Positions 1 to 60,623 of a stretch of DNA of 60,623 bases are shown here, one piece after another. The notes under the pieces are model-generated. The model ran no database searches. It was given only the letters and a program-made list of their open reading frames with translations, and was not told where the DNA came from. Made by a program: the position numbers and the translations under genes. Each line of letters starts with the position of its first letter. Positions within the stretch are counted from its first letter, which is position 1. Source of the stretch: an uncultured Bacilli bacterium (lineage in GTDB: Bacteria; Bacillota_I; Bacilli_A; RFN20; CAG-631); NCBI GenBank assembly GCA_947599835.1, contig CANQFQ010000009.1, forward strand, positions 1 to 60,623. The letters are read 5' to 3'.

Positions 1-1101
1 TACACGATTTCGAATAATGTCCTTGCCCTTGAAGGTACAATCCATATTCCTGATGATGTTAAAGTTAATGAACAATTGGTAGAGTCTAAAGAATTAGAAC
101 ATTTAGTTCACTCTTTATCTTTAGTAAAAGTTGAAAATTTAAGTGATATTAACGTTTTAACATTATTCAAAAATGTTTTAGATACTAATGGAGATCATCC
201 TTTAAAGGATGAACAAATAGATACTTTATTTGAATCAAGAATTATTGAAGTCACTTCTTCAAATTATGTTAAAGAGGCATTTAGTGTTGAAAAAGAAGAA
301 ACCATCTTTAAATTACCTCAAAATGTGGAAGTTAAAGTTGAAGAAAACAAAGTAATCACCATCGATTATGTTCATTCCGATATTGATAAAAAAGAATTAA
401 TCAATTTAATCAAATCGAGTCGGAAATTAGGCTTTACTGATTTTGAAGTCGTTCCATTTACTTTATCTGAGTTCTTAAATGAAGCAACAATGGAAGATTT
501 ACAAGTTATTTTATTGTCTAAGATTAATAGTTATAACTTAGGAATTCAAATTCAAGAACAAAATGAACCTGAGGGTTTGTTTAATGAATTCTTAGCGATT
601 CCTGATGACTTTGTCCCATTCTATGGTGAATATGACACAGGAAAAGAATTTAAGAGTGATTTATATCCATTCTTAGAATCGATGATCAAAATCTATGATA
701 ATCCTAACTTAAAGAACATTTTGGATTCTTTAACGGGAGATTCTTCGCAATCGAATAGTTTATTAACATATGATAATGATGAAGTTTATGAACAATTGGC
801 TGAAGCCATGACCAATGGTCGAATTTTATTAAATACCATTCCTAAGTTGGCAGAAAAATTCGTAGCGAACTATAGTGGTACATATCTTACAAAAGGTAGC
901 ATTCAAATTCCTCAAGATAAGGATGTAACTTATTGGCGAGGAGAAAATGTTATCGATGGTGAGTTATATAAGTTCTTTATTGCCATGAATCGTATTGCTA
1001 AAATAGATATAGCTCAACCACAAAGCATTTTAGATGCAAAAAATGCCGCTGAGCAATCCGATGTTTTAAAAAATGCCATTAGCGTTAGTTATCCTTTCTA
1101 A
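1..1101 (+). CDS. C-terminal part of an unrecognised protein, cut by the window edge
   Basis: The reading frame is open from the first base to the TAA at 1099-1101, so at least 367 residues are present and the true start lies outside the window. I do not recognise the family. The visible part is acidic, with repeated D/E-rich stretches and no clear membrane segment, lipobox or sortase motif. An internal TTG at 76 could be mistaken for a start, but coding sequence continues upstream without interruption. A strong terminator follows 20 bases after the stop, so this is the last gene of its transcript and is separate from the surface-protein island downstream. The low-complexity acidic composition resembles the large lipoproteins at 22-36 kb, but I see no specific shared motif. 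Confidence 0.75.
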   Translation, partial: YTISNNVLALEGTIHIPDDVKVNEQLVESKELEHLVHSLSLVKVENLSDINVLTLFKNVLDTNGDHPLKDEQIDTLFESRIIEVTSSNYVKEAFSVEKEETIFKLPQNVEVKVEENKVITIDYVHSDIDKKELINLIKSSRKLGFTDFEVVPFTLSEFLNEATMEDLQVILLSKINSYNLGIQIQEQNEPEGLFNEFLAIPDDFVPFYGEYDTGKEFKSDLYPFLESMIKIYDNPNLKNILDSLTGDSSQSNSLLTYDNDEVYEQLAEAMTNGRILLNTIPKLAEKFVANYSGTYLTKGSIQIPQDKDVTYWRGENVIDGELYKFFIAMNRIAKIDIAQPQSILDAKNAAEQSDVLKNAISVSYPF

Positions 1102-1120
1102 ATCATTCATTATTTAACTT

Positions 1121-1170
1121 AAAAACTGCTTTGATAAGCATCGATTAGGGTGCATCTTAGCAGTTTTTTT
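1121..1170 (+). terminator. Rho-independent terminator
   Basis: AACTGCT pairs with AGCAGTT, with inner GAT/ATC and GCA/TGC pairs, and a run of seven T follows. It closes the transcript of the preceding gene. Confidence 0.85.
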
Positions 1171-1241
1171 CTTTCAAAAAAAGTGGTTTTATTGTGTTTT
1201 GAGTCTCATGTTTTTGTTACAAAAATCAAAAAAAATAGGTA

Positions 1242-1278
1242 AGCAGCATCAAAAAATAAACGAAGGCTGCTTTTTTTT
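1242..1278 (+). terminator. Second terminator-like hairpin before the surface-protein island
   Basis: AGCAGC and GCTGCT form a 6-bp stem with an 18-nt loop followed by eight T. It insulates the downstream promoter from read-through, or ends a short unknown transcript. The gene-free stretch 1102-1455 contains this hairpin, the terminator at 1121, an inverted repeat at 1302 and the poly-G promoter at 1397. I see no coding sequence in it. Confidence 0.65.
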
Positions 1279-1301
1279 GTATTTCCAAAAAATGGAAATG
1301 A

Positions 1302-1329
1302 TTGTGATTTTAATTAGATAAAATCACAA
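1302..1329. promoter_or_regulatory. Perfect 11-bp inverted repeat, possible operator
   Basis: TTGTGATTTTA, a 6-nt spacer, then TAAAATCACAA. There is no T-tract after it, so it is not an obvious terminator. It lies about 70 bp upstream of the -35 box of the surface-protein operon, a position suited to an activator or repressor site. The binding protein is unknown. Confidence 0.5.
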
Positions 1330-1396
1330 AATGGGCATTTTGCACAGTAAAAAAATGGCAGAAAAATAAATAACGAAAGGCAAAAATAAAAAAAAG

Positions 1397-1423
1397 TTGA
1401 CAAAGTCGGGGGGGGGTTATAAT
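1397..1423 (+). promoter_or_regulatory. Sigma-A promoter with a nine-G tract in its spacer
   Basis: A perfect -35 (TTGACA, 1397-1402) and a perfect -10 (TATAAT, 1418-1423) are separated by only 15 bp. Nine of those are consecutive G (1408-1416). The sigma-A optimum is 17 bp, so the form seen here should be weak. Adding one or two G by slipped-strand mispairing would bring the boxes to 16 or 17 bp. The run is exceptional in such AT-rich DNA and lies outside coding sequence. It drives the surface-protein operon starting at 1456. Confidence 0.85.
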
Positions 1424-1455
1424 GTGGTCGAAAAAAATGAAAGGGGAAAATTTTT

Positions 1456-2160
1456 ATGAAAAAAGAAACTAAAAAAAGAAGTTTAGTCGTTGCCGGAATG
1501 ATCGGCTTATTAGCATTAGTAGGAGTTACAGCTGGAAAGACATATGCAAAATATGTTGGAAACGCTGAAGCTACAGCAAGTAATGCAACCGTTGCAAAAT
1601 GGGGCTTTACAGTTACTGTACAAGAAAACAACTTATTTGGCCAATACTACAAAGGTGGCGTAGCAGTTGCAGACAATACAGATTCATCTGCAGTTGTTGT
1701 TGGTGGTTCAGGAAACGTAGTAGCACCTGGAACACACGGATCATTAAAAGTACAAATTAATGGTACAGCAGAAGTAAAAGCACAAATTAAAATTGCTTTA
1801 ACAGGCGAATTCAAAACTGTTGACTTGGTAAGCGATGCTGGCGATCATTATTATCCAGTTAAATGGTCAGTTAAAGGAATTGATGGATCAGATGTAGTTG
1901 AAGAAACAAATCCTGAAACAATCAAAGCAGAACTAAATCAAGTATTTGATTATAAACCAGGCGATGCAACAGTTGAAAAAACCATTGAAATTTCATGGGA
2001 TTGGGCATTTACTGGCAACGATGATGCAAAAGACACACTTTTAGGTCAATTAGCTGCTGGAGAAGAAGTTGAAGGTTATAAAGCAGTTGGTGCTGATGGA
2101 AGCAATTTAACTATCGGATTTGATTCATTAGCAATTTCAATTGAACAATTAAACGCATAA
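1456..2160 (+). CDS. SipW-dependent secreted fibre-like protein (CalY/TasA type)
   Basis: This 234-residue exported protein has a basic start, a hydrophobic helix (about residues 11-27) and then TYAKYVGNAEATASNA. The pattern is typical of SipW-dependent signal peptides of the TasA/CalY/camelysin group, which form biofilm matrix fibres in Bacillus. The mature part is beta-rich and acidic. Near the C-terminus it carries SWDWAFTGND then DTLLG, a motif that recurs in the next gene. The start has a good Shine-Dalgarno sequence (AAAGGGG, 9 nt before ATG). It is the first gene after the poly-G promoter and is followed by a strong hairpin, which fits a major subunit made in excess. Membership of the SipW-substrate class is well supported; fibre formation is inferred from the operon context. 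Confidence 0.8.
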   Translation: MKKETKKRSLVVAGMIGLLALVGVTAGKTYAKYVGNAEATASNATVAKWGFTVTVQENNLFGQYYKGGVAVADNTDSSAVVVGGSGNVVAPGTHGSLKVQINGTAEVKAQIKIALTGEFKTVDLVSDAGDHYYPVKWSVKGIDGSDVVEETNPETIKAELNQVFDYKPGDATVEKTIEISWDWAFTGNDDAKDTLLGQLAAGEEVEGYKAVGADGSNLTIGFDSLAISIEQLNA

Positions 2161-2179
2161 AAATAAAAGAAAAAAGAAT

Positions 2180-2214
2180 ATTCCTAGATTAGCCTAAGTG
2201 GCTAGTCTAGGAAT
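2180..2214 (+). promoter_or_regulatory. Intercistronic stem-loop, possible partial terminator or mRNA stabiliser
   Basis: ATTCCTAGATTAGCC pairs with GGCTAGTCTAGGAAT: 15 bp with one U-G wobble and loop TAAGT. The bases after it (GTGTTT then A-rich) form a poor U-tract, so termination should be incomplete. Such hairpins between a major subunit gene and minor-subunit genes often set a high ratio of the first product. Confidence 0.7.
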
Positions 2215-2244
2215 GTGTTTAAAAAAATAGGAGGGGTTGTATCC

Positions 2245-2808
2245 ATGACGGCAAAAAGAAATAAAACAGCCATTAGCATTTTAATTATTTCATCCGTGAT
2301 GTTGATTTTGGTAATTATATTAGCTGCGTTATTGACAGTAAAACCAACCAAAGATAAAACACCAGTATTCAGTATCAAAGATAATGGTGGAGATTGGGGA
2401 ACACAAGGAACAATAGCGGTATTAGATCAAACGATAAAACCAGGCAGCGAAGGAAAATATGAATTTGTAATCAAGAATGATACGAATGTAGAATTAGATT
2501 ACAATTTTAGTATTGAAGAACATTATGAAAAAGCAAACGATGAAAATGAAGAAGCGCCAAGTTTATCCTTACAATATCGGTTAAAGATGAATAACAGCTA
2601 TTTAAATAGTGAAAGCGAATGGAAAAGTGCTAGTGAATTAAATTATACAGGGCTCAGATTTTTGCAAGGAAGTCAACAATTGATGACCTTAGAATGGCGT
2701 TGGCCATTTAAAGGAAATGATGAAGAAGATACAACACTAGGAAAATATCCAGGAACATATTCTCTTGTTTTGAATGTAGAAGCGACGATCTATGAAAGCG
2801 AACAATAA
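2245..2808 (+). CDS. Membrane-anchored partner of the fibre-like protein (unclassified)
   Basis: The protein has 187 residues: one membrane segment near the N-terminus (about residues 9-31), then an extracytoplasmic domain. It lacks the Y-x-x-Y-V processing motif of its neighbours, so it may stay anchored. Its C-terminal EWRWPFKGND followed by DTTLG matches the W-x-W-x-F-x-G-N-D...D-T-x-L-G motif of the first gene, suggesting a shared fold or co-assembly as with TapA and TasA. The start at 2245 is chosen because AGGAGGGG (2229-2236) lies 8 nt before it; an upstream in-frame GTG at 2215 has no ribosome site and lies next to the hairpin. The 3' end overlaps the signal peptidase gene by 17 nt. 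An anchor or nucleator role is inferred. Confidence 0.65.
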   Translation: MTAKRNKTAISILIISSVMLILVIILAALLTVKPTKDKTPVFSIKDNGGDWGTQGTIAVLDQTIKPGSEGKYEFVIKNDTNVELDYNFSIEEHYEKANDENEEAPSLSLQYRLKMNNSYLNSESEWKSASELNYTGLRFLQGSQQLMTLEWRWPFKGNDEEDTTLGKYPGTYSLVLNVEATIYESEQ

Positions 2809-3358
2809 AAGCATCAAAAAAGGGATAAAAATAAGTATATATGTTATCTTGTATAGTTTGTTGGCCTGTATCGTCGCGTTAATTTTATCGGTATGTGTCC
2901 AAAAATATATTCAAAAGAAAGCGGTACCTACGCTATTTGGATACTCGACATTGATTGTTGAAACAGGAAGTATGAATGGAACAATTGATGAAGGAGATTT
3001 TATTGTCATCCATAAAGAGAAAACCTATCGATTAGGGGAAATCGTGACGTATATCCATAAAGGAGAAAAAGTGCCAACAACGCACCGAATCGTGAATTAT
3101 GATAGTGAAGGAAATTTTATCACCAAAGGGGATGCCAATAATGCGGTGGATTCCATCAGTGTGAAACCTAGCGAAATTATTGGAAAGGTTGTAAAGCAAT
3201 CGAGAGCCCTAGGGTTATTTGTACAATGGTTCAAATATGAAAATGGATACATTTATGGTATTGCAATGTTGGCCATTGTAGTTATCGGCGGCGTTTTATT
3301 AAAAAAACCAAACAAGGAAGAAAGTGGGGAAGAAAAAAATGAATCAGGGAACACTTAA
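2792..3358 (+). CDS. sipW: ER-type signal peptidase I, SipW family
   Basis: This 188-residue membrane protease cleaves signal peptides of TasA/CalY-type proteins. It has an N-terminal membrane segment (about 12-36), the nucleophile motif ETGSMNGT with Ser60, then PTTHRI with His98 where bacterial SPase I has Lys, then KGDANNAVD with Asp114/Asp120, and a C-terminal membrane segment (about 152-171). Serine with histidine instead of lysine defines the ER/SipW type. The gene overlaps the preceding one by 17 nt and has only a weak ribosome site, so translation is probably coupled. Likely substrates are encoded at 1456, 3973 and 4492. Confidence 0.9.
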   Translation: MKANNKSIKKGIKISIYVILYSLLACIVALILSVCVQKYIQKKAVPTLFGYSTLIVETGSMNGTIDEGDFIVIHKEKTYRLGEIVTYIHKGEKVPTTHRIVNYDSEGNFITKGDANNAVDSISVKPSEIIGKVVKQSRALGLFVQWFKYENGYIYGIAMLAIVVIGGVLLKKPNKEESGEEKNESGNT

Positions 3359-3491
3359 TATCATACGAATCGTTATTATCGTAGCAGCAAGTATATCACT
3401 CATTTTAACCTTTTTCTTACTTATCCGAGAATTCATTATCAAAGAGCAAATTCAACGGAGAGCCATTAGGATCATCAGGAAACATTCTTAA
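3339..3491 (+). CDS. Small single-pass membrane protein, 50 residues
   Basis: A 51-codon frame (MNQGTLNIIRI to IRKHS, TAA at 3489-3491) starts inside the 3' end of sipW, overlapping it by 20 nt, with a purine-rich GTGGGGA site before ATG. It encodes one hydrophobic helix (about residues 8-28) followed by a basic tail, a typical small regulatory or accessory membrane peptide. The tight overlap and clean membrane-protein composition argue that it is real. I do not recognise a family; an accessory role for SipW or fibre assembly is a guess from position. Confidence 0.55.
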   Translation: MNQGTLNIIRIVIIVAASISLILTFFLLIREFIIKEQIQRRAIRIIRKHS

Positions 3492-3504
3492 ATCGGATGA
3501 AAAC

Positions 3505-3610
3505 GATTTTAAGTAATGCGACTCCAAGTGAAGTAAAAGCACTAATATAAAACAAAACAATTATCTCCATCTAAAAATAAAATTTACTTGGAGTCACATT
3601 ACTTAAAATC
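3505..3610. repeat. 106-bp element bounded by 25-bp inverted repeats
   Basis: The left arm (3505-3529) and right arm (3586-3610) are reverse complements over 25 bp with one mismatch: GATTTTAAGTAATG, then C or T, then GACTCCAAGT. They enclose 56 bp of AT-rich DNA with no gene. The right arm touches the ribosome site of the next gene. It could be a MITE-like relic, a site for inversion, or an RNA hairpin that occludes translation. No flanking target duplication is clear. Confidence 0.75.
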
Positions 3611-3624
3611 AAGGGGTGAAAAAA

Positions 3625-3957
3625 ATGAGTAGAAGTAAATTAATAACGATACTATTAAGTATTTTTACAGCGATATGTCTTGTAGGCCTAATTATAGTCA
3701 TCTTCAGTTTTGTTGGGATAATGCAAATCATTTATCATCCTAAAGGATTAGAAGGATTTGCTTTAATTGCAGTGGCACCCTTATTATTGGTATCGGTAGC
3801 AGTAACTGCAGGCTTATCATTGATAAATGTTATCTGCATGATAGTAGCTTATAAAAAAGAAAAGATTCATCCAATTTTCTATAAAGTCGATTTGATAATC
3901 AATATCCTATTTATTTTACTCAGTGTCGGAACAGTTTTATTTTTAATCTTAAGGTAG
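3625..3957 (+). CDS. Small integral membrane protein, unknown function
   Basis: The protein has about 110 residues with three hydrophobic segments: roughly 5-29, 40-71 (possibly two helices) and 85-109. It has a short basic loop and no catalytic motif. I place the start at ATG 3625 because AAGGGG (3611-3616) lies 8 nt before it; the GTG at 3616 overlaps that site. It follows the inverted-repeat element directly and precedes two SipW-type secreted proteins by 15 nt, so it likely belongs to the surface-protein operon. No family recognised. Confidence 0.65.
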   Translation: MSRSKLITILLSIFTAICLVGLIIVIFSFVGIMQIIYHPKGLEGFALIAVAPLLLVSVAVTAGLSLINVICMIVAYKKEKIHPIFYKVDLIINILFILLSVGTVLFLILR

Positions 3958-3972
3958 GGGGAGTGAAAAAGA

Positions 3973-4479
3973 ATGAACAAAAAAATTAAGAAAAAGATCT
4001 TAATTGGAGGATATTTTTTAGGTTTATTTACTCTTTTACTCTTTTGTGGAATTAGTTATTCAAGTTATGTAACTAGAGCAAATGTTGAAGCACAAAGTGC
4101 AAAGACAGCAGGAATCGTTATAAAAACCACAGCAGATGAAAATACTTCTTTTGAATTGAATGCAGATCAAACAGAAGCATCTTTTCATTTTGATGTAACC
4201 AATGGAAATGGCGGTAAGATTTCAGAAGTATCGGCATCCTATAGTATTTATTTAACCTTGCCTGAAGCGGTCATTCCTGATGGATTAACAATCACATTAG
4301 ATAGCAAAACAGGAGAACAAGATAACAATAAAATCAGTTTTATTAATGTAGGATCGTTTAAAGCCAATGAGGCTAAGACAAATTCACATACCCTTACATT
4401 TGCGATTACTGATGATTTTAGTGATAGCATCGCATGGGAAGGAATTTTATTAGATGTTCATTTAGAACAAACAATGTAA
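3973..4479 (+). CDS. SipW-dependent secreted protein, small
   Basis: This 168-residue exported protein has a basic N-terminus, one hydrophobic helix (about 10-27), then SYSSYVTRANVEAQSA. That is the same Y-x-x-Y-V feature as in the genes at 1456 and 4492, so it is a likely substrate of the SipW enzyme encoded upstream. The mature domain is predicted beta-rich and acidic and ends HLEQTM, with no sortase motif. Its size and layout resemble camelysin/CalY-group proteins, but I see no W-x-W-x-F motif. GGGGGAG before ATG is a good ribosome site. The next gene starts 12 nt downstream, consistent with co-translation. Confidence 0.7.
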   Translation: MNKKIKKKILIGGYFLGLFTLLLFCGISYSSYVTRANVEAQSAKTAGIVIKTTADENTSFELNADQTEASFHFDVTNGNGGKISEVSASYSIYLTLPEAVIPDGLTITLDSKTGEQDNNKISFINVGSFKANEAKTNSHTLTFAITDDFSDSIAWEGILLDVHLEQTM

Positions 4480-4491
4480 GGAGGATGGCTT

Positions 4492-6894
4492 ATGAAAAAT
4501 AAGGTTCATCATTCTTTTTTTAAATTGACATTTATAACGATGATTTCGTTAATTTTTTGTTTTATTTTTACGATTTCATATAGTAAATATGTACTGAATG
4601 CAAATGTGGGTACTTTAACATTAGATGTGAATGGTGAAGTCATACCTGAAAAAGCTTATTTACTACCTGGATTAGAATTTAACGCAATTATATCAGAAAA
4701 AAACCCAGCCAAAATTATTGTAGGTGATTATAGTAAATATGCAAATGAAGTTAAAGATGTGAGAACCACAGCAATAGCCGTTGATATAGATCAAAGTGGT
4801 GTTATTAATTTGTATATGGTCGATGATGTGGCCTATGTATTATCTAAAACTCAAATTTATGCAAATCAAGACTCTTCAGGACTATTTGGTATAGGAGTAG
4901 AAGCAATGTTTGCTGATGATTTATCAATTACAGATATTGTTAACTTAGTAGAAAATACAAAATTAAAGTCGATAATTTTGGAAAACTTTAATACTTCAGA
5001 AGTTGTAAGTATGACTATGATGTTTTTCAATTTTCATGTCGAAGAAATTCTAGGACTCGATAAATTAGACACACATTTAGTCGAAACGATGGAGGGAATG
5101 TTTTATTCTGCAGGAGGGGTGTTTTGGGATGATTTTCCATCTCTAAAAGGCTTTGAAGATTTAAGTAATTTTGATACGGGAAATGTTACCAGTATGTCTA
5201 ATATGTTTGTTGGCGTAAAGACGGATTATCCATTAAACTTATCTTTTTTTGATACTTCTAAAGTGGAAAATATGGAGTATATGTTTGAATATGCGAGTTT
5301 TCCATCATTAGATGTTTCGACATGGAATACAGAAAGTGTTACTACTATGGGATGCATGTTTGAAGGCATATTAGTAGAAGAATTAGATTTAAGTAGTTTT
5401 GATACGCATAATGTAACAAACATGTACGACATGTTCGGTGAGCCTTTGAGGATTTCTATTCATAATGGTGGATATATTCAATATCCTGTAACAAGTCCTT
5501 TAAAAACGGTTTATGTGGATTCAACAAAATGGTCAACTGAAAATTTATCTTCAAAAACGACTAGCGTTTTTAAAGGCTTGTATCCTTTTTTAGTAGGGGA
5601 AAAAGGGACAGCATATCAATATTCTAATCAATATTATTCTCATTATTCTCATCCAGAACTGGATACAAATAGCTGGATTAGAGCTAGAGTGGATGGTTAT
5701 GAAGGACTTCCTGGATATTTTACAGAAAAAGGCCATTCTCCTTACGTAGAAGAAGATAAAAAGGCAGTTTTAAATAAACGCTTAGACTTTTTGCCACTTG
5801 CAAGCAGAGAAAATAATAGTTATGGTGATTGGTATGGTAGCTGGAATAATAATATCGATCATATTGTTTTTGGAAAATATAGTGAAATTTTTCCTCAAAT
5901 TCAAGAAAAATTGAAAAATGATAATATTTTGTACTATAACAGTGATGATGATTTGGCGCAAAAATATATGGCCGAGGTTAATACAGAAGGAGGAGAATTT
6001 GGGAAAAATATTATTCCTATTATAACATACGATGATTTTCTTGATGAAAATAATAAATATCAAGGAACGTGTAGGACATTATATTTATTAAGTAAATATG
6101 ATACGCCTATTTATGCTCCAGAAGATTGCTCAAATCTTTTTGCATATCGAATTTTTGATGAACAATATGATGGACCTACAAGATATTATAATGACAGTCT
6201 TAGATTTTTACAAACCATTGATTTTAATCATTGTTTTGATACTTCTAATACGACAAATATGCGTGCGATGTTTGCGAATCCTTCTCTTCAAGAAATTAAA
6301 GGCCTTGATGCCTTAGATACAACACATGTCACCGATATGTCAGGAATGTTTTTAAACGCTCGTAGTCTAAAGAATTTGGATTTATCTCACTTTGATACTT
6401 CTAATGTTGAACATATGAATGCTATGTTTGGAAATATTGGCTTAGAAGAATTAGATTTAAGTAGTTTTGATACACATAAAGTACAAAGTATGGAAAATAT
6501 GTTTGGTTGGACTTGTGAAAATTTATTAGAATTCACCTATGGATTTGATTCCATCCATTATGACCGTGTTACTGTACATAATGATTATTTATTAAAAATC
6601 AAACCTTATAATCTAGATGAATTTAATATGGTTATGCTCGTGGGGGGAGAATATAGTGATACTTCTAATGCTCCTCTAAAAACCATTTATGTTAATAAAG
6701 ATAAATGGTCGACAGAATCGATTATTAATAAAGAAACAGAACAAATATGGTACGGAAGATTTAATAATTTAATGGGCGGAGCTGGAACGCAATTTAATGC
6801 AGAATTAGATTTTGATGGCGACCCATTACGAACAGCTACCTATGCTTGCATTGATAGTGATGAAACACCAGGATATTTAACAGCTAAAGAATAA
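4492..6894 (+). CDS. BspA-type repeat surface protein with SipW-like signal
   Basis: This 800-residue secreted protein starts with a hydrophobic helix (about 10-28) followed by SYSKYVLNANV, the SipW-type motif. It then has two blocks of BspA/DUF285 leucine-rich-like repeats with the signature FDTxxVxxMxxMF: block one about residues 155-310, block two about 575-670. Each block is followed by a matching cap: PLKTVYVDSTKWSTE then PGYFTEK, and PLKTIYVNKDKWSTE then PGYLTAKE, showing an internal duplication of the whole module. BspA-type repeats occur in adhesins of gut and oral bacteria. There is no LPxTG motif or C-terminal membrane helix, so attachment is unexplained and may run through the fibre proteins. 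The start has AAGGAGG 7 nt upstream. A terminator follows. Confidence 0.8.
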   Translation: MKNKVHHSFFKLTFITMISLIFCFIFTISYSKYVLNANVGTLTLDVNGEVIPEKAYLLPGLEFNAIISEKNPAKIIVGDYSKYANEVKDVRTTAIAVDIDQSGVINLYMVDDVAYVLSKTQIYANQDSSGLFGIGVEAMFADDLSITDIVNLVENTKLKSIILENFNTSEVVSMTMMFFNFHVEEILGLDKLDTHLVETMEGMFYSAGGVFWDDFPSLKGFEDLSNFDTGNVTSMSNMFVGVKTDYPLNLSFFDTSKVENMEYMFEYASFPSLDVSTWNTESVTTMGCMFEGILVEELDLSSFDTHNVTNMYDMFGEPLRISIHNGGYIQYPVTSPLKTVYVDSTKWSTENLSSKTTSVFKGLYPFLVGEKGTAYQYSNQYYSHYSHPELDTNSWIRARVDGYEGLPGYFTEKGHSPYVEEDKKAVLNKRLDFLPLASRENNSYGDWYGSWNNNIDHIVFGKYSEIFPQIQEKLKNDNILYYNSDDDLAQKYMAEVNTEGGEFGKNIIPIITYDDFLDENNKYQGTCRTLYLLSKYDTPIYAPEDCSNLFAYRIFDEQYDGPTRYYNDSLRFLQTIDFNHCFDTSNTTNMRAMFANPSLQEIKGLDALDTTHVTDMSGMFLNARSLKNLDLSHFDTSNVEHMNAMFGNIGLEELDLSSFDTHKVQSMENMFGWTCENLLEFTYGFDSIHYDRVTVHNDYLLKIKPYNLDEFNMVMLVGGEYSDTSNAPLKTIYVNKDKWSTESIINKETEQIWYGRFNNLMGGAGTQFNAELDFDGDPLRTATYACIDSDETPGYLTAKE

Positions 6895-6921
6895 ACAAGT
6901 ACATATCATAAAATAATTTTA

Positions 6922-6984
6922 AAAGAAATGATATAAACTATCGATTGATTTTTCTTTCTTGTTTACATCATTTCTTTTTTTTAT
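6922..6984 (+). terminator. Rho-independent terminator of the surface-protein operon
   Basis: AAAGAAATGATATAAAC pairs with GTTTACATCATTTCTTT with one mismatch across a 22-nt loop, and T residues follow. It ends the operon that begins at 1456. Confidence 0.85.
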
Positions 6985-7033
6985 GCAATGAAAAAATAGA
7001 TGATAGGGAAAATGTTCATTTTCAAATAGAGTA

Positions 7034-7096
7034 GGCAAATGCCAAACGATAAAGGCGCTAACTTAATACTATGTAGTAGGTTAAGTTGGTGATGAT
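7034..7096 (+). promoter_or_regulatory. Structured leader of the ABC importer genes
   Basis: CTAACTTAA (7058-7066) pairs with TTAAGTTGG (7081-7089), with inner TACT/AGTA, loop ATGT and a GG bulge, ending 7 nt before the start codon. Upstream, GCC (7041-7043) can pair with GGC at 7034-7036 or with GGC at 7054-7056, which are mutually exclusive. I do not see conserved TPP, FMN or cobalamin riboswitch boxes. A cis-acting control of translation is plausible but unproven. Confidence 0.45.
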
Positions 7097-7837
7097 ATGG
7101 AAAATGAAATTGAATTTAAAAATGTTTGTAAATCGTTTTACTCTTTAAAAGGAGAAACCCATGTTCTGCAAAATATGAATTTTACCATAAAAAAGGGAGA
7201 AATCGTTGCAATTGTAGGTCCTTCTGGTTGTGGGAAAAGCACTTTATTAAATTTAATTAGTGGTCTAATCAAACCAGATCAAGGAACGATTCAAATTTCT
7301 AAAAAAGTGGGATATATGTTTCAAAAAGACAATTTATTAGAATGGCGAACCGTCTATAAAAATATCACACTTGGACCAGAAATCAAAAAAATCAAAGTGG
7401 ACAATAAGCATATTGATACTTTACTTGAAAAGTATGGACTCAGTGAGTTTAAATTTCATTATCCAAAAGAATTATCAGGAGGTATGCGACAACGGGTCGC
7501 TTTACTTAGAACACTCGTTTTAGATCCTGATATTCTTTTACTTGATGAGCCATTTTCATCGCTAGATTACCAAACAAAAATTACAGTGCAGGATGATATT
7601 TATAAAATTATCAAAGAAACACAAAAGACAACAATTTTAGTCACCCATGATATTACAGAAGCTATTGCAATGGCGAATCGAGTGCTTGTACTCACGAAAC
7701 GCCCTTCTACTATTAAAGCCGTTTTTGATATTCAATTAGATTTAAAAGAAGAAAAAACGCCTTTTTTAGCGAGAAATAGTGCTAAATTCAAAGATTATTT
7801 TAATTTGATTTGGGAGGCTCTTGATATTCATGAATAA
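7097..7837 (+). CDS. ABC importer ATP-binding protein (NitT/TauT/ThiZ type)
   Basis: This 246-residue cytoplasmic ATPase powers a substrate-binding-protein-dependent importer. Visible motifs in order: Walker A GPSGCGKST (about 41-49), Q-loop FQKDNLLEW, signature LSGGMRQR, Walker B ILLLDEPFSSLD and the H-loop THD. Length and spacing match the SsuB/TauB/ThiZ family. It is the first gene of a three-gene operon with a permease and a lipoprotein. The start is close behind a leader hairpin and has only a weak GGTGATG ribosome site. Substrate is uncertain: the partner binding protein is NMT1/THI5-like, which covers thiamine precursors, riboflavin, sulfonates and others. Confidence 0.9.
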   Translation: MENEIEFKNVCKSFYSLKGETHVLQNMNFTIKKGEIVAIVGPSGCGKSTLLNLISGLIKPDQGTIQISKKVGYMFQKDNLLEWRTVYKNITLGPEIKKIKVDNKHIDTLLEKYGLSEFKFHYPKELSGGMRQRVALLRTLVLDPDILLLDEPFSSLDYQTKITVQDDIYKIIKETQKTTILVTHDITEAIAMANRVLVLTKRPSTIKAVFDIQLDLKEEKTPFLARNSAKFKDYFNLIWEALDIHE

Positions 7838-8636
7838 GCAAAAAAAGGAATATACGAATCAAGAAAAATATGTGAGAAACTACAAAAAAAATCGTAGGAT
7901 CATTCTTTTTAGCCAAATTGCTTTAGTTTTCGTATTTATCGGTGTATGGGAGTTATTTTCTAGTGTTGGTATTTTAGATGAGTTTTTATTTTCTAAGCCC
8001 TCTGCAATTGTAAAATTACTTGCTCAATACATTAAAACAAATGAAATCTTTAAACATGTAGGAATTTCATTGTATGAAACTTTATTAGGTTTAATTATCG
8101 GAACGAGTTTAGGGATTCTTCTAGCAATTGGATTATGGTTTAGTAAAACTTTAACAAAAATATTAGATCCGTTTTTAGTGGTATTAAATGCTTTACCTAA
8201 AACTGCTCTTGCACCTATTTTAATTATCTGGGCAGGTACGGGGATTAAAGGAATTGTTGTGGTATCGATTTCATTATCTTTAGTCATGACAATTATTAGT
8301 GCTCATAACTTTTTTGCACATGTAGATGAGGATAAACTAAAAATGTTAAAAAGTTTTCATGCCTCAAAATTTCAAATATTAACGAAATTAGTTTTACCTT
8401 CAAATGTAGCGAATTTATTGAGTATTATTAAAATTAATATCGGTATGGCATGGGTAGGGGTTATTGTAGGAGAATTTCTAGTTTCTCGTTTTGGTATTGG
8501 TTATTTAGTGGTTTATGGAGGACAAGTATTCAAACTTGACTTAGTAATGATGGGTGTGTTTGTTTTAGCTATTTTGGCTTACTTAATGTATCTGATTGTT
8601 ACTATATTTGAAAAATATTATCGAAAAAAAAGATAG
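7830..8636 (+). CDS. ABC importer permease
   Basis: The protein has about 268 residues and six predicted membrane segments. The EAA-type cytoplasmic loop is around residues 175-200 (the stretch MLKSFHASKFQILTKLVLPS), as in SsuC/TauC/ThiX permeases. The start is ambiguous: ATG 7830 overlaps the end of the ATPase gene by 8 nt and has GGGAGG 12 nt upstream, while an in-frame TTG at 7821 is too close to that site. I prefer ATG. It forms the membrane channel with the ATPase before it and the lipoprotein after it. Confidence 0.88.
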   Translation: MNKQKKEYTNQEKYVRNYKKNRRIILFSQIALVFVFIGVWELFSSVGILDEFLFSKPSAIVKLLAQYIKTNEIFKHVGISLYETLLGLIIGTSLGILLAIGLWFSKTLTKILDPFLVVLNALPKTALAPILIIWAGTGIKGIVVVSISLSLVMTIISAHNFFAHVDEDKLKMLKSFHASKFQILTKLVLPSNVANLLSIIKINIGMAWVGVIVGEFLVSRFGIGYLVVYGGQVFKLDLVMMGVFVLAILAYLMYLIVTIFEKYYRKKR

Positions 8637-8648
8637 GAAAGGAATTTT

Positions 8649-9653
8649 ATGAAAAGTAAGAAATTAATTTATCCCTTAGTCTGTTTATTTGCACCATTCA
8701 TTTTAAGTTCTTGTAGTCAATCTGAAAATAAAATCACTGTAGCAGAAGTTACACATAGTATTTTTTATGCCCCAATGTATGTAGCACAAAGCAAAGGATT
8801 TTTTAAAGAAGAGGGCTTGACTGTAAACTTTATCACCACACCGGGTGCGGATAAAACAATGGCAGCATTGTTATCGAAAGAAGCACAAATTGGTTTGATG
8901 GGTCCTGAAGCATCGGTTTATGTTTATAACAATGGACAAAAAAATTATGCAATCAATTTTGCACAATTAACTCAAAAAGATGGCAGTTTTCTAGTTTCTA
9001 GAGATGCCTATGAACATTTTGGTTATGAAGATTTAAAAGGACACACGATTATTGGTGGAAGAAAAGGCGGAATGCCTGAAATGATCCTAGAATATGTTTT
9101 AAAGCAAAAAGGTTTTGAAGTCGGTCGTGATGATCCAACCAAAGAAATTCATATTCGGACAGATATTGCTTTTGACGTCATGGGTGGGGCATTTTCATCT
9201 GGTGAAGGAGATTTTGTTACTTTATTTGAACCTGCTGCAACACAAATGGAAAAATTGAAATTGGGTTATATTGTTTCTTCACTGGGTGAAGAATCTGGAA
9301 ATATTCCATATACTTGTTTTTCTGCCTTGAAAAAATATCATTCGACGAATGAAAAACAAATTCAAAAGTTTACCAATGCAATTTATAAAGCCTTAGTTTG
9401 GGTTCATGAAAATGATGCACAAACCGTCGCTAAAGCCATTCAAAAAAGCTTTACTTCGAGTGATTTAGAAGAATTAACGACGGTCGTTGAACGTTATAAA
9501 TCCATTCAAGCTTGGCCAACGACGCTCCAACTAACCGAAGAAAGTTTTAATAAATTACAAGAAATTGTCGAACTTGCCGGAGAATTAACCAAACGGGCAC
9601 CTTATGAAAAATTAGTTACAACAAAATATGCTATCAATGCAATGAAATCTTAA
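8649..9653 (+). CDS. ABC importer substrate-binding lipoprotein, NMT1/THI5-like
   Basis: This 334-residue lipoprotein has the lipobox LSSC at residues 19-22. The mature start EVTHSIFYAPMYVAQSKGFF, followed by GLTVNFITTPGADK, is the classic start of NMT1/THI5-like and sulfonate-binding proteins. A later GGRKGGMPEM segment is the usual second ligand-contact region. It delivers ligand to the permease encoded upstream. In B. subtilis comparable sets are YtlACD, ThiXYZ and SsuABC; I cannot decide the ligand from sequence. A terminator follows. Confidence 0.88.
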   Translation: MKSKKLIYPLVCLFAPFILSSCSQSENKITVAEVTHSIFYAPMYVAQSKGFFKEEGLTVNFITTPGADKTMAALLSKEAQIGLMGPEASVYVYNNGQKNYAINFAQLTQKDGSFLVSRDAYEHFGYEDLKGHTIIGGRKGGMPEMILEYVLKQKGFEVGRDDPTKEIHIRTDIAFDVMGGAFSSGEGDFVTLFEPAATQMEKLKLGYIVSSLGEESGNIPYTCFSALKKYHSTNEKQIQKFTNAIYKALVWVHENDAQTVAKAIQKSFTSSDLEELTTVVERYKSIQAWPTTLQLTEESFNKLQEIVELAGELTKRAPYEKLVTTKYAINAMKS

Positions 9654-9674
9654 ATCACTTTTTAAAGGGAAATT

Positions 9675-9710
9675 AAAAGACTCCTGAAGTCAGGGATGCA
9701 GGAGTCTTTT
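9675..9710. terminator. Terminator after the ABC importer genes
   Basis: AAAAGACTCCTG and CAGGAGTCTTTT form a perfect 12-bp stem, A-rich on one side and T-rich on the other, so it can work in both directions. Confidence 0.85.
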
Positions 9711-9770
9711 AATTCATAAAATCATTGAATTTATCGATAAATATTTAATTGTGTAGATTTTTATCCATCA

Positions 9771-9828
9771 AAAATAGGATTGTAAGCATCCGACTTTAAA
9801 GACGTTTTTACTGCAACCCTCTATTTTT
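9771..9828 (-). terminator. Terminator of the gmk-rpe operon
   Basis: On the minus strand AATAGAGGGTTG pairs imperfectly with CAATCCTATT, with inner GTAA/TTAC pairs, and T residues follow. It sits just after rpe and ends that operon. Confidence 0.65.
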
Positions 9829-9839
9829 TTATGGATTCT

Positions 9840-10499
9840 TTATAAATTTTTTAATTTTTGGATTTTTTCTTTTATTTTATCATCTTTTAAATAAGATCCA
9901 GCAACTAAAACATCTGCTCCGGCATCGATGGCAAGTTTTGCTGTTTTTTCATTGATTCCTCCATCCACTTCAATAAGACAAGCATACCCCCGACTATGAA
10001 TATAGTCATATAATGTTTTGATTCTTTGGGTTGTATTTTCAATATAAGATTGTCCTCCAAAGCCGGGTTCAACTGCCATGACTAAAACTAAATCCACATC
10101 TTTCAAATAAGGTAAAACATATTCTAAAGGAGTTTCGGGTTTAATTGAAATCCCTACCTTAATATTTTTTGATTTTATTTTTTGAATGAGATCTTGAATT
10201 TCTTTTTTTCGCTCGCAGGCTTCTAGATGAAAGGTAATTAAATTGGCATTCAATTTTACAAAGGAATCTACATATAAATGAGGATGTGTAATCATTAAAT
10301 GCACATCTTTAAAAATCATCGCATCTTTAATGGCTTCACAAACAGGAATTCCAAAAGAAAGATTAGGGACAAAAATACCATCCATAATATCTAAATGTAA
10401 CCAATCCGCTTTGGCATTTATGATGCGATGTACTTCTTTACTGAGTTGACCAAAATCAAAGGATAATAAAGAAGGTGCAACTTTTATTTTTTTCTCCAT
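9840..10499 (-). CDS. rpe: Ribulose-phosphate 3-epimerase
   Basis: This 219-residue TIM-barrel enzyme interconverts ribulose 5-phosphate and xylulose 5-phosphate in the pentose phosphate pathway. Family motifs are clear: SLLSFDFGQL near the N-terminus, WLHLDIMDGIFVPNLSFG with the metal-binding residues, VMAVEPGFGGQ, then EVDGGINEKT and DVLVAGS for phosphate binding. Length is normal. It is the last gene of the minus-strand operon, overlapping the end of rsgA by 16 nt, the usual order in Bacillota. An intrinsic terminator follows. Confidence 0.96.
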   Translation of the reverse strand: MEKKIKVAPSLLSFDFGQLSKEVHRIINAKADWLHLDIMDGIFVPNLSFGIPVCEAIKDAMIFKDVHLMITHPHLYVDSFVKLNANLITFHLEACERKKEIQDLIQKIKSKNIKVGISIKPETPLEYVLPYLKDVDLVLVMAVEPGFGGQSYIENTTQRIKTLYDYIHSRGYACLIEVDGGINEKTAKLAIDAGADVLVAGSYLKDDKIKEKIQKLKNL

Positions 10500-11359
10500 A
10501 TTTTCTTTTCACCTCGAATTTCTTTTAATAATTGTAAATAATTTTGATAACGTTGTGGATGAATAATCTTGTTTTTAACGGCTTCTATGACGCCACAATG
10601 GGGTTCATTTTCGTGTAAACAGGTATGATATTTGCATTGATTTGCAAAAAAATCAAAATCTTTAAAAATACGAGCTAAGCAACTTTCATCTATATTCAAA
10701 TTTAATTTGGAAAAGCCAGGAGTATCTGCAATAAAGGCATCATTGATTTGAATAAATTCGGTTTCTCGTGTTTGATGTTTTCCCCGTCCGAGTTTTGAAC
10801 TATATTCCCCAACACTTCGGGTTTGATTTTCACATAGACTATTAATCAAACTACTTTTACCTACACCACTTTGTCCACACAAAACAATTTTTTTGCCTTG
10901 AATGTACGATTTGATGGTTTCTAAATTGATTTTTTCTTTGGCAGAAAAAAGAATCACGGTATAGCCAGCTAATTGATAATTATCAATTAAGGTTTGAATG
11001 GCTGGATTCATTTTTTCACATTTTGAAACACAAAGAATAGGTTCGATATGGGCTAAGGCACATTGAATGAGTAATTTATCTACTAAATAAGAATCAAAAG
11101 TAGGTTTTTCAACCGACATGATGATTAGCGCTAAATCAATATTGGCTATGGCTGGTCGAATCAAAACATTTTTTCTAGGTAAAATTTGATCAATGGTACC
11201 ATATTGTGAAAGATGATCATAACTAAATTCGACTTCATCTCCACAAAGTGGCGTTTGTTTTAGATTGCGAAATCGCCCTCTTGCTCGAACAATATAAATT
11301 TGGTGATCGGATAAAATCGTATAGTCACCAGCGACAAGTTTAATGATAGTTCCTCTCAT
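10484..11359 (-). CDS. rsgA: Small ribosomal subunit biogenesis GTPase RsgA
   Basis: The protein has 291 residues: an N-terminal OB fold, a circularly permuted GTPase domain and a C-terminal zinc finger. The G4-like SKCEKM precedes the P-loop CGQSGVGKSSLINSL, and DTPGFSKL (G3) follows, which shows the permutation. The zinc site is C-K-Y-H-T-C-L-H-E-N-E-P-H-C. RsgA helps final maturation of the 30S subunit. It lies between the kinase gene (3 nt away) and rpe. In B. subtilis RsgA is a substrate of the neighbouring kinase PrkC, so the linkage is meaningful. Confidence 0.95.
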   Translation of the reverse strand: MRGTIIKLVAGDYTILSDHQIYIVRARGRFRNLKQTPLCGDEVEFSYDHLSQYGTIDQILPRKNVLIRPAIANIDLALIIMSVEKPTFDSYLVDKLLIQCALAHIEPILCVSKCEKMNPAIQTLIDNYQLAGYTVILFSAKEKINLETIKSYIQGKKIVLCGQSGVGKSSLINSLCENQTRSVGEYSSKLGRGKHQTRETEFIQINDAFIADTPGFSKLNLNIDESCLARIFKDFDFFANQCKYHTCLHENEPHCGVIEAVKNKIIHPQRYQNYLQLLKEIRGEKKIWRKK

Positions 11360-11362
11360 TTT

Positions 11363-12214
11363 TTAACCTCTAGGATGATGCTTTTGATATTTTTTATAGG
11401 CTTTAATCAAATCATCTTTCAATTCCATCATGGTTTGATATCGATCTTCGATTTCTAGTGAACAAGCTTTATAAATGATTTTTACAAATTTTCTAGGAAT
11501 GGAATCATTATAGGTTTTGATATTTGGCAATTTTTCATGTAATTGCCGATATATTGTTTGTTTCACATTGCCACTTACAAAAAAAGGAAGCTTTCCACTA
11601 AATAGTTCATACATCGTAATGCCTAATGAATAAATATCCGATTGAATAGAAGCTTTCTTATCCACAAAAAGTTTAGGATCGGTATAAGGTGGCGATCCTA
11701 AAATATTTCCTTCTGAAGTCATCGTTGCATCGGTATTATTAATCATCGCTGTACCAAAATCTAATAAAACCACTTGCCCATCATTTTTAAGCATGATGTT
11801 TTGAGGCTTGATATCTCTATGAATAATATTGAAAGCATGCACTTTAATTAAAGCATCACAAATTTGAAATAAGATATCACAATTTTCGTGAAGACTAATG
11901 GTATTTCTTTTTTGAATGAATTGTCGAAGCGATTTTCCTTTAACTAGGTCCATGATAATAAAAAGATGATCTTGTTCAATTCCTACATCATAGACTTTGA
12001 CAATATTTTTGCTAGAAACCGCACAAATGGTTTGAATTTCCCGTAAATATTGTTGATAAGCTTCCGAATTTTTATCAATCTTATGTTTTAATATTTTTAC
12101 TGCAACTTGATGATTTAAAATCGAATCATAGCCTAGAAAAACATTGGCATTTCCGCCTGATCCAATTTGTGCATGAATATAATATCGATTTTCAAGTACA
12201 AAAGAGTTAAACAT
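11363..12214 (-). CDS. prkC: Hanks-type Ser/Thr protein kinase without PASTA domains
   Basis: This 283-residue kinase domain has glycine loop GSGGNANVFLG (18-28), VAVK with Lys40, helix C Glu59, HRDIKPQN with Asp134, and DFG at 152-154. The family is the PrkC/PknB group that sits beside PP2C in this operon. Unlike B. subtilis PrkC (about 650 residues) there is no transmembrane helix and no extracellular PASTA repeats; the protein stops after the kinase domain with YKKYQKHHPRG. The usual APE motif reads TDP. It is probably soluble and cannot sense muropeptides directly. Start ATG lies one base after the stop of the phosphatase gene. Kinase assignment is secure; the prkC name is by position and homology of the catalytic domain only. 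Confidence 0.9.
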   Translation of the reverse strand: MFNSFVLENRYYIHAQIGSGGNANVFLGYDSILNHQVAVKILKHKIDKNSEAYQQYLREIQTICAVSSKNIVKVYDVGIEQDHLFIIMDLVKGKSLRQFIQKRNTISLHENCDILFQICDALIKVHAFNIIHRDIKPQNIMLKNDGQVVLLDFGTAMINNTDATMTSEGNILGSPPYTDPKLFVDKKASIQSDIYSLGITMYELFSGKLPFFVSGNVKQTIYRQLHEKLPNIKTYNDSIPRKFVKIIYKACSLEIEDRYQTMMELKDDLIKAYKKYQKHHPRG

Positions 12215-12215
12215 A

Positions 12216-12938
12216 TCATTCCTCTCTTTCTAATAAAATAAAGGTAATATTATCTAATCCACCTAAACTATTAATTTTATTAATTAATTCGTCTCCTTTA
12301 GCCGTAATTGACTGGGTAGAATTTAATGCTTTTAGTAATTTTTTTCCATCTAAAAAATTATGTAATCCATCACTGCAAATGAGTATATTATCATTTGCTT
12401 TTAAAGGAATTTCTCCAATATCGACACTAATTTCTTTATTAATTCCTAATGCGTTGGTTAAAACGTGTTTTTTAGGATGTTTTTTGGCTTGCTTGAAATT
12501 AATATAACCATGTTGCAATAACGTATTCACTAACGTATGATCTGTGGTAATTTGATTGATTTCAGTGGAATTATAAGTATAAATACGACTATCGCCTACA
12601 TGGGCATAATAAAATTTACCTTCATGGCAAATCACGCCTGAAACGGTGGTTCCCATTCCCGCAAATTCGGGTTGCTCTTTGGCTTGTGAGTAGATGGCAT
12701 CGTTGGCCTTTTGAATCGTTTCATAAAGCCACACGCCTACCGATTTGATATTTGGGTTTCGATAAACCTCATCAATAATTTCAATGGTTTTATTTGCGGC
12801 ATAAGAACCTCCAATATGTCCGCCCATCCCATCACAAACAAAAGCAATAAAATTATTTTTATCCTTTTCTTTATAAAAGTAGGCATCTTCATTACTTGCA
12901 CGAACAAGACCTGTATCTGTTTTAGCATATATTTTCAT
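12216..12938 (-). CDS. prpC: PP2C-family Ser/Thr protein phosphatase
   Basis: This 240-residue metal-dependent phosphatase has the standard motif order: TDTGLVRASNEDAYF, VCDGMGGHIGG (metal-binding Asp), AGMGTTV, AHVGDSRIY, TDHT, ICSDGLHNFL and GLDNITFIL. It removes phosphates placed by the neighbouring kinase, the usual PrpC/PrkC or Stp/Stk pair. Its start overlaps the end of rlmN by 4 nt (ATGA), and it ends in TGA, which shows that TGA is a stop codon in this organism. Normal length, complete active site. Confidence 0.95.
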   Translation of the reverse strand: MKIYAKTDTGLVRASNEDAYFYKEKDKNNFIAFVCDGMGGHIGGSYAANKTIEIIDEVYRNPNIKSVGVWLYETIQKANDAIYSQAKEQPEFAGMGTTVSGVICHEGKFYYAHVGDSRIYTYNSTEINQITTDHTLVNTLLQHGYINFKQAKKHPKKHVLTNALGINKEISVDIGEIPLKANDNILICSDGLHNFLDGKKLLKALNSTQSITAKGDELINKINSLGGLDNITFILLEREE

Positions 12939-13978
12939 GATTTTCCCTCACTTTTCGCTCTTAATTGCCCACATGCAGCATCGATATCATTTCCAAACTC
13001 TCTTCTTATTGTAACATTTATTTTTTCTTTTTTTAAGATGTCATAGAAATTATTTATATTTTTTTCACTACTTCTTCGATAAATATTCTCATTCACCGCA
13101 TTATATGGAATTAAATTCACATAGCAGCAAGTTCCTCTTAAATAGTTTGCTAATTCATGGGCATGCTCGCTAGAATCATTGATACCATCGAGTAATAGAT
13201 ATTCAAAAGTCACGCGTCGATTCGTTTTTTGTTCATATTCAATTAAAGTTTCTTTTAATGCTTGCATTGGATAGGTGTGATTGACTTTCATAATTTGATT
13301 GCGAATTGTATCATTTGGCGCATGTAAAGATATCGCTAAATTAATTTGCAATTTTTCATTTGCAAAGGCTTTAATTTTTGGAATAATTCCGCTTGTAGAA
13401 ACGCTAATATGTCTTGCCCCTATCGCAAGTCCTTTGGCTTCATTAAGAATATAAATAAAGTTCATTACATTTTCATAATTATCGAAAGGTTCACCAATGC
13501 CCATCACCACGATATGAGAAACTCTTTCATTGGTTTGATCTAATTCTTTTTGGGCAATTAATACTTGACCAATCATTTCATGAACTTTTAAATCACGAAC
13601 TTTTTTCAGCAACCCACTCGCACAAAAACTACAACCCATATTGCAACCCACTTGTGAAGAAACACATACAGCATTTCCATAAACATAACGCATAATTACG
13701 GTTTCGACACATCGTTGATCTTCTAGTTCAAGAAGAAATTTAATCGTTCCATCGCTGGATTTTTGTTTTTGAAGAATTTTAGGAAGTTGCATTTGAAAAC
13801 TTTTTTTTAAGGTTTCTCGAAGTAAAAGCGATAAATTACTCATTTCATCGAAAGAATCAACTCTACTTTGGTACAGCCATCTCAAAATTTGTTCGCCATT
13901 ATATTTTTTAAATCCTAAGTTTTCAACAATATCTTGTAGTTGTGCTAAATTCCAATCATAGATACTTGTCATTGTCAT
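12935..13978 (-). CDS. rlmN: 23S rRNA/tRNA adenine C2-methyltransferase RlmN
   Basis: This radical-SAM enzyme of about 347 residues methylates C2 of A2503 in 23S rRNA and of A37 in some tRNAs. The iron-sulfur motif C-N-M-G-C-S-F-C is present, followed by MGIGEPFDNY, SVSTSG, and AISLHAPND for SAM binding. The mechanistic cysteine near the C-terminus (AACGQL) is also present. ATG 13978 is preferred over GTG 13981 because AAAGGA lies 5 nt upstream of it. It overlaps rsmB by 23 nt and prpC by 4 nt, so translation of the block is coupled. Confidence 0.95.
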   Translation of the reverse strand: MTMTSIYDWNLAQLQDIVENLGFKKYNGEQILRWLYQSRVDSFDEMSNLSLLLRETLKKSFQMQLPKILQKQKSSDGTIKFLLELEDQRCVETVIMRYVYGNAVCVSSQVGCNMGCSFCASGLLKKVRDLKVHEMIGQVLIAQKELDQTNERVSHIVVMGIGEPFDNYENVMNFIYILNEAKGLAIGARHISVSTSGIIPKIKAFANEKLQINLAISLHAPNDTIRNQIMKVNHTYPMQALKETLIEYEQKTNRRVTFEYLLLDGINDSSEHAHELANYLRGTCCYVNLIPYNAVNENIYRRSSEKNINNFYDILKKEKINVTIRREFGNDIDAACGQLRAKSEGKS

Positions 13979-15251
13979 CACTATCCTTTACAAATTTTGC
14001 AATATAAAAACCATCACTTTGATGTTCAAATGGAAAAATTTGTTTTTCAAAGACACGTTTCATATCTTTATGTTTACTAAGAAACTTAACCACTTGTAAT
14101 TCATTTTCTTTTTTTGTCATTGTACAAGTACTATAAACCAAGATTCCTTTTGGTTTTAATAAAGGATAGGCATTTTCAAGTAGTTTTTCTTGAAGCGATG
14201 CAATTTCATCTAATTTTTCTGGAGTAAATCCGAATAAAATATCTGGTTTTCGACGAATAACTCCAAGACCAGAACAAGGTGCATCTAATAAAATGCGATC
14301 AAAATAATTGGGCTTAAAATGACTCGCTAATAAGGTAGCATCATAACATTTTGTCGTAACATTATGATAATTATATTTGGTTAAAATGTGGTCCATTAAT
14401 TGAACCCGATGTTCATGAATGTCTAGGGCTAAAATTTTTCCAGTATCTTTCATTAAAGAAGCGATGTGGAGCATCTTTGAACCAGGAGCCGCACACATAT
14501 CGAGAATTTTTTCATTAGGTTGTGGATCTAAAAGAGTCGCTACATATTGTGAAGATTCATCTTGAATTGCAATATAAGCTTTTTTAAAAGCTGTGGTTTG
14601 TTGAATGCTTCCTTTGCCGATGTAATAATAGGCATTTTCAAGAAAATTTGCAGGAATAAAATCGGTTTCTTGAAGAAATTTTTCTTTACTGCAGCGATTT
14701 AAATCCAAACGGACGGTAAAAGGGGCTTCTTTCATATTTTCTTTTAATAATTGTAACATAATGGCTTTGCCATAATATTTTTCCCACATTTTCATAATCC
14801 AAATGGGGGTATTATAAATAACTTGATAGTAACTATAATCATCATTAAAATCAGTCATTTGAGGCTCGATTTTTTCTCGACTTAAAGTTCTTAATAAGGC
14901 ATTACAAAAATTTCCACCCCAGGTACCATCTAAAGTTTTAGCAATTTCAACCGCTTCATTAATAATCGCATAAAAAGGTACTTTATTTAAATACCGCATT
15001 TGATATAAAGAAAACATTAATAAAATTTCCATTTTCGGTTTGAGATGTTTTTTCTTGTCAATATGACAATGAATTTCCCATTGTAATAATGCATAATGTT
15101 GTAATGTTCCATAAACAATATGGGTTAATAAGGCTTTATCTTTATCGTTTAGATTCGCTGTCCGTAGAATATTATCCAAATCAATATTACTATAACTTTT
15201 TTCGATAAAAACACGACATAGACAATTAAAAGCATATTCTCTTACATTCAT
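13956..15251 (-). CDS. rsmB: 16S rRNA cytosine-967 C5-methyltransferase RsmB
   Basis: The protein has 431 residues: an N-terminal NusB-like domain (about 1-130) and a C-terminal Rossmann methyltransferase. LDMCAAPGSKMLHIAS binds SAM, LDAPCSGLGVIRRKPD carries one active-site cysteine and YSTCTMTKKENE the other. It modifies C967 of 16S rRNA. A strong site, GGAGGG, precedes the ATG, although it lies inside the 3' end of the rhuM-like gene. In most Bacillota def and fmt precede rsmB; here they are absent and the rhuM remnant is in their place. Confidence 0.95.
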   Translation of the reverse strand: MNVREYAFNCLCRVFIEKSYSNIDLDNILRTANLNDKDKALLTHIVYGTLQHYALLQWEIHCHIDKKKHLKPKMEILLMFSLYQMRYLNKVPFYAIINEAVEIAKTLDGTWGGNFCNALLRTLSREKIEPQMTDFNDDYSYYQVIYNTPIWIMKMWEKYYGKAIMLQLLKENMKEAPFTVRLDLNRCSKEKFLQETDFIPANFLENAYYYIGKGSIQQTTAFKKAYIAIQDESSQYVATLLDPQPNEKILDMCAAPGSKMLHIASLMKDTGKILALDIHEHRVQLMDHILTKYNYHNVTTKCYDATLLASHFKPNYFDRILLDAPCSGLGVIRRKPDILFGFTPEKLDEIASLQEKLLENAYPLLKPKGILVYSTCTMTKKENELQVVKFLSKHKDMKRVFEKQIFPFEHQSDGFYIAKFVKDSDDNDKYL

Positions 15252-15759
15252 TAAATAACCCTCCTTTATTGTTTATCTTCTTTAGTTTTTTTAAGATAAA
15301 ATATTTATCAGTTAAATAGATTCTTTTGATTAATCTTTCATCATCCATGCTCCACTCTTTAATTGTGTATTCGGATGCAATTTGATTAATCCATTTACAA
15401 AATTGAACTGTCCTTTCAAAATTAACTTTAAAACCAACCGCAATGATCATTTGAAGATTATAATGCTTTGTATCGTATGTTTTTCCGTAACTGGCAGTTA
15501 TTCGAAAATTTCGAGTAACTGAATTTTCATTTAATTCACTATCTGCAAATATTTTCTTAATATGATAGTTCATCGTAGGAAGTTCAACATTAAAAAACAG
15601 TCCTAACATTTTTTGAGTTAACCAAATATTTTCGTCTTCATATCTTACTTCTATATTTTGTGTTTTTTCTCCTACGGAGGCTACATAAGTTAAATATTTA
15701 GCTGCAGAACTTCGTATTGTAATTTCCCTGCTATCGCTCTTTTTTCCTTTAAATGGCAT
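15226..15759 (-). CDS. Truncated RhuM-family protein
   Basis: The protein has about 177 residues. The stretch containing VRYEDENIWLTQKMLGLFF, NENSVTRNFRITASYGKTYD, TKHYNLQMIIAVGFKVN and EYTIKEWSMDDERL is diagnostic of the RhuM family, often carried on genomic islands. Intact members are about 330 residues; here the frame ends soon after DDERL, so the C-terminal half is missing. Start 15759 is chosen because AAGGAGA precedes it; an upstream in-frame start at 15831 adds residues unlike the family. It interrupts the otherwise conserved order priA to rsmB and probably arrived by transfer. Function of RhuM is poorly known, and this copy may be a decaying remnant. Confidence 0.75.
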   Translation of the reverse strand: MPFKGKKSDSREITIRSSAAKYLTYVASVGEKTQNIEVRYEDENIWLTQKMLGLFFNVELPTMNYHIKKIFADSELNENSVTRNFRITASYGKTYDTKHYNLQMIIAVGFKVNFERTVQFCKWINQIASEYTIKEWSMDDERLIKRIYLTDKYFILKKLKKINNKGGLFNECKRICF

Positions 15760-15991
15760 AACAATCGGTCTCCTTTGTGTTATTTTTTTTAATGCTTTAG
15801 ATGCATCGAATGATCTATAGCCAACCAACATAAACGATTAAAAATCATTAAATTTCATAGGTTTGTTGAAGCAAATTTTTGAAATAATATTTTTAACTTT
15901 CTTATCATCTTAGAATTAAATTATCCTATGGGGTATAATGGTTTTTTTCGATGGAAAGATTAATTTTTGCAAATTTTTCTTTAAATTTCTT
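15760..15991. other. Intergenic stretch between the rhuM remnant and priA
   Basis: AT-rich DNA with no frame of interest. A TATAAT on the plus strand at about 15939-15944 lacks a convincing -35 and faces away from both genes. This may be a junction of the insertion that brought the rhuM remnant. Confidence 0.4.
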
Positions 15992-18208
15992 CTATAGCAT
16001 TTTATAAGTATCAATATCAAAAATGATACTACATTTTTTATTTGCTAATTCTTTTTGAAATTGCTGAGCAACTTCATGCAAGGATTGAATTAAGCTATTT
16101 CTATTTTTTGTTTTTAATAGTAAACGAACTTTATATTTCACATTTTCTTTGAAAACATAAGGGAAAGCAGGTCCTAAGATATCAAAGTCTTTATTTTGGG
16201 TCAAGTAGGCAAAAATTTGATCTCCTAATAATAATGCATTTTCAGGTTTTTCACATAAAATAGTAATCGATGATAAAAAGGAAAAAGGAGGATAATTTCT
16301 TCGATTTCTAAAAACCATATCTTGATTAAAAAATCTTTGATAATCATGTTTAGCAGCCCATTGAATGGCATAATGATCAGGGTTATAGGTTTGAATAATG
16401 ACTCTTCCCTCTTTACTTCCACGTCCCGCTCTTCCAGCTACTTGAGAAAGTAATTCAAAGGTAAATTCATTACTTCTAAAATCCGCTACGGCAAGGGTAA
16501 TATCTGCATCGATGACACCTACTAAAGTGACATCATGAAAATCTAATCCTTTGGCCACCATTTGTGTTCCTAAAAGGATGTTATAATCTTCCGATTGAAA
16601 TTTTTCAAGAATTTTTAAATGGCCTAATTTGATAGAGGTTGTATCATTATCCATTCGCAATATTTTGGCTGATGGATATTGATTTTGAATGATTTCTTCG
16701 ATTTTTTGTGTACCGGTTCCCATAAATAAAAAATCTGTACCTTGGCATTTAGGACATACATGATCAAAGGAGACTTCATAATTACAATAATGGCATTTAA
16801 ATTTATCTCCTTTTTTATGATAACTCATGGATAATTCACAATTCGGACATTTGAACATATAGCCACATTTTCGACAAGATACATAAGGAGAATATCCGCG
16901 ACGATTATGTAATAATATGATTTTTTCATGTTGGGTCAGTGTTTTTTTGATTTCTGCATCTAAAGTTTTAGAAATTAAAGAAACACCTTCTTTTAAATAA
17001 TCTTCCCGCATATTAACAATTTGACAATGCGGTAACGTTTGTAAGTTGGCTCTTTTTGTTAAAAAAACAGGAGTATAGATTTTTTTAACCGCTCTTGCTT
17101 TTGATTCAAAACTAGGGGTAGCACTACCTAAAACAACTTTTGCATGATGTTGTTTGGCTCTAAAAATGGCAATATCCCTTGCATGATAGGTCGGCATTTG
17201 ATCTTGTTTATAACTTGTAGAATGTTCTTCATCTAAGATAATAATTCCAATATTTTGTAAAGGAGCAAAAATGGCGGAACGTGCCCCAATGACCACTTTT
17301 GCTTTTCCACTTTTGATTTTTTCGTATTGTTGCTTTTTTTCATTTGCTGATAAATTGCCATGTAAAATGGCAATATCTTGATAAAACCATTGTTGAAACC
17401 GTTGAATCATCATCGGAGTTAAAGAAATTTCTGGGACTAAAACAATGGCTGTTTTTTTCATTTGAATATAATAATTTACTAAATTTAAATAGACCTCTGT
17501 TTTGCCACTTCCGGTGATGCCTTGTAAGAGATAGGTATCATTGGTTCCATGAATAATGGTATCAAAGGCGGCTTGTTGTTCTTGATTCATATGAAATCGA
17601 TTGATTAAAGTTACCATTTGATAATTTTTTAAATAATCTTGCACGATTTCTTCATCTTCTAATTGAACCAATCCTAATTGTTCAAGTTTTTTAAGCATTG
17701 AACGATTCGAAACATCTTTTAAATATGTAGTTTTTAATGCTAATAATTTTTCATAAAATAATTTTTGTTTTGAAGTAAGTTGGGATAGCTTTTCTTCATT
17801 TGCCTCAACAACTTTGATTTTTTTAACGATTCTTCCATGGATGGGTTTTAAACTAGAGGTTGTCGGTTTATAATGTTGCGGCAAAATGGTTTGAATACAA
17901 GAAATTAATGGAGTGACATATTCATAGGACATAAATTTTGCTAGTTCAAAAAGATCATCCGAAAGCACTTTTTGTGTGTCAATCACAGAATGAATAAATT
18001 TATATTCTAAATGATCTTGTTGGCATAATTGTTCATAGGTTAAAGGTGTTTGAGAAATTTCCGTGACATATCCTAAAATATTTTGATGTCCAAAAGGAAC
18101 ATAGACACGAAAACCCACATCAACGAGGGTTTCGTCTTTGGCAAGATAAGAAAAGGAAGTGTTTAAAGCCAATGAACGATGTTCAATATATACTTTTAAA
18201 ATTTTCAT
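15992..18208 (-). CDS. priA: Primosomal protein N' (PriA helicase)
   Basis: This 738-residue superfamily-2 DNA helicase restarts stalled replication forks. It has an N-terminal DNA-binding domain, Walker A GITGSGKTEVYL, Walker B with ILDEEHSTSYKQ, motif III GSATPSF, and a double zinc finger with pairs C-R-K-C, C-P-N-C, C-H-Y-C and C-P-K-C. The C-terminal helicase motifs include QVAGRAGRG. Length is normal. It follows gmk by 33 nt; coaBC and rpoZ, usual between them in Bacillota, are not here. Confidence 0.96.
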   Translation of the reverse strand: MKILKVYIEHRSLALNTSFSYLAKDETLVDVGFRVYVPFGHQNILGYVTEISQTPLTYEQLCQQDHLEYKFIHSVIDTQKVLSDDLFELAKFMSYEYVTPLISCIQTILPQHYKPTTSSLKPIHGRIVKKIKVVEANEEKLSQLTSKQKLFYEKLLALKTTYLKDVSNRSMLKKLEQLGLVQLEDEEIVQDYLKNYQMVTLINRFHMNQEQQAAFDTIIHGTNDTYLLQGITGSGKTEVYLNLVNYYIQMKKTAIVLVPEISLTPMMIQRFQQWFYQDIAILHGNLSANEKKQQYEKIKSGKAKVVIGARSAIFAPLQNIGIIILDEEHSTSYKQDQMPTYHARDIAIFRAKQHHAKVVLGSATPSFESKARAVKKIYTPVFLTKRANLQTLPHCQIVNMREDYLKEGVSLISKTLDAEIKKTLTQHEKIILLHNRRGYSPYVSCRKCGYMFKCPNCELSMSYHKKGDKFKCHYCNYEVSFDHVCPKCQGTDFLFMGTGTQKIEEIIQNQYPSAKILRMDNDTTSIKLGHLKILEKFQSEDYNILLGTQMVAKGLDFHDVTLVGVIDADITLAVADFRSNEFTFELLSQVAGRAGRGSKEGRVIIQTYNPDHYAIQWAAKHDYQRFFNQDMVFRNRRNYPPFSFLSSITILCEKPENALLLGDQIFAYLTQNKDFDILGPAFPYVFKENVKYKVRLLLKTKNRNSLIQSLHEVAQQFQKELANKKCSIIFDIDTYKML

Positions 18209-18241
18209 TGTGCTTCACTTCCTTATATTTATTTAAGATTG

Positions 18242-18802
18242 CTAACTATAATGCTTAATGATATTAGCGATTTCTTCGCTAGCTTTAGCAATGGTATTGT
18301 TAATAACGACATATTTATAATCATTTTGTAGTTTCATTTCACGTTTAGCTTTAGATAATCGTTGTTGAATAATTTCTTCAGGCTCACTACGACGTCCACG
18401 AATGCGATTTTCAAGTTCAGCAAAACTTGGTGGAACCATGAAAATTGTAATGGCATCGGGACATTTTTGCATGACTTGTTTGGCCCCTTCAATTTCAATT
18501 TCTAAAAGTACATTTCTACCAGCATTTAATAAATTTTCCACAAATGATTTCGGCGTACCATATTGATTTCCTACAAATTCAGCCCATTCTAACAATTCAC
18601 CATTTGCTTTTGCTCTTTCAAATTCTTCCGTGGAAACAAAAAAGTAATCTTCGCCATCTTTTTCATTTACACGTGCTTTCCGTGTTGTCATAGAAATGGA
18701 ATAGGCTAAATTTAAATCGGGAATTGCCATGACACTTTCACGGATGGTTCCTTTACCTACACCACTAGGACCACTTAATATAAATAAGGTGCCTTTTTTC
18801 AT
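18242..18802 (-). CDS. gmk: Guanylate kinase
   Basis: The protein has 186 residues and phosphorylates GMP to GDP. P-loop LSGPSGVGKGTI is at about residues 8-19, followed by SMTTRKARVNEKDGEDYFFV (GMP binding), LLEWAEFVGNQYGTP, and the lid with RIRGRRSE. It is the first gene of a long minus-strand operon. A good promoter lies about 60 bp upstream, and the leader contains a 9-bp inverted repeat. Divergent to rqcH, as in other Bacillota. Confidence 0.97.
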   Translation of the reverse strand: MKKGTLFILSGPSGVGKGTIRESVMAIPDLNLAYSISMTTRKARVNEKDGEDYFFVSTEEFERAKANGELLEWAEFVGNQYGTPKSFVENLLNAGRNVLLEIEIEGAKQVMQKCPDAITIFMVPPSFAELENRIRGRRSEPEEIIQQRLSKAKREMKLQNDYKYVVINNTIAKASEEIANIIKHYS

Positions 18803-18829
18803 TGTGATTCAACTCCTTAAAATACCTTC

Positions 18830-18850
18830 AAAATCATTAAAAATGATTTT
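18830..18850 (-). promoter_or_regulatory. Inverted repeat in the gmk operon leader
   Basis: AAAATCATT, three A, AATGATTTT: a perfect 9-bp inverted repeat between the gmk -10 box and the gmk start. It could form an RNA hairpin in the leader or serve as an operator. There is no direct evidence for either. Confidence 0.4.
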
Positions 18851-18859
18851 AGCAGTTTT

Positions 18860-18888
18860 ATTATACGAAAAAAAATGTAGTTTTTCAA
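18860..18888 (-). promoter_or_regulatory. Sigma-A promoter of the gmk-rpe operon
   Basis: On the minus strand TTGAAA (plus 18883-18888), a 17-bp spacer and TATAAT (plus 18860-18865). Correct orientation and distance for gmk. Confidence 0.8.
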
Positions 18889-18953
18889 TGAAGAGATATA
18901 AAACATATAAGTAAAAACAAAAAAAATATGGTATGATAAAGGCGGTGATTAAA

Positions 18954-20537
18954 ATGGCCCTTGATTTTTTAATGTTTCATCGAATGATCGAATTAACAAA
19001 AAAGAAAATACTCAATGGAAAAATTACGAAAATTAGCCAAATTTCTAATGAAGAATTTTTATTTGAAATTCGTAATTTAAATGCAAATCATTATTTATTA
19101 ATTAGCACGCATCCACTCATGCCCTATTTAAATTTAATCGAGGAAAAACCCAATTCCATTACAACGAGTAATCATTTGGTACTGTTATTAAAAAAACATT
19201 TAGAAAATGGTAAAATTGTTACTTTTGAACAACAAAATAACGATCGAATCGTGCTTTTTGAAATTCAAAATCGAGATGAATATTTTAATCATGGCATGAA
19301 AAAAATGTTTGTTGAATTGATTGGCAGAGCCTCTAATTTAATTTTAACCGATGAAAACAATCAAATTATGGATTGCTTAAAGAAAATCCCAATTCAATAT
19401 AATCATTTAAGAACGTTATTACCGAATGTTCGATATGAATTTATTCCAAAGCCTGAAAATTTTCAACTTCCTATTTCTATTCAAAATGAATTAGAATATC
19501 GAAAAATAAATCTTGATGAGTTGCAAAAAATGATTGATTCAAGCGATAAAATTTATATTACAGAAGCAGAAAACAAAAGAGATTTTCATTTTTTTCCTTT
19601 TTTATATTTGCAAGGAACGATCACGGAATATGAATGGCATCGTGGAATTGAACAATTTTATCAAGAAACCTTAAAAAACGAGCGAAGAAGACAATTGATT
19701 GCGAATTATGAAAAAATTCTAAAAATAGAACTTAAAAAAAATAAGAAAAAGATGGATCGTTTGCAACAAGATTTAAGTAATGCCAATGATGCTTTGCATT
19801 ATAAATATCTTGCTGATCTTTTATTAACTTATGGTCAAGAAATTAAAAAAATAACGAATCCATTGGAAATTTTTGATGAAGAAAAACAAGAAATGGTTTC
19901 CATTCCAATGGACATCCGTTATGATGTTTTTAGTAATGTAAATGCACTTTATAAGAAATATCGAAAGGCCAAAGTAGCCCAAGAAAAAATACAAGAACAA
20001 ATGATGATTACGCAGAATCAAATCGATTATTTAGAATCCATTCAATATCATTTACAAAATGCAAATCCCATGACATTAAAAGAAATTGAAGAAGAATTAA
20101 TTCAACAAGGAATTATCAAAAATACGAATAAAAAGACTTATCATAAAAAAAATAAAAAGGTCGTTGAAAAAGTTTATCATCCCTTACAATATCATTATCA
20201 CAATGTTTTAATTTCTGTCGGTCAAAACAATTTACAAAATGAATATTTAACCTTTAAAATTGCTCATAAAAAAGATTATTATTTTCATGTGCAAAAATTC
20301 CATGGGGCACATGTTATTTTGCATACGGATCAATTGACTGAAGAACGCATTCGAATGGCTGCTAATTTAGCAACTTTGCATAGTGAAGCAAGTCAATCAT
20401 CGAGTGTTGCTGTTGATTATACTCAAGTCAAAAATGTAAAAAAAATTCCGGGTGGAAAACCCGGAAAGGTATTAATCAAGCAACAGAAAACAATTTATAT
20501 TGATCCTGATGTTGATTTGTTAAAAAAACTATCTTAA
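18954..20537 (+). CDS. rqcH: Ribosome-associated quality-control factor RqcH (NFACT family)
   Basis: The protein has about 527 residues. The NFACT-N domain starts MALDFLMFHRMIELT and includes LIGRASNLILTDE; a coiled-coil middle spans about residues 260-370; and the NFACT-R domain contains YYFHVQKFHGAHVI. RqcH adds alanine tails to nascent chains on stalled 50S subunits; older annotations call it fibronectin-binding protein. ATG 18954 fits the family N-terminus and has GGCGGTG upstream; an earlier ATG at 18933 is in frame but overlaps the likely -10 region TATGAT. Its 3' end overlaps the convergent cotD-like gene by 9 nt with no terminator between. Confidence 0.93.
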   Translation: MALDFLMFHRMIELTKKKILNGKITKISQISNEEFLFEIRNLNANHYLLISTHPLMPYLNLIEEKPNSITTSNHLVLLLKKHLENGKIVTFEQQNNDRIVLFEIQNRDEYFNHGMKKMFVELIGRASNLILTDENNQIMDCLKKIPIQYNHLRTLLPNVRYEFIPKPENFQLPISIQNELEYRKINLDELQKMIDSSDKIYITEAENKRDFHFFPFLYLQGTITEYEWHRGIEQFYQETLKNERRRQLIANYEKILKIELKKNKKKMDRLQQDLSNANDALHYKYLADLLLTYGQEIKKITNPLEIFDEEKQEMVSIPMDIRYDVFSNVNALYKKYRKAKVAQEKIQEQMMITQNQIDYLESIQYHLQNANPMTLKEIEEELIQQGIIKNTNKKTYHKKNKKVVEKVYHPLQYHYHNVLISVGQNNLQNEYLTFKIAHKKDYYFHVQKFHGAHVILHTDQLTEERIRMAANLATLHSEASQSSSVAVDYTQVKNVKKIPGGKPGKVLIKQQKTIYIDPDVDLLKKLS

Positions 20538-20768
20538 ACCTTGTTGATTGTTGTTGCAACATACGTTTTCTTCGCTTGTACTTCTTACGATTTCATAAGT
20601 GTAACAAGGAACAAAATGGTTCACAACATGTGTTCTAACAGGGATAATTACTGGTTGATTGTATCTATGTGTACAATGTACAACGCATACTCTTTCAGGG
20701 CATACGATGGGTTGACATCCACATGGATTCGTAGTTGTATTGTTCATATTGTTCATATTTGTATTCAT
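20529..20768 (-). CDS. CotD-like spore coat protein
   Basis: The protein has 79 residues, with an Asn/Met-rich start, then PCGCQPIVCPERVCVVHCTH and a Val/His/Cys-rich centre, ending CCNNNQQG. The spaced C-P-x-x-V and H-x-V-x-H-F pattern and small size match CotD-family inner-coat proteins of Bacillus. AAGGAGG precedes the start by 11 nt. Upstream, CATACTTTA resembles the -10 of mother-cell sigma factors (CATA-N3-TA), though an overlapping TATAAT is also present. Two YjcZ-type genes follow upstream on the same strand, which supports a sporulation role. Confidence 0.7.
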   Translation of the reverse strand: MNTNMNNMNNTTTNPCGCQPIVCPERVCVVHCTHRYNQPVIIPVRTHVVNHFVPCYTYEIVRSTSEENVCCNNNQQGLR

Positions 20769-20859
20769 CTCTAAAATCCTCCTTACTATTATAAAGTATG
20801 TTGTTAATTTTCTTTGTGATAGGAGATGTGCCCAACTTCACCATAAAATGTAAAAAAGA

Positions 20860-20889
20860 AAAGTTAGTTTCATGTACGAAACTAACTTT
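20860..20889 (-). terminator. Terminator between the yjcZ-like and cotD-like genes
   Basis: AAAGTTAGTTTC and GAAACTAACTTT form a perfect 12-bp stem with a 6-nt loop. On the minus strand it is followed by a T-rich tract. It separates transcription of the small sporulation genes from cotD. Confidence 0.85.
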
Positions 20890-20906
20890 TAAATTTTTAA
20901 GTTATA

Positions 20907-20981
20907 TTAGAAAATCCAGCAAGCGCCGATGATTACGAGTAAAATGAATAATACTAAGAATAAAGCATATTGTCCTCCCAT
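20907..20981 (-). CDS. YjcZ-family small sporulation protein, 24 residues
   Basis: The frame encodes MGGQYALFLVLFILLVIIGA followed by CWIF. This is the YjcZ/sporulation-membrane-peptide pattern: a Gly-containing start and one helix F-x-L-x-L-V-L-F-I-L-L-V-I-I-G. GGGAGGA lies 5 nt before ATG. The gene is short, but the hydrophobic core is nearly identical to that of the next gene, LVLFILLVIIG in both, so both are very likely real. Members accumulate during sporulation in Bacillus; their exact role is unclear. Confidence 0.75.
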   Translation of the reverse strand: MGGQYALFLVLFILLVIIGACWIF

Positions 20982-21027
20982 AATAATCCTCCCTTCTTAC
21001 AACTTTTGATTTATTAAAAACTATAAA

Positions 21028-21165
21028 TTAGTATAGATAAATTGATCCGATGATAACAAGTAAAATGAATAATACTAAAATGAGTACAAAACTTGTTCCA
21101 GTTCCACCACATGTATTTGTTACAGGTGTTGTTCCACAAGGGCAACCGCATGATTGATTGTTCAT
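21028..21165 (-). CDS. YjcZ-family small sporulation protein, 45 residues
   Basis: The N-terminal half is Cys/Gly/Thr-rich (MNNQSCGCPCGTTPVTNTCG). The C-terminal half is one membrane helix containing FVLILVLFILLVIIG, as in YjcZ-family sporulation proteins. AAAGGAGG precedes the start. Upstream, CATAGTATA fits the -10 pattern of mother-cell sigma factors, but the -35 is not clear. It is a paralogue of the gene 46 bp downstream. The Cys/Asn-rich front resembles the cotD-like protein nearby. Confidence 0.75.
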   Translation of the reverse strand: MNNQSCGCPCGTTPVTNTCGGTGTSFVLILVLFILLVIIGSIYLY

Positions 21166-21242
21166 AGTAAACCTCCTTTTGTTGTCTACGATATACTATG
21201 ATAAAATCCATGTTTTTGACACAGCTAAAAAAGAAAAAAGGC

Positions 21243-21272
21243 AAAAAAAATACCCGCACATGAAGTGCGGGT
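21243..21272 (-). terminator. Terminator of the HU-like gene
   Basis: On the minus strand ACCCGCAC and GTGCGGGT form an 8-bp GC-rich stem with a 5-nt loop, followed by A then eight T. Confidence 0.9.
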
Positions 21273-21286
21273 TGAATTTTAAAAGA

Positions 21287-21976
21287 TTACTTTTGGAAAA
21301 CAAAATTGAATGTATCTTTAAATTCTTTAATTTCAACTTTTGTTGTTTCTGGTGCTGTTTTTTTAATGTACTTTTTAATAATTGATAAACTTGAAACAAT
21401 ATCTATTTCAGGTAAACCAGTTTTTTGAAGAAGAACGAGTTTGATTTCTTTTTCTGTGTGTTCTTGTCCTTCATAAATCCAATGTAATTCACTAGGTTCA
21501 CTCACATCAATCTTTTCTTTTTCAACTTCCTTTTCTTTTTCAACAAATGTTGGTTCTGTTTCATTTTCTGGTTGTTCTTTTACTTCTTCTTTTTCAGCTA
21601 CTTCTTTAGCTCTTTCTTCAGCTAAAGCAACTTCAGCAGCAGCACTTACAGCTGCAGCAGCATCAAAAGCAGCTTCAATGTTTTCATCTTCTATTTCAAT
21701 AGCTTCTGGTTTTGGTTGTATTTCAAAATAAGGTTTAAATGTAATAACGAAATGTTCAGGAACAACTTCAACTTGTTGTGTCACAAGATTAACTTGTTCT
21801 TTTGCCATAGTTTTTCTTAATTTAAATACACCGAATCCGGAAATTTTGATGCTTTCTTCTTCAGAAATATTTGCTTTGACATTATTGAAAACCATATCAT
21901 AATAATCTTTAGCATCTTTTTTAGAACAACCTAGTTTTTCAACAAGAACATCAATCCAATCTTTTTGTTTTAACAT
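21287..21976 (-). CDS. HU/IHF-like DNA-binding protein with long acidic extension
   Basis: The protein has 229 residues. Residues 1-90 look like an HU/IHF fold: LGCSKKDAKDYYDMVFNNVK, then IKISGFGVFKLRKTMAKE, where GFGVF is the HU hallmark, and VITFKPYFEI. Residues about 95-165 are a low-complexity Ala/Glu/Lys-rich linker, and 165-229 form another predicted small domain (ending FKDTFNFVFQK) that I do not recognise. Plain HU is about 90 residues, so the extension more than doubles it. The protein probably organises DNA or binds a partner through the tail. It has its own promoter and terminator. Confidence 0.75.
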   Translation of the reverse strand: MLKQKDWIDVLVEKLGCSKKDAKDYYDMVFNNVKANISEEESIKISGFGVFKLRKTMAKEQVNLVTQQVEVVPEHFVITFKPYFEIQPKPEAIEIEDENIEAAFDAAAAVSAAAEVALAEERAKEVAEKEEVKEQPENETEPTFVEKEKEVEKEKIDVSEPSELHWIYEGQEHTEKEIKLVLLQKTGLPEIDIVSSLSIIKKYIKKTAPETTKVEIKEFKDTFNFVFQK

Positions 21977-22000
21977 ACTTAAGCCCCCTTATTCATTACC

Positions 22001-22029
22001 ATTATATAAAAAACGTATGTTTTGTTCAA
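22001..22029 (-). promoter_or_regulatory. Sigma-A promoter of the HU-like gene
   Basis: On the minus strand TTGAAC (plus 22024-22029), 17 bp, TATAAT (plus 22001-22006). Confidence 0.8.
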
Positions 22030-22168
22030 CATTTTTTTTATTTTTTTTATTTTTTTCGAAAAAATACGAAAAAAACATAAAATGGCTTGTTTTGTTGGTT
22101 TAAAAAAAGGAAAAAATATTAAAATATAGGTGGGATATATATAATATATATATTCTTGTAAAAAAATA

Positions 22169-22197
22169 TTGATTATAAAACATTCTTATGCTAAAAT
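22169..22197 (+). promoter_or_regulatory. Promoter of the foldase-like lipoprotein genes
   Basis: TTGATT, 17 bp, TAAAAT, with a TGC just before the -10 (extended -10). AAGGAGG follows before the ATG at 22234. Confidence 0.75.
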
Positions 22198-22233
22198 TAT
22201 ATCTGCGATGTTAAAAAGGAGGTCTTTTCTCTG

Positions 22234-23973
22234 ATGAAAAAGAAAATAACACCATTAACCTTCCTTCTTTGTTCAGCTCTTCTTGCTGCTGGTTGTTCAA
22301 AAGAAGATGTCAAGGTTAAAAAAGAAAACGGCAATTATGTAATTTATTCAATTACTGTCGATGGGAAAAAACAAAGTTTTACAGCGGATGACTTATTAGA
22401 TGAAATGCTTGATTCTCAAGTTGCAACTACGCGTCTTTACAACGAAGTGTCAAGAAAAGTCTTTGCACTTGCAGCTGATCAAAAATTAAGCAGTTCTCGG
22501 ATTAGTGAAATTAAAAAGGTTGCTGAAGATAAAGTTACCGATTTTAAAGCAAACGTTAAATCTCAATCTAAGGAACAAGGCATTGATTATGATACATATT
22601 TAGAAAGTTCTCTAGAACAAGAAGGCGTAAAAACGCTAGATGAACTTGAAAAATTATATGTAGATCAAGAAAAGAAATCTGCATATCTTGAAGATTATGT
22701 TGAAGATAATTATGACTATTTCTTAGAAAAATATTTAAGCGTTTATACACCTTTCCAAGTAAAACATATTTTAGTAGCAGCAAATACAGCAGATAGTCAA
22801 TTTACTAATGGAACAATGACTCCTGATAAAGCTCGTTTATTATTAAAAGTAATCAGACGTTTCATGACCGGTGAAAAATTTGCAACTATTGCTGATTTAA
22901 CAGATGATACTTCATCTAAAGATAATGGTGGTATTATGCCATTTAATCAAGGACAAAATTATGTTAATGAATTTCGTTTTGCTCCTTACATTTTAGCTTT
23001 AAATGAAAAAACTGGTGATGAAAGATTAAAATTAGCTCAACAATTACATTTGATTGATGATGAATTAGATCTTGCAGATGCTGGTGATAAAGCTAAAGCG
23101 CAAGAAGATTACGATGAATTAAGAATTGATTCCGTATACGAAAATGGTGTTGGAACCATTAAATTAACGGATATTCTTGAATTAGAAAAAGAAGTAACAA
23201 AAGACGATAAAGGTGCAAACTTCTATTATGATGCAGAAGGCAATCGCATCACGAGTATTGATACGCCAACTTATGCTGAACAAGTATATGAATTACCTAA
23301 GGGAGTTCAAGAAGGCGACGAAGAATACTATGAAGAATATGAATTAAAGAGAAACGTTATTTTCAATAACACTTTAAATACGCACCAAGTCAAATACATT
23401 TCTGTTGATGGTGTAGCAGATGTTGCTGAAAATGCCAAAGCTACAGTGAAAGTTAATGGTGTTAACACAGATGTGTTAGCAGATGATCAAGGGAATCCAA
23501 TTTATGTAATTTATGCTTCTACAGGTATTCATTTCATGGTAAACGTTTATGATTATATTAAAGAAGTGAATGCTGAAGGAGGACTTGAAAAAGTTAAATC
23601 ATTCTTTACATTATTTGATAGTTCATCTAAAGACACAGATTATACAAAATATCAAAATACTTATATTGGTCAAAATGAAGCTTATTTAAAACGTGATAAA
23701 TTGGAAAGCAATAGCGATACGTTATTAGCTGCTGTTCAATCCTATATTTCTCCACTTGAAGAATATGCTTTCAATGAATTAGTCTATGTGGATCAAGAAA
23801 TCACAATTCAATTCCGTAGTGAAGAACTTTATGAAAATGTTCAAAAATATGTTGAAGATCGTATTGAAGCTGGCGATGATAGTTTCTATGATGCATTAGA
23901 AACTTCTTTCGATACTTATATTTCTAAGTTAGAAAGAGAATTAGAAGCTAAACAAGCGTTAGTAACAGAATAG
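22234..23973 (+). CDS. PrsA-like foldase lipoprotein with parvulin domain
   Basis: The protein has 579 residues with lipobox LAAGC at 17-21. Residues about 60-165 are helical, like the SurA/PrsA chaperone domain. VKHILVAAN (about 176) followed by GEKFATIADLTDDTSSKDNG is the parvulin (PpiC) rotamase signature H-I-L-V-A...F-x-x-A...D-x-x-S-x-x-x-G-G. The second parvulin His is not obvious, so activity is uncertain. PrsA proteins fold secreted proteins outside the membrane. It is much longer than B. subtilis PrsA (about 290) and has an acidic insertion. Together with the next gene, 12 nt downstream, it forms a pair of extracytoplasmic chaperones. Confidence 0.75.
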   Translation: MKKKITPLTFLLCSALLAAGCSKEDVKVKKENGNYVIYSITVDGKKQSFTADDLLDEMLDSQVATTRLYNEVSRKVFALAADQKLSSSRISEIKKVAEDKVTDFKANVKSQSKEQGIDYDTYLESSLEQEGVKTLDELEKLYVDQEKKSAYLEDYVEDNYDYFLEKYLSVYTPFQVKHILVAANTADSQFTNGTMTPDKARLLLKVIRRFMTGEKFATIADLTDDTSSKDNGGIMPFNQGQNYVNEFRFAPYILALNEKTGDERLKLAQQLHLIDDELDLADAGDKAKAQEDYDELRIDSVYENGVGTIKLTDILELEKEVTKDDKGANFYYDAEGNRITSIDTPTYAEQVYELPKGVQEGDEEYYEEYELKRNVIFNNTLNTHQVKYISVDGVADVAENAKATVKVNGVNTDVLADDQGNPIYVIYASTGIHFMVNVYDYIKEVNAEGGLEKVKSFFTLFDSSSKDTDYTKYQNTYIGQNEAYLKRDKLESNSDTLLAAVQSYISPLEEYAFNELVYVDQEITIQFRSEELYENVQKYVEDRIEAGDDSFYDALETSFDTYISKLERELEAKQALVTE

Positions 23974-23985
23974 AGGTGACTAATA

Positions 23986-25863
23986 ATGAAAAACAATAAA
24001 GTATTATTAACAAGTTTATTATCTTTAGCATTAGTAGTCACAGGTTGTTCTAAAGAAACTACTAAAGTTAATCAAGGAAAAACTCCAGTAGGTACAGTTA
24101 ATGGTAAAGATTCTAGTAAAGAAAATACTTACAGTACACTTCAAGATTTATATGAAACTTTAAAAACATCTTCTGGTGGTTCTGTTGCTTTAGATTATTT
24201 AATTAAAGAAATTGCAAAGAATGAATATAAATTTGTAATGGAAACTCCCGATGATGAAAAAACTTTCGCAAATTTAGGTATTAAAGCTTATCGTACTAAA
24301 GAAGCTTTCATTGAAGATATCGAAGATAATTTAGAAACACAAATCGATAGTTCCAATTATGAAAATAAAAGAGGAAAATTCGATGAAGATAAGTTTGCTG
24401 AATATGTAGAAGATGAAGGCTATACAGTTGTAAAAGAAGATACTGGCGATCCAAAATACGAAATTGATGTTGAAGGTTTGACTTATAATTATGATGAATA
24501 TATTGATGAAACAATCGTTCCTGATTTATATCTTAATTATTTGTATGAAGATTATTTATTAGGAATTAGTAAATATTGGACTACGATTCGTAACCAATAC
24601 GGTATTCAAATGCAAGTTTTAAAATTCGAAAACTATACAACCGCTCAAAACTCAGCATTTAGTGAATCTTTACGTGCTGATGTAAATGCCGTTTTAACTG
24701 GTGCTAATCAAGATCCAAATTTCAAATTTAATAAGGGTAATAATGCATTATATTCCTTTGTTACTTCTGATTCTGATGATAATTTAATCGTTTTTGAAGC
24801 ACCAATGTCTGGTAGTTTACTTCGTTATAGAGTTTTTGAAAATAATGAAAAAATTGATGCAGTATTAGATGCTTTATATGATCGTAAAATTTCTCGTCTA
24901 TCTGACTGGAGCCAAGGTATTGGTGCAAAGGTACAAGATAGCAATGGCGAAGATGTCATCTTTAATGATGTAACGAGTGCTGAACCTCTTGAAAGTTATG
25001 TAATTGATGCGACAACGACTCCTGAAAATGAAGAATTTTATGAAGCCATTGAAAAAATTTCGATTGCTAGAAAACTTTACGTTATTGATACCGAAGTCGC
25101 TATGGCAAGAAACTATGATTTAAAGAATAGTACTTATGAGGCTTATCGTCCATCTCAAAAAGACAATGCTGAAACCTTTGCTTCAACTTATTCTAGTTCA
25201 AATACAAGAACCATTAAGGAAGGCGCAAGAGTTTCTAAAATGTCTGCTGAAGAAACAAAATACTATGAAGAAAATCAAACCTATACAAGAGAAACTTATG
25301 GCAGTGTTATTCCTAGTGCAATCAGTGCTCTACGGGGTACCAATGCAAGAGAATTAGTTGAAAACTTGAAAAATATTGGTGGATATAATTATTTATTACC
25401 AAATAAAGAAGGATTGGAAACTCCAATTTATGCCGATGGTGATTATTATTATGTCGTAAAAGTAAATGGTTATTATGGTTATTATGAATCAAGAACATAT
25501 GTAGATGGTGAAGGCGAAGATGCAATTCAAAGAACCGCTACACAAAATTCTACAAACTATCAAATTGAATCTTTCCAAGCTGGAGCTTATGCTGTATATG
25601 ATTACAATGAAGATACACATCGCTTCACACAAAATTCAACAACGGTATCTTATGATACTTCAAAACAAGATCCAGAATCTGCTGAATTCAAAAAATGGGA
25701 AAGCATTATTGATATGTGTCATACAATCGCTGAAAAAGTCTTATCCAATACGCATAAGACAGAAGCTATTGTAGAAATGTTCAAAACTTATAAACTTGAA
25801 ATCAACGACCAAGAAATTTACGATTATATCGAAAATTCTTATCCTGATTATTTTGAAGACTAA
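23986..25863 (+). CDS. Large lipoprotein, possible SurA/PrsA-like chaperone
   Basis: The protein has 625 residues with lipobox VVTGC at 17-21. It follows the PrsA-like gene in the same operon with an AGAGGTGA ribosome site. The N-terminal region (about 50-220) is helical and acidic, resembling the chaperone part of its neighbour, but I see no parvulin motif. The C-terminal third is Tyr/Asn-rich. It is most likely a divergent, non-catalytic partner of the upstream foldase, as in other paired PrsA-type lipoproteins; this is inference from order and layout. Confidence 0.6.
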   Translation: MKNNKVLLTSLLSLALVVTGCSKETTKVNQGKTPVGTVNGKDSSKENTYSTLQDLYETLKTSSGGSVALDYLIKEIAKNEYKFVMETPDDEKTFANLGIKAYRTKEAFIEDIEDNLETQIDSSNYENKRGKFDEDKFAEYVEDEGYTVVKEDTGDPKYEIDVEGLTYNYDEYIDETIVPDLYLNYLYEDYLLGISKYWTTIRNQYGIQMQVLKFENYTTAQNSAFSESLRADVNAVLTGANQDPNFKFNKGNNALYSFVTSDSDDNLIVFEAPMSGSLLRYRVFENNEKIDAVLDALYDRKISRLSDWSQGIGAKVQDSNGEDVIFNDVTSAEPLESYVIDATTTPENEEFYEAIEKISIARKLYVIDTEVAMARNYDLKNSTYEAYRPSQKDNAETFASTYSSSNTRTIKEGARVSKMSAEETKYYEENQTYTRETYGSVIPSAISALRGTNARELVENLKNIGGYNYLLPNKEGLETPIYADGDYYYVVKVNGYYGYYESRTYVDGEGEDAIQRTATQNSTNYQIESFQAGAYAVYDYNEDTHRFTQNSTTVSYDTSKQDPESAEFKKWESIIDMCHTIAEKVLSNTHKTEAIVEMFKTYKLEINDQEIYDYIENSYPDYFED

Positions 25864-25876
25864 TGCAATGGAATTA

Positions 25877-25904
25877 AAAGGAAATAGCAATATTTCCTTT
25901 TTTT
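25877..25904 (+). terminator. Terminator between the lipoprotein and HIT genes
   Basis: AAAGGAAATA, loop GCAA, TATTTCCTTT, then T residues. It ends the chaperone transcript; the HIT gene lies 19 bp further. Confidence 0.85.
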
Positions 25905-25922
25905 CTAGGAAAGGAAATCAAT

Positions 25923-26327
25923 ATGGAAAATTGTATTTTTTGTAAAATTATTGCACATGAAATTCCTTCTTATTGCCTGTATGAAGATGAAAATGTAATG
26001 GCTATTTTAGATGTTGCACCTACAGCCTATGGGCATACTTTAATTCTTCCTAAGAAGCATTATCAAAACATTTTGGAATGTGATATGGATACTTTATGTT
26101 CGTTAGCTAAAGCGATTCAAATCGTAGGTAAAGCTTTAGAAAAGAGTTATGCCTGTGGATTAAATGTATTATCCAATATTAATGAAATTGCGGGTCAAAG
26201 TGTCATGCATGCCCATATTCATTTGATTCCTGTCAATCAAGATGGAAAAAAGGCACATATTTCTTTTAATGAATTAAAAGATGTACCTTTTGACGAAATT
26301 TATCAAAATATTATTAAAAATTTGTAA
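25923..26327 (+). CDS. HIT-family (HinT-like) nucleotide hydrolase
   Basis: The protein has 134 residues, starting CIFCKIIAHEIPSYCLYED, with PTAYGHTLILPKKH and the catalytic histidine triad MHAHIHLIP. HinT-type enzymes hydrolyse AMP-lysine and adenosine phosphoramidates. Length and motif order are normal. AGGAAAGGA precedes the start. Because a terminator lies just before it, its expression depends on read-through or a promoter within the short gap. Confidence 0.92.
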   Translation: MENCIFCKIIAHEIPSYCLYEDENVMAILDVAPTAYGHTLILPKKHYQNILECDMDTLCSLAKAIQIVGKALEKSYACGLNVLSNINEIAGQSVMHAHIHLIPVNQDGKKAHISFNELKDVPFDEIYQNIIKNL

Positions 26328-26348
26328 AGAAATTGAAAGTAAAAAAAT

Positions 26349-26405
26349 AAAACTTCCAAAGTAAACGATAAAATTTACATTTGTTTACGATGGAAGTTTT
26401 TTATT
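26349..26405 (+). terminator. Terminator of the HIT gene
   Basis: AAAACTTCCA and TGGAAGTTTT with inner GTAAAC/GTTTAC pairs, followed by a T-rich tract. Confidence 0.85.
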
Positions 26406-26421
26406 TTAAAAATTTGATAAG

Positions 26422-26458
26422 AAAAAAGCATGATACGCAATACAAGATGCGATCATGC
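26422..26458 (-). terminator. Terminator of the recX-yhaM transcript
   Basis: On the minus strand GCATGAT and ATCATGC form the stem, with inner GCA/TGC pairs, followed by six T. Confidence 0.75.
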
Positions 26459-26465
26459 GCATCAA

Positions 26466-27392
26466 TTAACGATAACGATAGAAAGTTCGACCTTCAAGAG
26501 ATAATAGCTTATTGGTAAAACTATCGACTTCAACACTAGCTAAAGCTTTATTAATCATCGTAATTCGAGAATCCATATTATCAATTAGAAATAATACTTC
26601 GGCTTCTAAAATTTGTGGTAAAACAGGAGAACCATATTCTAATTTACCATGATGAGATAAAACCATATGTTGTAATAAAGTTACCACATTGGAAGTGATA
26701 TTATTTTTTTTCGCCGCTTCGACAATGTCTGTTTGAATAATCGAGATATGTCCTAATAATTTACCCTTAATTGTATATTCTGTAATAATCGGTCCACTAA
26801 TTTCAATGATTTTACCTATATCGTGTAAAATTACCCCACCATAAAGTAAATCTTTGTTAATGGAAGGATATAATTTAGCAATTTCTTTGGCTAATTTTAA
26901 CATGCTGACTTCATGATGCAAAAGACCACTTGTGTATTCGTGGTGATTACTTTTGGCAGCAGGATGATAAATAAATTGATCATAGTATTTATTCAATACT
27001 TCATTTACGATGGTTTTGATATCACCATCTTGAATATCATTAATAAATTCTTTTAATTCGCTTTCTAATTTTAAGGTAGAAACGGGTGCTTCCATAATTA
27101 ATTCTTTTTGATTAATTGGTCCCTTTAATTCATCGTAATCAATGACTTTTAATTGCATTTGTCCTTTGTATAAAATTGGACAAACTAATAAAGATAGGAC
27201 ATTACCCACTTTAAATGATTTGACATCTTTTTCGGTTGCATCCCATTTTTTAGCATCAATTTTTCCTGTATTATCTTGAAGTACAAGATTAAGGTACATA
27301 CTTTGATTATTGGTCATCCCTTTTGTTGCTTCTGTTACGATACAAACAATTGTATCTTGTTGATTTTCATTTAGATCTTTAATTTTACTCAT
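26466..27392 (-). CDS. yhaM: 3'-5' exoribonuclease YhaM
   Basis: The protein has about 308 residues: an N-terminal OB-fold nucleic-acid domain (containing YLNLVLQDNTGKIDAKKWDA) and an HD-type hydrolase domain with LLHHEVSML and GGVILHDIGKI supplying metal ligands. YhaM degrades RNA and single-stranded DNA from the 3' end. ATG 27392 is chosen because it fits the family start MSKIKDL and overlaps the end of recX by 8 nt; an ATG at 27404 is also possible. Confidence 0.92.
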   Translation of the reverse strand: MSKIKDLNENQQDTIVCIVTEATKGMTNNQSMYLNLVLQDNTGKIDAKKWDATEKDVKSFKVGNVLSLLVCPILYKGQMQLKVIDYDELKGPINQKELIMEAPVSTLKLESELKEFINDIQDGDIKTIVNEVLNKYYDQFIYHPAAKSNHHEYTSGLLHHEVSMLKLAKEIAKLYPSINKDLLYGGVILHDIGKIIEISGPIITEYTIKGKLLGHISIIQTDIVEAAKKNNITSNVVTLLQHMVLSHHGKLEYGSPVLPQILEAEVLFLIDNMDSRITMINKALASVEVDSFTNKLLSLEGRTFYRYR

Positions 27393-28140
27393 ACTTTTCC
27401 CCATTTCCAACAATTTTTAAAACATCTTCTACATTATACCCCTTATTGATTAATTTTGATATAATTTTATATTTATTTTTTTCATTTTTTGCTAAAATTT
27501 GTTGATAATCATGTTTTAAGTTCTCCAAATCACTATCAAAATAGATTTCTTTTAAAACCTTTTGAATCGTTTGTTCACTAAAACCTCTTACGTATAGTTT
27601 TTGCATTATTTTATATTTTAAGATTTTATTCGAACTATGGTTTGAATTTTTAAGTTTTCCAATATATTCTTTTACGAAATCTTCATTTTCTTGATAAGTA
27701 GCAAGGGCCTCTTCGATTAAAATGGAGGGAATACGATGCATCATTAAGAAATCTTTAAAAGCCTTTTTTCCCTTATTTTCTTCGAATAGCGGTTGATGAT
27801 AAGTAATAAAATTTTTATCATCAAGATATCCATCATCCATCAATTGATCGATAATTAAAGTTATATTTGAAATAGAGATTTCTTCTTTTTCTAAGATAGA
27901 TTTTAATTCATTTTTTGAAATTTGCTGGTTAAAGATTTTTTTAAAGAGAGGCTTTAATACCTGATGCGCATTTGCAAAAGCGATTAATAATTGATATTGA
28001 TCAAAATCTAAGTGTTTTCCTTCGTAAGGAAGAAGGACTTTATAAATATATTCATCGCAATAAAAAATTTGCTGATTGATTTGGATCATAATCCCCTCTT
28101 TTTTAGCTTTAAGATGTTCAATTGTATAAGTCATAATCAT
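27385..28140 (-). CDS. recX: RecX-family regulatory protein
   Basis: The protein has 251 residues made of three-helix repeats with the RecX pattern D-x-x-F-x-x-x-Y and K-G...K-I-x-x-x-L. Examples are DDKNFITYH, KILKYKIMQKLYVRGFS, and KYKIISKLINKGYNVEDVLK near the C-terminus. RecX inhibits RecA filaments and tunes recombination. Length fits Bacillota RecX (about 260). GAGGTAG precedes the start. It is co-transcribed with yhaM. Confidence 0.85.
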   Translation of the reverse strand: MIMTYTIEHLKAKKEGIMIQINQQIFYCDEYIYKVLLPYEGKHLDFDQYQLLIAFANAHQVLKPLFKKIFNQQISKNELKSILEKEEISISNITLIIDQLMDDGYLDDKNFITYHQPLFEENKGKKAFKDFLMMHRIPSILIEEALATYQENEDFVKEYIGKLKNSNHSSNKILKYKIMQKLYVRGFSEQTIQKVLKEIYFDSDLENLKHDYQQILAKNEKNKYKIISKLINKGYNVEDVLKIVGNGEKYE

Positions 28141-28161
28141 ATCTACCTCAATATTATTATA

Positions 28162-29250
28162 CTATATTTGCTGATCGATTTTAATGTTTTTAGCAATTTT
28201 GTATTTTTTTCTTGGTTGATAGAGTAAGACGACTAAAGCGCCTAAAATTAAGCCGAAATAAAAAGTAATAAAACGCCAAACAATTAAAGAACTTTTAACA
28301 GTGGTGACGATATCGTTTGTGATGAATTTATCGACGAAATAATTTTTAAAAAGATAAGTGTAAGCAAGTTCTACACCCACAGTACCCCCAGGAGATGGAA
28401 ATATCCCAGAAATTAAACTAATAAACGATGAAAGCGAAATAGAATCCAAAAAATATGTTTTTTGAATAGGACAAGCAATGGCATAAAAACAAATATATGG
28501 AATCATATAATAAATAAAAAATCGAAGAAACATTAAGCATATAAGGATCAAGATGAGTTTCCAATTGCATAAAATATGTTTAATATTTTGTCGAGTAGAT
28601 GCGATTTTTTCATCAAATATTTGATGAGCGTGAGGCTCATTTTTAATGATTTTTAACCTTGCAAGCAAACGAATGCATTGATGAAAAAATTTTTGAAAAA
28701 TTTTAAGATAGGCTACCAAAATTAAAAGAACAGACAAACTTGCAATTAAGATAAAACTAATAATTAAAATAAATAATAAATTATACGAAGTTTGATTGAC
28801 CATCGCATTTAATTTACGATAATTATAAAGAAAAGAAAATAAAGCAAAGGATAGCAAAGAAAACTTATAAAATATAAAGTAAATAAAAACAATGCCAATG
28901 CCGTTAGCAATGTCGATGCCTTGTTTTTTAAATAAATAAACTTGAAAAGGTTGTCCTCCTGTTGCTAAAGGGGTAATACCATTAAAAAAAACGTTACATT
29001 GTTGATTTAATATCCCTTGATGTAAACGATAACCTTTTTGAAATGAATTGGCAATTAAGGTAAGAATAATACCATCCATAACAAAAACGAATAACATACA
29101 ACAAATGGCCAAAATAACATATAAAGGGGAAGTCTTTTTAAGAACGAGAAGGATGGATTTATAATCGTTTTTAAAGAGTAGATATAAAGTTAAAATGGTA
29201 AAGAAAAATAAAAGGAATATTTTGGTTATAATTTTGTGTTTTTTAGCCAT
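28162..29250 (-). CDS. Flippase-like integral membrane protein (YbhN/AglD/MprF-N family)
   Basis: The protein has 362 residues and about eight membrane helices. The signature SGIFPSPGGTVGVELAYTYL near residue 290 corresponds to the P-x-P-G-G-x-G-x-x-E motif of the lysylphosphatidylglycerol flippase/UPF0104 family. TPLATGGQPFQVYLFKKQG around residue 96 is another conserved stretch. Members move lipids or lipid-linked sugars across the membrane; the substrate is unknown. It lies just upstream of recX on the same strand, separated by 21 nt. Confidence 0.85.
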   Translation of the reverse strand: MAKKHKIITKIFLLFFFTILTLYLLFKNDYKSILLVLKKTSPLYVILAICCMLFVFVMDGIILTLIANSFQKGYRLHQGILNQQCNVFFNGITPLATGGQPFQVYLFKKQGIDIANGIGIVFIYFIFYKFSLLSFALFSFLYNYRKLNAMVNQTSYNLLFILIISFILIASLSVLLILVAYLKIFQKFFHQCIRLLARLKIIKNEPHAHQIFDEKIASTRQNIKHILCNWKLILILICLMFLRFFIYYMIPYICFYAIACPIQKTYFLDSISLSSFISLISGIFPSPGGTVGVELAYTYLFKNYFVDKFITNDIVTTVKSSLIVWRFITFYFGLILGALVVLLYQPRKKYKIAKNIKIDQQI

Positions 29251-29482
29251 TCTATCATCTCTTTTTCAATTCTATTATATTCCCTTAGATAAGAATAATT
29301 TACCTATTTTTCCCTTTTGAAAACCCTTTCATTATTCTTTTCCAATTTTTGTAAGTTGATTTTCAAAAAACATCAAATTTTGTCGTTTTTATCGATAAAA
29401 AAACTATTTTTCTTAAAAATTGCAATAAAACATAAGCTTGGTAAAACAAAACTTTATTATTTTTACTTGTAAAAATAATAAT

Positions 29483-29511
29483 TTGACAAAAATCTAAGAT
29501 AGTGCTATATT
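29483..29511 (+). promoter_or_regulatory. Strong sigma-A promoter of a lipoprotein gene
   Basis: TTGACA, 17 bp, TATATT, with an extended -10 TGC. The remainder of the gap 29251-29535 is AT-rich with no feature I can support. Confidence 0.85.
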
Positions 29512-29535
29512 TCTAAATTGGAAGGGGGACTTTTT

Positions 29536-31443
29536 ATGATAAAAAGTTTGAAAAAAATTTTATTAAGTGTTGTTGTTTCTGCAGCAATGGTTGTTGGACT
29601 TACCAGCTGTGAAGACAAAGGAAAAACTGAGCAAATTAAATCTACTGAAGTTGTTCAAAAACTAACGATGAGTTTAACAACCCTTGATCCATCTACAGGC
29701 ATTGCGATTTCTGGAAATCAATCTACTAAATTGGGTAAGATTAATGAAAATTCAGAATTTACAATGAATATTAAGATGGATAATTATATGTCGACCATTG
29801 AAGCTCTTTCTTTAACAGCAGAAGCTTTACCTGGGTTGAATGTTTCTATTTATAGTGATACGACAGCTTCTTATGTCAATTTAAATGGCTTAAAATATGC
29901 AAGTGCGCCATTAATTAAACCTGATGATGATTCAGGAAAGCCTTTGGAAGCAGCAGATCCATCGGATAGTAGCGAACAAGATATTATGGCGATGTTAGAT
30001 GATTTATTTGAGTTTTATAAGGTAAGTGATACGAGTTATTATTTAACTGCTTCTAATAATGGTTTGTTAATGGTTAATACGTTGATTGAAAATGCTTTAT
30101 CTAGTGAAGAATTATCTTTAGGCTTTTTAAAAGTAACTCTAAGTAAATTAAGAGTTGATTTAGGCTTTACGAAAGATGAAATGATTAATAGCATTAAATT
30201 AAATGTCGAAGGTAAAGTAGAAGCCAACGAAAAGCATGCTAATTTCTCATTAAAAGCAAATGTAAGTTTAAAAACTAAAGTGAATGTAACTGCACCAAGT
30301 GATGTAAACAATTATCAACCCATCAATCAAATTGCAGCTTCTATTTTAGCAAAACCTATTACTGCTCAACTTACTTTAGATTTTAATTCCGTTATGCCAA
30401 GTACGAGTCAAGATACGACGACAGATCCACAAGCTGTTGACAATACGGAAGAAAATAATGAATTTTCTGGTAAAATTACTGTCGATGTTACCTTTGAAAT
30501 GGAAACGATAGGTACAAGTCCTGATACCATGCAATTACCAAAAATCACATTAACGATTAGTGAAGATACTTTAAAAATAGGTGATTTTGTTTCTTCTCTT
30601 GCTGGTCAAATGACAGGAACAGATATTTTGGTAACTACTAAAACCGTGATTTATGGTTATTATTACCAAGCTCCAATCGCAGATGGTCCAAGTTCTGGAT
30701 GTGATGGTTTAGCATTTGTATTTAAAGATGCTGAAGGTAATGTTTTAACTTATATGCCTTTTGATATTTTTGAACAAAACGGTGATACAGGAAATAGTAG
30801 TGAAGCCAATAGTCCAGAAGTTGCAAGTAAATCTCCATTAAATGCGGGTGATTCTTCATCTTCAGAACAAGAACCAGATCCAAATGCACAATTCTATGCT
30901 TTATTAACTGGAAGTCTTCTATCTACCTTATTATTCCCAACAGAAGCAGTATGTGAAGATGGAAAAATCAATTTAGAAGTCAATTTAGATAGTTTTCTTT
31001 TAACTACGCTTTCTAATGCATTTGCTTCTTTAAGAGACAGAATGATTCTAATGCTAGGTTCAAATCTTGTAGAACAAGCAGTTGAAAAAAATTCTTTAGC
31101 AGCAGGCTTTGCACCAGAAACTTACGATTATGCAAGTGTTAGTGCCTTTATCAATCAAATGGAAGGGTTATTATCTATGGGTGCTTTAGGAGAAGATGGT
31201 AGAAAACAAATTGCTCAACTTGAAGCCGTACAAAACCTTCTTGATTTATTTTATAGTTTACCTGAAATGGGAGTTAATGCCGTTTCTCTTAACTTTGAAT
31301 ACAATGAAGGTGTTCAATTGAATCTTGCCCTATTGGGAACGAAGGGTTCTATCAAATTAGATTTATCCTTGAATTTAGATTTGAACCAAATCGTTGTTTT
31401 AGGAATGTATGCTGCTGGTAGTTTTGGAATTGTTTTAAACTAG
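29536..31443 (+). CDS. Large surface lipoprotein, unknown function
   Basis: The protein has 635 residues with lipobox GLTSC at 21-25. The mature protein is predicted beta-rich, with amphipathic repeats (KITVDVTFEME, KITLTISEDTLKI) reminiscent of LolA/YceI-like lipid-binding folds, and it contains Ser/Glu/Asp-rich linkers (about 117-135 and 415-450). No known domain recognised. The start at ATG 29536 has GGGGGAC upstream; an in-frame TTG at 29518 overlaps that region. It is transcribed alone from a strong promoter and ends at a terminator, so it is probably abundant on the cell surface. Confidence 0.7.
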   Translation: MIKSLKKILLSVVVSAAMVVGLTSCEDKGKTEQIKSTEVVQKLTMSLTTLDPSTGIAISGNQSTKLGKINENSEFTMNIKMDNYMSTIEALSLTAEALPGLNVSIYSDTTASYVNLNGLKYASAPLIKPDDDSGKPLEAADPSDSSEQDIMAMLDDLFEFYKVSDTSYYLTASNNGLLMVNTLIENALSSEELSLGFLKVTLSKLRVDLGFTKDEMINSIKLNVEGKVEANEKHANFSLKANVSLKTKVNVTAPSDVNNYQPINQIAASILAKPITAQLTLDFNSVMPSTSQDTTTDPQAVDNTEENNEFSGKITVDVTFEMETIGTSPDTMQLPKITLTISEDTLKIGDFVSSLAGQMTGTDILVTTKTVIYGYYYQAPIADGPSSGCDGLAFVFKDAEGNVLTYMPFDIFEQNGDTGNSSEANSPEVASKSPLNAGDSSSSEQEPDPNAQFYALLTGSLLSTLLFPTEAVCEDGKINLEVNLDSFLLTTLSNAFASLRDRMILMLGSNLVEQAVEKNSLAAGFAPETYDYASVSAFINQMEGLLSMGALGEDGRKQIAQLEAVQNLLDLFYSLPEMGVNAVSLNFEYNEGVQLNLALLGTKGSIKLDLSLNLDLNQIVVLGMYAAGSFGIVLN

Positions 31444-31501
31444 TCGTAGTTGATTTAAATTTTAATCACATCTATTTATTGCTTAGTTTTTTACAAAAAG
31501 T

Positions 31502-31532
31502 GGAATTACATCGAATGTAGTTCCCTTTTTTT
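31502..31532 (+). terminator. Terminator of the lipoprotein gene
   Basis: GGAATTACAT, loop CGA, ATGTAGTTCC (one wobble), then C and eight T. Confidence 0.88.
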
Positions 31533-31583
31533 TGAAAATTTTTATGATTAACGTTTCCAAAATGCCCCTTTTCAAAAAAACTA

Positions 31584-31612
31584 TTGAATATAGGGATTAT
31601 TTTTAGTATAAT
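31584..31612 (+). promoter_or_regulatory. Promoter of the three-gene lipoprotein operon
   Basis: TTGAAT, 17 bp, TATAAT; AAGGAG and the ATG at 31638 follow. Confidence 0.8.
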
Positions 31613-31637
31613 ATTACACAAAAAAAGGAGCGATTTT

Positions 31638-33920
31638 ATGGGAAAATCTAAAATAGGTTTTATGTTACTTGCCATTTTGTTAGTTGGCTGTAATCAAAAA
31701 AATGAAACACAAGAACTCACCTCTAGCACAAGCAGTGTTACGAGTTCAAGTTTTCAATCGAGTTCTTCAAGTAGTAGCCCTTTAACAAGGCAATATACCA
31801 TTGAAGTAACCAACGGCACAGGCTCAGGAACTTATAATGAAGGCGAACAAGTAACCATCACCGCAAATTTGCCAAGTGAAGGTTATGTATTTGAAAAATG
31901 GGTTCATAAGGATACTGAAACCGTATTTTCAACGGAAAATCCTTATACCTTTGAAGTGACGCAAAGTTTGAGTTTAGAGGCAATGTTTAAAAAACAAACT
32001 TTTCAATTAACCGTTATCGGAGGAAAGATTAATTCAACATCCCTTTCGACGGGCACTTTTGAATATCAAGACGAAGTGACCATTGAAGCTGAAGATCGTC
32101 CATCGAATCGTTTCGTTGAATGGCAAGATCAAGAAGGAAATAAAATTAGTGATGCTAATCCTTATACTTTTTTAATAGAAGAAAGTATCACACTTGTTGC
32201 CCAATTTGAAGCCATCGTTACTAAACCACAAACAGTGGAACAATTAGAAACGCTTTTTCCTACGTCTTTACAACAAGAGAAAAAAATTGCACAAGTTGTG
32301 ACTTCAAAAACGGGAGGATATACGACATCAGATGAAAGTTATACCACAACTTTTTATCAAGATGCTGTTTATGCTACCGGTAAAAAATATGTTTCATCCT
32401 TTAGCAATTATGATTTTACAGAATTTAAAGGAATGTATGGTAATCAATATGTCGAAGTTTTAGATGTTTCTTCCGACTATTATGATCATCTTGCTTCTTT
32501 TGCCATTGTCGATGAAGTGACGGATGAAGAAAATGAAATTACTTTATCCGAAGCTAAATCTAGATATGAAACTTATGGTCTAACAGCGATATTAGATCAA
32601 TATTTATCGAATCAATTAAAATTAGAAAATCGAGATGGCGATTTAGTTGTCGTAGATACCGCTGATGGATTTAAAGTGACATTAAAGGGTCATGAAATCA
32701 TTACGACGATTTATCATGTTTATGAATTATCTGTAGATTTTACTTTTTCTGGATTGATTAAAAATCTTCAATTGTTAGATGATAATTATGTTAAATCCAA
32801 TATGTATGATGAAAGTACGAATAGTTTAAAACCGGATGCTACAGCACGAAATAGAGAAATAACAACTTATCAAGTGAGTGTTGGTGAAAGAGAAACTTTA
32901 CCTGAAGAAATAAATCCTTCGAAGTATTTTATTTCTTCGTATGATGTTCAAATTAGTGTAACTTATGGTTCAAACTTATATGTGAACGCAGAAAATCCTT
33001 ATCTACCATTAGGTTCATCTTGGTATAAAAGTAGTATGACAATGATTCATGTTTTACCAGAAACCGCAATGGAAGATAAAACATTAGAATATGTTTCAAG
33101 CAGTCATCCAGAAGTGATTGATGAAGATCCAAGTAGTAGTTTAAGATTAAAAGCTTTACAAGAAGGAGAAACAATTTTAACTTTCCGTTCAAAAGGTGGA
33201 ATAGAAAAGCAATTGACTGTCATTGTTCAATTATTTGCTCCTAAAACGATTACAATTCAAGCCGTTGATATTATGGCCAAAGATGAAAGAATTGAATTAA
33301 CAGCGACCATTACTCCAACCAATGCCGATATGGAAGTGGAATGGAGTGTCGATAAACCAGAAATTGCTAACCTTGTTTATGAAGATCAAAGTGTTTACCT
33401 TCAAGGTCAAAATCAAGAAGGCGGTAATGTTGTGGTAACTTGTAAATCCAAAAAGAAGGATTTAGATGGCAATGAAATTTCGGCAACCAAAACCATTTAT
33501 GTATCTCCAGGTGAATTATCTAGCGATGAATTAAAAAATACACTTGTAGGTAAGTGGCGCTATGATCAAGGAGCAAGTAATTTTGAGGTCACTTTTAATA
33601 GTGATGGAACGTATTCTGTCGTGGATAACTTTCGTGCAGCAAGTAAAATTACGAATACCGGAAACTATCAATTAACTACTACAGAAGACAAAGATTTTGT
33701 GATTTTTGATAGTACCACATGTAATGCTTCAACATTGGCTGAAGGGTATGTTATTTCTACTTCGGATAGAGTTTATGATAAAGAAGCTAATAAGTTAACT
33801 GGAGAAATTGCTGATTTACATTTTATTATCGCAAAAGATGGTTCAAGTTTAATCATGCATTTTAAAGCTCCATATAAAGATTCTAGCACTCAAACTTTTA
33901 GATTAATGAAAGGAGAATAA
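31638..33920 (+). CDS. Lipoprotein with InlB-like, Big-like and lipocalin-like regions
   Basis: The protein has 760 residues with lipobox LLVGC at 14-18, followed by a Ser/Thr-rich linker (about 25-48). Two divergent InlB B-repeats follow (GEQVTITANLPSEGYVFEKW and DEVTIEAEDRPSNRFVEW). Then comes a central unknown domain, a Big-type Ig-like domain (about 540-630, PTNADMEVEWSVDKPEIANL), and a C-terminal beta-barrel-like part starting LVGKWRYDQGASNFEVTFNS. Such modular lipoproteins project from the membrane to bind ligands or other cells. It is first of three lipoproteins of similar layout; the next starts 5 nt downstream. Confidence 0.75.
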   Translation: MGKSKIGFMLLAILLVGCNQKNETQELTSSTSSVTSSSFQSSSSSSSPLTRQYTIEVTNGTGSGTYNEGEQVTITANLPSEGYVFEKWVHKDTETVFSTENPYTFEVTQSLSLEAMFKKQTFQLTVIGGKINSTSLSTGTFEYQDEVTIEAEDRPSNRFVEWQDQEGNKISDANPYTFLIEESITLVAQFEAIVTKPQTVEQLETLFPTSLQQEKKIAQVVTSKTGGYTTSDESYTTTFYQDAVYATGKKYVSSFSNYDFTEFKGMYGNQYVEVLDVSSDYYDHLASFAIVDEVTDEENEITLSEAKSRYETYGLTAILDQYLSNQLKLENRDGDLVVVDTADGFKVTLKGHEIITTIYHVYELSVDFTFSGLIKNLQLLDDNYVKSNMYDESTNSLKPDATARNREITTYQVSVGERETLPEEINPSKYFISSYDVQISVTYGSNLYVNAENPYLPLGSSWYKSSMTMIHVLPETAMEDKTLEYVSSSHPEVIDEDPSSSLRLKALQEGETILTFRSKGGIEKQLTVIVQLFAPKTITIQAVDIMAKDERIELTATITPTNADMEVEWSVDKPEIANLVYEDQSVYLQGQNQEGGNVVVTCKSKKKDLDGNEISATKTIYVSPGELSSDELKNTLVGKWRYDQGASNFEVTFNSDGTYSVVDNFRAASKITNTGNYQLTTTEDKDFVIFDSTTCNASTLAEGYVISTSDRVYDKEANKLTGEIADLHFIIAKDGSSLIMHFKAPYKDSSTQTFRLMKGE

Positions 33921-33925
33921 CACTT

Positions 33926-35677
33926 ATGCAACGTAAATATTTATTCATGAGTCTATGCTTTCTTTTTCTAGCAGCTTGTGATCAATCAACAAAAAATAGT
34001 CAAAGTTCAAGTCAATGGTCATCTCATTTAGAAAGTTCATCTCCATTTGAAAGTACATCGTCTTTTCCATTTCTTAGTAATTCATCCAATCGCGAAGAAA
34101 CACCTTTTTTAACTTCACAAGAAGCACAATTATTAGTGATGAATGCTGGAAGTGTAGATGTCAATTATGCAAAAACATCCACAGTGACCTTACTTGCTAC
34201 AGGAACAGATAATGGAATTCCTTATACACAAACGATGAATAGTCAATATACGACGTATCAAAATGATATTACGATTGGAAACGGAGATGTGCATCATACT
34301 GTTCATGAAACAACAGGAGATGTTCTTTATGAAGATACGTTTGATGAAGTCAATTTAATTCGTAATTCTTATTTAATTGAGGCCATTGTGTATCAAAATC
34401 ATAGATTTCAAGATTCAACGAGACAAACAAATTTATTTAGCGGTAGTGATGTGAATACGATGACTGAAAATTTCAAATATGCGCAAGAATTTGTTTCTTG
34501 CGGGGCAGGAAGTAAAGCCTATGAAGACTTTTACTATGCTTATACCATTGGAGCAACCTTTACTTATGATGCCACACTATACAGTAATCGATTATTAATG
34601 AATTTTTATGCGGAAGCAGAAAATGAACAATCGAATCAAAAATATGTAGCGACATTTAGTTATGAATTTGATAGTAAGGAACATGGTTTTTTACAAAAAT
34701 ATGTTTCTGAACAAGCTTTTTATAGTTTAGATGCTTATGAAGCGGCAACAAACAAAGAAGAATTAACGCCTGTGGATTATTCTTTAGAAACCAATGAAAT
34801 CACTTCAGGTGCTTTAGAAGTCTTTGATGGTGAATTTCCAATCAATATTAATTCATCTTTTGTTCAAAAAATTACTTTGAGTGCCGCAACAACGACTATA
34901 GAAGTAGGAGAAACACTAGCCATTCGCGCTGTCGTTGAACCTGAAAGTGCGGTCAATAAATCTTTAATTTTTACCAGTACGAATGAAAATGTGGCTGTGG
35001 TGACCAATGATAGTACGGGAACGATTAAAGCATTAAAAGAAGGTACATGTGAAATCGTTGCCACAAACATTGAAAGTGGAATAGAAGGCCGTATTACCAT
35101 TACTGTGGTAAAACCACAAATTCCAGATACTGGAAGCGATGAAAGTAAAGCCGATTTAAAAGCAGCTTTAGATCAATCTTTATATCAAGTTTTATCTAGA
35201 GCTATTTATTGTGCTGGAGCGGGTGAATCATCAGGTGTAGGTGTACTTATTGATGATAGTAAAAATCTCAATAGTATTTCTTTATCCACCATTGAATTAG
35301 CTAAATTTTCTTATAATGCTAAAACAAGAGTTGCTTCATATGTTGCTGAAGATATACAAACGCGTTTATCTCGAGTGATTCCTCTTTTAGATAACAACAA
35401 TGCGCTTTTATCCAATTATTATGGCTTTGTAAATAATAAATATGTTTATTATCAATCTATCGAAGGTTTTGAAATTCATTTAGCTACGGATAATACCATT
35501 GATTTTATTGATGTTGTGGTTAGAAATAATTCTTTTTCACCTACGGTTTCTTTAGCTCAATTTGCAACGTTAACGGACGAAAACATTATTCAAGAATTAG
35601 GAGAATGTCCGATTAACAAATGGGGAACGGTTCATATTTATTATGAATCTCAAGGATTTGTGTATCCAGATGAATAA
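33926..35677 (+). CDS. Lipoprotein with Ser-rich linker and Big2-like domain
   Basis: The protein has 583 residues with lipobox FLAAC at 14-18, then a Ser-rich linker (about 20-55). An unknown region about 60-300 has a close counterpart in the next gene: both contain a Y-x-x-A or Y-x-x-Y stretch with SNQ/NEL and a region ending in N-x-x-F-V-Q-K/T-I. The Big2-type Ig fold (about 312-395) has ITLSAATTTIEVGETLAI, SALIFTS-like text and GTCEIVATN. The C-terminal part is unrecognised. It overlaps the next gene by 8 nt, indicating coupled translation. Confidence 0.7.
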   Translation: MQRKYLFMSLCFLFLAACDQSTKNSQSSSQWSSHLESSSPFESTSSFPFLSNSSNREETPFLTSQEAQLLVMNAGSVDVNYAKTSTVTLLATGTDNGIPYTQTMNSQYTTYQNDITIGNGDVHHTVHETTGDVLYEDTFDEVNLIRNSYLIEAIVYQNHRFQDSTRQTNLFSGSDVNTMTENFKYAQEFVSCGAGSKAYEDFYYAYTIGATFTYDATLYSNRLLMNFYAEAENEQSNQKYVATFSYEFDSKEHGFLQKYVSEQAFYSLDAYEAATNKEELTPVDYSLETNEITSGALEVFDGEFPININSSFVQKITLSAATTTIEVGETLAIRAVVEPESAVNKSLIFTSTNENVAVVTNDSTGTIKALKEGTCEIVATNIESGIEGRITITVVKPQIPDTGSDESKADLKAALDQSLYQVLSRAIYCAGAGESSGVGVLIDDSKNLNSISLSTIELAKFSYNAKTRVASYVAEDIQTRLSRVIPLLDNNNALLSNYYGFVNNKYVYYQSIEGFEIHLATDNTIDFIDVVVRNNSFSPTVSLAQFATLTDENIIQELGECPINKWGTVHIYYESQGFVYPDE

Positions 35678-36881
35678 GAAATTTATGGGGCTTTTGGCAC
35701 TTTTATTGTTAAGTGCATGTAGTACAAATAGCAATTCCTCTTCTAATCATACTCATTACAGTTCTTCTTTGCGTTTCGATTCAAGCAGCAGTTCTTCTTT
35801 AAAATCGGATGGAGATGTTACTTCTTCCTCTAGTAGTTCTAGTTCCTCATTTGTTGCTCAAGATTTAGATCAGCAAGAGGCAATTAATGCTTTACAAACC
35901 GCCATTCAATATGACGATGAAGTGGTTTCTTTGCAGGTAAGTCAATATTATATTCATCAAAATTATTATCAAAGGCAAAAATCTACGAGGGTTGCTTATA
36001 GCAATCAACTTACTTTAGAAAATGGAACGAGTACGACGACTTATTTCACGAATTATAGTAAAATTGAATCGACTTTTTTAGAACAACGTTTTTATCAAGA
36101 AGATACCTATTATGAAATCCGCAAATTTCAATCTCCAGGTTATATGAATCGAGCTTCAAAAAGTCAGGTAGATGAAGAAACTGCAATGAACTTATTAAAT
36201 ATCGGACAAGCACAAGATGCTTATACGACTTATCAAAACTTTGCAAATGCCAAGACATTAATGTATTTTGGAGAAGTTTTAGAAGATAATCTCAAATATG
36301 TTCGTTTTATTTCAGTGGAAGAAGAAACGGTGGATTATGTCTATGTTTGTGCATTGGAATATCGAATTAATGCTTTAGGGCAATTGATTGATTTTTATTC
36401 GACTGAAGGCTATTACGATTCGTATTATGCGATGGATTATGATGTGAGTACCCTTCGTAAGCATGGACCTTCTTCGTATGGCGGAGGTGGCATCACTTTT
36501 GAAGTCACGAATTTTGTTTATGGTGAAAAAAATAGGTATACGGAGAATCTCCCTTTTCCAATTGAAGAAAACTTTGTTCAAACGATTGATTTTGATAGAG
36601 AAATTTTAGAAATCAGTATTGCAAATTTACCTGAAGATCAAAAATATATTGATTTATACGATTATTTAGTTATTACACCTACAGGTAGTTTAGATGCTGG
36701 ATGTCCAATTAATAATATTGTTTTTGAATCTTCGCATCCTAATGTTGCTTCCATTGGTGATAGAAGTTCGACGGATGGACATTATTTAGATATTAACCAA
36801 ATCGGTGAAACCGATATTTCTGCAAAAGATGTTATGACCCAAGCGGTTTCAATAAAATCTTTACATATTGTGATTTCGTAA
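35670..36881 (+). CDS. Lipoprotein with Ser-rich linker, third of the operon
   Basis: The protein has about 403 residues. ATG 35670 gives the signal MNKKFMGLLALLLLSAC with Cys17 as lipid site; an ATG at 35643 would put 9 residues before it and has no advantage. Two poly-Ser stretches (about 21-65) form a flexible linker. The following domain resembles that of the preceding gene, and a shortened C-terminal Ig-like part includes NIVFESSHPNVASI. Paralogy of the operon suggests stepwise duplication. Function unknown. A terminator follows. Confidence 0.7.
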   Translation: MNKKFMGLLALLLLSACSTNSNSSSNHTHYSSSLRFDSSSSSSLKSDGDVTSSSSSSSSSFVAQDLDQQEAINALQTAIQYDDEVVSLQVSQYYIHQNYYQRQKSTRVAYSNQLTLENGTSTTTYFTNYSKIESTFLEQRFYQEDTYYEIRKFQSPGYMNRASKSQVDEETAMNLLNIGQAQDAYTTYQNFANAKTLMYFGEVLEDNLKYVRFISVEEETVDYVYVCALEYRINALGQLIDFYSTEGYYDSYYAMDYDVSTLRKHGPSSYGGGGITFEVTNFVYGEKNRYTENLPFPIEENFVQTIDFDREILEISIANLPEDQKYIDLYDYLVITPTGSLDAGCPINNIVFESSHPNVASIGDRSSTDGHYLDINQIGETDISAKDVMTQAVSIKSLHIVIS

Positions 36882-36897
36882 GTTGTGTTTAAAATAG

Positions 36898-36938
36898 GGC
36901 ATTTAAAACTTTGATTCAAGTTTAAATGCCTTTTTTTT
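36898..36938 (+). terminator. Terminator of the lipoprotein operon
   Basis: GGCATTTAAAACTT and AAGTTTAAATGCC form a long stem with a 6-nt loop, followed by eight T. Confidence 0.9.
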
Positions 36939-37018
36939 CGTGGCCTAAATTTTTACATGAATGCCAAAACAACGAAATTCATCATTTCTTAATTTTGCTT
37001 TTATAAATCCCATAAAAA

Positions 37019-37027
37019 TGCTATAAT
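37019..37027 (+). promoter_or_regulatory. Extended -10 promoter element
   Basis: TGC followed by TATAAT, with only a weak -35 (TTTATA about 16 bp upstream). Correctly placed about 50 bp before the gene at 37080. Confidence 0.5.
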
Positions 37028-37079
37028 TTTTTTAGAAAATAGGGGTTTAAAATACCCTATCCATTTAAGGAGGAAAATT

Positions 37080-37925
37080 ATGGCTGAAAAAACAAAAGCA
37101 GCACTGGAAGATGAAATTCAAAAGAAACTATTGAATAATCCGATGTATGATACTTTAGTCCAATACTTTAAGCACTTTGCACCGGGTGGCAAATGTGCCT
37201 CTATTTATTTTACTGATGACATTTCATGTATCATCTGTGCTATAAAATATGGTACAGCACGATTATACATGGATGTTTATATTGAAAAAACAGGTGCTAT
37301 TAATACGATGGTCTTTGATTTTAGAGAAATCTTTGATCATGTAGTGATCAATGATGGAAAGCAAGATCATGGACAAGGATCTGATTTTGAATCCTTTATT
37401 TATGATATCATTACGCAAAGTGGATTTGATGGTCGCAATCTTTGTTTGTTTAATGGCTATCAAGATCAACTTTCTGAAGATAAAGATAAAGAAAAATATT
37501 GTGCACTTGGCGTTTGTTTAATTGATTATGAAGATCCTGAATTTAATCCAGTCACTCCATGGGCAAGTGTTTTAAATAAAATTCTAAATGCCCTAGATGT
37601 GATCAATGGTGAAAAGTTGAATAAACTGGTAAAACAAGATGTGGATAAAGCTGGAACCTATTATGCATTCAGTTATTGGATGATTATGATTGCCGGTTAT
37701 GTGGCTATTTTAGGAGGCATTTTATTAATTGCTTTGAATAAATCTTGGCCTGCTTTTATCAATTGGATTTTAGGAATTGTTTTAATTCTTGCGGGACTTC
37801 TTTGTGGACCTAATTTTACTTGGTTTATTTTTAGACATAATAAAGAATATCGAACGACTACTGGGGATGTTTTAAAAGAATTTATTAAGCCTGAAAAACA
37901 AATATTTAATACACTCGAGGATTAA
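37080..37925 (+). CDS. Protein with C-terminal membrane hairpin, unknown function
   Basis: The protein has 281 residues. About 1-195 is a soluble mixed alpha/beta domain with no motif I recognise; two membrane helices follow (about 205-222 and 227-247), and the end is a cytoplasmic tail. AAGGAGG precedes the start. The soluble part would face the cytoplasm, as there is no signal peptide. It is co-transcribed with the membrane lipoprotein gene 4 nt downstream; the two probably act together. Confidence 0.6.
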   Translation: MAEKTKAALEDEIQKKLLNNPMYDTLVQYFKHFAPGGKCASIYFTDDISCIICAIKYGTARLYMDVYIEKTGAINTMVFDFREIFDHVVINDGKQDHGQGSDFESFIYDIITQSGFDGRNLCLFNGYQDQLSEDKDKEKYCALGVCLIDYEDPEFNPVTPWASVLNKILNALDVINGEKLNKLVKQDVDKAGTYYAFSYWMIMIAGYVAILGGILLIALNKSWPAFINWILGIVLILAGLLCGPNFTWFIFRHNKEYRTTTGDVLKEFIKPEKQIFNTLED

Positions 37926-37929
37926 AAAA

Positions 37930-38544
37930 ATGATGAAAAACAAAAAAATATTTTTATTTCTTATGCCACTTTTACTTTTCTTAAGTTCTTGCAAGAAATT
38001 AAATTCTGAATCATCTTTATGGGAAGTGGGTCTTACATTATTAGGTTGGATCTTATTGATTGCAGCAATTGATACCATTGTAGATATGATAGTGAATTTT
38101 TTGGCTATTAAATTCCCATATATTTATTTTCCTATTATTTTTGCCTTCGCGTTATTGTTATATTTCAAACCATTCCCGCATTTGTTTGGTTTTGAATGGG
38201 GATTTATTTTAGGACATGCTATCTTACTATTTATGATGATTCCTCGACCCGATGATTTTGTAGAGCATTATACCAGAATTACATATCAATATGATATTAC
38301 CATCGGCGAATTTTTTGAAAGTTCAAGAAAGGATATTAAACATACCATTTCAGGAGCCTGTGTAAAACTAGCTATTGTCGGCATTTTATTATGTATTTTT
38401 TATCTAATTCCTTACTTATTCTTTAGCAAGAGTAATGAAACATATACCTATTGGATGCTATTAGCTCCTTTAATTGTTGAAGCAGGATTTTCAGGAATTT
38501 ATAGTATACTCGGTATCTATCGATTAATTAAATATCACGGTTAA
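37930..38544 (+). CDS. Multi-pass membrane protein with a lipobox-like N-terminus
   Basis: The protein has 204 residues. It starts MMKNKKIFLFLMPLLLFLSSC, a good lipoprotein signal with Cys21, but then has about five further membrane helices. It is either a lipid-modified membrane protein or has an uncleaved first helix. No family recognised. A loop near residue 95 contains PRPDDFVEHY. Paired with the gene before it. Confidence 0.6.
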   Translation: MMKNKKIFLFLMPLLLFLSSCKKLNSESSLWEVGLTLLGWILLIAAIDTIVDMIVNFLAIKFPYIYFPIIFAFALLLYFKPFPHLFGFEWGFILGHAILLFMMIPRPDDFVEHYTRITYQYDITIGEFFESSRKDIKHTISGACVKLAIVGILLCIFYLIPYLFFSKSNETYTYWMLLAPLIVEAGFSGIYSILGIYRLIKYHG

Positions 38545-38552
38545 AAAAATAA

Positions 38553-38592
38553 AAAAAACTAAACGTAATCATGGTAGCGTTTAGTTTTTTTA
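38553..38592. terminator. Bidirectional terminator between convergent genes
   Basis: AAAAACTAAACG and CGTTTAGTTTTT form the stem, A-rich on the left and T-rich on the right. It serves the plus-strand membrane genes and the minus-strand esterase gene. Confidence 0.88.
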
Positions 38593-38596
38593 ATCC

Positions 38597-39691
38597 TTAT
38601 TTAAAAAGAATCTTTTTAATGATAGGAAGTAAGGCTTCACTCATGCGATAGAAACCTAAATCGGTTGGATGTAGACCATCCACGCTGCATTCATCAAAAT
38701 CGATTTTTCCATAGAGTTTATTTCCATCATAGAAATAAATGTTTTGATCTCCTTTACGTTTTAAATTAGAAACGAGCTGCTTTTGAAAATTAAAGACTCT
38801 TTTTCTAGCAGCAATTTCGCTTTTAACAAAAACATAATTCGAAAAGAAAGGTTTCGTGATGACAAGAATCGGAACTTTTGGATAAGTATTTCTTAAAATT
38901 TCTACAAATTCATACATATATTTTTCAAGATGGCCAGTACAACCGCCATTGGCTTCATAATCTAAAATAAACATACCGACATTTTGAATTTCACTCATTA
39001 ATTTAGCCATAATAGGTTCACCGAGTCCAGAGCCCGAAAAACCTAGGTTAATAAATTGTGCATCTAACTTACGACTTAAAATATTTGTATAAGCCATTCC
39101 TGGACGACTTGCACAACCGCCTTGGGTAATGCTTGTTCCATAAACAACAATTTTTTTATCATAGGCATGATGGACTGGAGCCTCGATAAAAGCTTCTTTT
39201 TCTAAACCTACAAGGACTTCCTCAACTCCCATATAAAGTGGGAAGTTTAAGATAAAATCTTTGATTCCAGGAAAGTCAGAAGTAAATAATTGAACGCGAT
39301 ATTCGATGGAACCATAAGGAAAATTGGTAGAAGTAAAAAAATGATAGTTGGTTTCTTTTTCATCTTTATAATATAAATCAAAACCGCATTGACCTGTTGC
39401 AGGCATATGGGACATATTAGGACGATCTCTTAATTTTACTTTAACAACGACGCGATTTGAATCGGATTTGAAACGTACTTGTGCCCCAGCGGTGTGACTA
39501 GCTAACCAATACACGGCTTCACTCACATCATTTTTACTTGCTAAGGGAACGCGATAATATTCCTTTTCTTTTTCAAACCAAGCAAGACCTTCAATCACAA
39601 AAGGAGATTGCTTGATATCATAGTAATTAAATTCTTCATCACTAAATTTGGCACAAATCATATTTTTGTCATATTTTTCTAACTTTTGCAT
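38597..39691 (-). CDS. SGNH/GDSL-family hydrolase (esterase)
   Basis: This 364-residue protein has an N-terminal beta-sandwich (about 1-165) of the kind found in SGNH carbohydrate esterases. The catalytic domain has VVYGTSITQGG (block I Ser), LGFSGSGLGE (block II Gly), DYEANGG (block III Asn) and DGLHPTDLGF (block V Asp-His). It has no signal peptide, so it acts inside the cell, probably removing acetyl or other acyl groups from sugars. The position beside glycogen and oligosaccharide enzymes supports a carbohydrate substrate. It follows a long structured leader and has a weak ribosome site. Confidence 0.85.
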   Translation of the reverse strand: MQKLEKYDKNMICAKFSDEEFNYYDIKQSPFVIEGLAWFEKEKEYYRVPLASKNDVSEAVYWLASHTAGAQVRFKSDSNRVVVKVKLRDRPNMSHMPATGQCGFDLYYKDEKETNYHFFTSTNFPYGSIEYRVQLFTSDFPGIKDFILNFPLYMGVEEVLVGLEKEAFIEAPVHHAYDKKIVVYGTSITQGGCASRPGMAYTNILSRKLDAQFINLGFSGSGLGEPIMAKLMSEIQNVGMFILDYEANGGCTGHLEKYMYEFVEILRNTYPKVPILVITKPFFSNYVFVKSEIAARKRVFNFQKQLVSNLKRKGDQNIYFYDGNKLYGKIDFDECSVDGLHPTDLGFYRMSEALLPIIKKILFK

Positions 39692-39933
39692 TTTCTTTTT
39701 TTGCGTATAATTCTATTGTACTTAAAATTATACCTATCCTTTCTATTGAATATCGTTGAAGTTATGAGTACAACATAACGATGATATCCTTATTTAGGTA
39801 TGCCCTGTTTCTAACACTTATAAATTATATCACAGGGAAACTTTAAAATCATTATCTTCGTTGAATTATCCTGCGTACACTTATTCATTAACACAATGTT
39901 ATGCTTGTGATAAGAAATAGAGTTCATCTAGCA
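39692..39933 (-). promoter_or_regulatory. Promoter and structured leader before the esterase gene
   Basis: On the minus strand TATAAT (plus 39824-39829, weak -35) is followed by a leader of about 130 nt. ATACCTA (plus 39730-39736) can pair with TAGGTAT (39795-39801). Inside, ATCGTT/AACGAT (39752-39757 with 39777-39782) and GTTATG/CATAAC (39761-39766 with 39774-39779) are mutually exclusive hairpins. No riboswitch family recognised. The rest of the gap holds nothing I can support. Confidence 0.4.
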
Positions 39934-42048
39934 TTATTTTTTCTTTTCTATTTCTTTGATATACATGGAAAAACTATAAGGATTAATCACAATATTTGAA
40001 CTATAAACTTCATCTCTTATAGGGCCATGTTCACTACAAATAAATTTAAAATATTGATAAAAAGCATAATGACTAGTATACATGGTTGGATTGATAAACA
40101 TGACTAATTCATCAATTCCATCGATTTCTTGTAAATCTTTATAAAAGATTTTTACAATTTGATGTTCTAAGATTTGATAATGAAAATGTTTTTCAATTTC
40201 TTCTTTGGTATGTAAAGAAAAAACATTGTATTTCTTACGAATTTTGATGAATCCTTTTAAAGCTAAACAATTTTCAAAATAAGTATCGACAAGATGCCAA
40301 TCAATAGCATTAATAGCGTCGTCTAAATTATAGGAATTCGTGTTTCCTTTTTTTGAGCGATGGAATTCACATCCCATATGGAGAAAAGGAACTCCTAAAG
40401 AAAATAATACACTACATAGTGCCATTAAAAGAATATTATTTTTTGTTGTAGCATCGCATTCTTCATTTGAAATTTCTAATTTATCATGTAAAGTAGCATT
40501 ATCATGACATTCAATATAATTGATGCTTTGTCTAGCATCATTAAAATAATTTTCTTTTTCAATGCTACCTTTCATTACTTGAACCATCGCCTCAGCTAAG
40601 TTGACATTGCCATTAATGTATCCTTTTTCTTTTAATGCACGGTCAAAACTTTTACCTTTAACAATTTCACGAAAATAATCATTGAAAAAAGCTATCGGAT
40701 ATAATTGATCGGCATTTAGCAATGTTGCTCTTTTATTTTCTTTTAAAAAGGTAGGCATATTCCAACCTTCCCCATATAAAATAAAACTTGGATTGATGGC
40801 TTTACATTCCTTATAGATAGATTGAATGGTATCGATATCTAAAATCCCCATTAAGTCCATGCGAAAACCATCGATATGATAATCTTTTACATATCGAAGG
40901 GCCATATCGACTAAATATTTTCTTCCCATTTTAGTATTTGAATCATAATCATTGCCACAAAAACTACCATTAGATAAATTGAATTGCTCATCGACTTGTA
41001 AAAAATAATAAGGAGTGATTTGATTTAAAATATTTTCATAGGTGTAGAAAAAATGGTTAAACACAATGTCGAGTACGACTCTGATGTTGCGTTGATGTAA
41101 AGCTTGAATCATCATCTTCGCTTCAATAATGCGACAATAAGGATCTTGAGGATGACTCGAATAACTTCCTTCAAGACAACTATAATTTGCTGGATCATAA
41201 CCCCAATTATAGGTTTTCTTTTTATCGATTTCATCGACAGTTACGAAATCTAAAATGGGCATGAGTTGCAGATGAGTAATTCCTAAAAAAGATAAATAAT
41301 CTAATCCAATAGGATGTTGATTTGCTGTTTTTAAATTTTCTTTGCAAAAAGCTAAAAAAGTATTATTAACCTCTTTTCCTAATGAATTATCGCTAGAAAA
41401 ATCGCGAACATTGGCTTCATAGATGATGGCTTTCGTCATATCGTTAAATGGAGTTAAACACGCATCTTTTGTATCCACAGCAACTTTTTCTTGATTGATG
41501 ATTGCACTATATGCACTATTGGCATTGCAACTATAGCCATAGGGGTCATTGACTTCAACCCATTGATCATTGACTTTTAATAAATAATGATATAAAGCCA
41601 TTTGTAAATCTTTTTCAATTGTAATTTCAAAAACCCCCGGATGACTCGACATTTTTAAGGGTTCAATAAAAGTTTTATCTTGAATTATATATTTGAGATA
41701 GCCCTCATTGGCTAAAGGGGCCCAAACTTTAAATGTCGTTTTTTGTTTGCTATACGTAGCACCTAAATCATTTTGTGGATAAAAATAATAGTCATCAAAA
41801 GCTTTCGATTTTACAATGGCTCTTCTTTTTAAAGTGGTTTTTCTGCATTGCATATCTTCAATCACATAAGTCGTTGAAAAATCTAATAATAAATGAATGC
41901 TAAAAACATTATAGTTTTGTTCTTTTTTGATAAAATTGGCAAAATATATTTTTTGATTCACATAAAAAGTAGAACTCATTCCTTGATAATGAATGAGAAT
42001 GGTATCTTTTTGATCTTGATAAGCTTGAAAAATAATGGTTTGTTGCAT
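39934..42048 (-). CDS. pulA: Type I pullulanase (glycogen/maltodextrin debranching)
   Basis: This 704-residue GH13 enzyme cleaves alpha-1,6 branches. A CBM48-like domain is at about 95-190; YEANVRDFSSDNS is the pullulanase signature; VVLDIVFNHFF, GFRMDLMGILD (nucleophile Asp), LYGEGWN (acid Glu) and IECHDNATLHDKL (third Asp) complete the active site. It lacks a signal peptide and is shorter than secreted pullulanases, so it works in the cytoplasm on stored glycogen or imported dextrins. Start lies 4 nt after the stop of glgP, so the two are co-translated: phosphorylase shortens outer chains and pullulanase removes the stubs. Confidence 0.93.
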   Translation of the reverse strand: MQQTIIFQAYQDQKDTILIHYQGMSSTFYVNQKIYFANFIKKEQNYNVFSIHLLLDFSTTYVIEDMQCRKTTLKRRAIVKSKAFDDYYFYPQNDLGATYSKQKTTFKVWAPLANEGYLKYIIQDKTFIEPLKMSSHPGVFEITIEKDLQMALYHYLLKVNDQWVEVNDPYGYSCNANSAYSAIINQEKVAVDTKDACLTPFNDMTKAIIYEANVRDFSSDNSLGKEVNNTFLAFCKENLKTANQHPIGLDYLSFLGITHLQLMPILDFVTVDEIDKKKTYNWGYDPANYSCLEGSYSSHPQDPYCRIIEAKMMIQALHQRNIRVVLDIVFNHFFYTYENILNQITPYYFLQVDEQFNLSNGSFCGNDYDSNTKMGRKYLVDMALRYVKDYHIDGFRMDLMGILDIDTIQSIYKECKAINPSFILYGEGWNMPTFLKENKRATLLNADQLYPIAFFNDYFREIVKGKSFDRALKEKGYINGNVNLAEAMVQVMKGSIEKENYFNDARQSINYIECHDNATLHDKLEISNEECDATTKNNILLMALCSVLFSLGVPFLHMGCEFHRSKKGNTNSYNLDDAINAIDWHLVDTYFENCLALKGFIKIRKKYNVFSLHTKEEIEKHFHYQILEHQIVKIFYKDLQEIDGIDELVMFINPTMYTSHYAFYQYFKFICSEHGPIRDEVYSSNIVINPYSFSMYIKEIEKKK

Positions 42049-42052
42049 GGAA

Positions 42053-44467
42053 TTATACCTTTTTTATTTTCCAAATATCTTGGACATATTCTTCAATCGT
42101 TCGATCACTACTAAAATAAGCTGATTTAGCGATATTGATCAAACATTTTTTTGCCCATAAAGAGCGATTTTGATAATCGTTTTCAATTTTTTGATGAGCT
42201 TTTAAATAGTCTTCAAAATCCACGAGAAGGAAATATTCGTCATTTTTAAACAATAATTCGTCATAAATACTTTTAAATTCATCTAATTTTTCATGCCATG
42301 TTCCATTAATTAAACTATCCACGACTGCTTTTAATTCTTTATTTTCCATATAAGTTTTGAAAGCATTGTACGTATTCGAATTGCGTAATTCTTTAACTTC
42401 AAAGTTTTTAAGACCAAATATTACGCAATTTTCATTTCCTACTAAGTTTGAAATTTCTACATTCGCACCATCTAAAGTTCCTAAAGTGATGGCGCCATTC
42501 ATCATAAATTTCATATTTCCTGTTCCTGAGGCTTCTTTTCCGGCTAAGGAAATTTGTTCACTTACATCTGATCCTGGAATAATGATTTCAGATAAGCTGA
42601 CATCATAGTTTTCTAAAAAAATCACTTTGATCGTTTGATTTATTCGAGGATCGTTGTTAATCACATTGGCCATGCAATTAATCAATTGAATGACTTTTTT
42701 TGCAAAGTAGTAAGAAGGCGCTGCTTTAGCAGCAAAGATAAAAGTGTGTGGATACATCGTATGTTCAGGATGAGCTAATATTTGTTGGTATAAATAGATA
42801 ATGTAAAGGCAATTCAATAATTGCCTTTTGTAAGCATGCAAGCGTTTCACTTGTGTATCAAAAATAGAATTAATGTTGACTTCAATTCCTGTTTTCTTTT
42901 TAATGTATTGCGCAAGAATTTCTTTTCTTTTCTTTTTAACTTCCAAAAATTCTTCTTGGACCTTAGGATCATCTACATAGTTCATTAACTCATTTAAAAT
43001 GTTAGGTTCTTCGATAAAATCTTTCGATAAATAGCGGTTTAAAAATTGTCTTAATTCAGGGTTTGCATAGCAAAGCCATCTACGATGTGTAATTCCATTG
43101 GTTTTATTATTAAATTTATTTGGATAAAGAAGATTAAAATCCACCATTTCCTCTTCTTGTAAGATTTTAGTATGCAAACTTGCAACGCCATTGACGCTAT
43201 AGGAGCCAATAATCGCCAGATTTGCCATATAAACTAATCCATCTTTGATAATTAACATATTTTTTAACTTATCATCGCTTACATTTTTAGATTTTGCAAA
43301 AATAATAAAACGGCGATTGATTTCTTCAATAATCATATAAATTCGTGGAAGTAATGATTGAATATATTCTACTGGCCATTTTTCCAAGGCCTCACTCAAA
43401 ATCGTATGATTGGTATAACACATCATATGACTTACAATATCCCATGCTTCGTCCCATTCAAGATAATATTCATCCAGCAAAATGCGCATCATTTCAGGAA
43501 TCGCTAAAGCTGGATGCGTATCATTTAACTGAAAAACATATTTTTCATGAATGTTGTGAATATTTTTATAACGCCGCATATGGGCTTTAATACAAGAATA
43601 AATACCAGCACTTACAAAGAAATATTGTTGTTTTAACCGTAAAATTTTACCATGTTGTGTAGAATCATCAGGGTATAACGAACGAGAAATTTCAGTTGTT
43701 TCTCTTAAATATTCTTCAAAATCTTTGTGTTTTGGAAGATTTTCAACTGCGGGTTCAGCGGACCATAAACGTAAAGTCGTTACTGTTGTTCCATGATAAC
43801 CAATCATGGGCATATCATAAGGAACCGCTTTGACATATTCACAATTTTCTGTGGTGAAAACCATTCGATTTTCATTCAGTTGATGTGCCACCACATGGCC
43901 ATAAAATTTGATATTCACCGCATGTTTAGGTTTTCTTATTTCCCAAACATTGCCATAGTTTAGCCATTGATCTGGAATCTCAATTTGTTTGTTATTTTCG
44001 ATTTTTTGTTTGAAAAAGCCATATTGATAACGAATGCAATTTCCATGTGCAGGATAATTTAAAGAAGTTAATGAATCCATAAAACAAGCCGCTAAACGAC
44101 CCAAACCACCATTACCTAGTCCAGCATCAGATTCTAGTTCCATTAAATCTTCAATATGAATATTAAAATCTTTCAAACCTTCTTTTGCTATATCATATAA
44201 ATGTAAATTTTGGAGGTTGTTATACATTAATTTTCCAAGTAAAAATTCCATTGAAAAATAAACCATTTGTTTACTTTGTTGGGTAACTACTTTTTCTTTT
44301 GTTTCTTTCCATTTTAAAGAGGCATAATCACGTACCATGGTTCCTAAAACATCAAATTGTTCAGTGATATGTGATTCTTGAACGGATCTTCCATATTTTT
44401 CAATAATCCGTGTTTCAAAATCTTCTTTAAATTTTTCTTTATTTTCAAACACAATATAACCTCCCAT
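42053..44467 (-). CDS. glgP: Glycogen phosphorylase
   Basis: This 804-residue enzyme releases glucose 1-phosphate from alpha-1,4 glucans. It matches the family along its length: MEFLLGKLMYNNLQNL, LGNGGLGRLAACFMDSLTSL, HKFNPKTNG-like text reading NNKTNGITHRRWL, and the pyridoxal-phosphate site EASGTGNMKFMMNGA with its lysine. Normal length. It lies between glgB (50 nt upstream) and pulA (4 nt downstream). Confidence 0.96.
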   Translation of the reverse strand: MGGYIVFENKEKFKEDFETRIIEKYGRSVQESHITEQFDVLGTMVRDYASLKWKETKEKVVTQQSKQMVYFSMEFLLGKLMYNNLQNLHLYDIAKEGLKDFNIHIEDLMELESDAGLGNGGLGRLAACFMDSLTSLNYPAHGNCIRYQYGFFKQKIENNKQIEIPDQWLNYGNVWEIRKPKHAVNIKFYGHVVAHQLNENRMVFTTENCEYVKAVPYDMPMIGYHGTTVTTLRLWSAEPAVENLPKHKDFEEYLRETTEISRSLYPDDSTQHGKILRLKQQYFFVSAGIYSCIKAHMRRYKNIHNIHEKYVFQLNDTHPALAIPEMMRILLDEYYLEWDEAWDIVSHMMCYTNHTILSEALEKWPVEYIQSLLPRIYMIIEEINRRFIIFAKSKNVSDDKLKNMLIIKDGLVYMANLAIIGSYSVNGVASLHTKILQEEEMVDFNLLYPNKFNNKTNGITHRRWLCYANPELRQFLNRYLSKDFIEEPNILNELMNYVDDPKVQEEFLEVKKKRKEILAQYIKKKTGIEVNINSIFDTQVKRLHAYKRQLLNCLYIIYLYQQILAHPEHTMYPHTFIFAAKAAPSYYFAKKVIQLINCMANVINNDPRINQTIKVIFLENYDVSLSEIIIPGSDVSEQISLAGKEASGTGNMKFMMNGAITLGTLDGANVEISNLVGNENCVIFGLKNFEVKELRNSNTYNAFKTYMENKELKAVVDSLINGTWHEKLDEFKSIYDELLFKNDEYFLLVDFEDYLKAHQKIENDYQNRSLWAKKCLINIAKSAYFSSDRTIEEYVQDIWKIKKV

Positions 44468-44517
44468 TTAAAACCTTTATTATGATAGCAAATCCTAAAT
44501 TTTGTTTCAATAAAACT

Positions 44518-46341
44518 TTATGAAGAATATTTCAAAATTAGAGCACCGAACGAAGCAATTTTGATATCAATGCTTGTTTCTTTTTGATGACTCGGTTGAT
44601 TTAAAATTGGAATTTTTTGATCGTTTACAAAATGATTTCCATGATAATTTTGATGATCATTATTAAGAATTTCAACATAGTAGCCATGTTTTTTATTAAT
44701 ACCAAATTGATAATGCTCATATTGCATCGGTGCAAAATTTAACACAACGATTAAAGATTCTTCTTGATATTTTCTTTCGTAGATAAAAATATTTTGTGCT
44801 GCATTGTCGCACATGAGCCATTCAAAACCTGAAGTTTGATAATCATTGATAAACAAAGCTTTGTTTTGTGCATAAATTTGATTTAACATAGTAAAATAAT
44901 TTAAAAAACTTTGGTGCATAGGATATTTTAAGATATCAAAGTTTAATGAACGATTTTCATCCCATTCATCAAATAATGCAAGTTCGTTTCCCATGAAATT
45001 TAATTTTTTACCTGGATGTGTAAACATATAAGTGTATAAAGCCTTTAATTGCATAAATTTTTGATCATAATTTCCCCAAATTTTATTAATAATGGTATGT
45101 TTTAAATGAACCACTTCATCATGAGATAAAGGAAGTAAAAAATGTTCACTATAAAAATAAAGCATTGAAAAAGAAATTTTTTGAATGTTTTTTCCTCGAT
45201 AAAGAGGATCTTCTTTTAAATAAGAAAGCGTATCATTCATCCATCCTAAATCCCATTTATAATCAAATCCTAAGCCACCTTCAAAAGTAGGAGCGGTTAC
45301 TTTAGAATAATCGCTACTATCTTCGGCAATTAACATGACATTTGGATATAAGCTACTAATTAAATGATTGGCTTTCTTTAAAAAATTGATTCCTGGTTCA
45401 TTAAGACCTAATTGCTTATTTCCTTGATTAAAAATCATATTTGCAATGGCATCATAACGAATACCATCCAAATGAAAATATTTAATTAGATATGAAATAC
45501 TCGACAAAATATAACTCATAACTTCGGGCTTTGAATAGTCAAATAAATAACTATCCCATGGGCTATGACGTTTATCTAACCAATAACTTTCATAAAGATG
45601 TCCTCCATCAAAACGACCTAAAGAAAAACTATCTTTTACAAAATGTAATAGAGGATAATCTAAAATAACACCAAAATGATTTTGATGCAAGATATCAATG
45701 AGATATTTTAATTGACTAGGGTTTCCATAGCGACTCGTAATACTAAAAAAGCCACTGCATTGATAACCCCATGATCCATCAAAAGGGTATTCTAGTAAAG
45801 GTAAAAACTCAACATGAGTAAAATGGTGTTTTTTTAAATAATCTACCAATCGATCGGCAATTTCTTCATAACTATACCATTCATTATGTTCTTTTTTAAG
45901 CCACGATCCTAGGTGAAGTTCATAGATATTGAGTGGTTTATCAAAATTTTTAGTTCTCGTTTTCATCCATGCTTTATCATGAAATGTATACGCCTCAATA
46001 TCGAATGTTTTACTAGCATTTGCAGGCCTAAGTTGCGAAAAGAAAGCATAAGGATCGGCTTTGTCTAAAGTTGTATTTTTATATGTCGTAATGTGGAATT
46101 TATAAGTGCAATAATCATATTTTACTTCAGGGACTAAAATTTCATAAATTCCCCTTTTATCGATTTTATTTAGCTTATGTGAGGTCGTATTCCAGTGATT
46201 AAAATCACCTATAAGAGTGATTTCTTTAGCATGAGGAGCATATACTCTAAAAAGGTAGCCATCTTTCGTTAGGTGTGCACCGAAATATTGATAAGCATCA
46301 TAAGATTCACCTAAGAAAAACGACTTTAAATAATCTTTCAT
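44518..46341 (-). CDS. glgB: 1,4-alpha-glucan branching enzyme
   Basis: This 607-residue GH13 enzyme makes alpha-1,6 branches in glycogen. It has an N-terminal CBM48 (YLFRVYAPHAKEITLIGDFN), GYQCSGFFSITSRYG, GIRYDAIANMIF (nucleophile), MLIAEDSSDYSKVTAP (acid Glu) and LLPLSHDEVVHLK. It lacks the extra N1 module of longer enzymes. First of the glgB-glgP-pulA set. glgC, glgD and glgA are not in this window. Confidence 0.95.
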   Translation of the reverse strand: MKDYLKSFFLGESYDAYQYFGAHLTKDGYLFRVYAPHAKEITLIGDFNHWNTTSHKLNKIDKRGIYEILVPEVKYDYCTYKFHITTYKNTTLDKADPYAFFSQLRPANASKTFDIEAYTFHDKAWMKTRTKNFDKPLNIYELHLGSWLKKEHNEWYSYEEIADRLVDYLKKHHFTHVEFLPLLEYPFDGSWGYQCSGFFSITSRYGNPSQLKYLIDILHQNHFGVILDYPLLHFVKDSFSLGRFDGGHLYESYWLDKRHSPWDSYLFDYSKPEVMSYILSSISYLIKYFHLDGIRYDAIANMIFNQGNKQLGLNEPGINFLKKANHLISSLYPNVMLIAEDSSDYSKVTAPTFEGGLGFDYKWDLGWMNDTLSYLKEDPLYRGKNIQKISFSMLYFYSEHFLLPLSHDEVVHLKHTIINKIWGNYDQKFMQLKALYTYMFTHPGKKLNFMGNELALFDEWDENRSLNFDILKYPMHQSFLNYFTMLNQIYAQNKALFINDYQTSGFEWLMCDNAAQNIFIYERKYQEESLIVVLNFAPMQYEHYQFGINKKHGYYVEILNNDHQNYHGNHFVNDQKIPILNQPSHQKETSIDIKIASFGALILKYSS

Positions 46342-46405
46342 GAAATATCACCCATTTTTATTTTACCATTATTTAACAAAATTCAATATGAAAAAAATAA
46401 AAATA

Positions 46406-46433
46406 TTGCCTTTTTTTTGCTTAATGTTAAAAT
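46406..46433 (+). promoter_or_regulatory. Possible promoter of the LtaS-like gene
   Basis: TTGCCT, 16 bp, TAAAAT, about 55 bp before the gene. Moderate match only. Confidence 0.4.
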
Positions 46434-46487
46434 AGTAATAGTTAAAAATATTGTATATTTTTAAAAGACAAAGAAAGGAGTAACAAA

Positions 46488-48395
46488 ATGAAAAAAATTA
46501 GAATTTTATCTCCCATTGTATATTACGTTGCTTTTTTCTTTATTAATATTTTTAATTCTTATATTTTAACGAGTGGTTTATTACATTATAATTTGAGTCC
46601 ATATAATCCAATTTCGGGGAATTTTTTGAGTTTTTTAGGTGATTTTGGTGTTCTTTTAATGATTTTCATGGCAGTAGTGATTATCTTTAAAAAGCATCGT
46701 GGTAAATGTAATGCACTTCTTGTTATTACTTTAATTTTAACTTTATTTATTTTATTTTTGACTGCTTTTTCTAATATGTTTTCGATGTTTTTTGCTTTTT
46801 CGCAACTAACGAGTTTTAAAAATCCTGCGCAAGGGTCATTAATTTTAGAATATACGATCTATATTCTCAATATGTTTAAAGAGCCAAATATGTATGTTCA
46901 TGTTATTCTTGCATTCATCTTTATTGCATTAAGATTTTTTATTAATACAGATTATGAACGGGCCTTTTTAAAAACACCTAAAAAACTAATCTTTTTTGCT
47001 TCTAGTTTTTTCTTAATGCTCGTTCCTTTAATTATTTTAAATGTGACAGCTAAAGGAACCATTCATGAAGTTTCTATGTCAGGATTGTATGGTTCAAGTA
47101 AAGCTGGCACTTATAATTATTATTTTTATGCGGCAAGTGAAACAGTTTTTAGTTTAAATGAAAAACCGGCGACAAAAAAAGAAAAGGAGAATATTGAAAA
47201 GTTTTTAGAATCTTATCTTACGGACGAAAGCATTACTAATGCCTACACCAATACTGCAAAGAATAAAAACTTAGTGGTTCTTCAATTAGAAGCATTTAAT
47301 AACTTTGTTATTGGTTTAACCGTTGATGGTGTTGAAATAACACCAAATCTAAATCGGTTAATTAATGAATCTTATTATAACAATCGTTTTTATTCAACTG
47401 CGGGCATTGGAAACACTTCTGATTGTGAATTTAGTGTTTTCACAGGCTTATATCCTAATGGAAATGATTTAGCAGTATTCAGTTTTGATGGTAAAAACTA
47501 TCCAACAATTGCTAGAGATTTTTCGAATGCCGGATATGAAACGTTTTCTATACACGGAAATGATGGTGCTTTCTATAATCGTCAAGTTCAACACATAGAA
47601 ACGTATCATTTTGACGAACATTATGATAAAAAGAAATTAGTTCAACGTATGGAAAGTCGCAATGAAACACCTGAAATTTTTGGTGATTGGCTTTCTGATG
47701 ATTGCTTATTGCAAGAATCCATCCATTTATTTGATGAATACAATGAGCATCATCAACCATTTTTTGCATATGATATTTTAGTTACCTCACATACGCCATT
47801 TATTAAAAATAATAAAATTGAAAAATTAAAATTAAAAGGTTTGACTGAACTTGCTAGTTCTTGTCTAGATTATTATCATTATGTAGATCAAGCAGTGGGT
47901 CATTTCTTTGAAGTTTTAAAAACAAAAGATTATTATGAAAATACGATGGTAGTTATTTATGGAGATCATACCTCTTCTATATTGCGAAGAGATATACAAA
48001 GCATAACGAATAAAAAATATAATGATGTCGAATATCAATTAACGATGCAAAATGTGCCATTGATTATCCATTGCCCTACAATTTTTAGTCCTTCGGTATT
48101 GGATTCACATGTCCGAGGACAGGTAGATATCTACCCTACAATGGTGAATTTATTTGGTCTTAAATCACAATACACGTTTGGAAATGATATTTTTGGAGAG
48201 GGTGATTCTTTAATTTATAGTCCTAGAACCTTAGATTTAATTTATGATGATTATGTAATTTTAACGGCATCTAATAAAGTGTATTATCTACAAAATAATA
48301 AAATTTCTAAAAAGAAAAAAGAAAATTTAATTCAAAAATTTTATCATTATAAATATTATAATGATATGCTTATGCGTATCAATTATTTTCAATAA
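46488..48395 (+). CDS. LtaS-like lipoteichoic-acid synthase / membrane sulfatase
   Basis: The protein has 635 residues with five N-terminal membrane helices (up to about residue 190), then an extracellular sulfatase-fold domain. AGIGNTSDCEF holds the likely catalytic Thr in the position of LtaS Thr300; LQLEAFNNFV provides an early metal ligand; VVIYGDHTS gives the Asp-His pair. LtaS-type enzymes transfer glycerol phosphate from phosphatidylglycerol to build lipoteichoic acid. The assignment to the family is firm; the exact polymer is not. AAAGGAG precedes the start. Confidence 0.88.
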   Translation: MKKIRILSPIVYYVAFFFINIFNSYILTSGLLHYNLSPYNPISGNFLSFLGDFGVLLMIFMAVVIIFKKHRGKCNALLVITLILTLFILFLTAFSNMFSMFFAFSQLTSFKNPAQGSLILEYTIYILNMFKEPNMYVHVILAFIFIALRFFINTDYERAFLKTPKKLIFFASSFFLMLVPLIILNVTAKGTIHEVSMSGLYGSSKAGTYNYYFYAASETVFSLNEKPATKKEKENIEKFLESYLTDESITNAYTNTAKNKNLVVLQLEAFNNFVIGLTVDGVEITPNLNRLINESYYNNRFYSTAGIGNTSDCEFSVFTGLYPNGNDLAVFSFDGKNYPTIARDFSNAGYETFSIHGNDGAFYNRQVQHIETYHFDEHYDKKKLVQRMESRNETPEIFGDWLSDDCLLQESIHLFDEYNEHHQPFFAYDILVTSHTPFIKNNKIEKLKLKGLTELASSCLDYYHYVDQAVGHFFEVLKTKDYYENTMVVIYGDHTSSILRRDIQSITNKKYNDVEYQLTMQNVPLIIHCPTIFSPSVLDSHVRGQVDIYPTMVNLFGLKSQYTFGNDIFGEGDSLIYSPRTLDLIYDDYVILTASNKVYYLQNNKISKKKKENLIQKFYHYKYYNDMLMRINYFQ

Positions 48396-48430
48396 AAAAA
48401 TAAGGAACTATCAAAATCCTTATTTTTTTT
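48395..48430. terminator. Bidirectional terminator between convergent genes
   Basis: AAAAAATAAGGA and TCCTTATTTTTTTT enclose a 10-nt loop. Confidence 0.85.
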
Positions 48431-48446
48431 GTTTTTACCGAAAAAA

Positions 48447-49565
48447 TTAATTATTAAATGAAATTAATGGGATGAGCATTTCATCTTTGGTTAAACCAGC
48501 GTGATGGCCTTTAAATAAAGGCTTTTTAGGGTTGAATGCAAAATAGTATTTATCAATAGCAATAGCAATATAATCACCTAAAATAGATTCAGCTAAAGGA
48601 TGTATTCCATTTTTACCAAAAATTTCTCTTTTGATTGCCTCTTTTTTTGAAAATAAAACAAACTTACCTTCAAAATAACGTTGGAATAAATTCACAAACG
48701 TTTTTTCCATTCCCTTTTTAATACTAAAAGAAGTACACCGACCATCTTGATAAGGCATTCTTGTTAGACAATTCAATAACTCATAATAAGTATATAATAA
48801 AATAGGAACAACATCGATAAGACCATGATCAGCACTAATAAAGGCAACGGTATCTTTGGTCTTTTTTGCTAATTTTTCAACAAATTTATTTATGGTAAGA
48901 AGATCTTTATGAACAACTTTATCCATCGTACCATAATTATGAATATCATGATCGGGTAAATCATAATAAACATAAATAAATTTTTTATCTTTTTGTTTGC
49001 ATAGTTTGATTAAACGATGATACATTTGTTTAAAATTTTTACAGCCATTAGGTTTAAAACTTGGCCATAATTCATAATAATGTACCGTTTCATTTGCTTC
49101 CATAATTTGTTTTCCAATACAAGTGTAAGGTAGATATTCTTGTCCGCAATCCACACCCACATATTCTGCTGAATAAGAATCCTTACTAGTAAAAATATCC
49201 ACGATTCGATCGATATCTTTTAAATATAAGGACCAGCCTAGCCATCCAGTTTCAATAGGAGTCAAACCGGTTAAGTAGGAGGTTGTTGCTGCAGCAGTAG
49301 TACTAGGAATAACCGAAGAAATGACATCGATGGTATTTTTTTGTAAAAAAGATACCTGAGATAAGTGTTGATCTAAAATGCTTTTTCCCATGCCATCACA
49401 TACCATAACAATGACATTTTTATAATCTTTTTTTGCTAAGATTTCATCCACATTTTGCAAGGTACTATGATTTGTAACGAGATGATAATGTTTTTGAATA
49501 GAACTCATTAAATTAACGATAGAATGGTCATAATTTTTATATTTCAGGCATGCTAAATCTTTCAT
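48447..49565 (-). CDS. Alkaline-phosphatase-superfamily phosphodiesterase
   Basis: The protein has 372 residues. VIVMVCDGMGKSILD has the first metal Asp; STTAAATTSYLTGLTP holds the catalytic Thr; DLPDHDIHNYG and FISADHGLID supply further metal ligands; KGHHAGLT is the last. This is the type I phosphodiesterase/nucleotide pyrophosphatase layout. There is no signal peptide, so it is cytoplasmic. Its ATG overlaps the last base of the DUF4127 gene, so the two form a translationally coupled pair. Substrate unknown. Confidence 0.85.
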   Translation of the reverse strand: MKDLACLKYKNYDHSIVNLMSSIQKHYHLVTNHSTLQNVDEILAKKDYKNVIVMVCDGMGKSILDQHLSQVSFLQKNTIDVISSVIPSTTAAATTSYLTGLTPIETGWLGWSLYLKDIDRIVDIFTSKDSYSAEYVGVDCGQEYLPYTCIGKQIMEANETVHYYELWPSFKPNGCKNFKQMYHRLIKLCKQKDKKFIYVYYDLPDHDIHNYGTMDKVVHKDLLTINKFVEKLAKKTKDTVAFISADHGLIDVVPILLYTYYELLNCLTRMPYQDGRCTSFSIKKGMEKTFVNLFQRYFEGKFVLFSKKEAIKREIFGKNGIHPLAESILGDYIAIAIDKYYFAFNPKKPLFKGHHAGLTKDEMLIPLISFNN

Positions 49566-51085
49566 TATTTGATTTCTCCTATATATTTTGTCGTAATTCC
49601 TACTTCATATGTTCTATTCCAAGGCATATAAACATCGCTCATAGTGTATTTATCTTTTAAGGAAGGCATATATAAGGCAACTTGTTCGTAAATTAATTTT
49701 TCTACTAACTGACTAAATTTACCTCTTTGACCATCCACTTCATAAATCGTAAGGCCCATTTTTTCACAGTATTCTTCTCTTACAATTTTACGAACTAACG
49801 TACAATAGCCGACATCTTCAACAAAACGATGCACTAAAAAGTCATAAAAACTTTGTTTATCATATGGATATAAAGTATGAATTCCCATTGCTAATGCAGT
49901 ACCTAAAGAATTACAAGGAATGTTCCAACTTGCATAGCCAGATAATTTGAAATATAAATTTTTTTGCTCAATTAAAGTGATTAATCTTAAATCGCCACCA
50001 TTGCAATAGCCGACATCACCAAGGGTCACTGGCTTTTTTAAATCAACAATACAATGTTCGATAAAATCGACAAATTCTTCAAGATTTCTTTTTATAGTAT
50101 AGCCTGTTGTACTCCATTGTCGATATTGGGTTGCAATCATATCACTGGCGGGTGCATTGATTGCAAAAATTAAGTCGGCTTCTTGAATGGTGGAAGCAAC
50201 GAGACATCCAGCTGCAATGATTTGATAACGGGCACTAATATCCAAAGGTCGATCTTCAGCACAAGGAATAATTTTTTTACATTGATTGGATGGATAATGC
50301 AGGTAAACGAGAGGTTTACGATGGTGTAATTCATTGACTAGTCTAGAAAATAAGGTGTGCGCAACTTCATCCGCACCGGGATAGGTTAATACTAAATGTT
50401 CCACTTTATTTTCTCTAACTTTATTTCTGATTTTTTCTTGATCCAAAGCGGTATAACCAAAAGGTGCACTATCATCTTGAGGAATAATTAAAAAATTAAT
50501 AATATTTTCTTTAACTAATTGCACTGCATCCATATTGATTTGGCAATTAATTTTTCTACGATTTTCATAATCATCAATATATTCTTGAGGGATTTTAATG
50601 GCTTCTAATTGCTTTTTTTCCTCCTCAGTTGCAATATTCAATGCGATTCGATGTTGAATATACTTACGATTAAATAAATCAAGGCCATGATATTGATAAT
50701 AGTCGGGTTCTTCATCATTATCATTATAACGTGGACAACGCATTACTAAGCTATACGCATAAATTTTAAAATCGGGTTTCTTATGTTTAATTTCTTTTAA
50801 AATATGGAGTCTTTGTTTGACCGTTTCATAATCAAAAAAATGTAATCTTGAGGGAACAATGCCACCATAAAGTAAGGTATCAATGGCAATTACTGCTCCA
50901 TTTGCTTCTTGATAATTGGATAATAAAAAATCTTTGATTTTATCAACATTTCCTGGTTTTTTCTTTAATCCCATATAAGCAAAAGGGACGCGTTCAATCA
51001 CCAAATTTTTATCATTAAAAATTAAATAGGGAAAGTCATAATTGCAAGGTCTTTCATCTAAAGGAATAAATAGAAACTTTTTCAT
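49565..51085 (-). CDS. DUF4127 family protein
   Basis: The protein has about 506 residues and begins MKKFLFIPLDERPCNYDFPY, the hallmark start of DUF4127. Other conserved stretches are GAVIAIDTLLYGGIVPSRLH, IPQDDSAPFGYTALDQ, TYPGADEVAHTLFSRLV and YASWNIPCNSLGTALA. The biochemical role of the family is not established; conserved Asp, His and Glu suggest a hydrolase or a glycan-active enzyme. ATG 51085 is used because GGAGG lies 8 nt upstream. Co-translated with the phosphodiesterase downstream, so they likely act in one pathway. Confidence 0.85.
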   Translation of the reverse strand: MKKFLFIPLDERPCNYDFPYLIFNDKNLVIERVPFAYMGLKKKPGNVDKIKDFLLSNYQEANGAVIAIDTLLYGGIVPSRLHFFDYETVKQRLHILKEIKHKKPDFKIYAYSLVMRCPRYNDNDEEPDYYQYHGLDLFNRKYIQHRIALNIATEEEKKQLEAIKIPQEYIDDYENRRKINCQINMDAVQLVKENIINFLIIPQDDSAPFGYTALDQEKIRNKVRENKVEHLVLTYPGADEVAHTLFSRLVNELHHRKPLVYLHYPSNQCKKIIPCAEDRPLDISARYQIIAAGCLVASTIQEADLIFAINAPASDMIATQYRQWSTTGYTIKRNLEEFVDFIEHCIVDLKKPVTLGDVGYCNGGDLRLITLIEQKNLYFKLSGYASWNIPCNSLGTALAMGIHTLYPYDKQSFYDFLVHRFVEDVGYCTLVRKIVREEYCEKMGLTIYEVDGQRGKFSQLVEKLIYEQVALYMPSLKDKYTMSDVYMPWNRTYEVGITTKYIGEIK

Positions 51086-51197
51086 GTTCATGGCCTCCAA
51101 CAAATCTAAAAATATTTTAGCATAAAATCTAAAAAATAAATATATTTTTTAATTTAAACATAGTATAATATTTGTGGGTTTTGAAGGAGGTTTTAGA

Positions 51198-52826
51198 ATG
51201 AAAGAAAAATGGTGGAAAGATGCGGTCATTTATCAAATTTATCCTCGTAGTTTTATGGATGGAAATAATGATGGAATGGGTGATTTAAAAGGAATTATTT
51301 CAAAATTAGATTATTTACAATTTTTAGGCATAGATGCTATATGGTTATCCCCTATTTATGAATCCCCTATGGAAGATAATGGATATGATATTAGTGATTA
51401 TCATAAAATTGCACCTGAATTTGGTACAATGGAAGAAATGGATACGTTAATTGCAGAAGCTAAAAAAAGACATATTCGCATCATTATGGATTTAGTTGCA
51501 AATCATACTTCAAAAGAACATAAGTGGTTTAAAGAAGCCTTAAAAGGAAAAGATAATCCTTATCATGATTTTTATTATTGGAGTGATACGAAAGATAATA
51601 AAGAAGCCTCTTTTGGAGGAAGTTCATGGGAATATGTTAAAAATTTAGATGAATATTATTATCATTATTTTGCTAAAGGACAAGTTGATTTAAATTGGAC
51701 GAATCCCAAAGTAAGAAAAGAAGTTGCAAACATCGTTAATTGGTGGCTAGATAAAGGTGTTGCTGGTTTTAGAATGGATGCCATAGAATTAATTGGTAAA
51801 GATTTAAAAAATGGCATTTTTGCCAACGGTCCAAAAATTCATGAATATTTAAAAGAATTAAATCAAAATTCTTTTGGTTTAAAAGAAGATTCTATTACGG
51901 TGGGTGAAGGTTGGCCAACACCGCAAATTGCTTTAGATTATACAATGCCTGAAAACAAAGAATTAGATATGATGTTTCAATTTGAAAGTGCTTGTAGTAT
52001 TTATCTTCCTGATAACGGCCTTGGTAAATTTGATCCGCTTCCAATTGATTTAGTCAAATTAAAAGCGATTTTTGCTAAATGGCAACAAAGTTTACACAAT
52101 AAATCATGGAATGCTTTGTTTTGGGAAAATCATGATTTGCCAAGAAGTGTCACACGTTTTGGTGATGATCGGTTTTATCGTGTTGAAAGTGCTAAAGCTT
52201 TAGCAATCATGTTATTTTTACAACAAGGTACACCATTTATATATCAAGGTGAAGAAATTGGAATGACAAATGCTTATTTAAAGAAATTGTCCGATTATCA
52301 AGATATTGATGCTTTAGGCAACTATCAAGCTTTAGCAATTGATAAAAAACTCACAACTCCTGAAAAATTCTTAGAAGGTTTACAAAAAGGAAGTCGAGAT
52401 AATGCTAGAACACCTATGCAATGGGATGATAGTATAAATGCAGGTTTTAATAAGGGAGCAAAGCCTTGGCTTAAAGTAACACCAAACTATAAAGAAATTA
52501 ATGTTAAGCAATGTATCAATGATAAAGATTCTATTCTTTACACTTATAAACATTTAATTGAACTTCGTAAATCTAAAGAATATCGTAATGTCATTCATTA
52601 TGGTGATTTTAAATTAGAATTAGCTGATGATCCTTATTTATTTGTTTATGAAAGATCTTATCAACAACAAAAATTACTTATTGTGATTAATTATGATAAT
52701 GATGTTCATGAAATCAATCTGAATCAAAAACCTAAGAAGATTTTAATCAGTAATTATAAAACATCATCATTAAATCTAAAAAAACAAACGCTTCAACCTT
52801 ATGAAGCAATCGTTTATGAATTATAA
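51198..52826 (+). CDS. GH13 alpha-glucosidase
   Basis: The protein has 542 residues. WWKDAVIYQIYPRSFMDGNN, DLVANHTSKEHKWF, GFRMDAIELIG (nucleophile Asp), TVGEGWPTP (acid Glu) and ENHDLPRSVTRFGDD (third Asp) define the GH13 oligo-1,6-glucosidase/alpha-glucosidase/trehalose-6-phosphate hydrolase subfamily. Ala after the nucleophile Asp, rather than Val, is usually found in alpha-1,4-acting members, so maltose or short maltodextrins are the likelier substrate. AAGGAGG precedes ATG 51198. It would complete the breakdown of products from the nearby pullulanase. Confidence 0.9.
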   Translation: MKEKWWKDAVIYQIYPRSFMDGNNDGMGDLKGIISKLDYLQFLGIDAIWLSPIYESPMEDNGYDISDYHKIAPEFGTMEEMDTLIAEAKKRHIRIIMDLVANHTSKEHKWFKEALKGKDNPYHDFYYWSDTKDNKEASFGGSSWEYVKNLDEYYYHYFAKGQVDLNWTNPKVRKEVANIVNWWLDKGVAGFRMDAIELIGKDLKNGIFANGPKIHEYLKELNQNSFGLKEDSITVGEGWPTPQIALDYTMPENKELDMMFQFESACSIYLPDNGLGKFDPLPIDLVKLKAIFAKWQQSLHNKSWNALFWENHDLPRSVTRFGDDRFYRVESAKALAIMLFLQQGTPFIYQGEEIGMTNAYLKKLSDYQDIDALGNYQALAIDKKLTTPEKFLEGLQKGSRDNARTPMQWDDSINAGFNKGAKPWLKVTPNYKEINVKQCINDKDSILYTYKHLIELRKSKEYRNVIHYGDFKLELADDPYLFVYERSYQQQKLLIVINYDNDVHEINLNQKPKKILISNYKTSSLNLKKQTLQPYEAIVYEL

Positions 52827-52828
52827 AG

Positions 52829-52851
52829 CTAACCATTTGGTTAGTTTTTTT
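52829..52851 (+). terminator. Terminator of the alpha-glucosidase gene
   Basis: CTAACC, loop ATTT, GGTTAG, then seven T. Confidence 0.88.
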
Positions 52852-52880
52852 ATTTAAGGCCATACTAAAAATGAAATGAG

Positions 52881-53309
52881 ATGATAATGATGTGGATTTT
52901 ATATGCCTTTTTATCTGCAGTTTTTGCAAGTTTAATGACCATTTTTATGAAACTTGGATTAAAAGATATGAATCCACATGTGGCTACTGCATTAAGAACA
53001 AGCATGGTCGTACTTTTTTGTTGGTTTTTAGTTTTTGTAACAAAATCATCTCAGACGATGAAAGCTATCACAAAAAAAGAGTGGCTCTATCTAGTGCTTG
53101 CTAGTTTAGCCACTTTTGGGACTTGGACATTTTATTTTTTGTCGTTAAAAACGGGAAGTGTAAAAAATGTAATGACGATTGATCGTTTAAGTATTGTATT
53201 TGCAATTCTTTTTTCAGCCATTTTTTTAAAAGAAGTAATTACATACAAAACAATCATTGGAATGGCCGTTTTTTTGATAGGTGCTGTTTTATTGATTTAT
53301 TATCATTAA
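52881..53309 (+). CDS. Half-size EamA/DMT-family transporter
   Basis: The protein has about 140 residues with five hydrophobic segments, starting WILYAFLSAVFASLMTIFMK and ending in a helix after TYKTIIGM. One EamA repeat is present, with F-x-x-L-K-x-G near the start and R-L-S-x-x-F-A-I-L-F-S-A-I-F-L-K-E before the last helix, the hallmark E of the family. Full-length members have two repeats (about 300 residues); single-repeat proteins of this size work as dimers. Three in-frame ATGs (52881, 52887, 52890) leave the start uncertain. The 3' end overlaps the convergent hydrolase gene by 4 nt. Confidence 0.8.
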   Translation: MIMMWILYAFLSAVFASLMTIFMKLGLKDMNPHVATALRTSMVVLFCWFLVFVTKSSQTMKAITKKEWLYLVLASLATFGTWTFYFLSLKTGSVKNVMTIDRLSIVFAILFSAIFLKEVITYKTIIGMAVFLIGAVLLIYYH

Positions 53310-54124
53310 AAATAATATTCATCAAAATTCCAATCAATACCATCATCTAAATAATAGATATTGTGAGATCCTAAAAGCTCATTCGTTTCGGGATCTTTAA
53401 TCGTTTTATTGATTTCTTTATAAAAAAATATTTCAGTATATTTGCTAATAATTAAATCTTGTGCAGTGGTAATAAATCGATCTTCATCTAATTGTATATC
53501 AATTGCAGTATAGGCTTTACTAATAATATCCGTGCAATAGCGCGTTTTTTTAGTATTGAAAACAAAGGTATAATTGTAATATTGACCTAAAAAAGAATAG
53601 GCTTTATTCATCACTTTTTCTAATTGTGCAGGAGTTATATTTTTGACGGTTAAACCGACATATTCTTCTCTTAATTCGGTATCTCTTAACCAATAATTGT
53701 AGCCAAAATAAACCACATTATCTTCTTTTTTTGGTGCAAGTCCGGCGATTTCAATAATGGTATCATCTCGTTCGATTAATCCGGCGTGTCCACCGGCATA
53801 AAAATCCATAAAAGGCTTTACTGGAAAGAACATTTCATTTTCTAATGAAACGATGATATCGCCTCTACTTCCGGTATATAAATCGTTATCATAAGGATGA
53901 AACGAAGGTGTCGCTTTTTTCTTTTCCATACGACAAAAGTTCATATCAAAATTTTTAGCATATTCGCATTCGATGATTTTTTGACTTAAAAATTCGTGAA
54001 GAAGTTGCTTTACCCTATGATTTTCAACCATTGCATCAATGGTAAAATAGCTGGCCGTAGAAAGTAAACTGCCACATAAGATAATTAAAAAGATTTTAAA
54101 GCCTCTTAAATGCTTTTTTGCCAT
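53306..54124 (-). CDS. YiiX/YebB-like NlpC/P60-superfamily cysteine hydrolase
   Basis: The protein has about 272 residues: an N-terminal membrane helix (about 8-28), then an extracytoplasmic domain. GDIIVSLENEMFF, GGHAGLIERDD with the catalytic His, and RYCTDIISKAYTAI with the catalytic Cys occur in the permuted order of the YiiX/YebB group. Members cleave amide or thioester bonds of envelope components; the substrate is not known. ATG 54124 follows AGGTGAG; an in-frame GTG at 54133 lies inside that site. Confidence 0.75.
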   Translation of the reverse strand: MAKKHLRGFKIFLIILCGSLLSTASYFTIDAMVENHRVKQLLHEFLSQKIIECEYAKNFDMNFCRMEKKKATPSFHPYDNDLYTGSRGDIIVSLENEMFFPVKPFMDFYAGGHAGLIERDDTIIEIAGLAPKKEDNVVYFGYNYWLRDTELREEYVGLTVKNITPAQLEKVMNKAYSFLGQYYNYTFVFNTKKTRYCTDIISKAYTAIDIQLDEDRFITTAQDLIISKYTEIFFYKEINKTIKDPETNELLGSHNIYYLDDGIDWNFDEYYF

Positions 54125-54178
54125 GTTGCTCACCTATTTTTATTTTATACTTTCAAATACAAAAAATAAAGAATAAAC

Positions 54179-54208
54179 TTGAAAGATAAAAAGTGGACAT
54201 ATTATAAT
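54179..54208 (+). promoter_or_regulatory. Promoter of a small membrane protein gene
   Basis: TTGAAA, 18 bp, TATAAT, about 20 bp before the gene start. Confidence 0.7.
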
Positions 54209-54227
54209 AGTAAATGAGGTGTTAATA

Positions 54228-54536
54228 ATGAAATTTTTACATTGGATGGATAGCCAAAAAAAGTGGATAAAAATTCTTTTTTGCATTCCTTTTGTTGATA
54301 TTATATGGGTTATATATCGTTTGGTGCTGAGTGCAAAAAATAAAGATTGGTTAAGTGTTGTCATTTGTGTTTTATTAATTTTTGTTGGCATTCCTTGGTT
54401 ATGGTTATTAGATTTATTATTTATTTGTGTTCAAGAAAAAGTTTTGTGGTTTAAATATGAACCTAAAACAATACTCGATACTGAAGAAAAGGATGCTTCA
54501 CAATTGGATTCTAACGAAAAAACAACTTTGGAATAA
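54228..54536 (+). CDS. Small membrane protein, unknown function
   Basis: The protein has 102 residues with two membrane helices (about 14-32 and 42-68) and an acidic C-terminal tail (about 75-102). ATG 54228 has GAGGTG upstream; an in-frame start at 54219 overlaps that site. No family recognised. Transcribed alone, with its own promoter and terminator. Confidence 0.65.
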   Translation: MKFLHWMDSQKKWIKILFCIPFVDIIWVIYRLVLSAKNKDWLSVVICVLLIFVGIPWLWLLDLLFICVQEKVLWFKYEPKTILDTEEKDASQLDSNEKTTLE

Positions 54537-54548
54537 AGTTGTTTTTTT
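54520..54548 (+). terminator. Terminator overlapping the stop codon
   Basis: AACAACTTT, 5-nt loop, AAAGTTGTT, then T residues. The stem includes the stop codon of the preceding gene. Confidence 0.85.
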
Positions 54549-54556
54549 ATATTTTA

Positions 54557-54850
54557 CTATGGGTTGTTTTTTCTGATTTTATCGAAATAATTGGATAGTT
54601 TATAAAACAATGCAAGTTCATCTTCATTATAACGATTTAAATCAAAGACTATTTTATTATCTAATCCTAAAATATAATCTGCTGTTGTGTGAAAGAATAA
54701 GGCCAATTCAATAATTTTCTGAGTGGAAGGAATAGAAATTCCCATTTCCCATGCATTAATACTCGATCTTGTAATATTTAATGCTTTAGCTAATTGGATT
54801 TGAGTAATTCCATTCAGTTCACGAAGTTTTTTGATTCTATCGGCAGTCAT
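54557..54850 (-). CDS. XRE-family helix-turn-helix regulator
   Basis: The protein has 97 residues from ATG 54850. The HTH spans residues about 6-58 (ITQIQLAKALNITRSSINAW, MGISIPSTQKIIELA) in the Cro/C1 pattern. The C-terminal part, DLNRYNEDELALFYKLSNYF, is a likely dimerisation helix. An in-frame TTG nine bases upstream has better spacing from AGGTGA and could be the true start. TATAGTATA (plus 54876-54884) in the upstream region is a candidate operator for autoregulation. Its target genes are not evident. Confidence 0.85.
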   Translation of the reverse strand: MTADRIKKLRELNGITQIQLAKALNITRSSINAWEMGISIPSTQKIIELALFFHTTADYILGLDNKIVFDLNRYNEDELALFYKLSNYFDKIRKNNP

Positions 54851-54875
54851 GATTATCAATACTATCACCTCTGTG

Positions 54876-54884
54876 TATAGTATA
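54876..54884. promoter_or_regulatory. Candidate operator of the XRE regulator
   Basis: TATAGTATA is a 9-bp near-palindrome about 26 bp before the regulator start, next to a possible -10. Proposed from position only. Confidence 0.3.
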
Positions 54885-54937
54885 GTCAACCTAAAAAGAT
54901 TAATAATTATCACGAATGATTATTTAAATTTTATATA

Positions 54938-54961
54938 AAAAAAGATTGCACGGCAATCTTA
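54938..54961 (-). terminator. Terminator of the degV-like gene
   Basis: On the minus strand AAGATTGC, loop CGT, GCAATCTT, then T residues. It overlaps the stop codon. Confidence 0.85.
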
Positions 54962-55843
54962 ATTTTTTTTATATTTTTGAATAAAGGCAATACCTAATGG
55001 ATGAGGACCGGTATGTACACCTACAGTAGCCCCAATTTGAAAAACGAATGCGTTTTGAATATTGAGTTCTTTTTTCATTTCTTCAACATATTGCAATCCT
55101 TCATTTTCATCATAGCCATATCCAAAACCAAAGTCATAATCTTCCATATTTAATTTATGTTTTTTAAAATGGTTTTTTGTTGCTTCCAAAACTTTAATTA
55201 AAGCTTTTTTTCGCGTTAAAGCAATTCCTGCGCAATCAATTTCCCCATTTTTAAATACGATTACAGGTTTAATTCTTAAAACGGATCCAAGAAAAGATTT
55301 TAATTTTCCAATTCGACCGCCACGAGATAAATAATCTAAATTGCCAATCGTAAAATAAGCTCTTCCAGTCATTTTTAATTTTTCAATTTCTTGAAAGGTT
55401 TCTTCAAGAGTGAGTCCTAGATTTCGCATTTCAATCACTTTCAAGGCCACTAAACCTTCAACTCCTGTTAGTAAATAAGAATCAACAATTTCAATTTGAG
55501 CTTGAGGATAATTTTCTAGAATTTCTTTTTTTGCAATCATAGCGCCATTATAAGAGCCACTAATTTTGGAAGAAATACAAATACAAATCATCGGTATATT
55601 TTGTTTTGCATAAATTTCGAAACAATGATAGTAAGATTCAGTGGTAGGCATCGAAGTTTTAGGCGATAGATGTGGATTTTCTATCATTTTTTTATAAAAA
55701 TCTTGACTCGTTTCCTCCATTTGAAGATAATATTTTTTTTCTTCAAAACTAATATAAAATGAAACTAAATCAATATTGTTTTCTTGAATGATATTTACAG
55801 GTAAATCGCAAGCACTATCACAAATAATTTTATATTGTTGCAT
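54959..55843 (-). CDS. DegV-family fatty-acid-binding protein
   Basis: The protein has 294 residues. KIICDSACDLPVNI, the Asp-Ser-x-x-Asp-Leu start, is the DegV hallmark; SPKTSMPTTESY and CICISSKISGSYNGA hold Thr and Ser for the carboxylate; VDSYLLTGVEGL and GPHPLGIAFI near the C-terminus complete the family pattern. Many DegV proteins (FakB) bind fatty acids and present them to the kinase FakA. ATG 55843 follows AAGGAGA. A perfect palindrome lies just upstream of this site. Confidence 0.92.
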   Translation of the reverse strand: MQQYKIICDSACDLPVNIIQENNIDLVSFYISFEEKKYYLQMEETSQDFYKKMIENPHLSPKTSMPTTESYYHCFEIYAKQNIPMICICISSKISGSYNGAMIAKKEILENYPQAQIEIVDSYLLTGVEGLVALKVIEMRNLGLTLEETFQEIEKLKMTGRAYFTIGNLDYLSRGGRIGKLKSFLGSVLRIKPVIVFKNGEIDCAGIALTRKKALIKVLEATKNHFKKHKLNMEDYDFGFGYGYDENEGLQYVEEMKKELNIQNAFVFQIGATVGVHTGPHPLGIAFIQKYKKN

Positions 55844-55859
55844 GTATTTATCTCCTTTC

Positions 55860-55878
55860 AAGAGATTTTAAATCTCTT
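55860..55878. promoter_or_regulatory. 19-bp palindrome next to the degV-like ribosome site
   Basis: AAGAGATTT, central T, AAATCTCTT: perfect 9-bp arms. In the minus-strand mRNA it ends just before AAGGAGA, so it could be an operator close to the transcription start or a hairpin affecting translation. Confidence 0.5.
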
Positions 55879-56002
55879 TAAAAGTATAGGTTATAATACT
55901 TAAAATTACATTAAATAGTTTTGATTAAAAATTAGGTATAAGTTTGTTTAAATGAGGAATAATAAATATGCTTGCATGAGCAAAAAATAAATACTAAAAA
56001 AA

Positions 56003-56029
56003 TTAGCACTCAACTATTGACATTGCTAA
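56003..56029. promoter_or_regulatory. Upstream CIRCE-like operator, degenerate
   Basis: TTAGCACTC, N9, CATTGCTAA: left arm perfect and right arm 7 of 9 against the CIRCE consensus (GAGTGCTAA). It overlaps the -35 of the hsp20 promoter. Confidence 0.7.
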
Positions 56030-56044
56030 AAATGATGCTATAAT
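56017..56044 (+). promoter_or_regulatory. Sigma-A promoter of the small heat-shock gene
   Basis: TTGACA, 16 bp, TATAAT. It lies between two HrcA-type operator sites. Confidence 0.85.
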
Positions 56045-56048
56045 ATAA

Positions 56049-56075
56049 TTAGCACTTAGGAATAAGGAGTGCTAA
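56049..56075. promoter_or_regulatory. CIRCE operator (HrcA binding site)
   Basis: TTAGCACTT, 9 nt, GAGTGCTAA: 17 of 18 arm positions match CIRCE. It sits directly after the -10 box, where HrcA blocks transcription until heat shock. Confidence 0.95.
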
Positions 56076-56094
56076 AAAAAGGAGGAACAAAATT

Positions 56095-56517
56095 ATGAGC
56101 AACAATGTTACAAATCGTAGAAATCCATTAGGATTTATTGACCCTTTCTTTGATGAATTCTTTAATGAAAGAAATTCAAATAATATAATGAGGACAGATA
56201 TTAGAGATGAAGGTGATTGTTACTTGCTGAAAATTGATGTTCCTGAAATTCAAAAGGAAAACATCAAGATTTCATTACAAGAAGGCTATTTAACGATCAA
56301 TGCAACTTTTAATGAAAGTAATGAAGAAAAAAATAAACAAGGTAAATACTTACGAAGAGAAAGACAATATGGATCTTATAGTAGAAGTTTCTATATTGGA
56401 GAAGACATCTTACAAGAAGATGTTAAAGCAAAACTTGAAAATGGTGTTTTAACCTTAAAAGTTGCTAAGAATAATCACGAAAAGAAAGTAGAACATCATT
56501 ATATTAATATTGAATAA
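56095..56517 (+). CDS. Hsp20/alpha-crystallin small heat-shock protein
   Basis: The protein has 140 residues with a short N-terminal arm (NPLGFIDPFFDEFF). The alpha-crystallin domain is at about 38-130, with YLLKIDVPEIQKENIKISLQ, GSYSRSFYIGEDI and LENGVLTLKVAK (the G-V-L signature), ending in the YINIE anchor (I-x-I type). It holds unfolded proteins in a refoldable state. AAAGGAGG precedes the start. The CIRCE sites make it an HrcA-regulated heat-shock gene. Confidence 0.95.
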   Translation: MSNNVTNRRNPLGFIDPFFDEFFNERNSNNIMRTDIRDEGDCYLLKIDVPEIQKENIKISLQEGYLTINATFNESNEEKNKQGKYLRRERQYGSYSRSFYIGEDILQEDVKAKLENGVLTLKVAKNNHEKKVEHHYINIE

Positions 56518-56544
56518 TTGCTTCATTCAAGAAAATGCATTTAA

Positions 56545-56568
56545 GGACTAGAATTCTAGCCCTTTTTT
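56545..56568 (+). terminator. Terminator of the hsp20 gene
   Basis: GGACTAGAATTCTAGCCC, largely self-complementary, then six T. Confidence 0.8.
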
Positions 56569-56629
56569 GTATCACTTGCATTTTAATATTTTATTTGTTA
56601 TAGTTTGATTGAAAAAGAGGTGAAAACAC

Positions 56630-57076
56630 ATGAAATTACTTAGTGGTTTAGGTCGATTTTTTACTTTTATATTTAATGTTAGAGTAATTCGAAAAGCAAT
56701 GTTATGTACTGACCAAGAAAAGAAACAAAAACATAAGGCTTATGCAATCGGCTCAATTATTCTTGGCATTTTAGGAGTTGTTTTAATGGTACCAGCATGC
56801 TATGGCGGTATTAAAATTGTTCAATTTGCTTTTACTCATATGCTCGCTATTATTGGTAACATTTTCTTAGCCGTTTTTGGAATTGCTTTTTGCTTTTTAC
56901 CACTTGTTCTTTGTGAATCATCTATCACTTATGCTATTGCTGAGTTATTTATGAATCGTAAAGCTCTTTCGTGGATTTCCCTTGTTTTATCCATTTTATT
57001 TACCATTGGAGCTATTCTTTTAGCCGTTTTCTTATTCATGGGTAATTTAAATGGACTTGGCGTTAGTTTAGGTTAA
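56630..57076 (+). CDS. Integral membrane protein, unknown function
   Basis: The protein has 148 residues with a basic N-terminal arm and three membrane helices (about 42-66, 74-98, 114-142). GAGGTGA precedes the start. The first 40 residues (RFFTFIFNVRVIRKAMLC) may lie along the membrane. No family recognised. Own terminator follows; nothing in the context suggests a role. Confidence 0.65.
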   Translation: MKLLSGLGRFFTFIFNVRVIRKAMLCTDQEKKQKHKAYAIGSIILGILGVVLMVPACYGGIKIVQFAFTHMLAIIGNIFLAVFGIAFCFLPLVLCESSITYAIAELFMNRKALSWISLVLSILFTIGAILLAVFLFMGNLNGLGVSLG

Positions 57077-57090
57077 AAAATTGTGATATC

Positions 57091-57112
57091 GGGGATAAAC
57101 ATCCCCTTTTTT
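57091..57112 (+). terminator. Terminator
   Basis: GGGGAT, loop AAAC, ATCCCC, six T. Confidence 0.9.
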
Positions 57113-57171
57113 AATGCATTGTTATTTTAAAAAATGTATAATTATTTTAACAAAGCAGTAGGAGGATTTTT

Positions 57172-58497
57172 ATGAAAAAAGTAAATGTTAGTATAAAAGA
57201 TCGTAAGACCTTAGTGTTAGAAGAAGATGCTCATAAGGGAGATATCATTGATTTAAGTGAAATTACTAAAGTTGATTTAAGTTATATTGAAAAATTACTT
57301 AAAGATACCGATGATGAAACTTATAACAAAAAATTTAATTCAGATAGTCAACAAATCATTGAAAAATATAATCTTCAAATCGAAAATTTAAATAACCAAA
57401 TGAAAGATCTAGAAAAACAACATATCGAAAATGTTAAATCTGCTATTGAAAAAGAACGATTATCAGCTGAAAATCAAATGAAAGATTTAAGACATGAAAT
57501 TGCGACACTTAAGACACAAAAAGAAACTGAAATGGAATTAAATAAGCAAAAAATCATGAATAGTTATGCCGATAAAGTTAATGATTTAAATAATAAAATT
57601 GTAATTTTAGAAAAGCAAAAAGATTTAACTGTAGAAGTTGAAGTTGCTAAAGCAAAAGCAGAACTGCAAAAAGAAATAAATGATTTAAAACAACAACTGA
57701 ATGATGAAAAACTTCGTTTTTCAGATCTTCAAAGACAAAAATCGAACCTAAATGTTAAACAAATAGGTGAAGATTTAGAAATCTGGTGCAATAATGAAGT
57801 AACAAATTATATGCAAAATGGCTTTTTAAATTGTGTTTGGTATAAAGATAATAAAGTAATTCAAGAAGAAAACGAATTTAAAGGTAGTAAAGCTGATTTC
57901 ATTTTTAAGATTTATGCAAGTGATGAACATAAAGAAGAAGAATTATTAACTTCATTATGCCTTGAAATGAAAAATGAAAATCCTCAATCAGTCAATAAAA
58001 AAAGCAATGCTGATTATTATAAAGCCTTAGATAAAAACCGTAATAAAAAAGAATGTAAATATGCTATTCTTGTATCAGAATTAGAAGCCGATAAGGCTAA
58101 CCATCTACCTATCTATAAAGTAAATGATTCAGAATATAAAGATATGTATGTTGTTCAACCTGCTTATCTTATGGTCTTTTTAAATATGATTGTTTCTTTA
58201 ACAACCAAATTTGCGAATCTTTATAAACAAAGAGCTATTGAAAATGAAAAACTAAAATCACAAGATGATTTTAAAACAGAATTTGATAATTTGAAAAAAA
58301 CATATCTAGATAAACCATTAAACAGCATGAAAGAACAAATTGAAACGATTAGTAAACAAAACAAAGCAATTCATGATGCTTCTAAAAAGATCGATGATGC
58401 AATAGAAGCAATTACTAAAAATTATATCAATGAAATCGAAAATAAACTTGAAAGATTTGATGTAAAAATTAATAAAGCATATCAAAAAATAAGTTAA
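57172..58497 (+). CDS. DUF2130 family coiled-coil protein
   Basis: The protein has 441 residues. A long coiled coil (about 50-195, with heptads such as LNNQMKDLEKQHIE) precedes the DUF2130 domain (about 196-360). That domain starts GEDLEIWCNNEV and contains GSKADFIFKI, CLEMKNENPQSV and YAILVSELE. The E-x-K and D positions resemble a PD-(D/E)xK nuclease fold, but activity is not established. A C-terminal coiled coil follows. AGGAGG precedes the start. Confidence 0.88.
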   Translation: MKKVNVSIKDRKTLVLEEDAHKGDIIDLSEITKVDLSYIEKLLKDTDDETYNKKFNSDSQQIIEKYNLQIENLNNQMKDLEKQHIENVKSAIEKERLSAENQMKDLRHEIATLKTQKETEMELNKQKIMNSYADKVNDLNNKIVILEKQKDLTVEVEVAKAKAELQKEINDLKQQLNDEKLRFSDLQRQKSNLNVKQIGEDLEIWCNNEVTNYMQNGFLNCVWYKDNKVIQEENEFKGSKADFIFKIYASDEHKEEELLTSLCLEMKNENPQSVNKKSNADYYKALDKNRNKKECKYAILVSELEADKANHLPIYKVNDSEYKDMYVVQPAYLMVFLNMIVSLTTKFANLYKQRAIENEKLKSQDDFKTEFDNLKKTYLDKPLNSMKEQIETISKQNKAIHDASKKIDDAIEAITKNYINEIENKLERFDVKINKAYQKIS

Positions 58498-58549
58498 AAA
58501 TTGCCGGTAAAATCAAATACAATAATCATCATTTAAGGAAGTGAAAAAC

Positions 58550-59404
58550 TTGAAAAATAAAAGAGTATTAAGTTTTCTTATTATGGCTTTAGTTTATATC
58601 ATAGCCATGGTCTCTAGTATTGTAATTTATTCGTATCTACCGTCAACTTTACATTTTGCTATTCGATTGTTAATTGTTGATGTTATTGCAACAGTTATCG
58701 TGTTTATATTTAGTTTATTATTTAATAATGCTTCAGTTTATGATCCGTATTGGAGTGTTCAACCTATGGTTATCACGATTTGTTTTGCAATCCATAAAAA
58801 ACTTAGTATAGCCGGTATTTTATGTTTAATCTTAGTTTTATATTGGGGTATTAGACTTACGCTTAACTGGGCTTATACATTTAAAGATTTAAACCATCAA
58901 GACTGGCGTTATAGTATGCTTAAAGAAAAAACGAAAAAATTATATTTCTTTGTTAATTTGTTTGGCATTCATATGTTTCCAACGTTAATTGTTTATAGTT
59001 GTGTTTTACCCATTGTTTATGTTTTAAATTATGCCACTCCATTGAATGCTTTTACAATTATTGGATTTATTATTTCATTAGTTTTTGTAACTATTCAAAT
59101 GATTGCCGATATTCAAATGCATCAATTTAGAAAACAAAAGACAAACACCTTTATTCGTAATGGTCTATGGAAATATTCTAGACATCCGAATTATTTAGGT
59201 GAAATTATGATGTGGATAGGTGTTGCTATGATGTGTCTTGGAAGTCTTGCTAACTATTGGTATTTATGTGTCGGTGCGATTTTAAATACTTTGATGTTTT
59301 TATTTATTAGTATTCCAATGGCTGAAAAACATCAAGCAAATCGAAAACCTAATTTTGATGAATATAAAAAACAAACGAGAATGCTAATTCCAATTAAAAA
59401 ATAA
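58550..59404 (+). CDS. DUF1295 / steroid 5-alpha-reductase-like membrane enzyme
   Basis: The protein has about 284 residues with seven membrane helices. The C-terminal motif NTFIRNGLWKYSRHPNYLGE, followed by MMWIGVAMMCLGS, is the signature of DUF1295 and isoprenylcysteine-methyltransferase-like proteins; DPYWSVQP near residue 65 is also typical. It may reduce or methylate a lipid. TTG 58550 has AAGGAAG 8 nt upstream; GTG 58541 is too close to that site. Confidence 0.88.
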   Translation: MKNKRVLSFLIMALVYIIAMVSSIVIYSYLPSTLHFAIRLLIVDVIATVIVFIFSLLFNNASVYDPYWSVQPMVITICFAIHKKLSIAGILCLILVLYWGIRLTLNWAYTFKDLNHQDWRYSMLKEKTKKLYFFVNLFGIHMFPTLIVYSCVLPIVYVLNYATPLNAFTIIGFIISLVFVTIQMIADIQMHQFRKQKTNTFIRNGLWKYSRHPNYLGEIMMWIGVAMMCLGSLANYWYLCVGAILNTLMFLFISIPMAEKHQANRKPNFDEYKKQTRMLIPIKK

Positions 59405-59417
59405 AAAAATATCATTA

Positions 59418-59451
59418 AAAATTCCTAGCGTAGAAACTAGGAATTTTTTTT
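59418..59451 (+). terminator. Terminator
   Basis: AAATTCCTAG and CTAGGAATTT around an 8-nt loop, then T residues. Confidence 0.88.
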
Positions 59452-59532
59452 ACAATAACATCTCTATTTAATTTAAAAAGTTCAACTAAAATTATATTAA
59501 TTATTTGCTTCTGCATAGTCTATTGTTTATTT

Positions 59533-60109
59533 TTAATGCAATTCTGTTTGATCATCTAATGTACACGATAAATCAATAGGAGTAAATGAAATCCATGAAA
59601 TATATTCATCTATTTTAATGTTATTGACTTTAATATAATAACGATTTACCCCAGCATAAACAATAATTTTGTAATTATTATATAAATAAACAGTACAATG
59701 TCTTTTACATACTGAAACAAAGACGATGAAAAGTAGTAGTATATATATTTTAATGTTTTAAGCGCTTCATATAATGAAATTCTGATGATTTCATGTCTAT
59801 AAATATCTTTCCAATTTTCAAAATAAAACGATAATGTTTCTTCTTTATAAAAAAACTGATTAGTGAGCAGCTTTCATTATAAAATTCAATATCAATATAA
59901 CAACTATCAATAGGTTCATTAAATTTTACTTCAACATCATAAGAATAATTGGTTTTATGACCTACATTCTTACTATTGTAAGATCTTTAGCTTTTTGATC
60001 AATTCTGGACGTAAATTTATTTGATATCATAATACCTAAAGTGATACTTAATAGAAAAATAACAAGCATCTTATTTTTGATTTTAAAATTTTTTCTTTTC
60101 CTTTTTCAT
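59533..60109 (-). pseudogene. Multi-frameshift pseudogene of a small exported protein
   Basis: Read on the minus strand, coding-like text continues through at least three frame changes. The pieces are MLVIFLLSITLGIMISNKF (membrane helix), then NVGHKTNYSYDVEVKFNEPI with YIDIEFYNESC, then FYKEETLSFYFENWKDIYRH, and finally IVYAGVNRYYIKVNNIKIDE ending at TAA (59533-59535). Joined, they would give about 190 residues: a single-pass or secreted protein. No family recognised. With the array beside it, this accounts for the 1.2 kb after 59405, which holds no intact gene. Sequencing errors could produce the same picture but would need to be clustered. Confidence 0.65.
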
Positions 60110-60168
60110 GTATAGGACATCTCTAAAATATTCTTGTCAATTAGATAAATACTATATTTAAATAAACA

Positions 60169-60223
60169 AAAAAAAGAAAGTAGTTATGCAGACGAGTCAT
60201 TAGCTCATCCTGTCCTACTTTCA
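60169..60223 (-). ncRNA. Candidate small RNA, unit 1 (last in minus-strand order)
   Basis: On the minus strand a -35 TTGATT (plus 60253-60258), 18-bp spacer and -10 TATAAT (plus 60229-60234) precede a transcript of about 55 nt. Its structure is GAAAGTAG, inner stem GGATGAG/CTCGTCT with loop CTAATGA, CTACTTTC, then a T-tract interrupted further on. The hairpin spans 60176-60222. The inner stem differs in sequence from the other units but still pairs. Confidence 0.55.
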
Positions 60224-60296
60224 CCAATATTATAAGTCCATTCAAATTATAAAATCAATAATGAAATTTTTTAGTAATAAATTAATAATTAATTAT

Positions 60297-60349
60297 AAAA
60301 AAGAAAGTAGCGCTAGGGAAGAGTCATTAGCTCGTCCGTCCTACTTTCA
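60297..60349 (-). ncRNA. Candidate small RNA, unit 2
   Basis: -35 TTGACT (plus 60379-60384), 18 bp, TATAAT (plus 60355-60360). Hairpin 60303-60348: outer stem GAAAGTAG/CTACTTTC, inner stem GGACGAG/CTCTTCC with one mismatch, loop CTAATGA. The minus strand then reads six T, giving promoter, RNA and terminator in one unit. Confidence 0.6.
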
Positions 60350-60422
60350 CCAATATTATATGTCGATTCAAAATAAAAAGTCAATAACGAAATTTTTTAG
60401 TAATAAATTACTAATTAATTAT

Positions 60423-60476
60423 AAAAAAAGAAAGTAGCGCTAGGAAAGAGTCATTAGCTCTTTCGTCCTACTTTCA
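60423..60476 (-). ncRNA. Candidate small RNA, unit 3 (first in minus-strand order)
   Basis: -35 TTGACT (plus 60506-60511), 18 bp, TATAAT (plus 60482-60487). Hairpin 60430-60475: outer stem GAAAGTAG/CTACTTTC, inner stem GAAAGAG/CTCTTTC fully paired, loop CTAATGA, then seven T. This is the best-formed copy. Expected length about 54 nt. Confidence 0.65.
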
Positions 60477-60623
60477 CCAATATTATATGTCGATTCAAAA
60501 TAAAAAGTCAATAACGAAATTTTTTAGTAATAAATTACTAATTAATCGTAAATTGAAAAAGTAAAATCCAGAATCAATATAAAAGGACGGAATTAAGTCA
60601 TACACAAAAATCCAGTTATAAAA

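Follow-up and report, generated by a model that had tools for sequence, protein, structure and literature searches.

A poly-G promoter spacer upstream of a surface operon in an uncultured Bacilli bacterium: a recurrent promoter class and candidate slipped-strand switch

Described systems and the promoter at 1397-1423

In the Neisseria genes porA, fetA and opc, a homopolymer lies between the -10 and -35 boxes and its length sets their spacing (PMC2791445). The promoter described here resembles these in having a homopolymer within the core promoter spacer and a surface-protein target (PMC2791445). It belongs, however, to a class in which the run is G only on the non-template strand (opc carries poly-C), usually adjoins a perfect -10 box and is accompanied by a perfect -35 box; the class also occupies many loci per genome, in low-GC Firmicutes, and its switching is putative. 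Bifidobacterium breve is comparable as a gut commensal with G tracts and surface structures, and G tracts in promoter spacers are mentioned for it without data, but its characterised pilus switch is a frameshift within coding sequence (PMC9187656). In the Mycoplasma vlhA/pMGA systems, which are multigene surface-antigen families, each paralogue has its own repeat-bearing promoter, although the vlhA repeats are GAA units upstream of the promoter rather than in its spacer (PMC6258824). The Bacillus TasA/TapA/SipW matrix operon likewise combines small exported proteins with an adjacent SipW-like signal peptidase, but the operon studied here has no TasA/camelysin sequence or structure match and encodes a PARCEL-repeat protein. 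The switch principle is known; how widely it occurs in gut Bacilli and Clostridia, and at how many loci per genome, is new with respect to the literature searched. Prior reports of promoter-spacer poly-G in Firmicutes were not found in the open-access literature searched, nor was poly-G control of a TasA operon.

The window, i.e. the whole stretch of DNA analysed (60.6 kb, 30% GC), is the entire contig 9 of the source genome, G000 (1.40 Mb, 27 contigs). The promoter region comprises the following features.

1302..1329, no strand: inverted repeat with perfect 11-bp arms, TTGTGATTTTA-N6-TAAAATCACAA, lying 5' of the -35 box (sequence)
1397..1402, + strand: -35 box TTGACA (read in the sequence)
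1403-1407, + strand: AAGTC, start of the spacer (read in the sequence)
1408..1416, + strand: nine-G tract in the spacer, the proposed slippage site (read in the sequence)
1417, + strand: T between the G tract and the -10 box (read in the sequence)
1418..1423, + strand: -10 box TATAAT (read in the sequence)

Direct reading confirmed the perfect boxes, the nine G and the 15-bp spacing (1403-1417) reported in an earlier note on this DNA. A homopolymer between -35 and -10 is the arrangement that marks promoter-spacer slipped-strand phase-variable loci. A SipW-type surface operon begins 33 bp downstream of the promoter (first-gene ATG at 1456). One G9 run was observed in the window against 0.03 expected from dinucleotide shuffles; the longest remaining G runs are one of six and three of five, and the longest C run is five. 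The inverted repeat at 1302-1329 is operator-like and is a possible candidate site for a regulator. No Rfam match was found anywhere in the window.

The reading favored here, with a probability of about 0.66, is that the poly-G promoter is a slipped-strand spacing switch of the surface operon and one member of a multi-locus family. The boxes would form a housekeeping-sigma promoter driving the operon, and the tract would gain or lose G through slipped-strand mispairing at replication. Each length change would move the -35 box relative to the -10 box, in both distance and helical phase, and the shifted spacing would alter RNA polymerase binding, giving heritable, reversible high or low expression among sibling cells. 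The assembled copy, at 15 bp, would be low or off, and G10-G11 tracts (16-17 bp) would give higher expression; the suggestion in the earlier note that one or two extra G improve the spacing agrees with the 17-bp peak of ordinary perfect-box promoters in the genus. We infer slippage in the source species, its effect on transcription and bet-hedging at the cell surface.

The operon downstream of the promoter

The genes of the candidate operon are as follows.

1456..2160, + strand: first gene of the operon, encoding an exported, beta-rich protein of 234 aa with signal motif YAKYVGNAEA of SipW type (ORF; low-confidence strand-rich model)
2245..2808, + strand: 187-aa exported or anchored protein, no confident family (ORF, family searches)
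2792..3358, + strand: SipW-like signal peptidase I (TIGR02228, 76.8 bits, cutoff 51.85)
3625..3957, + strand: small membrane protein, membership of the same transcript uncertain (ORF)
3973..4479, + strand: 168-aa exported protein with SipW-type motif YSSYVTRANVEA (ORF; motif by eye)
4492..6894, + strand: 800-aa DUF285/PARCEL-repeat surface protein with SipW-type motif YSKYVLNANVG (PF03382, E=2.6e-45; TIGR02167, E=5.6e-42)

Three exported operon proteins share a Y-[AS]-[KS]-Y-V motif. The signal peptidase exceeds the cutoff of the archaeal/SipW-type signal peptidase I model; with the Bacillus SipW model it scores 53.3 bits, under that model's cutoff of 190. The first operon protein gave no TasA/camelysin family match in Pfam/NCBIfam and no solved structure match in the PDB. 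A Foldseek search with its AlphaFold single-sequence model (mean pLDDT 60) returned no match below E 0.001; the model, too weak for a fold verdict, was not used. The operon had been described previously as a surface-fibre or matrix operon. The surface part of that description stands, given the SipW-like signal peptidase, the exported proteins and the PARCEL-repeat protein, and a surface operon is a reasonable reading of these genes. The fibre or matrix part is unsupported, and "fibre operon" is a working label: a TasA match was sought and none was found. No orthologue of the operon was found in the genus, and elsewhere there were weak partial matches alone.

After the signal-peptidase gene, and ahead of the genes that make up the operon's second half, lies an inverted repeat of 28 bp (93%) with 50 nt at its centre (3505-3610). 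It could form an mRNA hairpin or be a small invertible segment; its core has no second copy in the genome.

Recurrence, composition and spacing of the promoter class

The earlier note considered this promoter in isolation and missed that it is one of eight in the genome. G000 contains ten distinct tracts of at least eight G, and eight of these lie inside -35-like/-10-like spacers, of 14, 15, 15, 15, 15, 18, 18 and 19 bp; 16-17 bp is absent. The two others lie in a ribosome-binding region (L001) and in a coding DGGGST motif (L007). A reversed-pattern control for the box, G run and box arrangement gave 0 in the genome. The seven sister promoters precede genes for a Big_2 lipoprotein, an acyltransferase, a phosphotransferase/sugar-transferase operon (assigned only loosely, at a distance of 679 bp), a 1,827-aa protein, an ABC transporter and an SPFH protein; the seventh target is a gene with, next after it, one for an exported protein whose start is of SipW type. 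The targets in G000 therefore have mostly, not solely, surface or envelope functions. The exceptions, the ABC transporter and the SPFH protein, are atypical as surface antigens, which is a point against the slipped-strand switch.

Two side observations concern the same genome. The G8 tract of L001 (G000:C1:137825) lies in a gene's ribosome-binding region, and translation could depend on how long it is. A second recurrent promoter form, TTGACA(G/T)TGCTAAA-N-TATAAT, occurs at G000:C2:454, C9:56017 and C11:24947 and at G003:C3:34335 and C3:52916, and resembles a CIRCE (HrcA) half-site overlapping the -35 box.

On a wider scale, scans for the strict poly-G spacer pattern gave 8 genomes out of 279 in the order (reversed-pattern control, 0), 24 out of 395 in the class (the subset of the class scan with at least eight G, counted by hand) and at least 120 stretches of GTDB genomes. 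The GTDB matches listed include Clostridia, Bacilli, Saccharibacteria and Spirochaetes MAGs, a Streptococcus YSIRK surface-protein gene (L061) and Streptobacillus (L065). The architecture is also present in a cultured commensal, Pumilibacter muris CLA-AA-M08 (L083). By eye, a signal-peptide-like start is present in most of the ORFs downstream of these promoters. A phage origin was rejected, as viral contigs gave 0 and 5 matches, i.e. the promoters are nearly absent from them. The promoter class is real and recurrent, and on these sequences it is probably a family of phase switches for cell-surface genes.

The class scan admitted any 8-mer of G and C, and by hand count a run of at least eight G was present in 62 of 80 matches and a run of at least eight C in none. 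Slippage alone does not predict this bias, which counts against a slipped-strand switch as the full account. The principal alternative is a fixed promoter element, in which the non-template G run beside the -10 box would itself be functional and held in length, for example by supplying an extended -10 G, altering DNA shape or binding a regulator. Besides the preference for G over C, this would fit the adjacency of the run to the -10 box (47 of 62 sites in the pooled order and class lists) and, in the order, the C that usually stands just before the run. An extended -10 G or an A-like helix would be guesses at the origin of the bias. A fixed element should not, however, tolerate the 14-21 bp spacing seen across loci, and we regard it as unlikely, though it is the strongest competitor.

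Run lengths in the pooled lists are 8-11, with a floor imposed because both scans required a long run. The evidence for clustering at 8-11 comes from a scan requiring only four G, in which runs are either about four, the background, or 8-11, and lengths of 5-7 are nearly missing.

Spacing was compared with that of ordinary perfect-box promoters, which in G000 and G003 peak at 17 bp (19 of 44). In these two genomes of the genus, a 16-17 bp spacer occurs in none of eight perfect-box poly-G promoters versus 25 of 44 ordinary ones (p=0.004). Over all gathered loci, a 17-bp spacer occurs in 11 of 150 poly-G promoters versus 16 of 43, with a nominal p of 6e-6 that is descriptive only, the 150 loci being partly related and partly fetched on purpose. 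Among the database-scan matches listed, spacers of 15, 16, 17, 18, 19 and 20 bp number 11, 13, 5, 17, 24 and 9, with a dip at 17 bp; the class list lacks this dip (9, 19 and 19 at 17, 18 and 19 bp). Populations may mostly sit away from the optimum, or spacers with a G tract may have a different one. The broadest form of the switch reading is tentative, and we hold it at somewhat less than even odds: that an undescribed class of G-only, -10-adjoining slip-switch promoters is widespread in gut Bacilli and Clostridia, with up to eight or more per genome, for parallel envelope bet-hedging, most copies being off 17 bp and most cells low or off at each locus.

Tract-length differences, mismatch repair and remaining explanations

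Related loci differ in tract length in several cases. L234 and L235, from two species and 96% identical over 1,731 bp, have G8 and G6; other related pairs, at 84-87% identity, differ by one; and in one genome (G038:C17) two identical promoter flanks carry G10 and G11. Such differences between close copies, including G9/G8, are not expected of a fixed element. In contrast, G590 and G529 both have G10 at 89% identity, and sister-species orthologues with 71% identical DNA retain the tract, one pair as G8/G8 with 18 bp and another as G8/G9 with 14 bp in both. Retention at 71% identity suggests selection for the tract. It is also what a fixed element would give, as is the 14-bp spacing held despite G8/G9; that spacing and the shared G10 argue against a switch. 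Recurrence, clustering at 8-11, spacer scatter, envelope targets, length differences between related loci, the tract retained in the sister species and the G601 array together support the slipped-strand switch as a reading of the sequences.

The pace of any change is a separate matter. G tracts differ in length in 10 of 26 related pairs, many of them from one array (G601), and A/T runs of at least six in 36 of 156; there is no clear excess and the difference is not significant, so the proposal that G tracts change faster than A/T runs was rejected. MutS1 is intact, which counts against the switch, and all poly-G genomes examined for it have it. No full-length MutS1 match was obtained in six of the genomes sampled (order f4, genera g12, g13, g22, g30, g41, g42), all from genera with zero poly-G promoters, and loss of mismatch repair was rejected as the cause of the tracts. 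Any switching would thus occur in a mismatch-repair-proficient background.

These observations bear on slow tuning, in which slippage is real but selection across many generations sets the lengths, as alleles of graded expression, with no fast switch. The presence of MutS1, the A/T-like frequency of length change and the near-uniform tracts of the G601 array would suit it. However, contingency loci are usually recognised by just such features as these, namely long, pure G tracts at many loci despite 30% GC, concentrated on envelope genes and tandem paralogues, and slow tuning is considered improbable, more so than a fixed element. Chance or assembly artefact is very improbable and, for the class as a whole, is refuted by near-zero controls, recurrence in independently assembled genomes and isolates and restriction to promoter spacers, although homopolymers are error-prone in sequencing and a given length, that of this copy included, may be wrong by one base.

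If the slipped-strand switch reading is true, many uncultured gut bacteria vary their surfaces via several cheap promoter switches per genome, and such switches escape scans for DNA inversions. With at least eight such promoters in the genome, the envelope products shown by a population could come in many combinations. Tract lengths are readable from existing metagenome reads, so this surface heterogeneity is testable without culture. The strict bias for G over C further poses a biophysical question, i.e. the role of a non-template G run beside the -10 box for RNA polymerase.

Anatomically, the G601 array (G601:C6:8343-27066; L214, L215) comes closest to multigene surface-variation systems and is the counterpart of the Mycoplasma arrangement: it is a set of tandem secreted paralogues (MKNLKMFAI...) with one poly-G promoter per gene. 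On this one contig, six tracts are G9 and one is G8. A gene and promoter similar to those of the array are found in a rabbit-gut MAG (L105).
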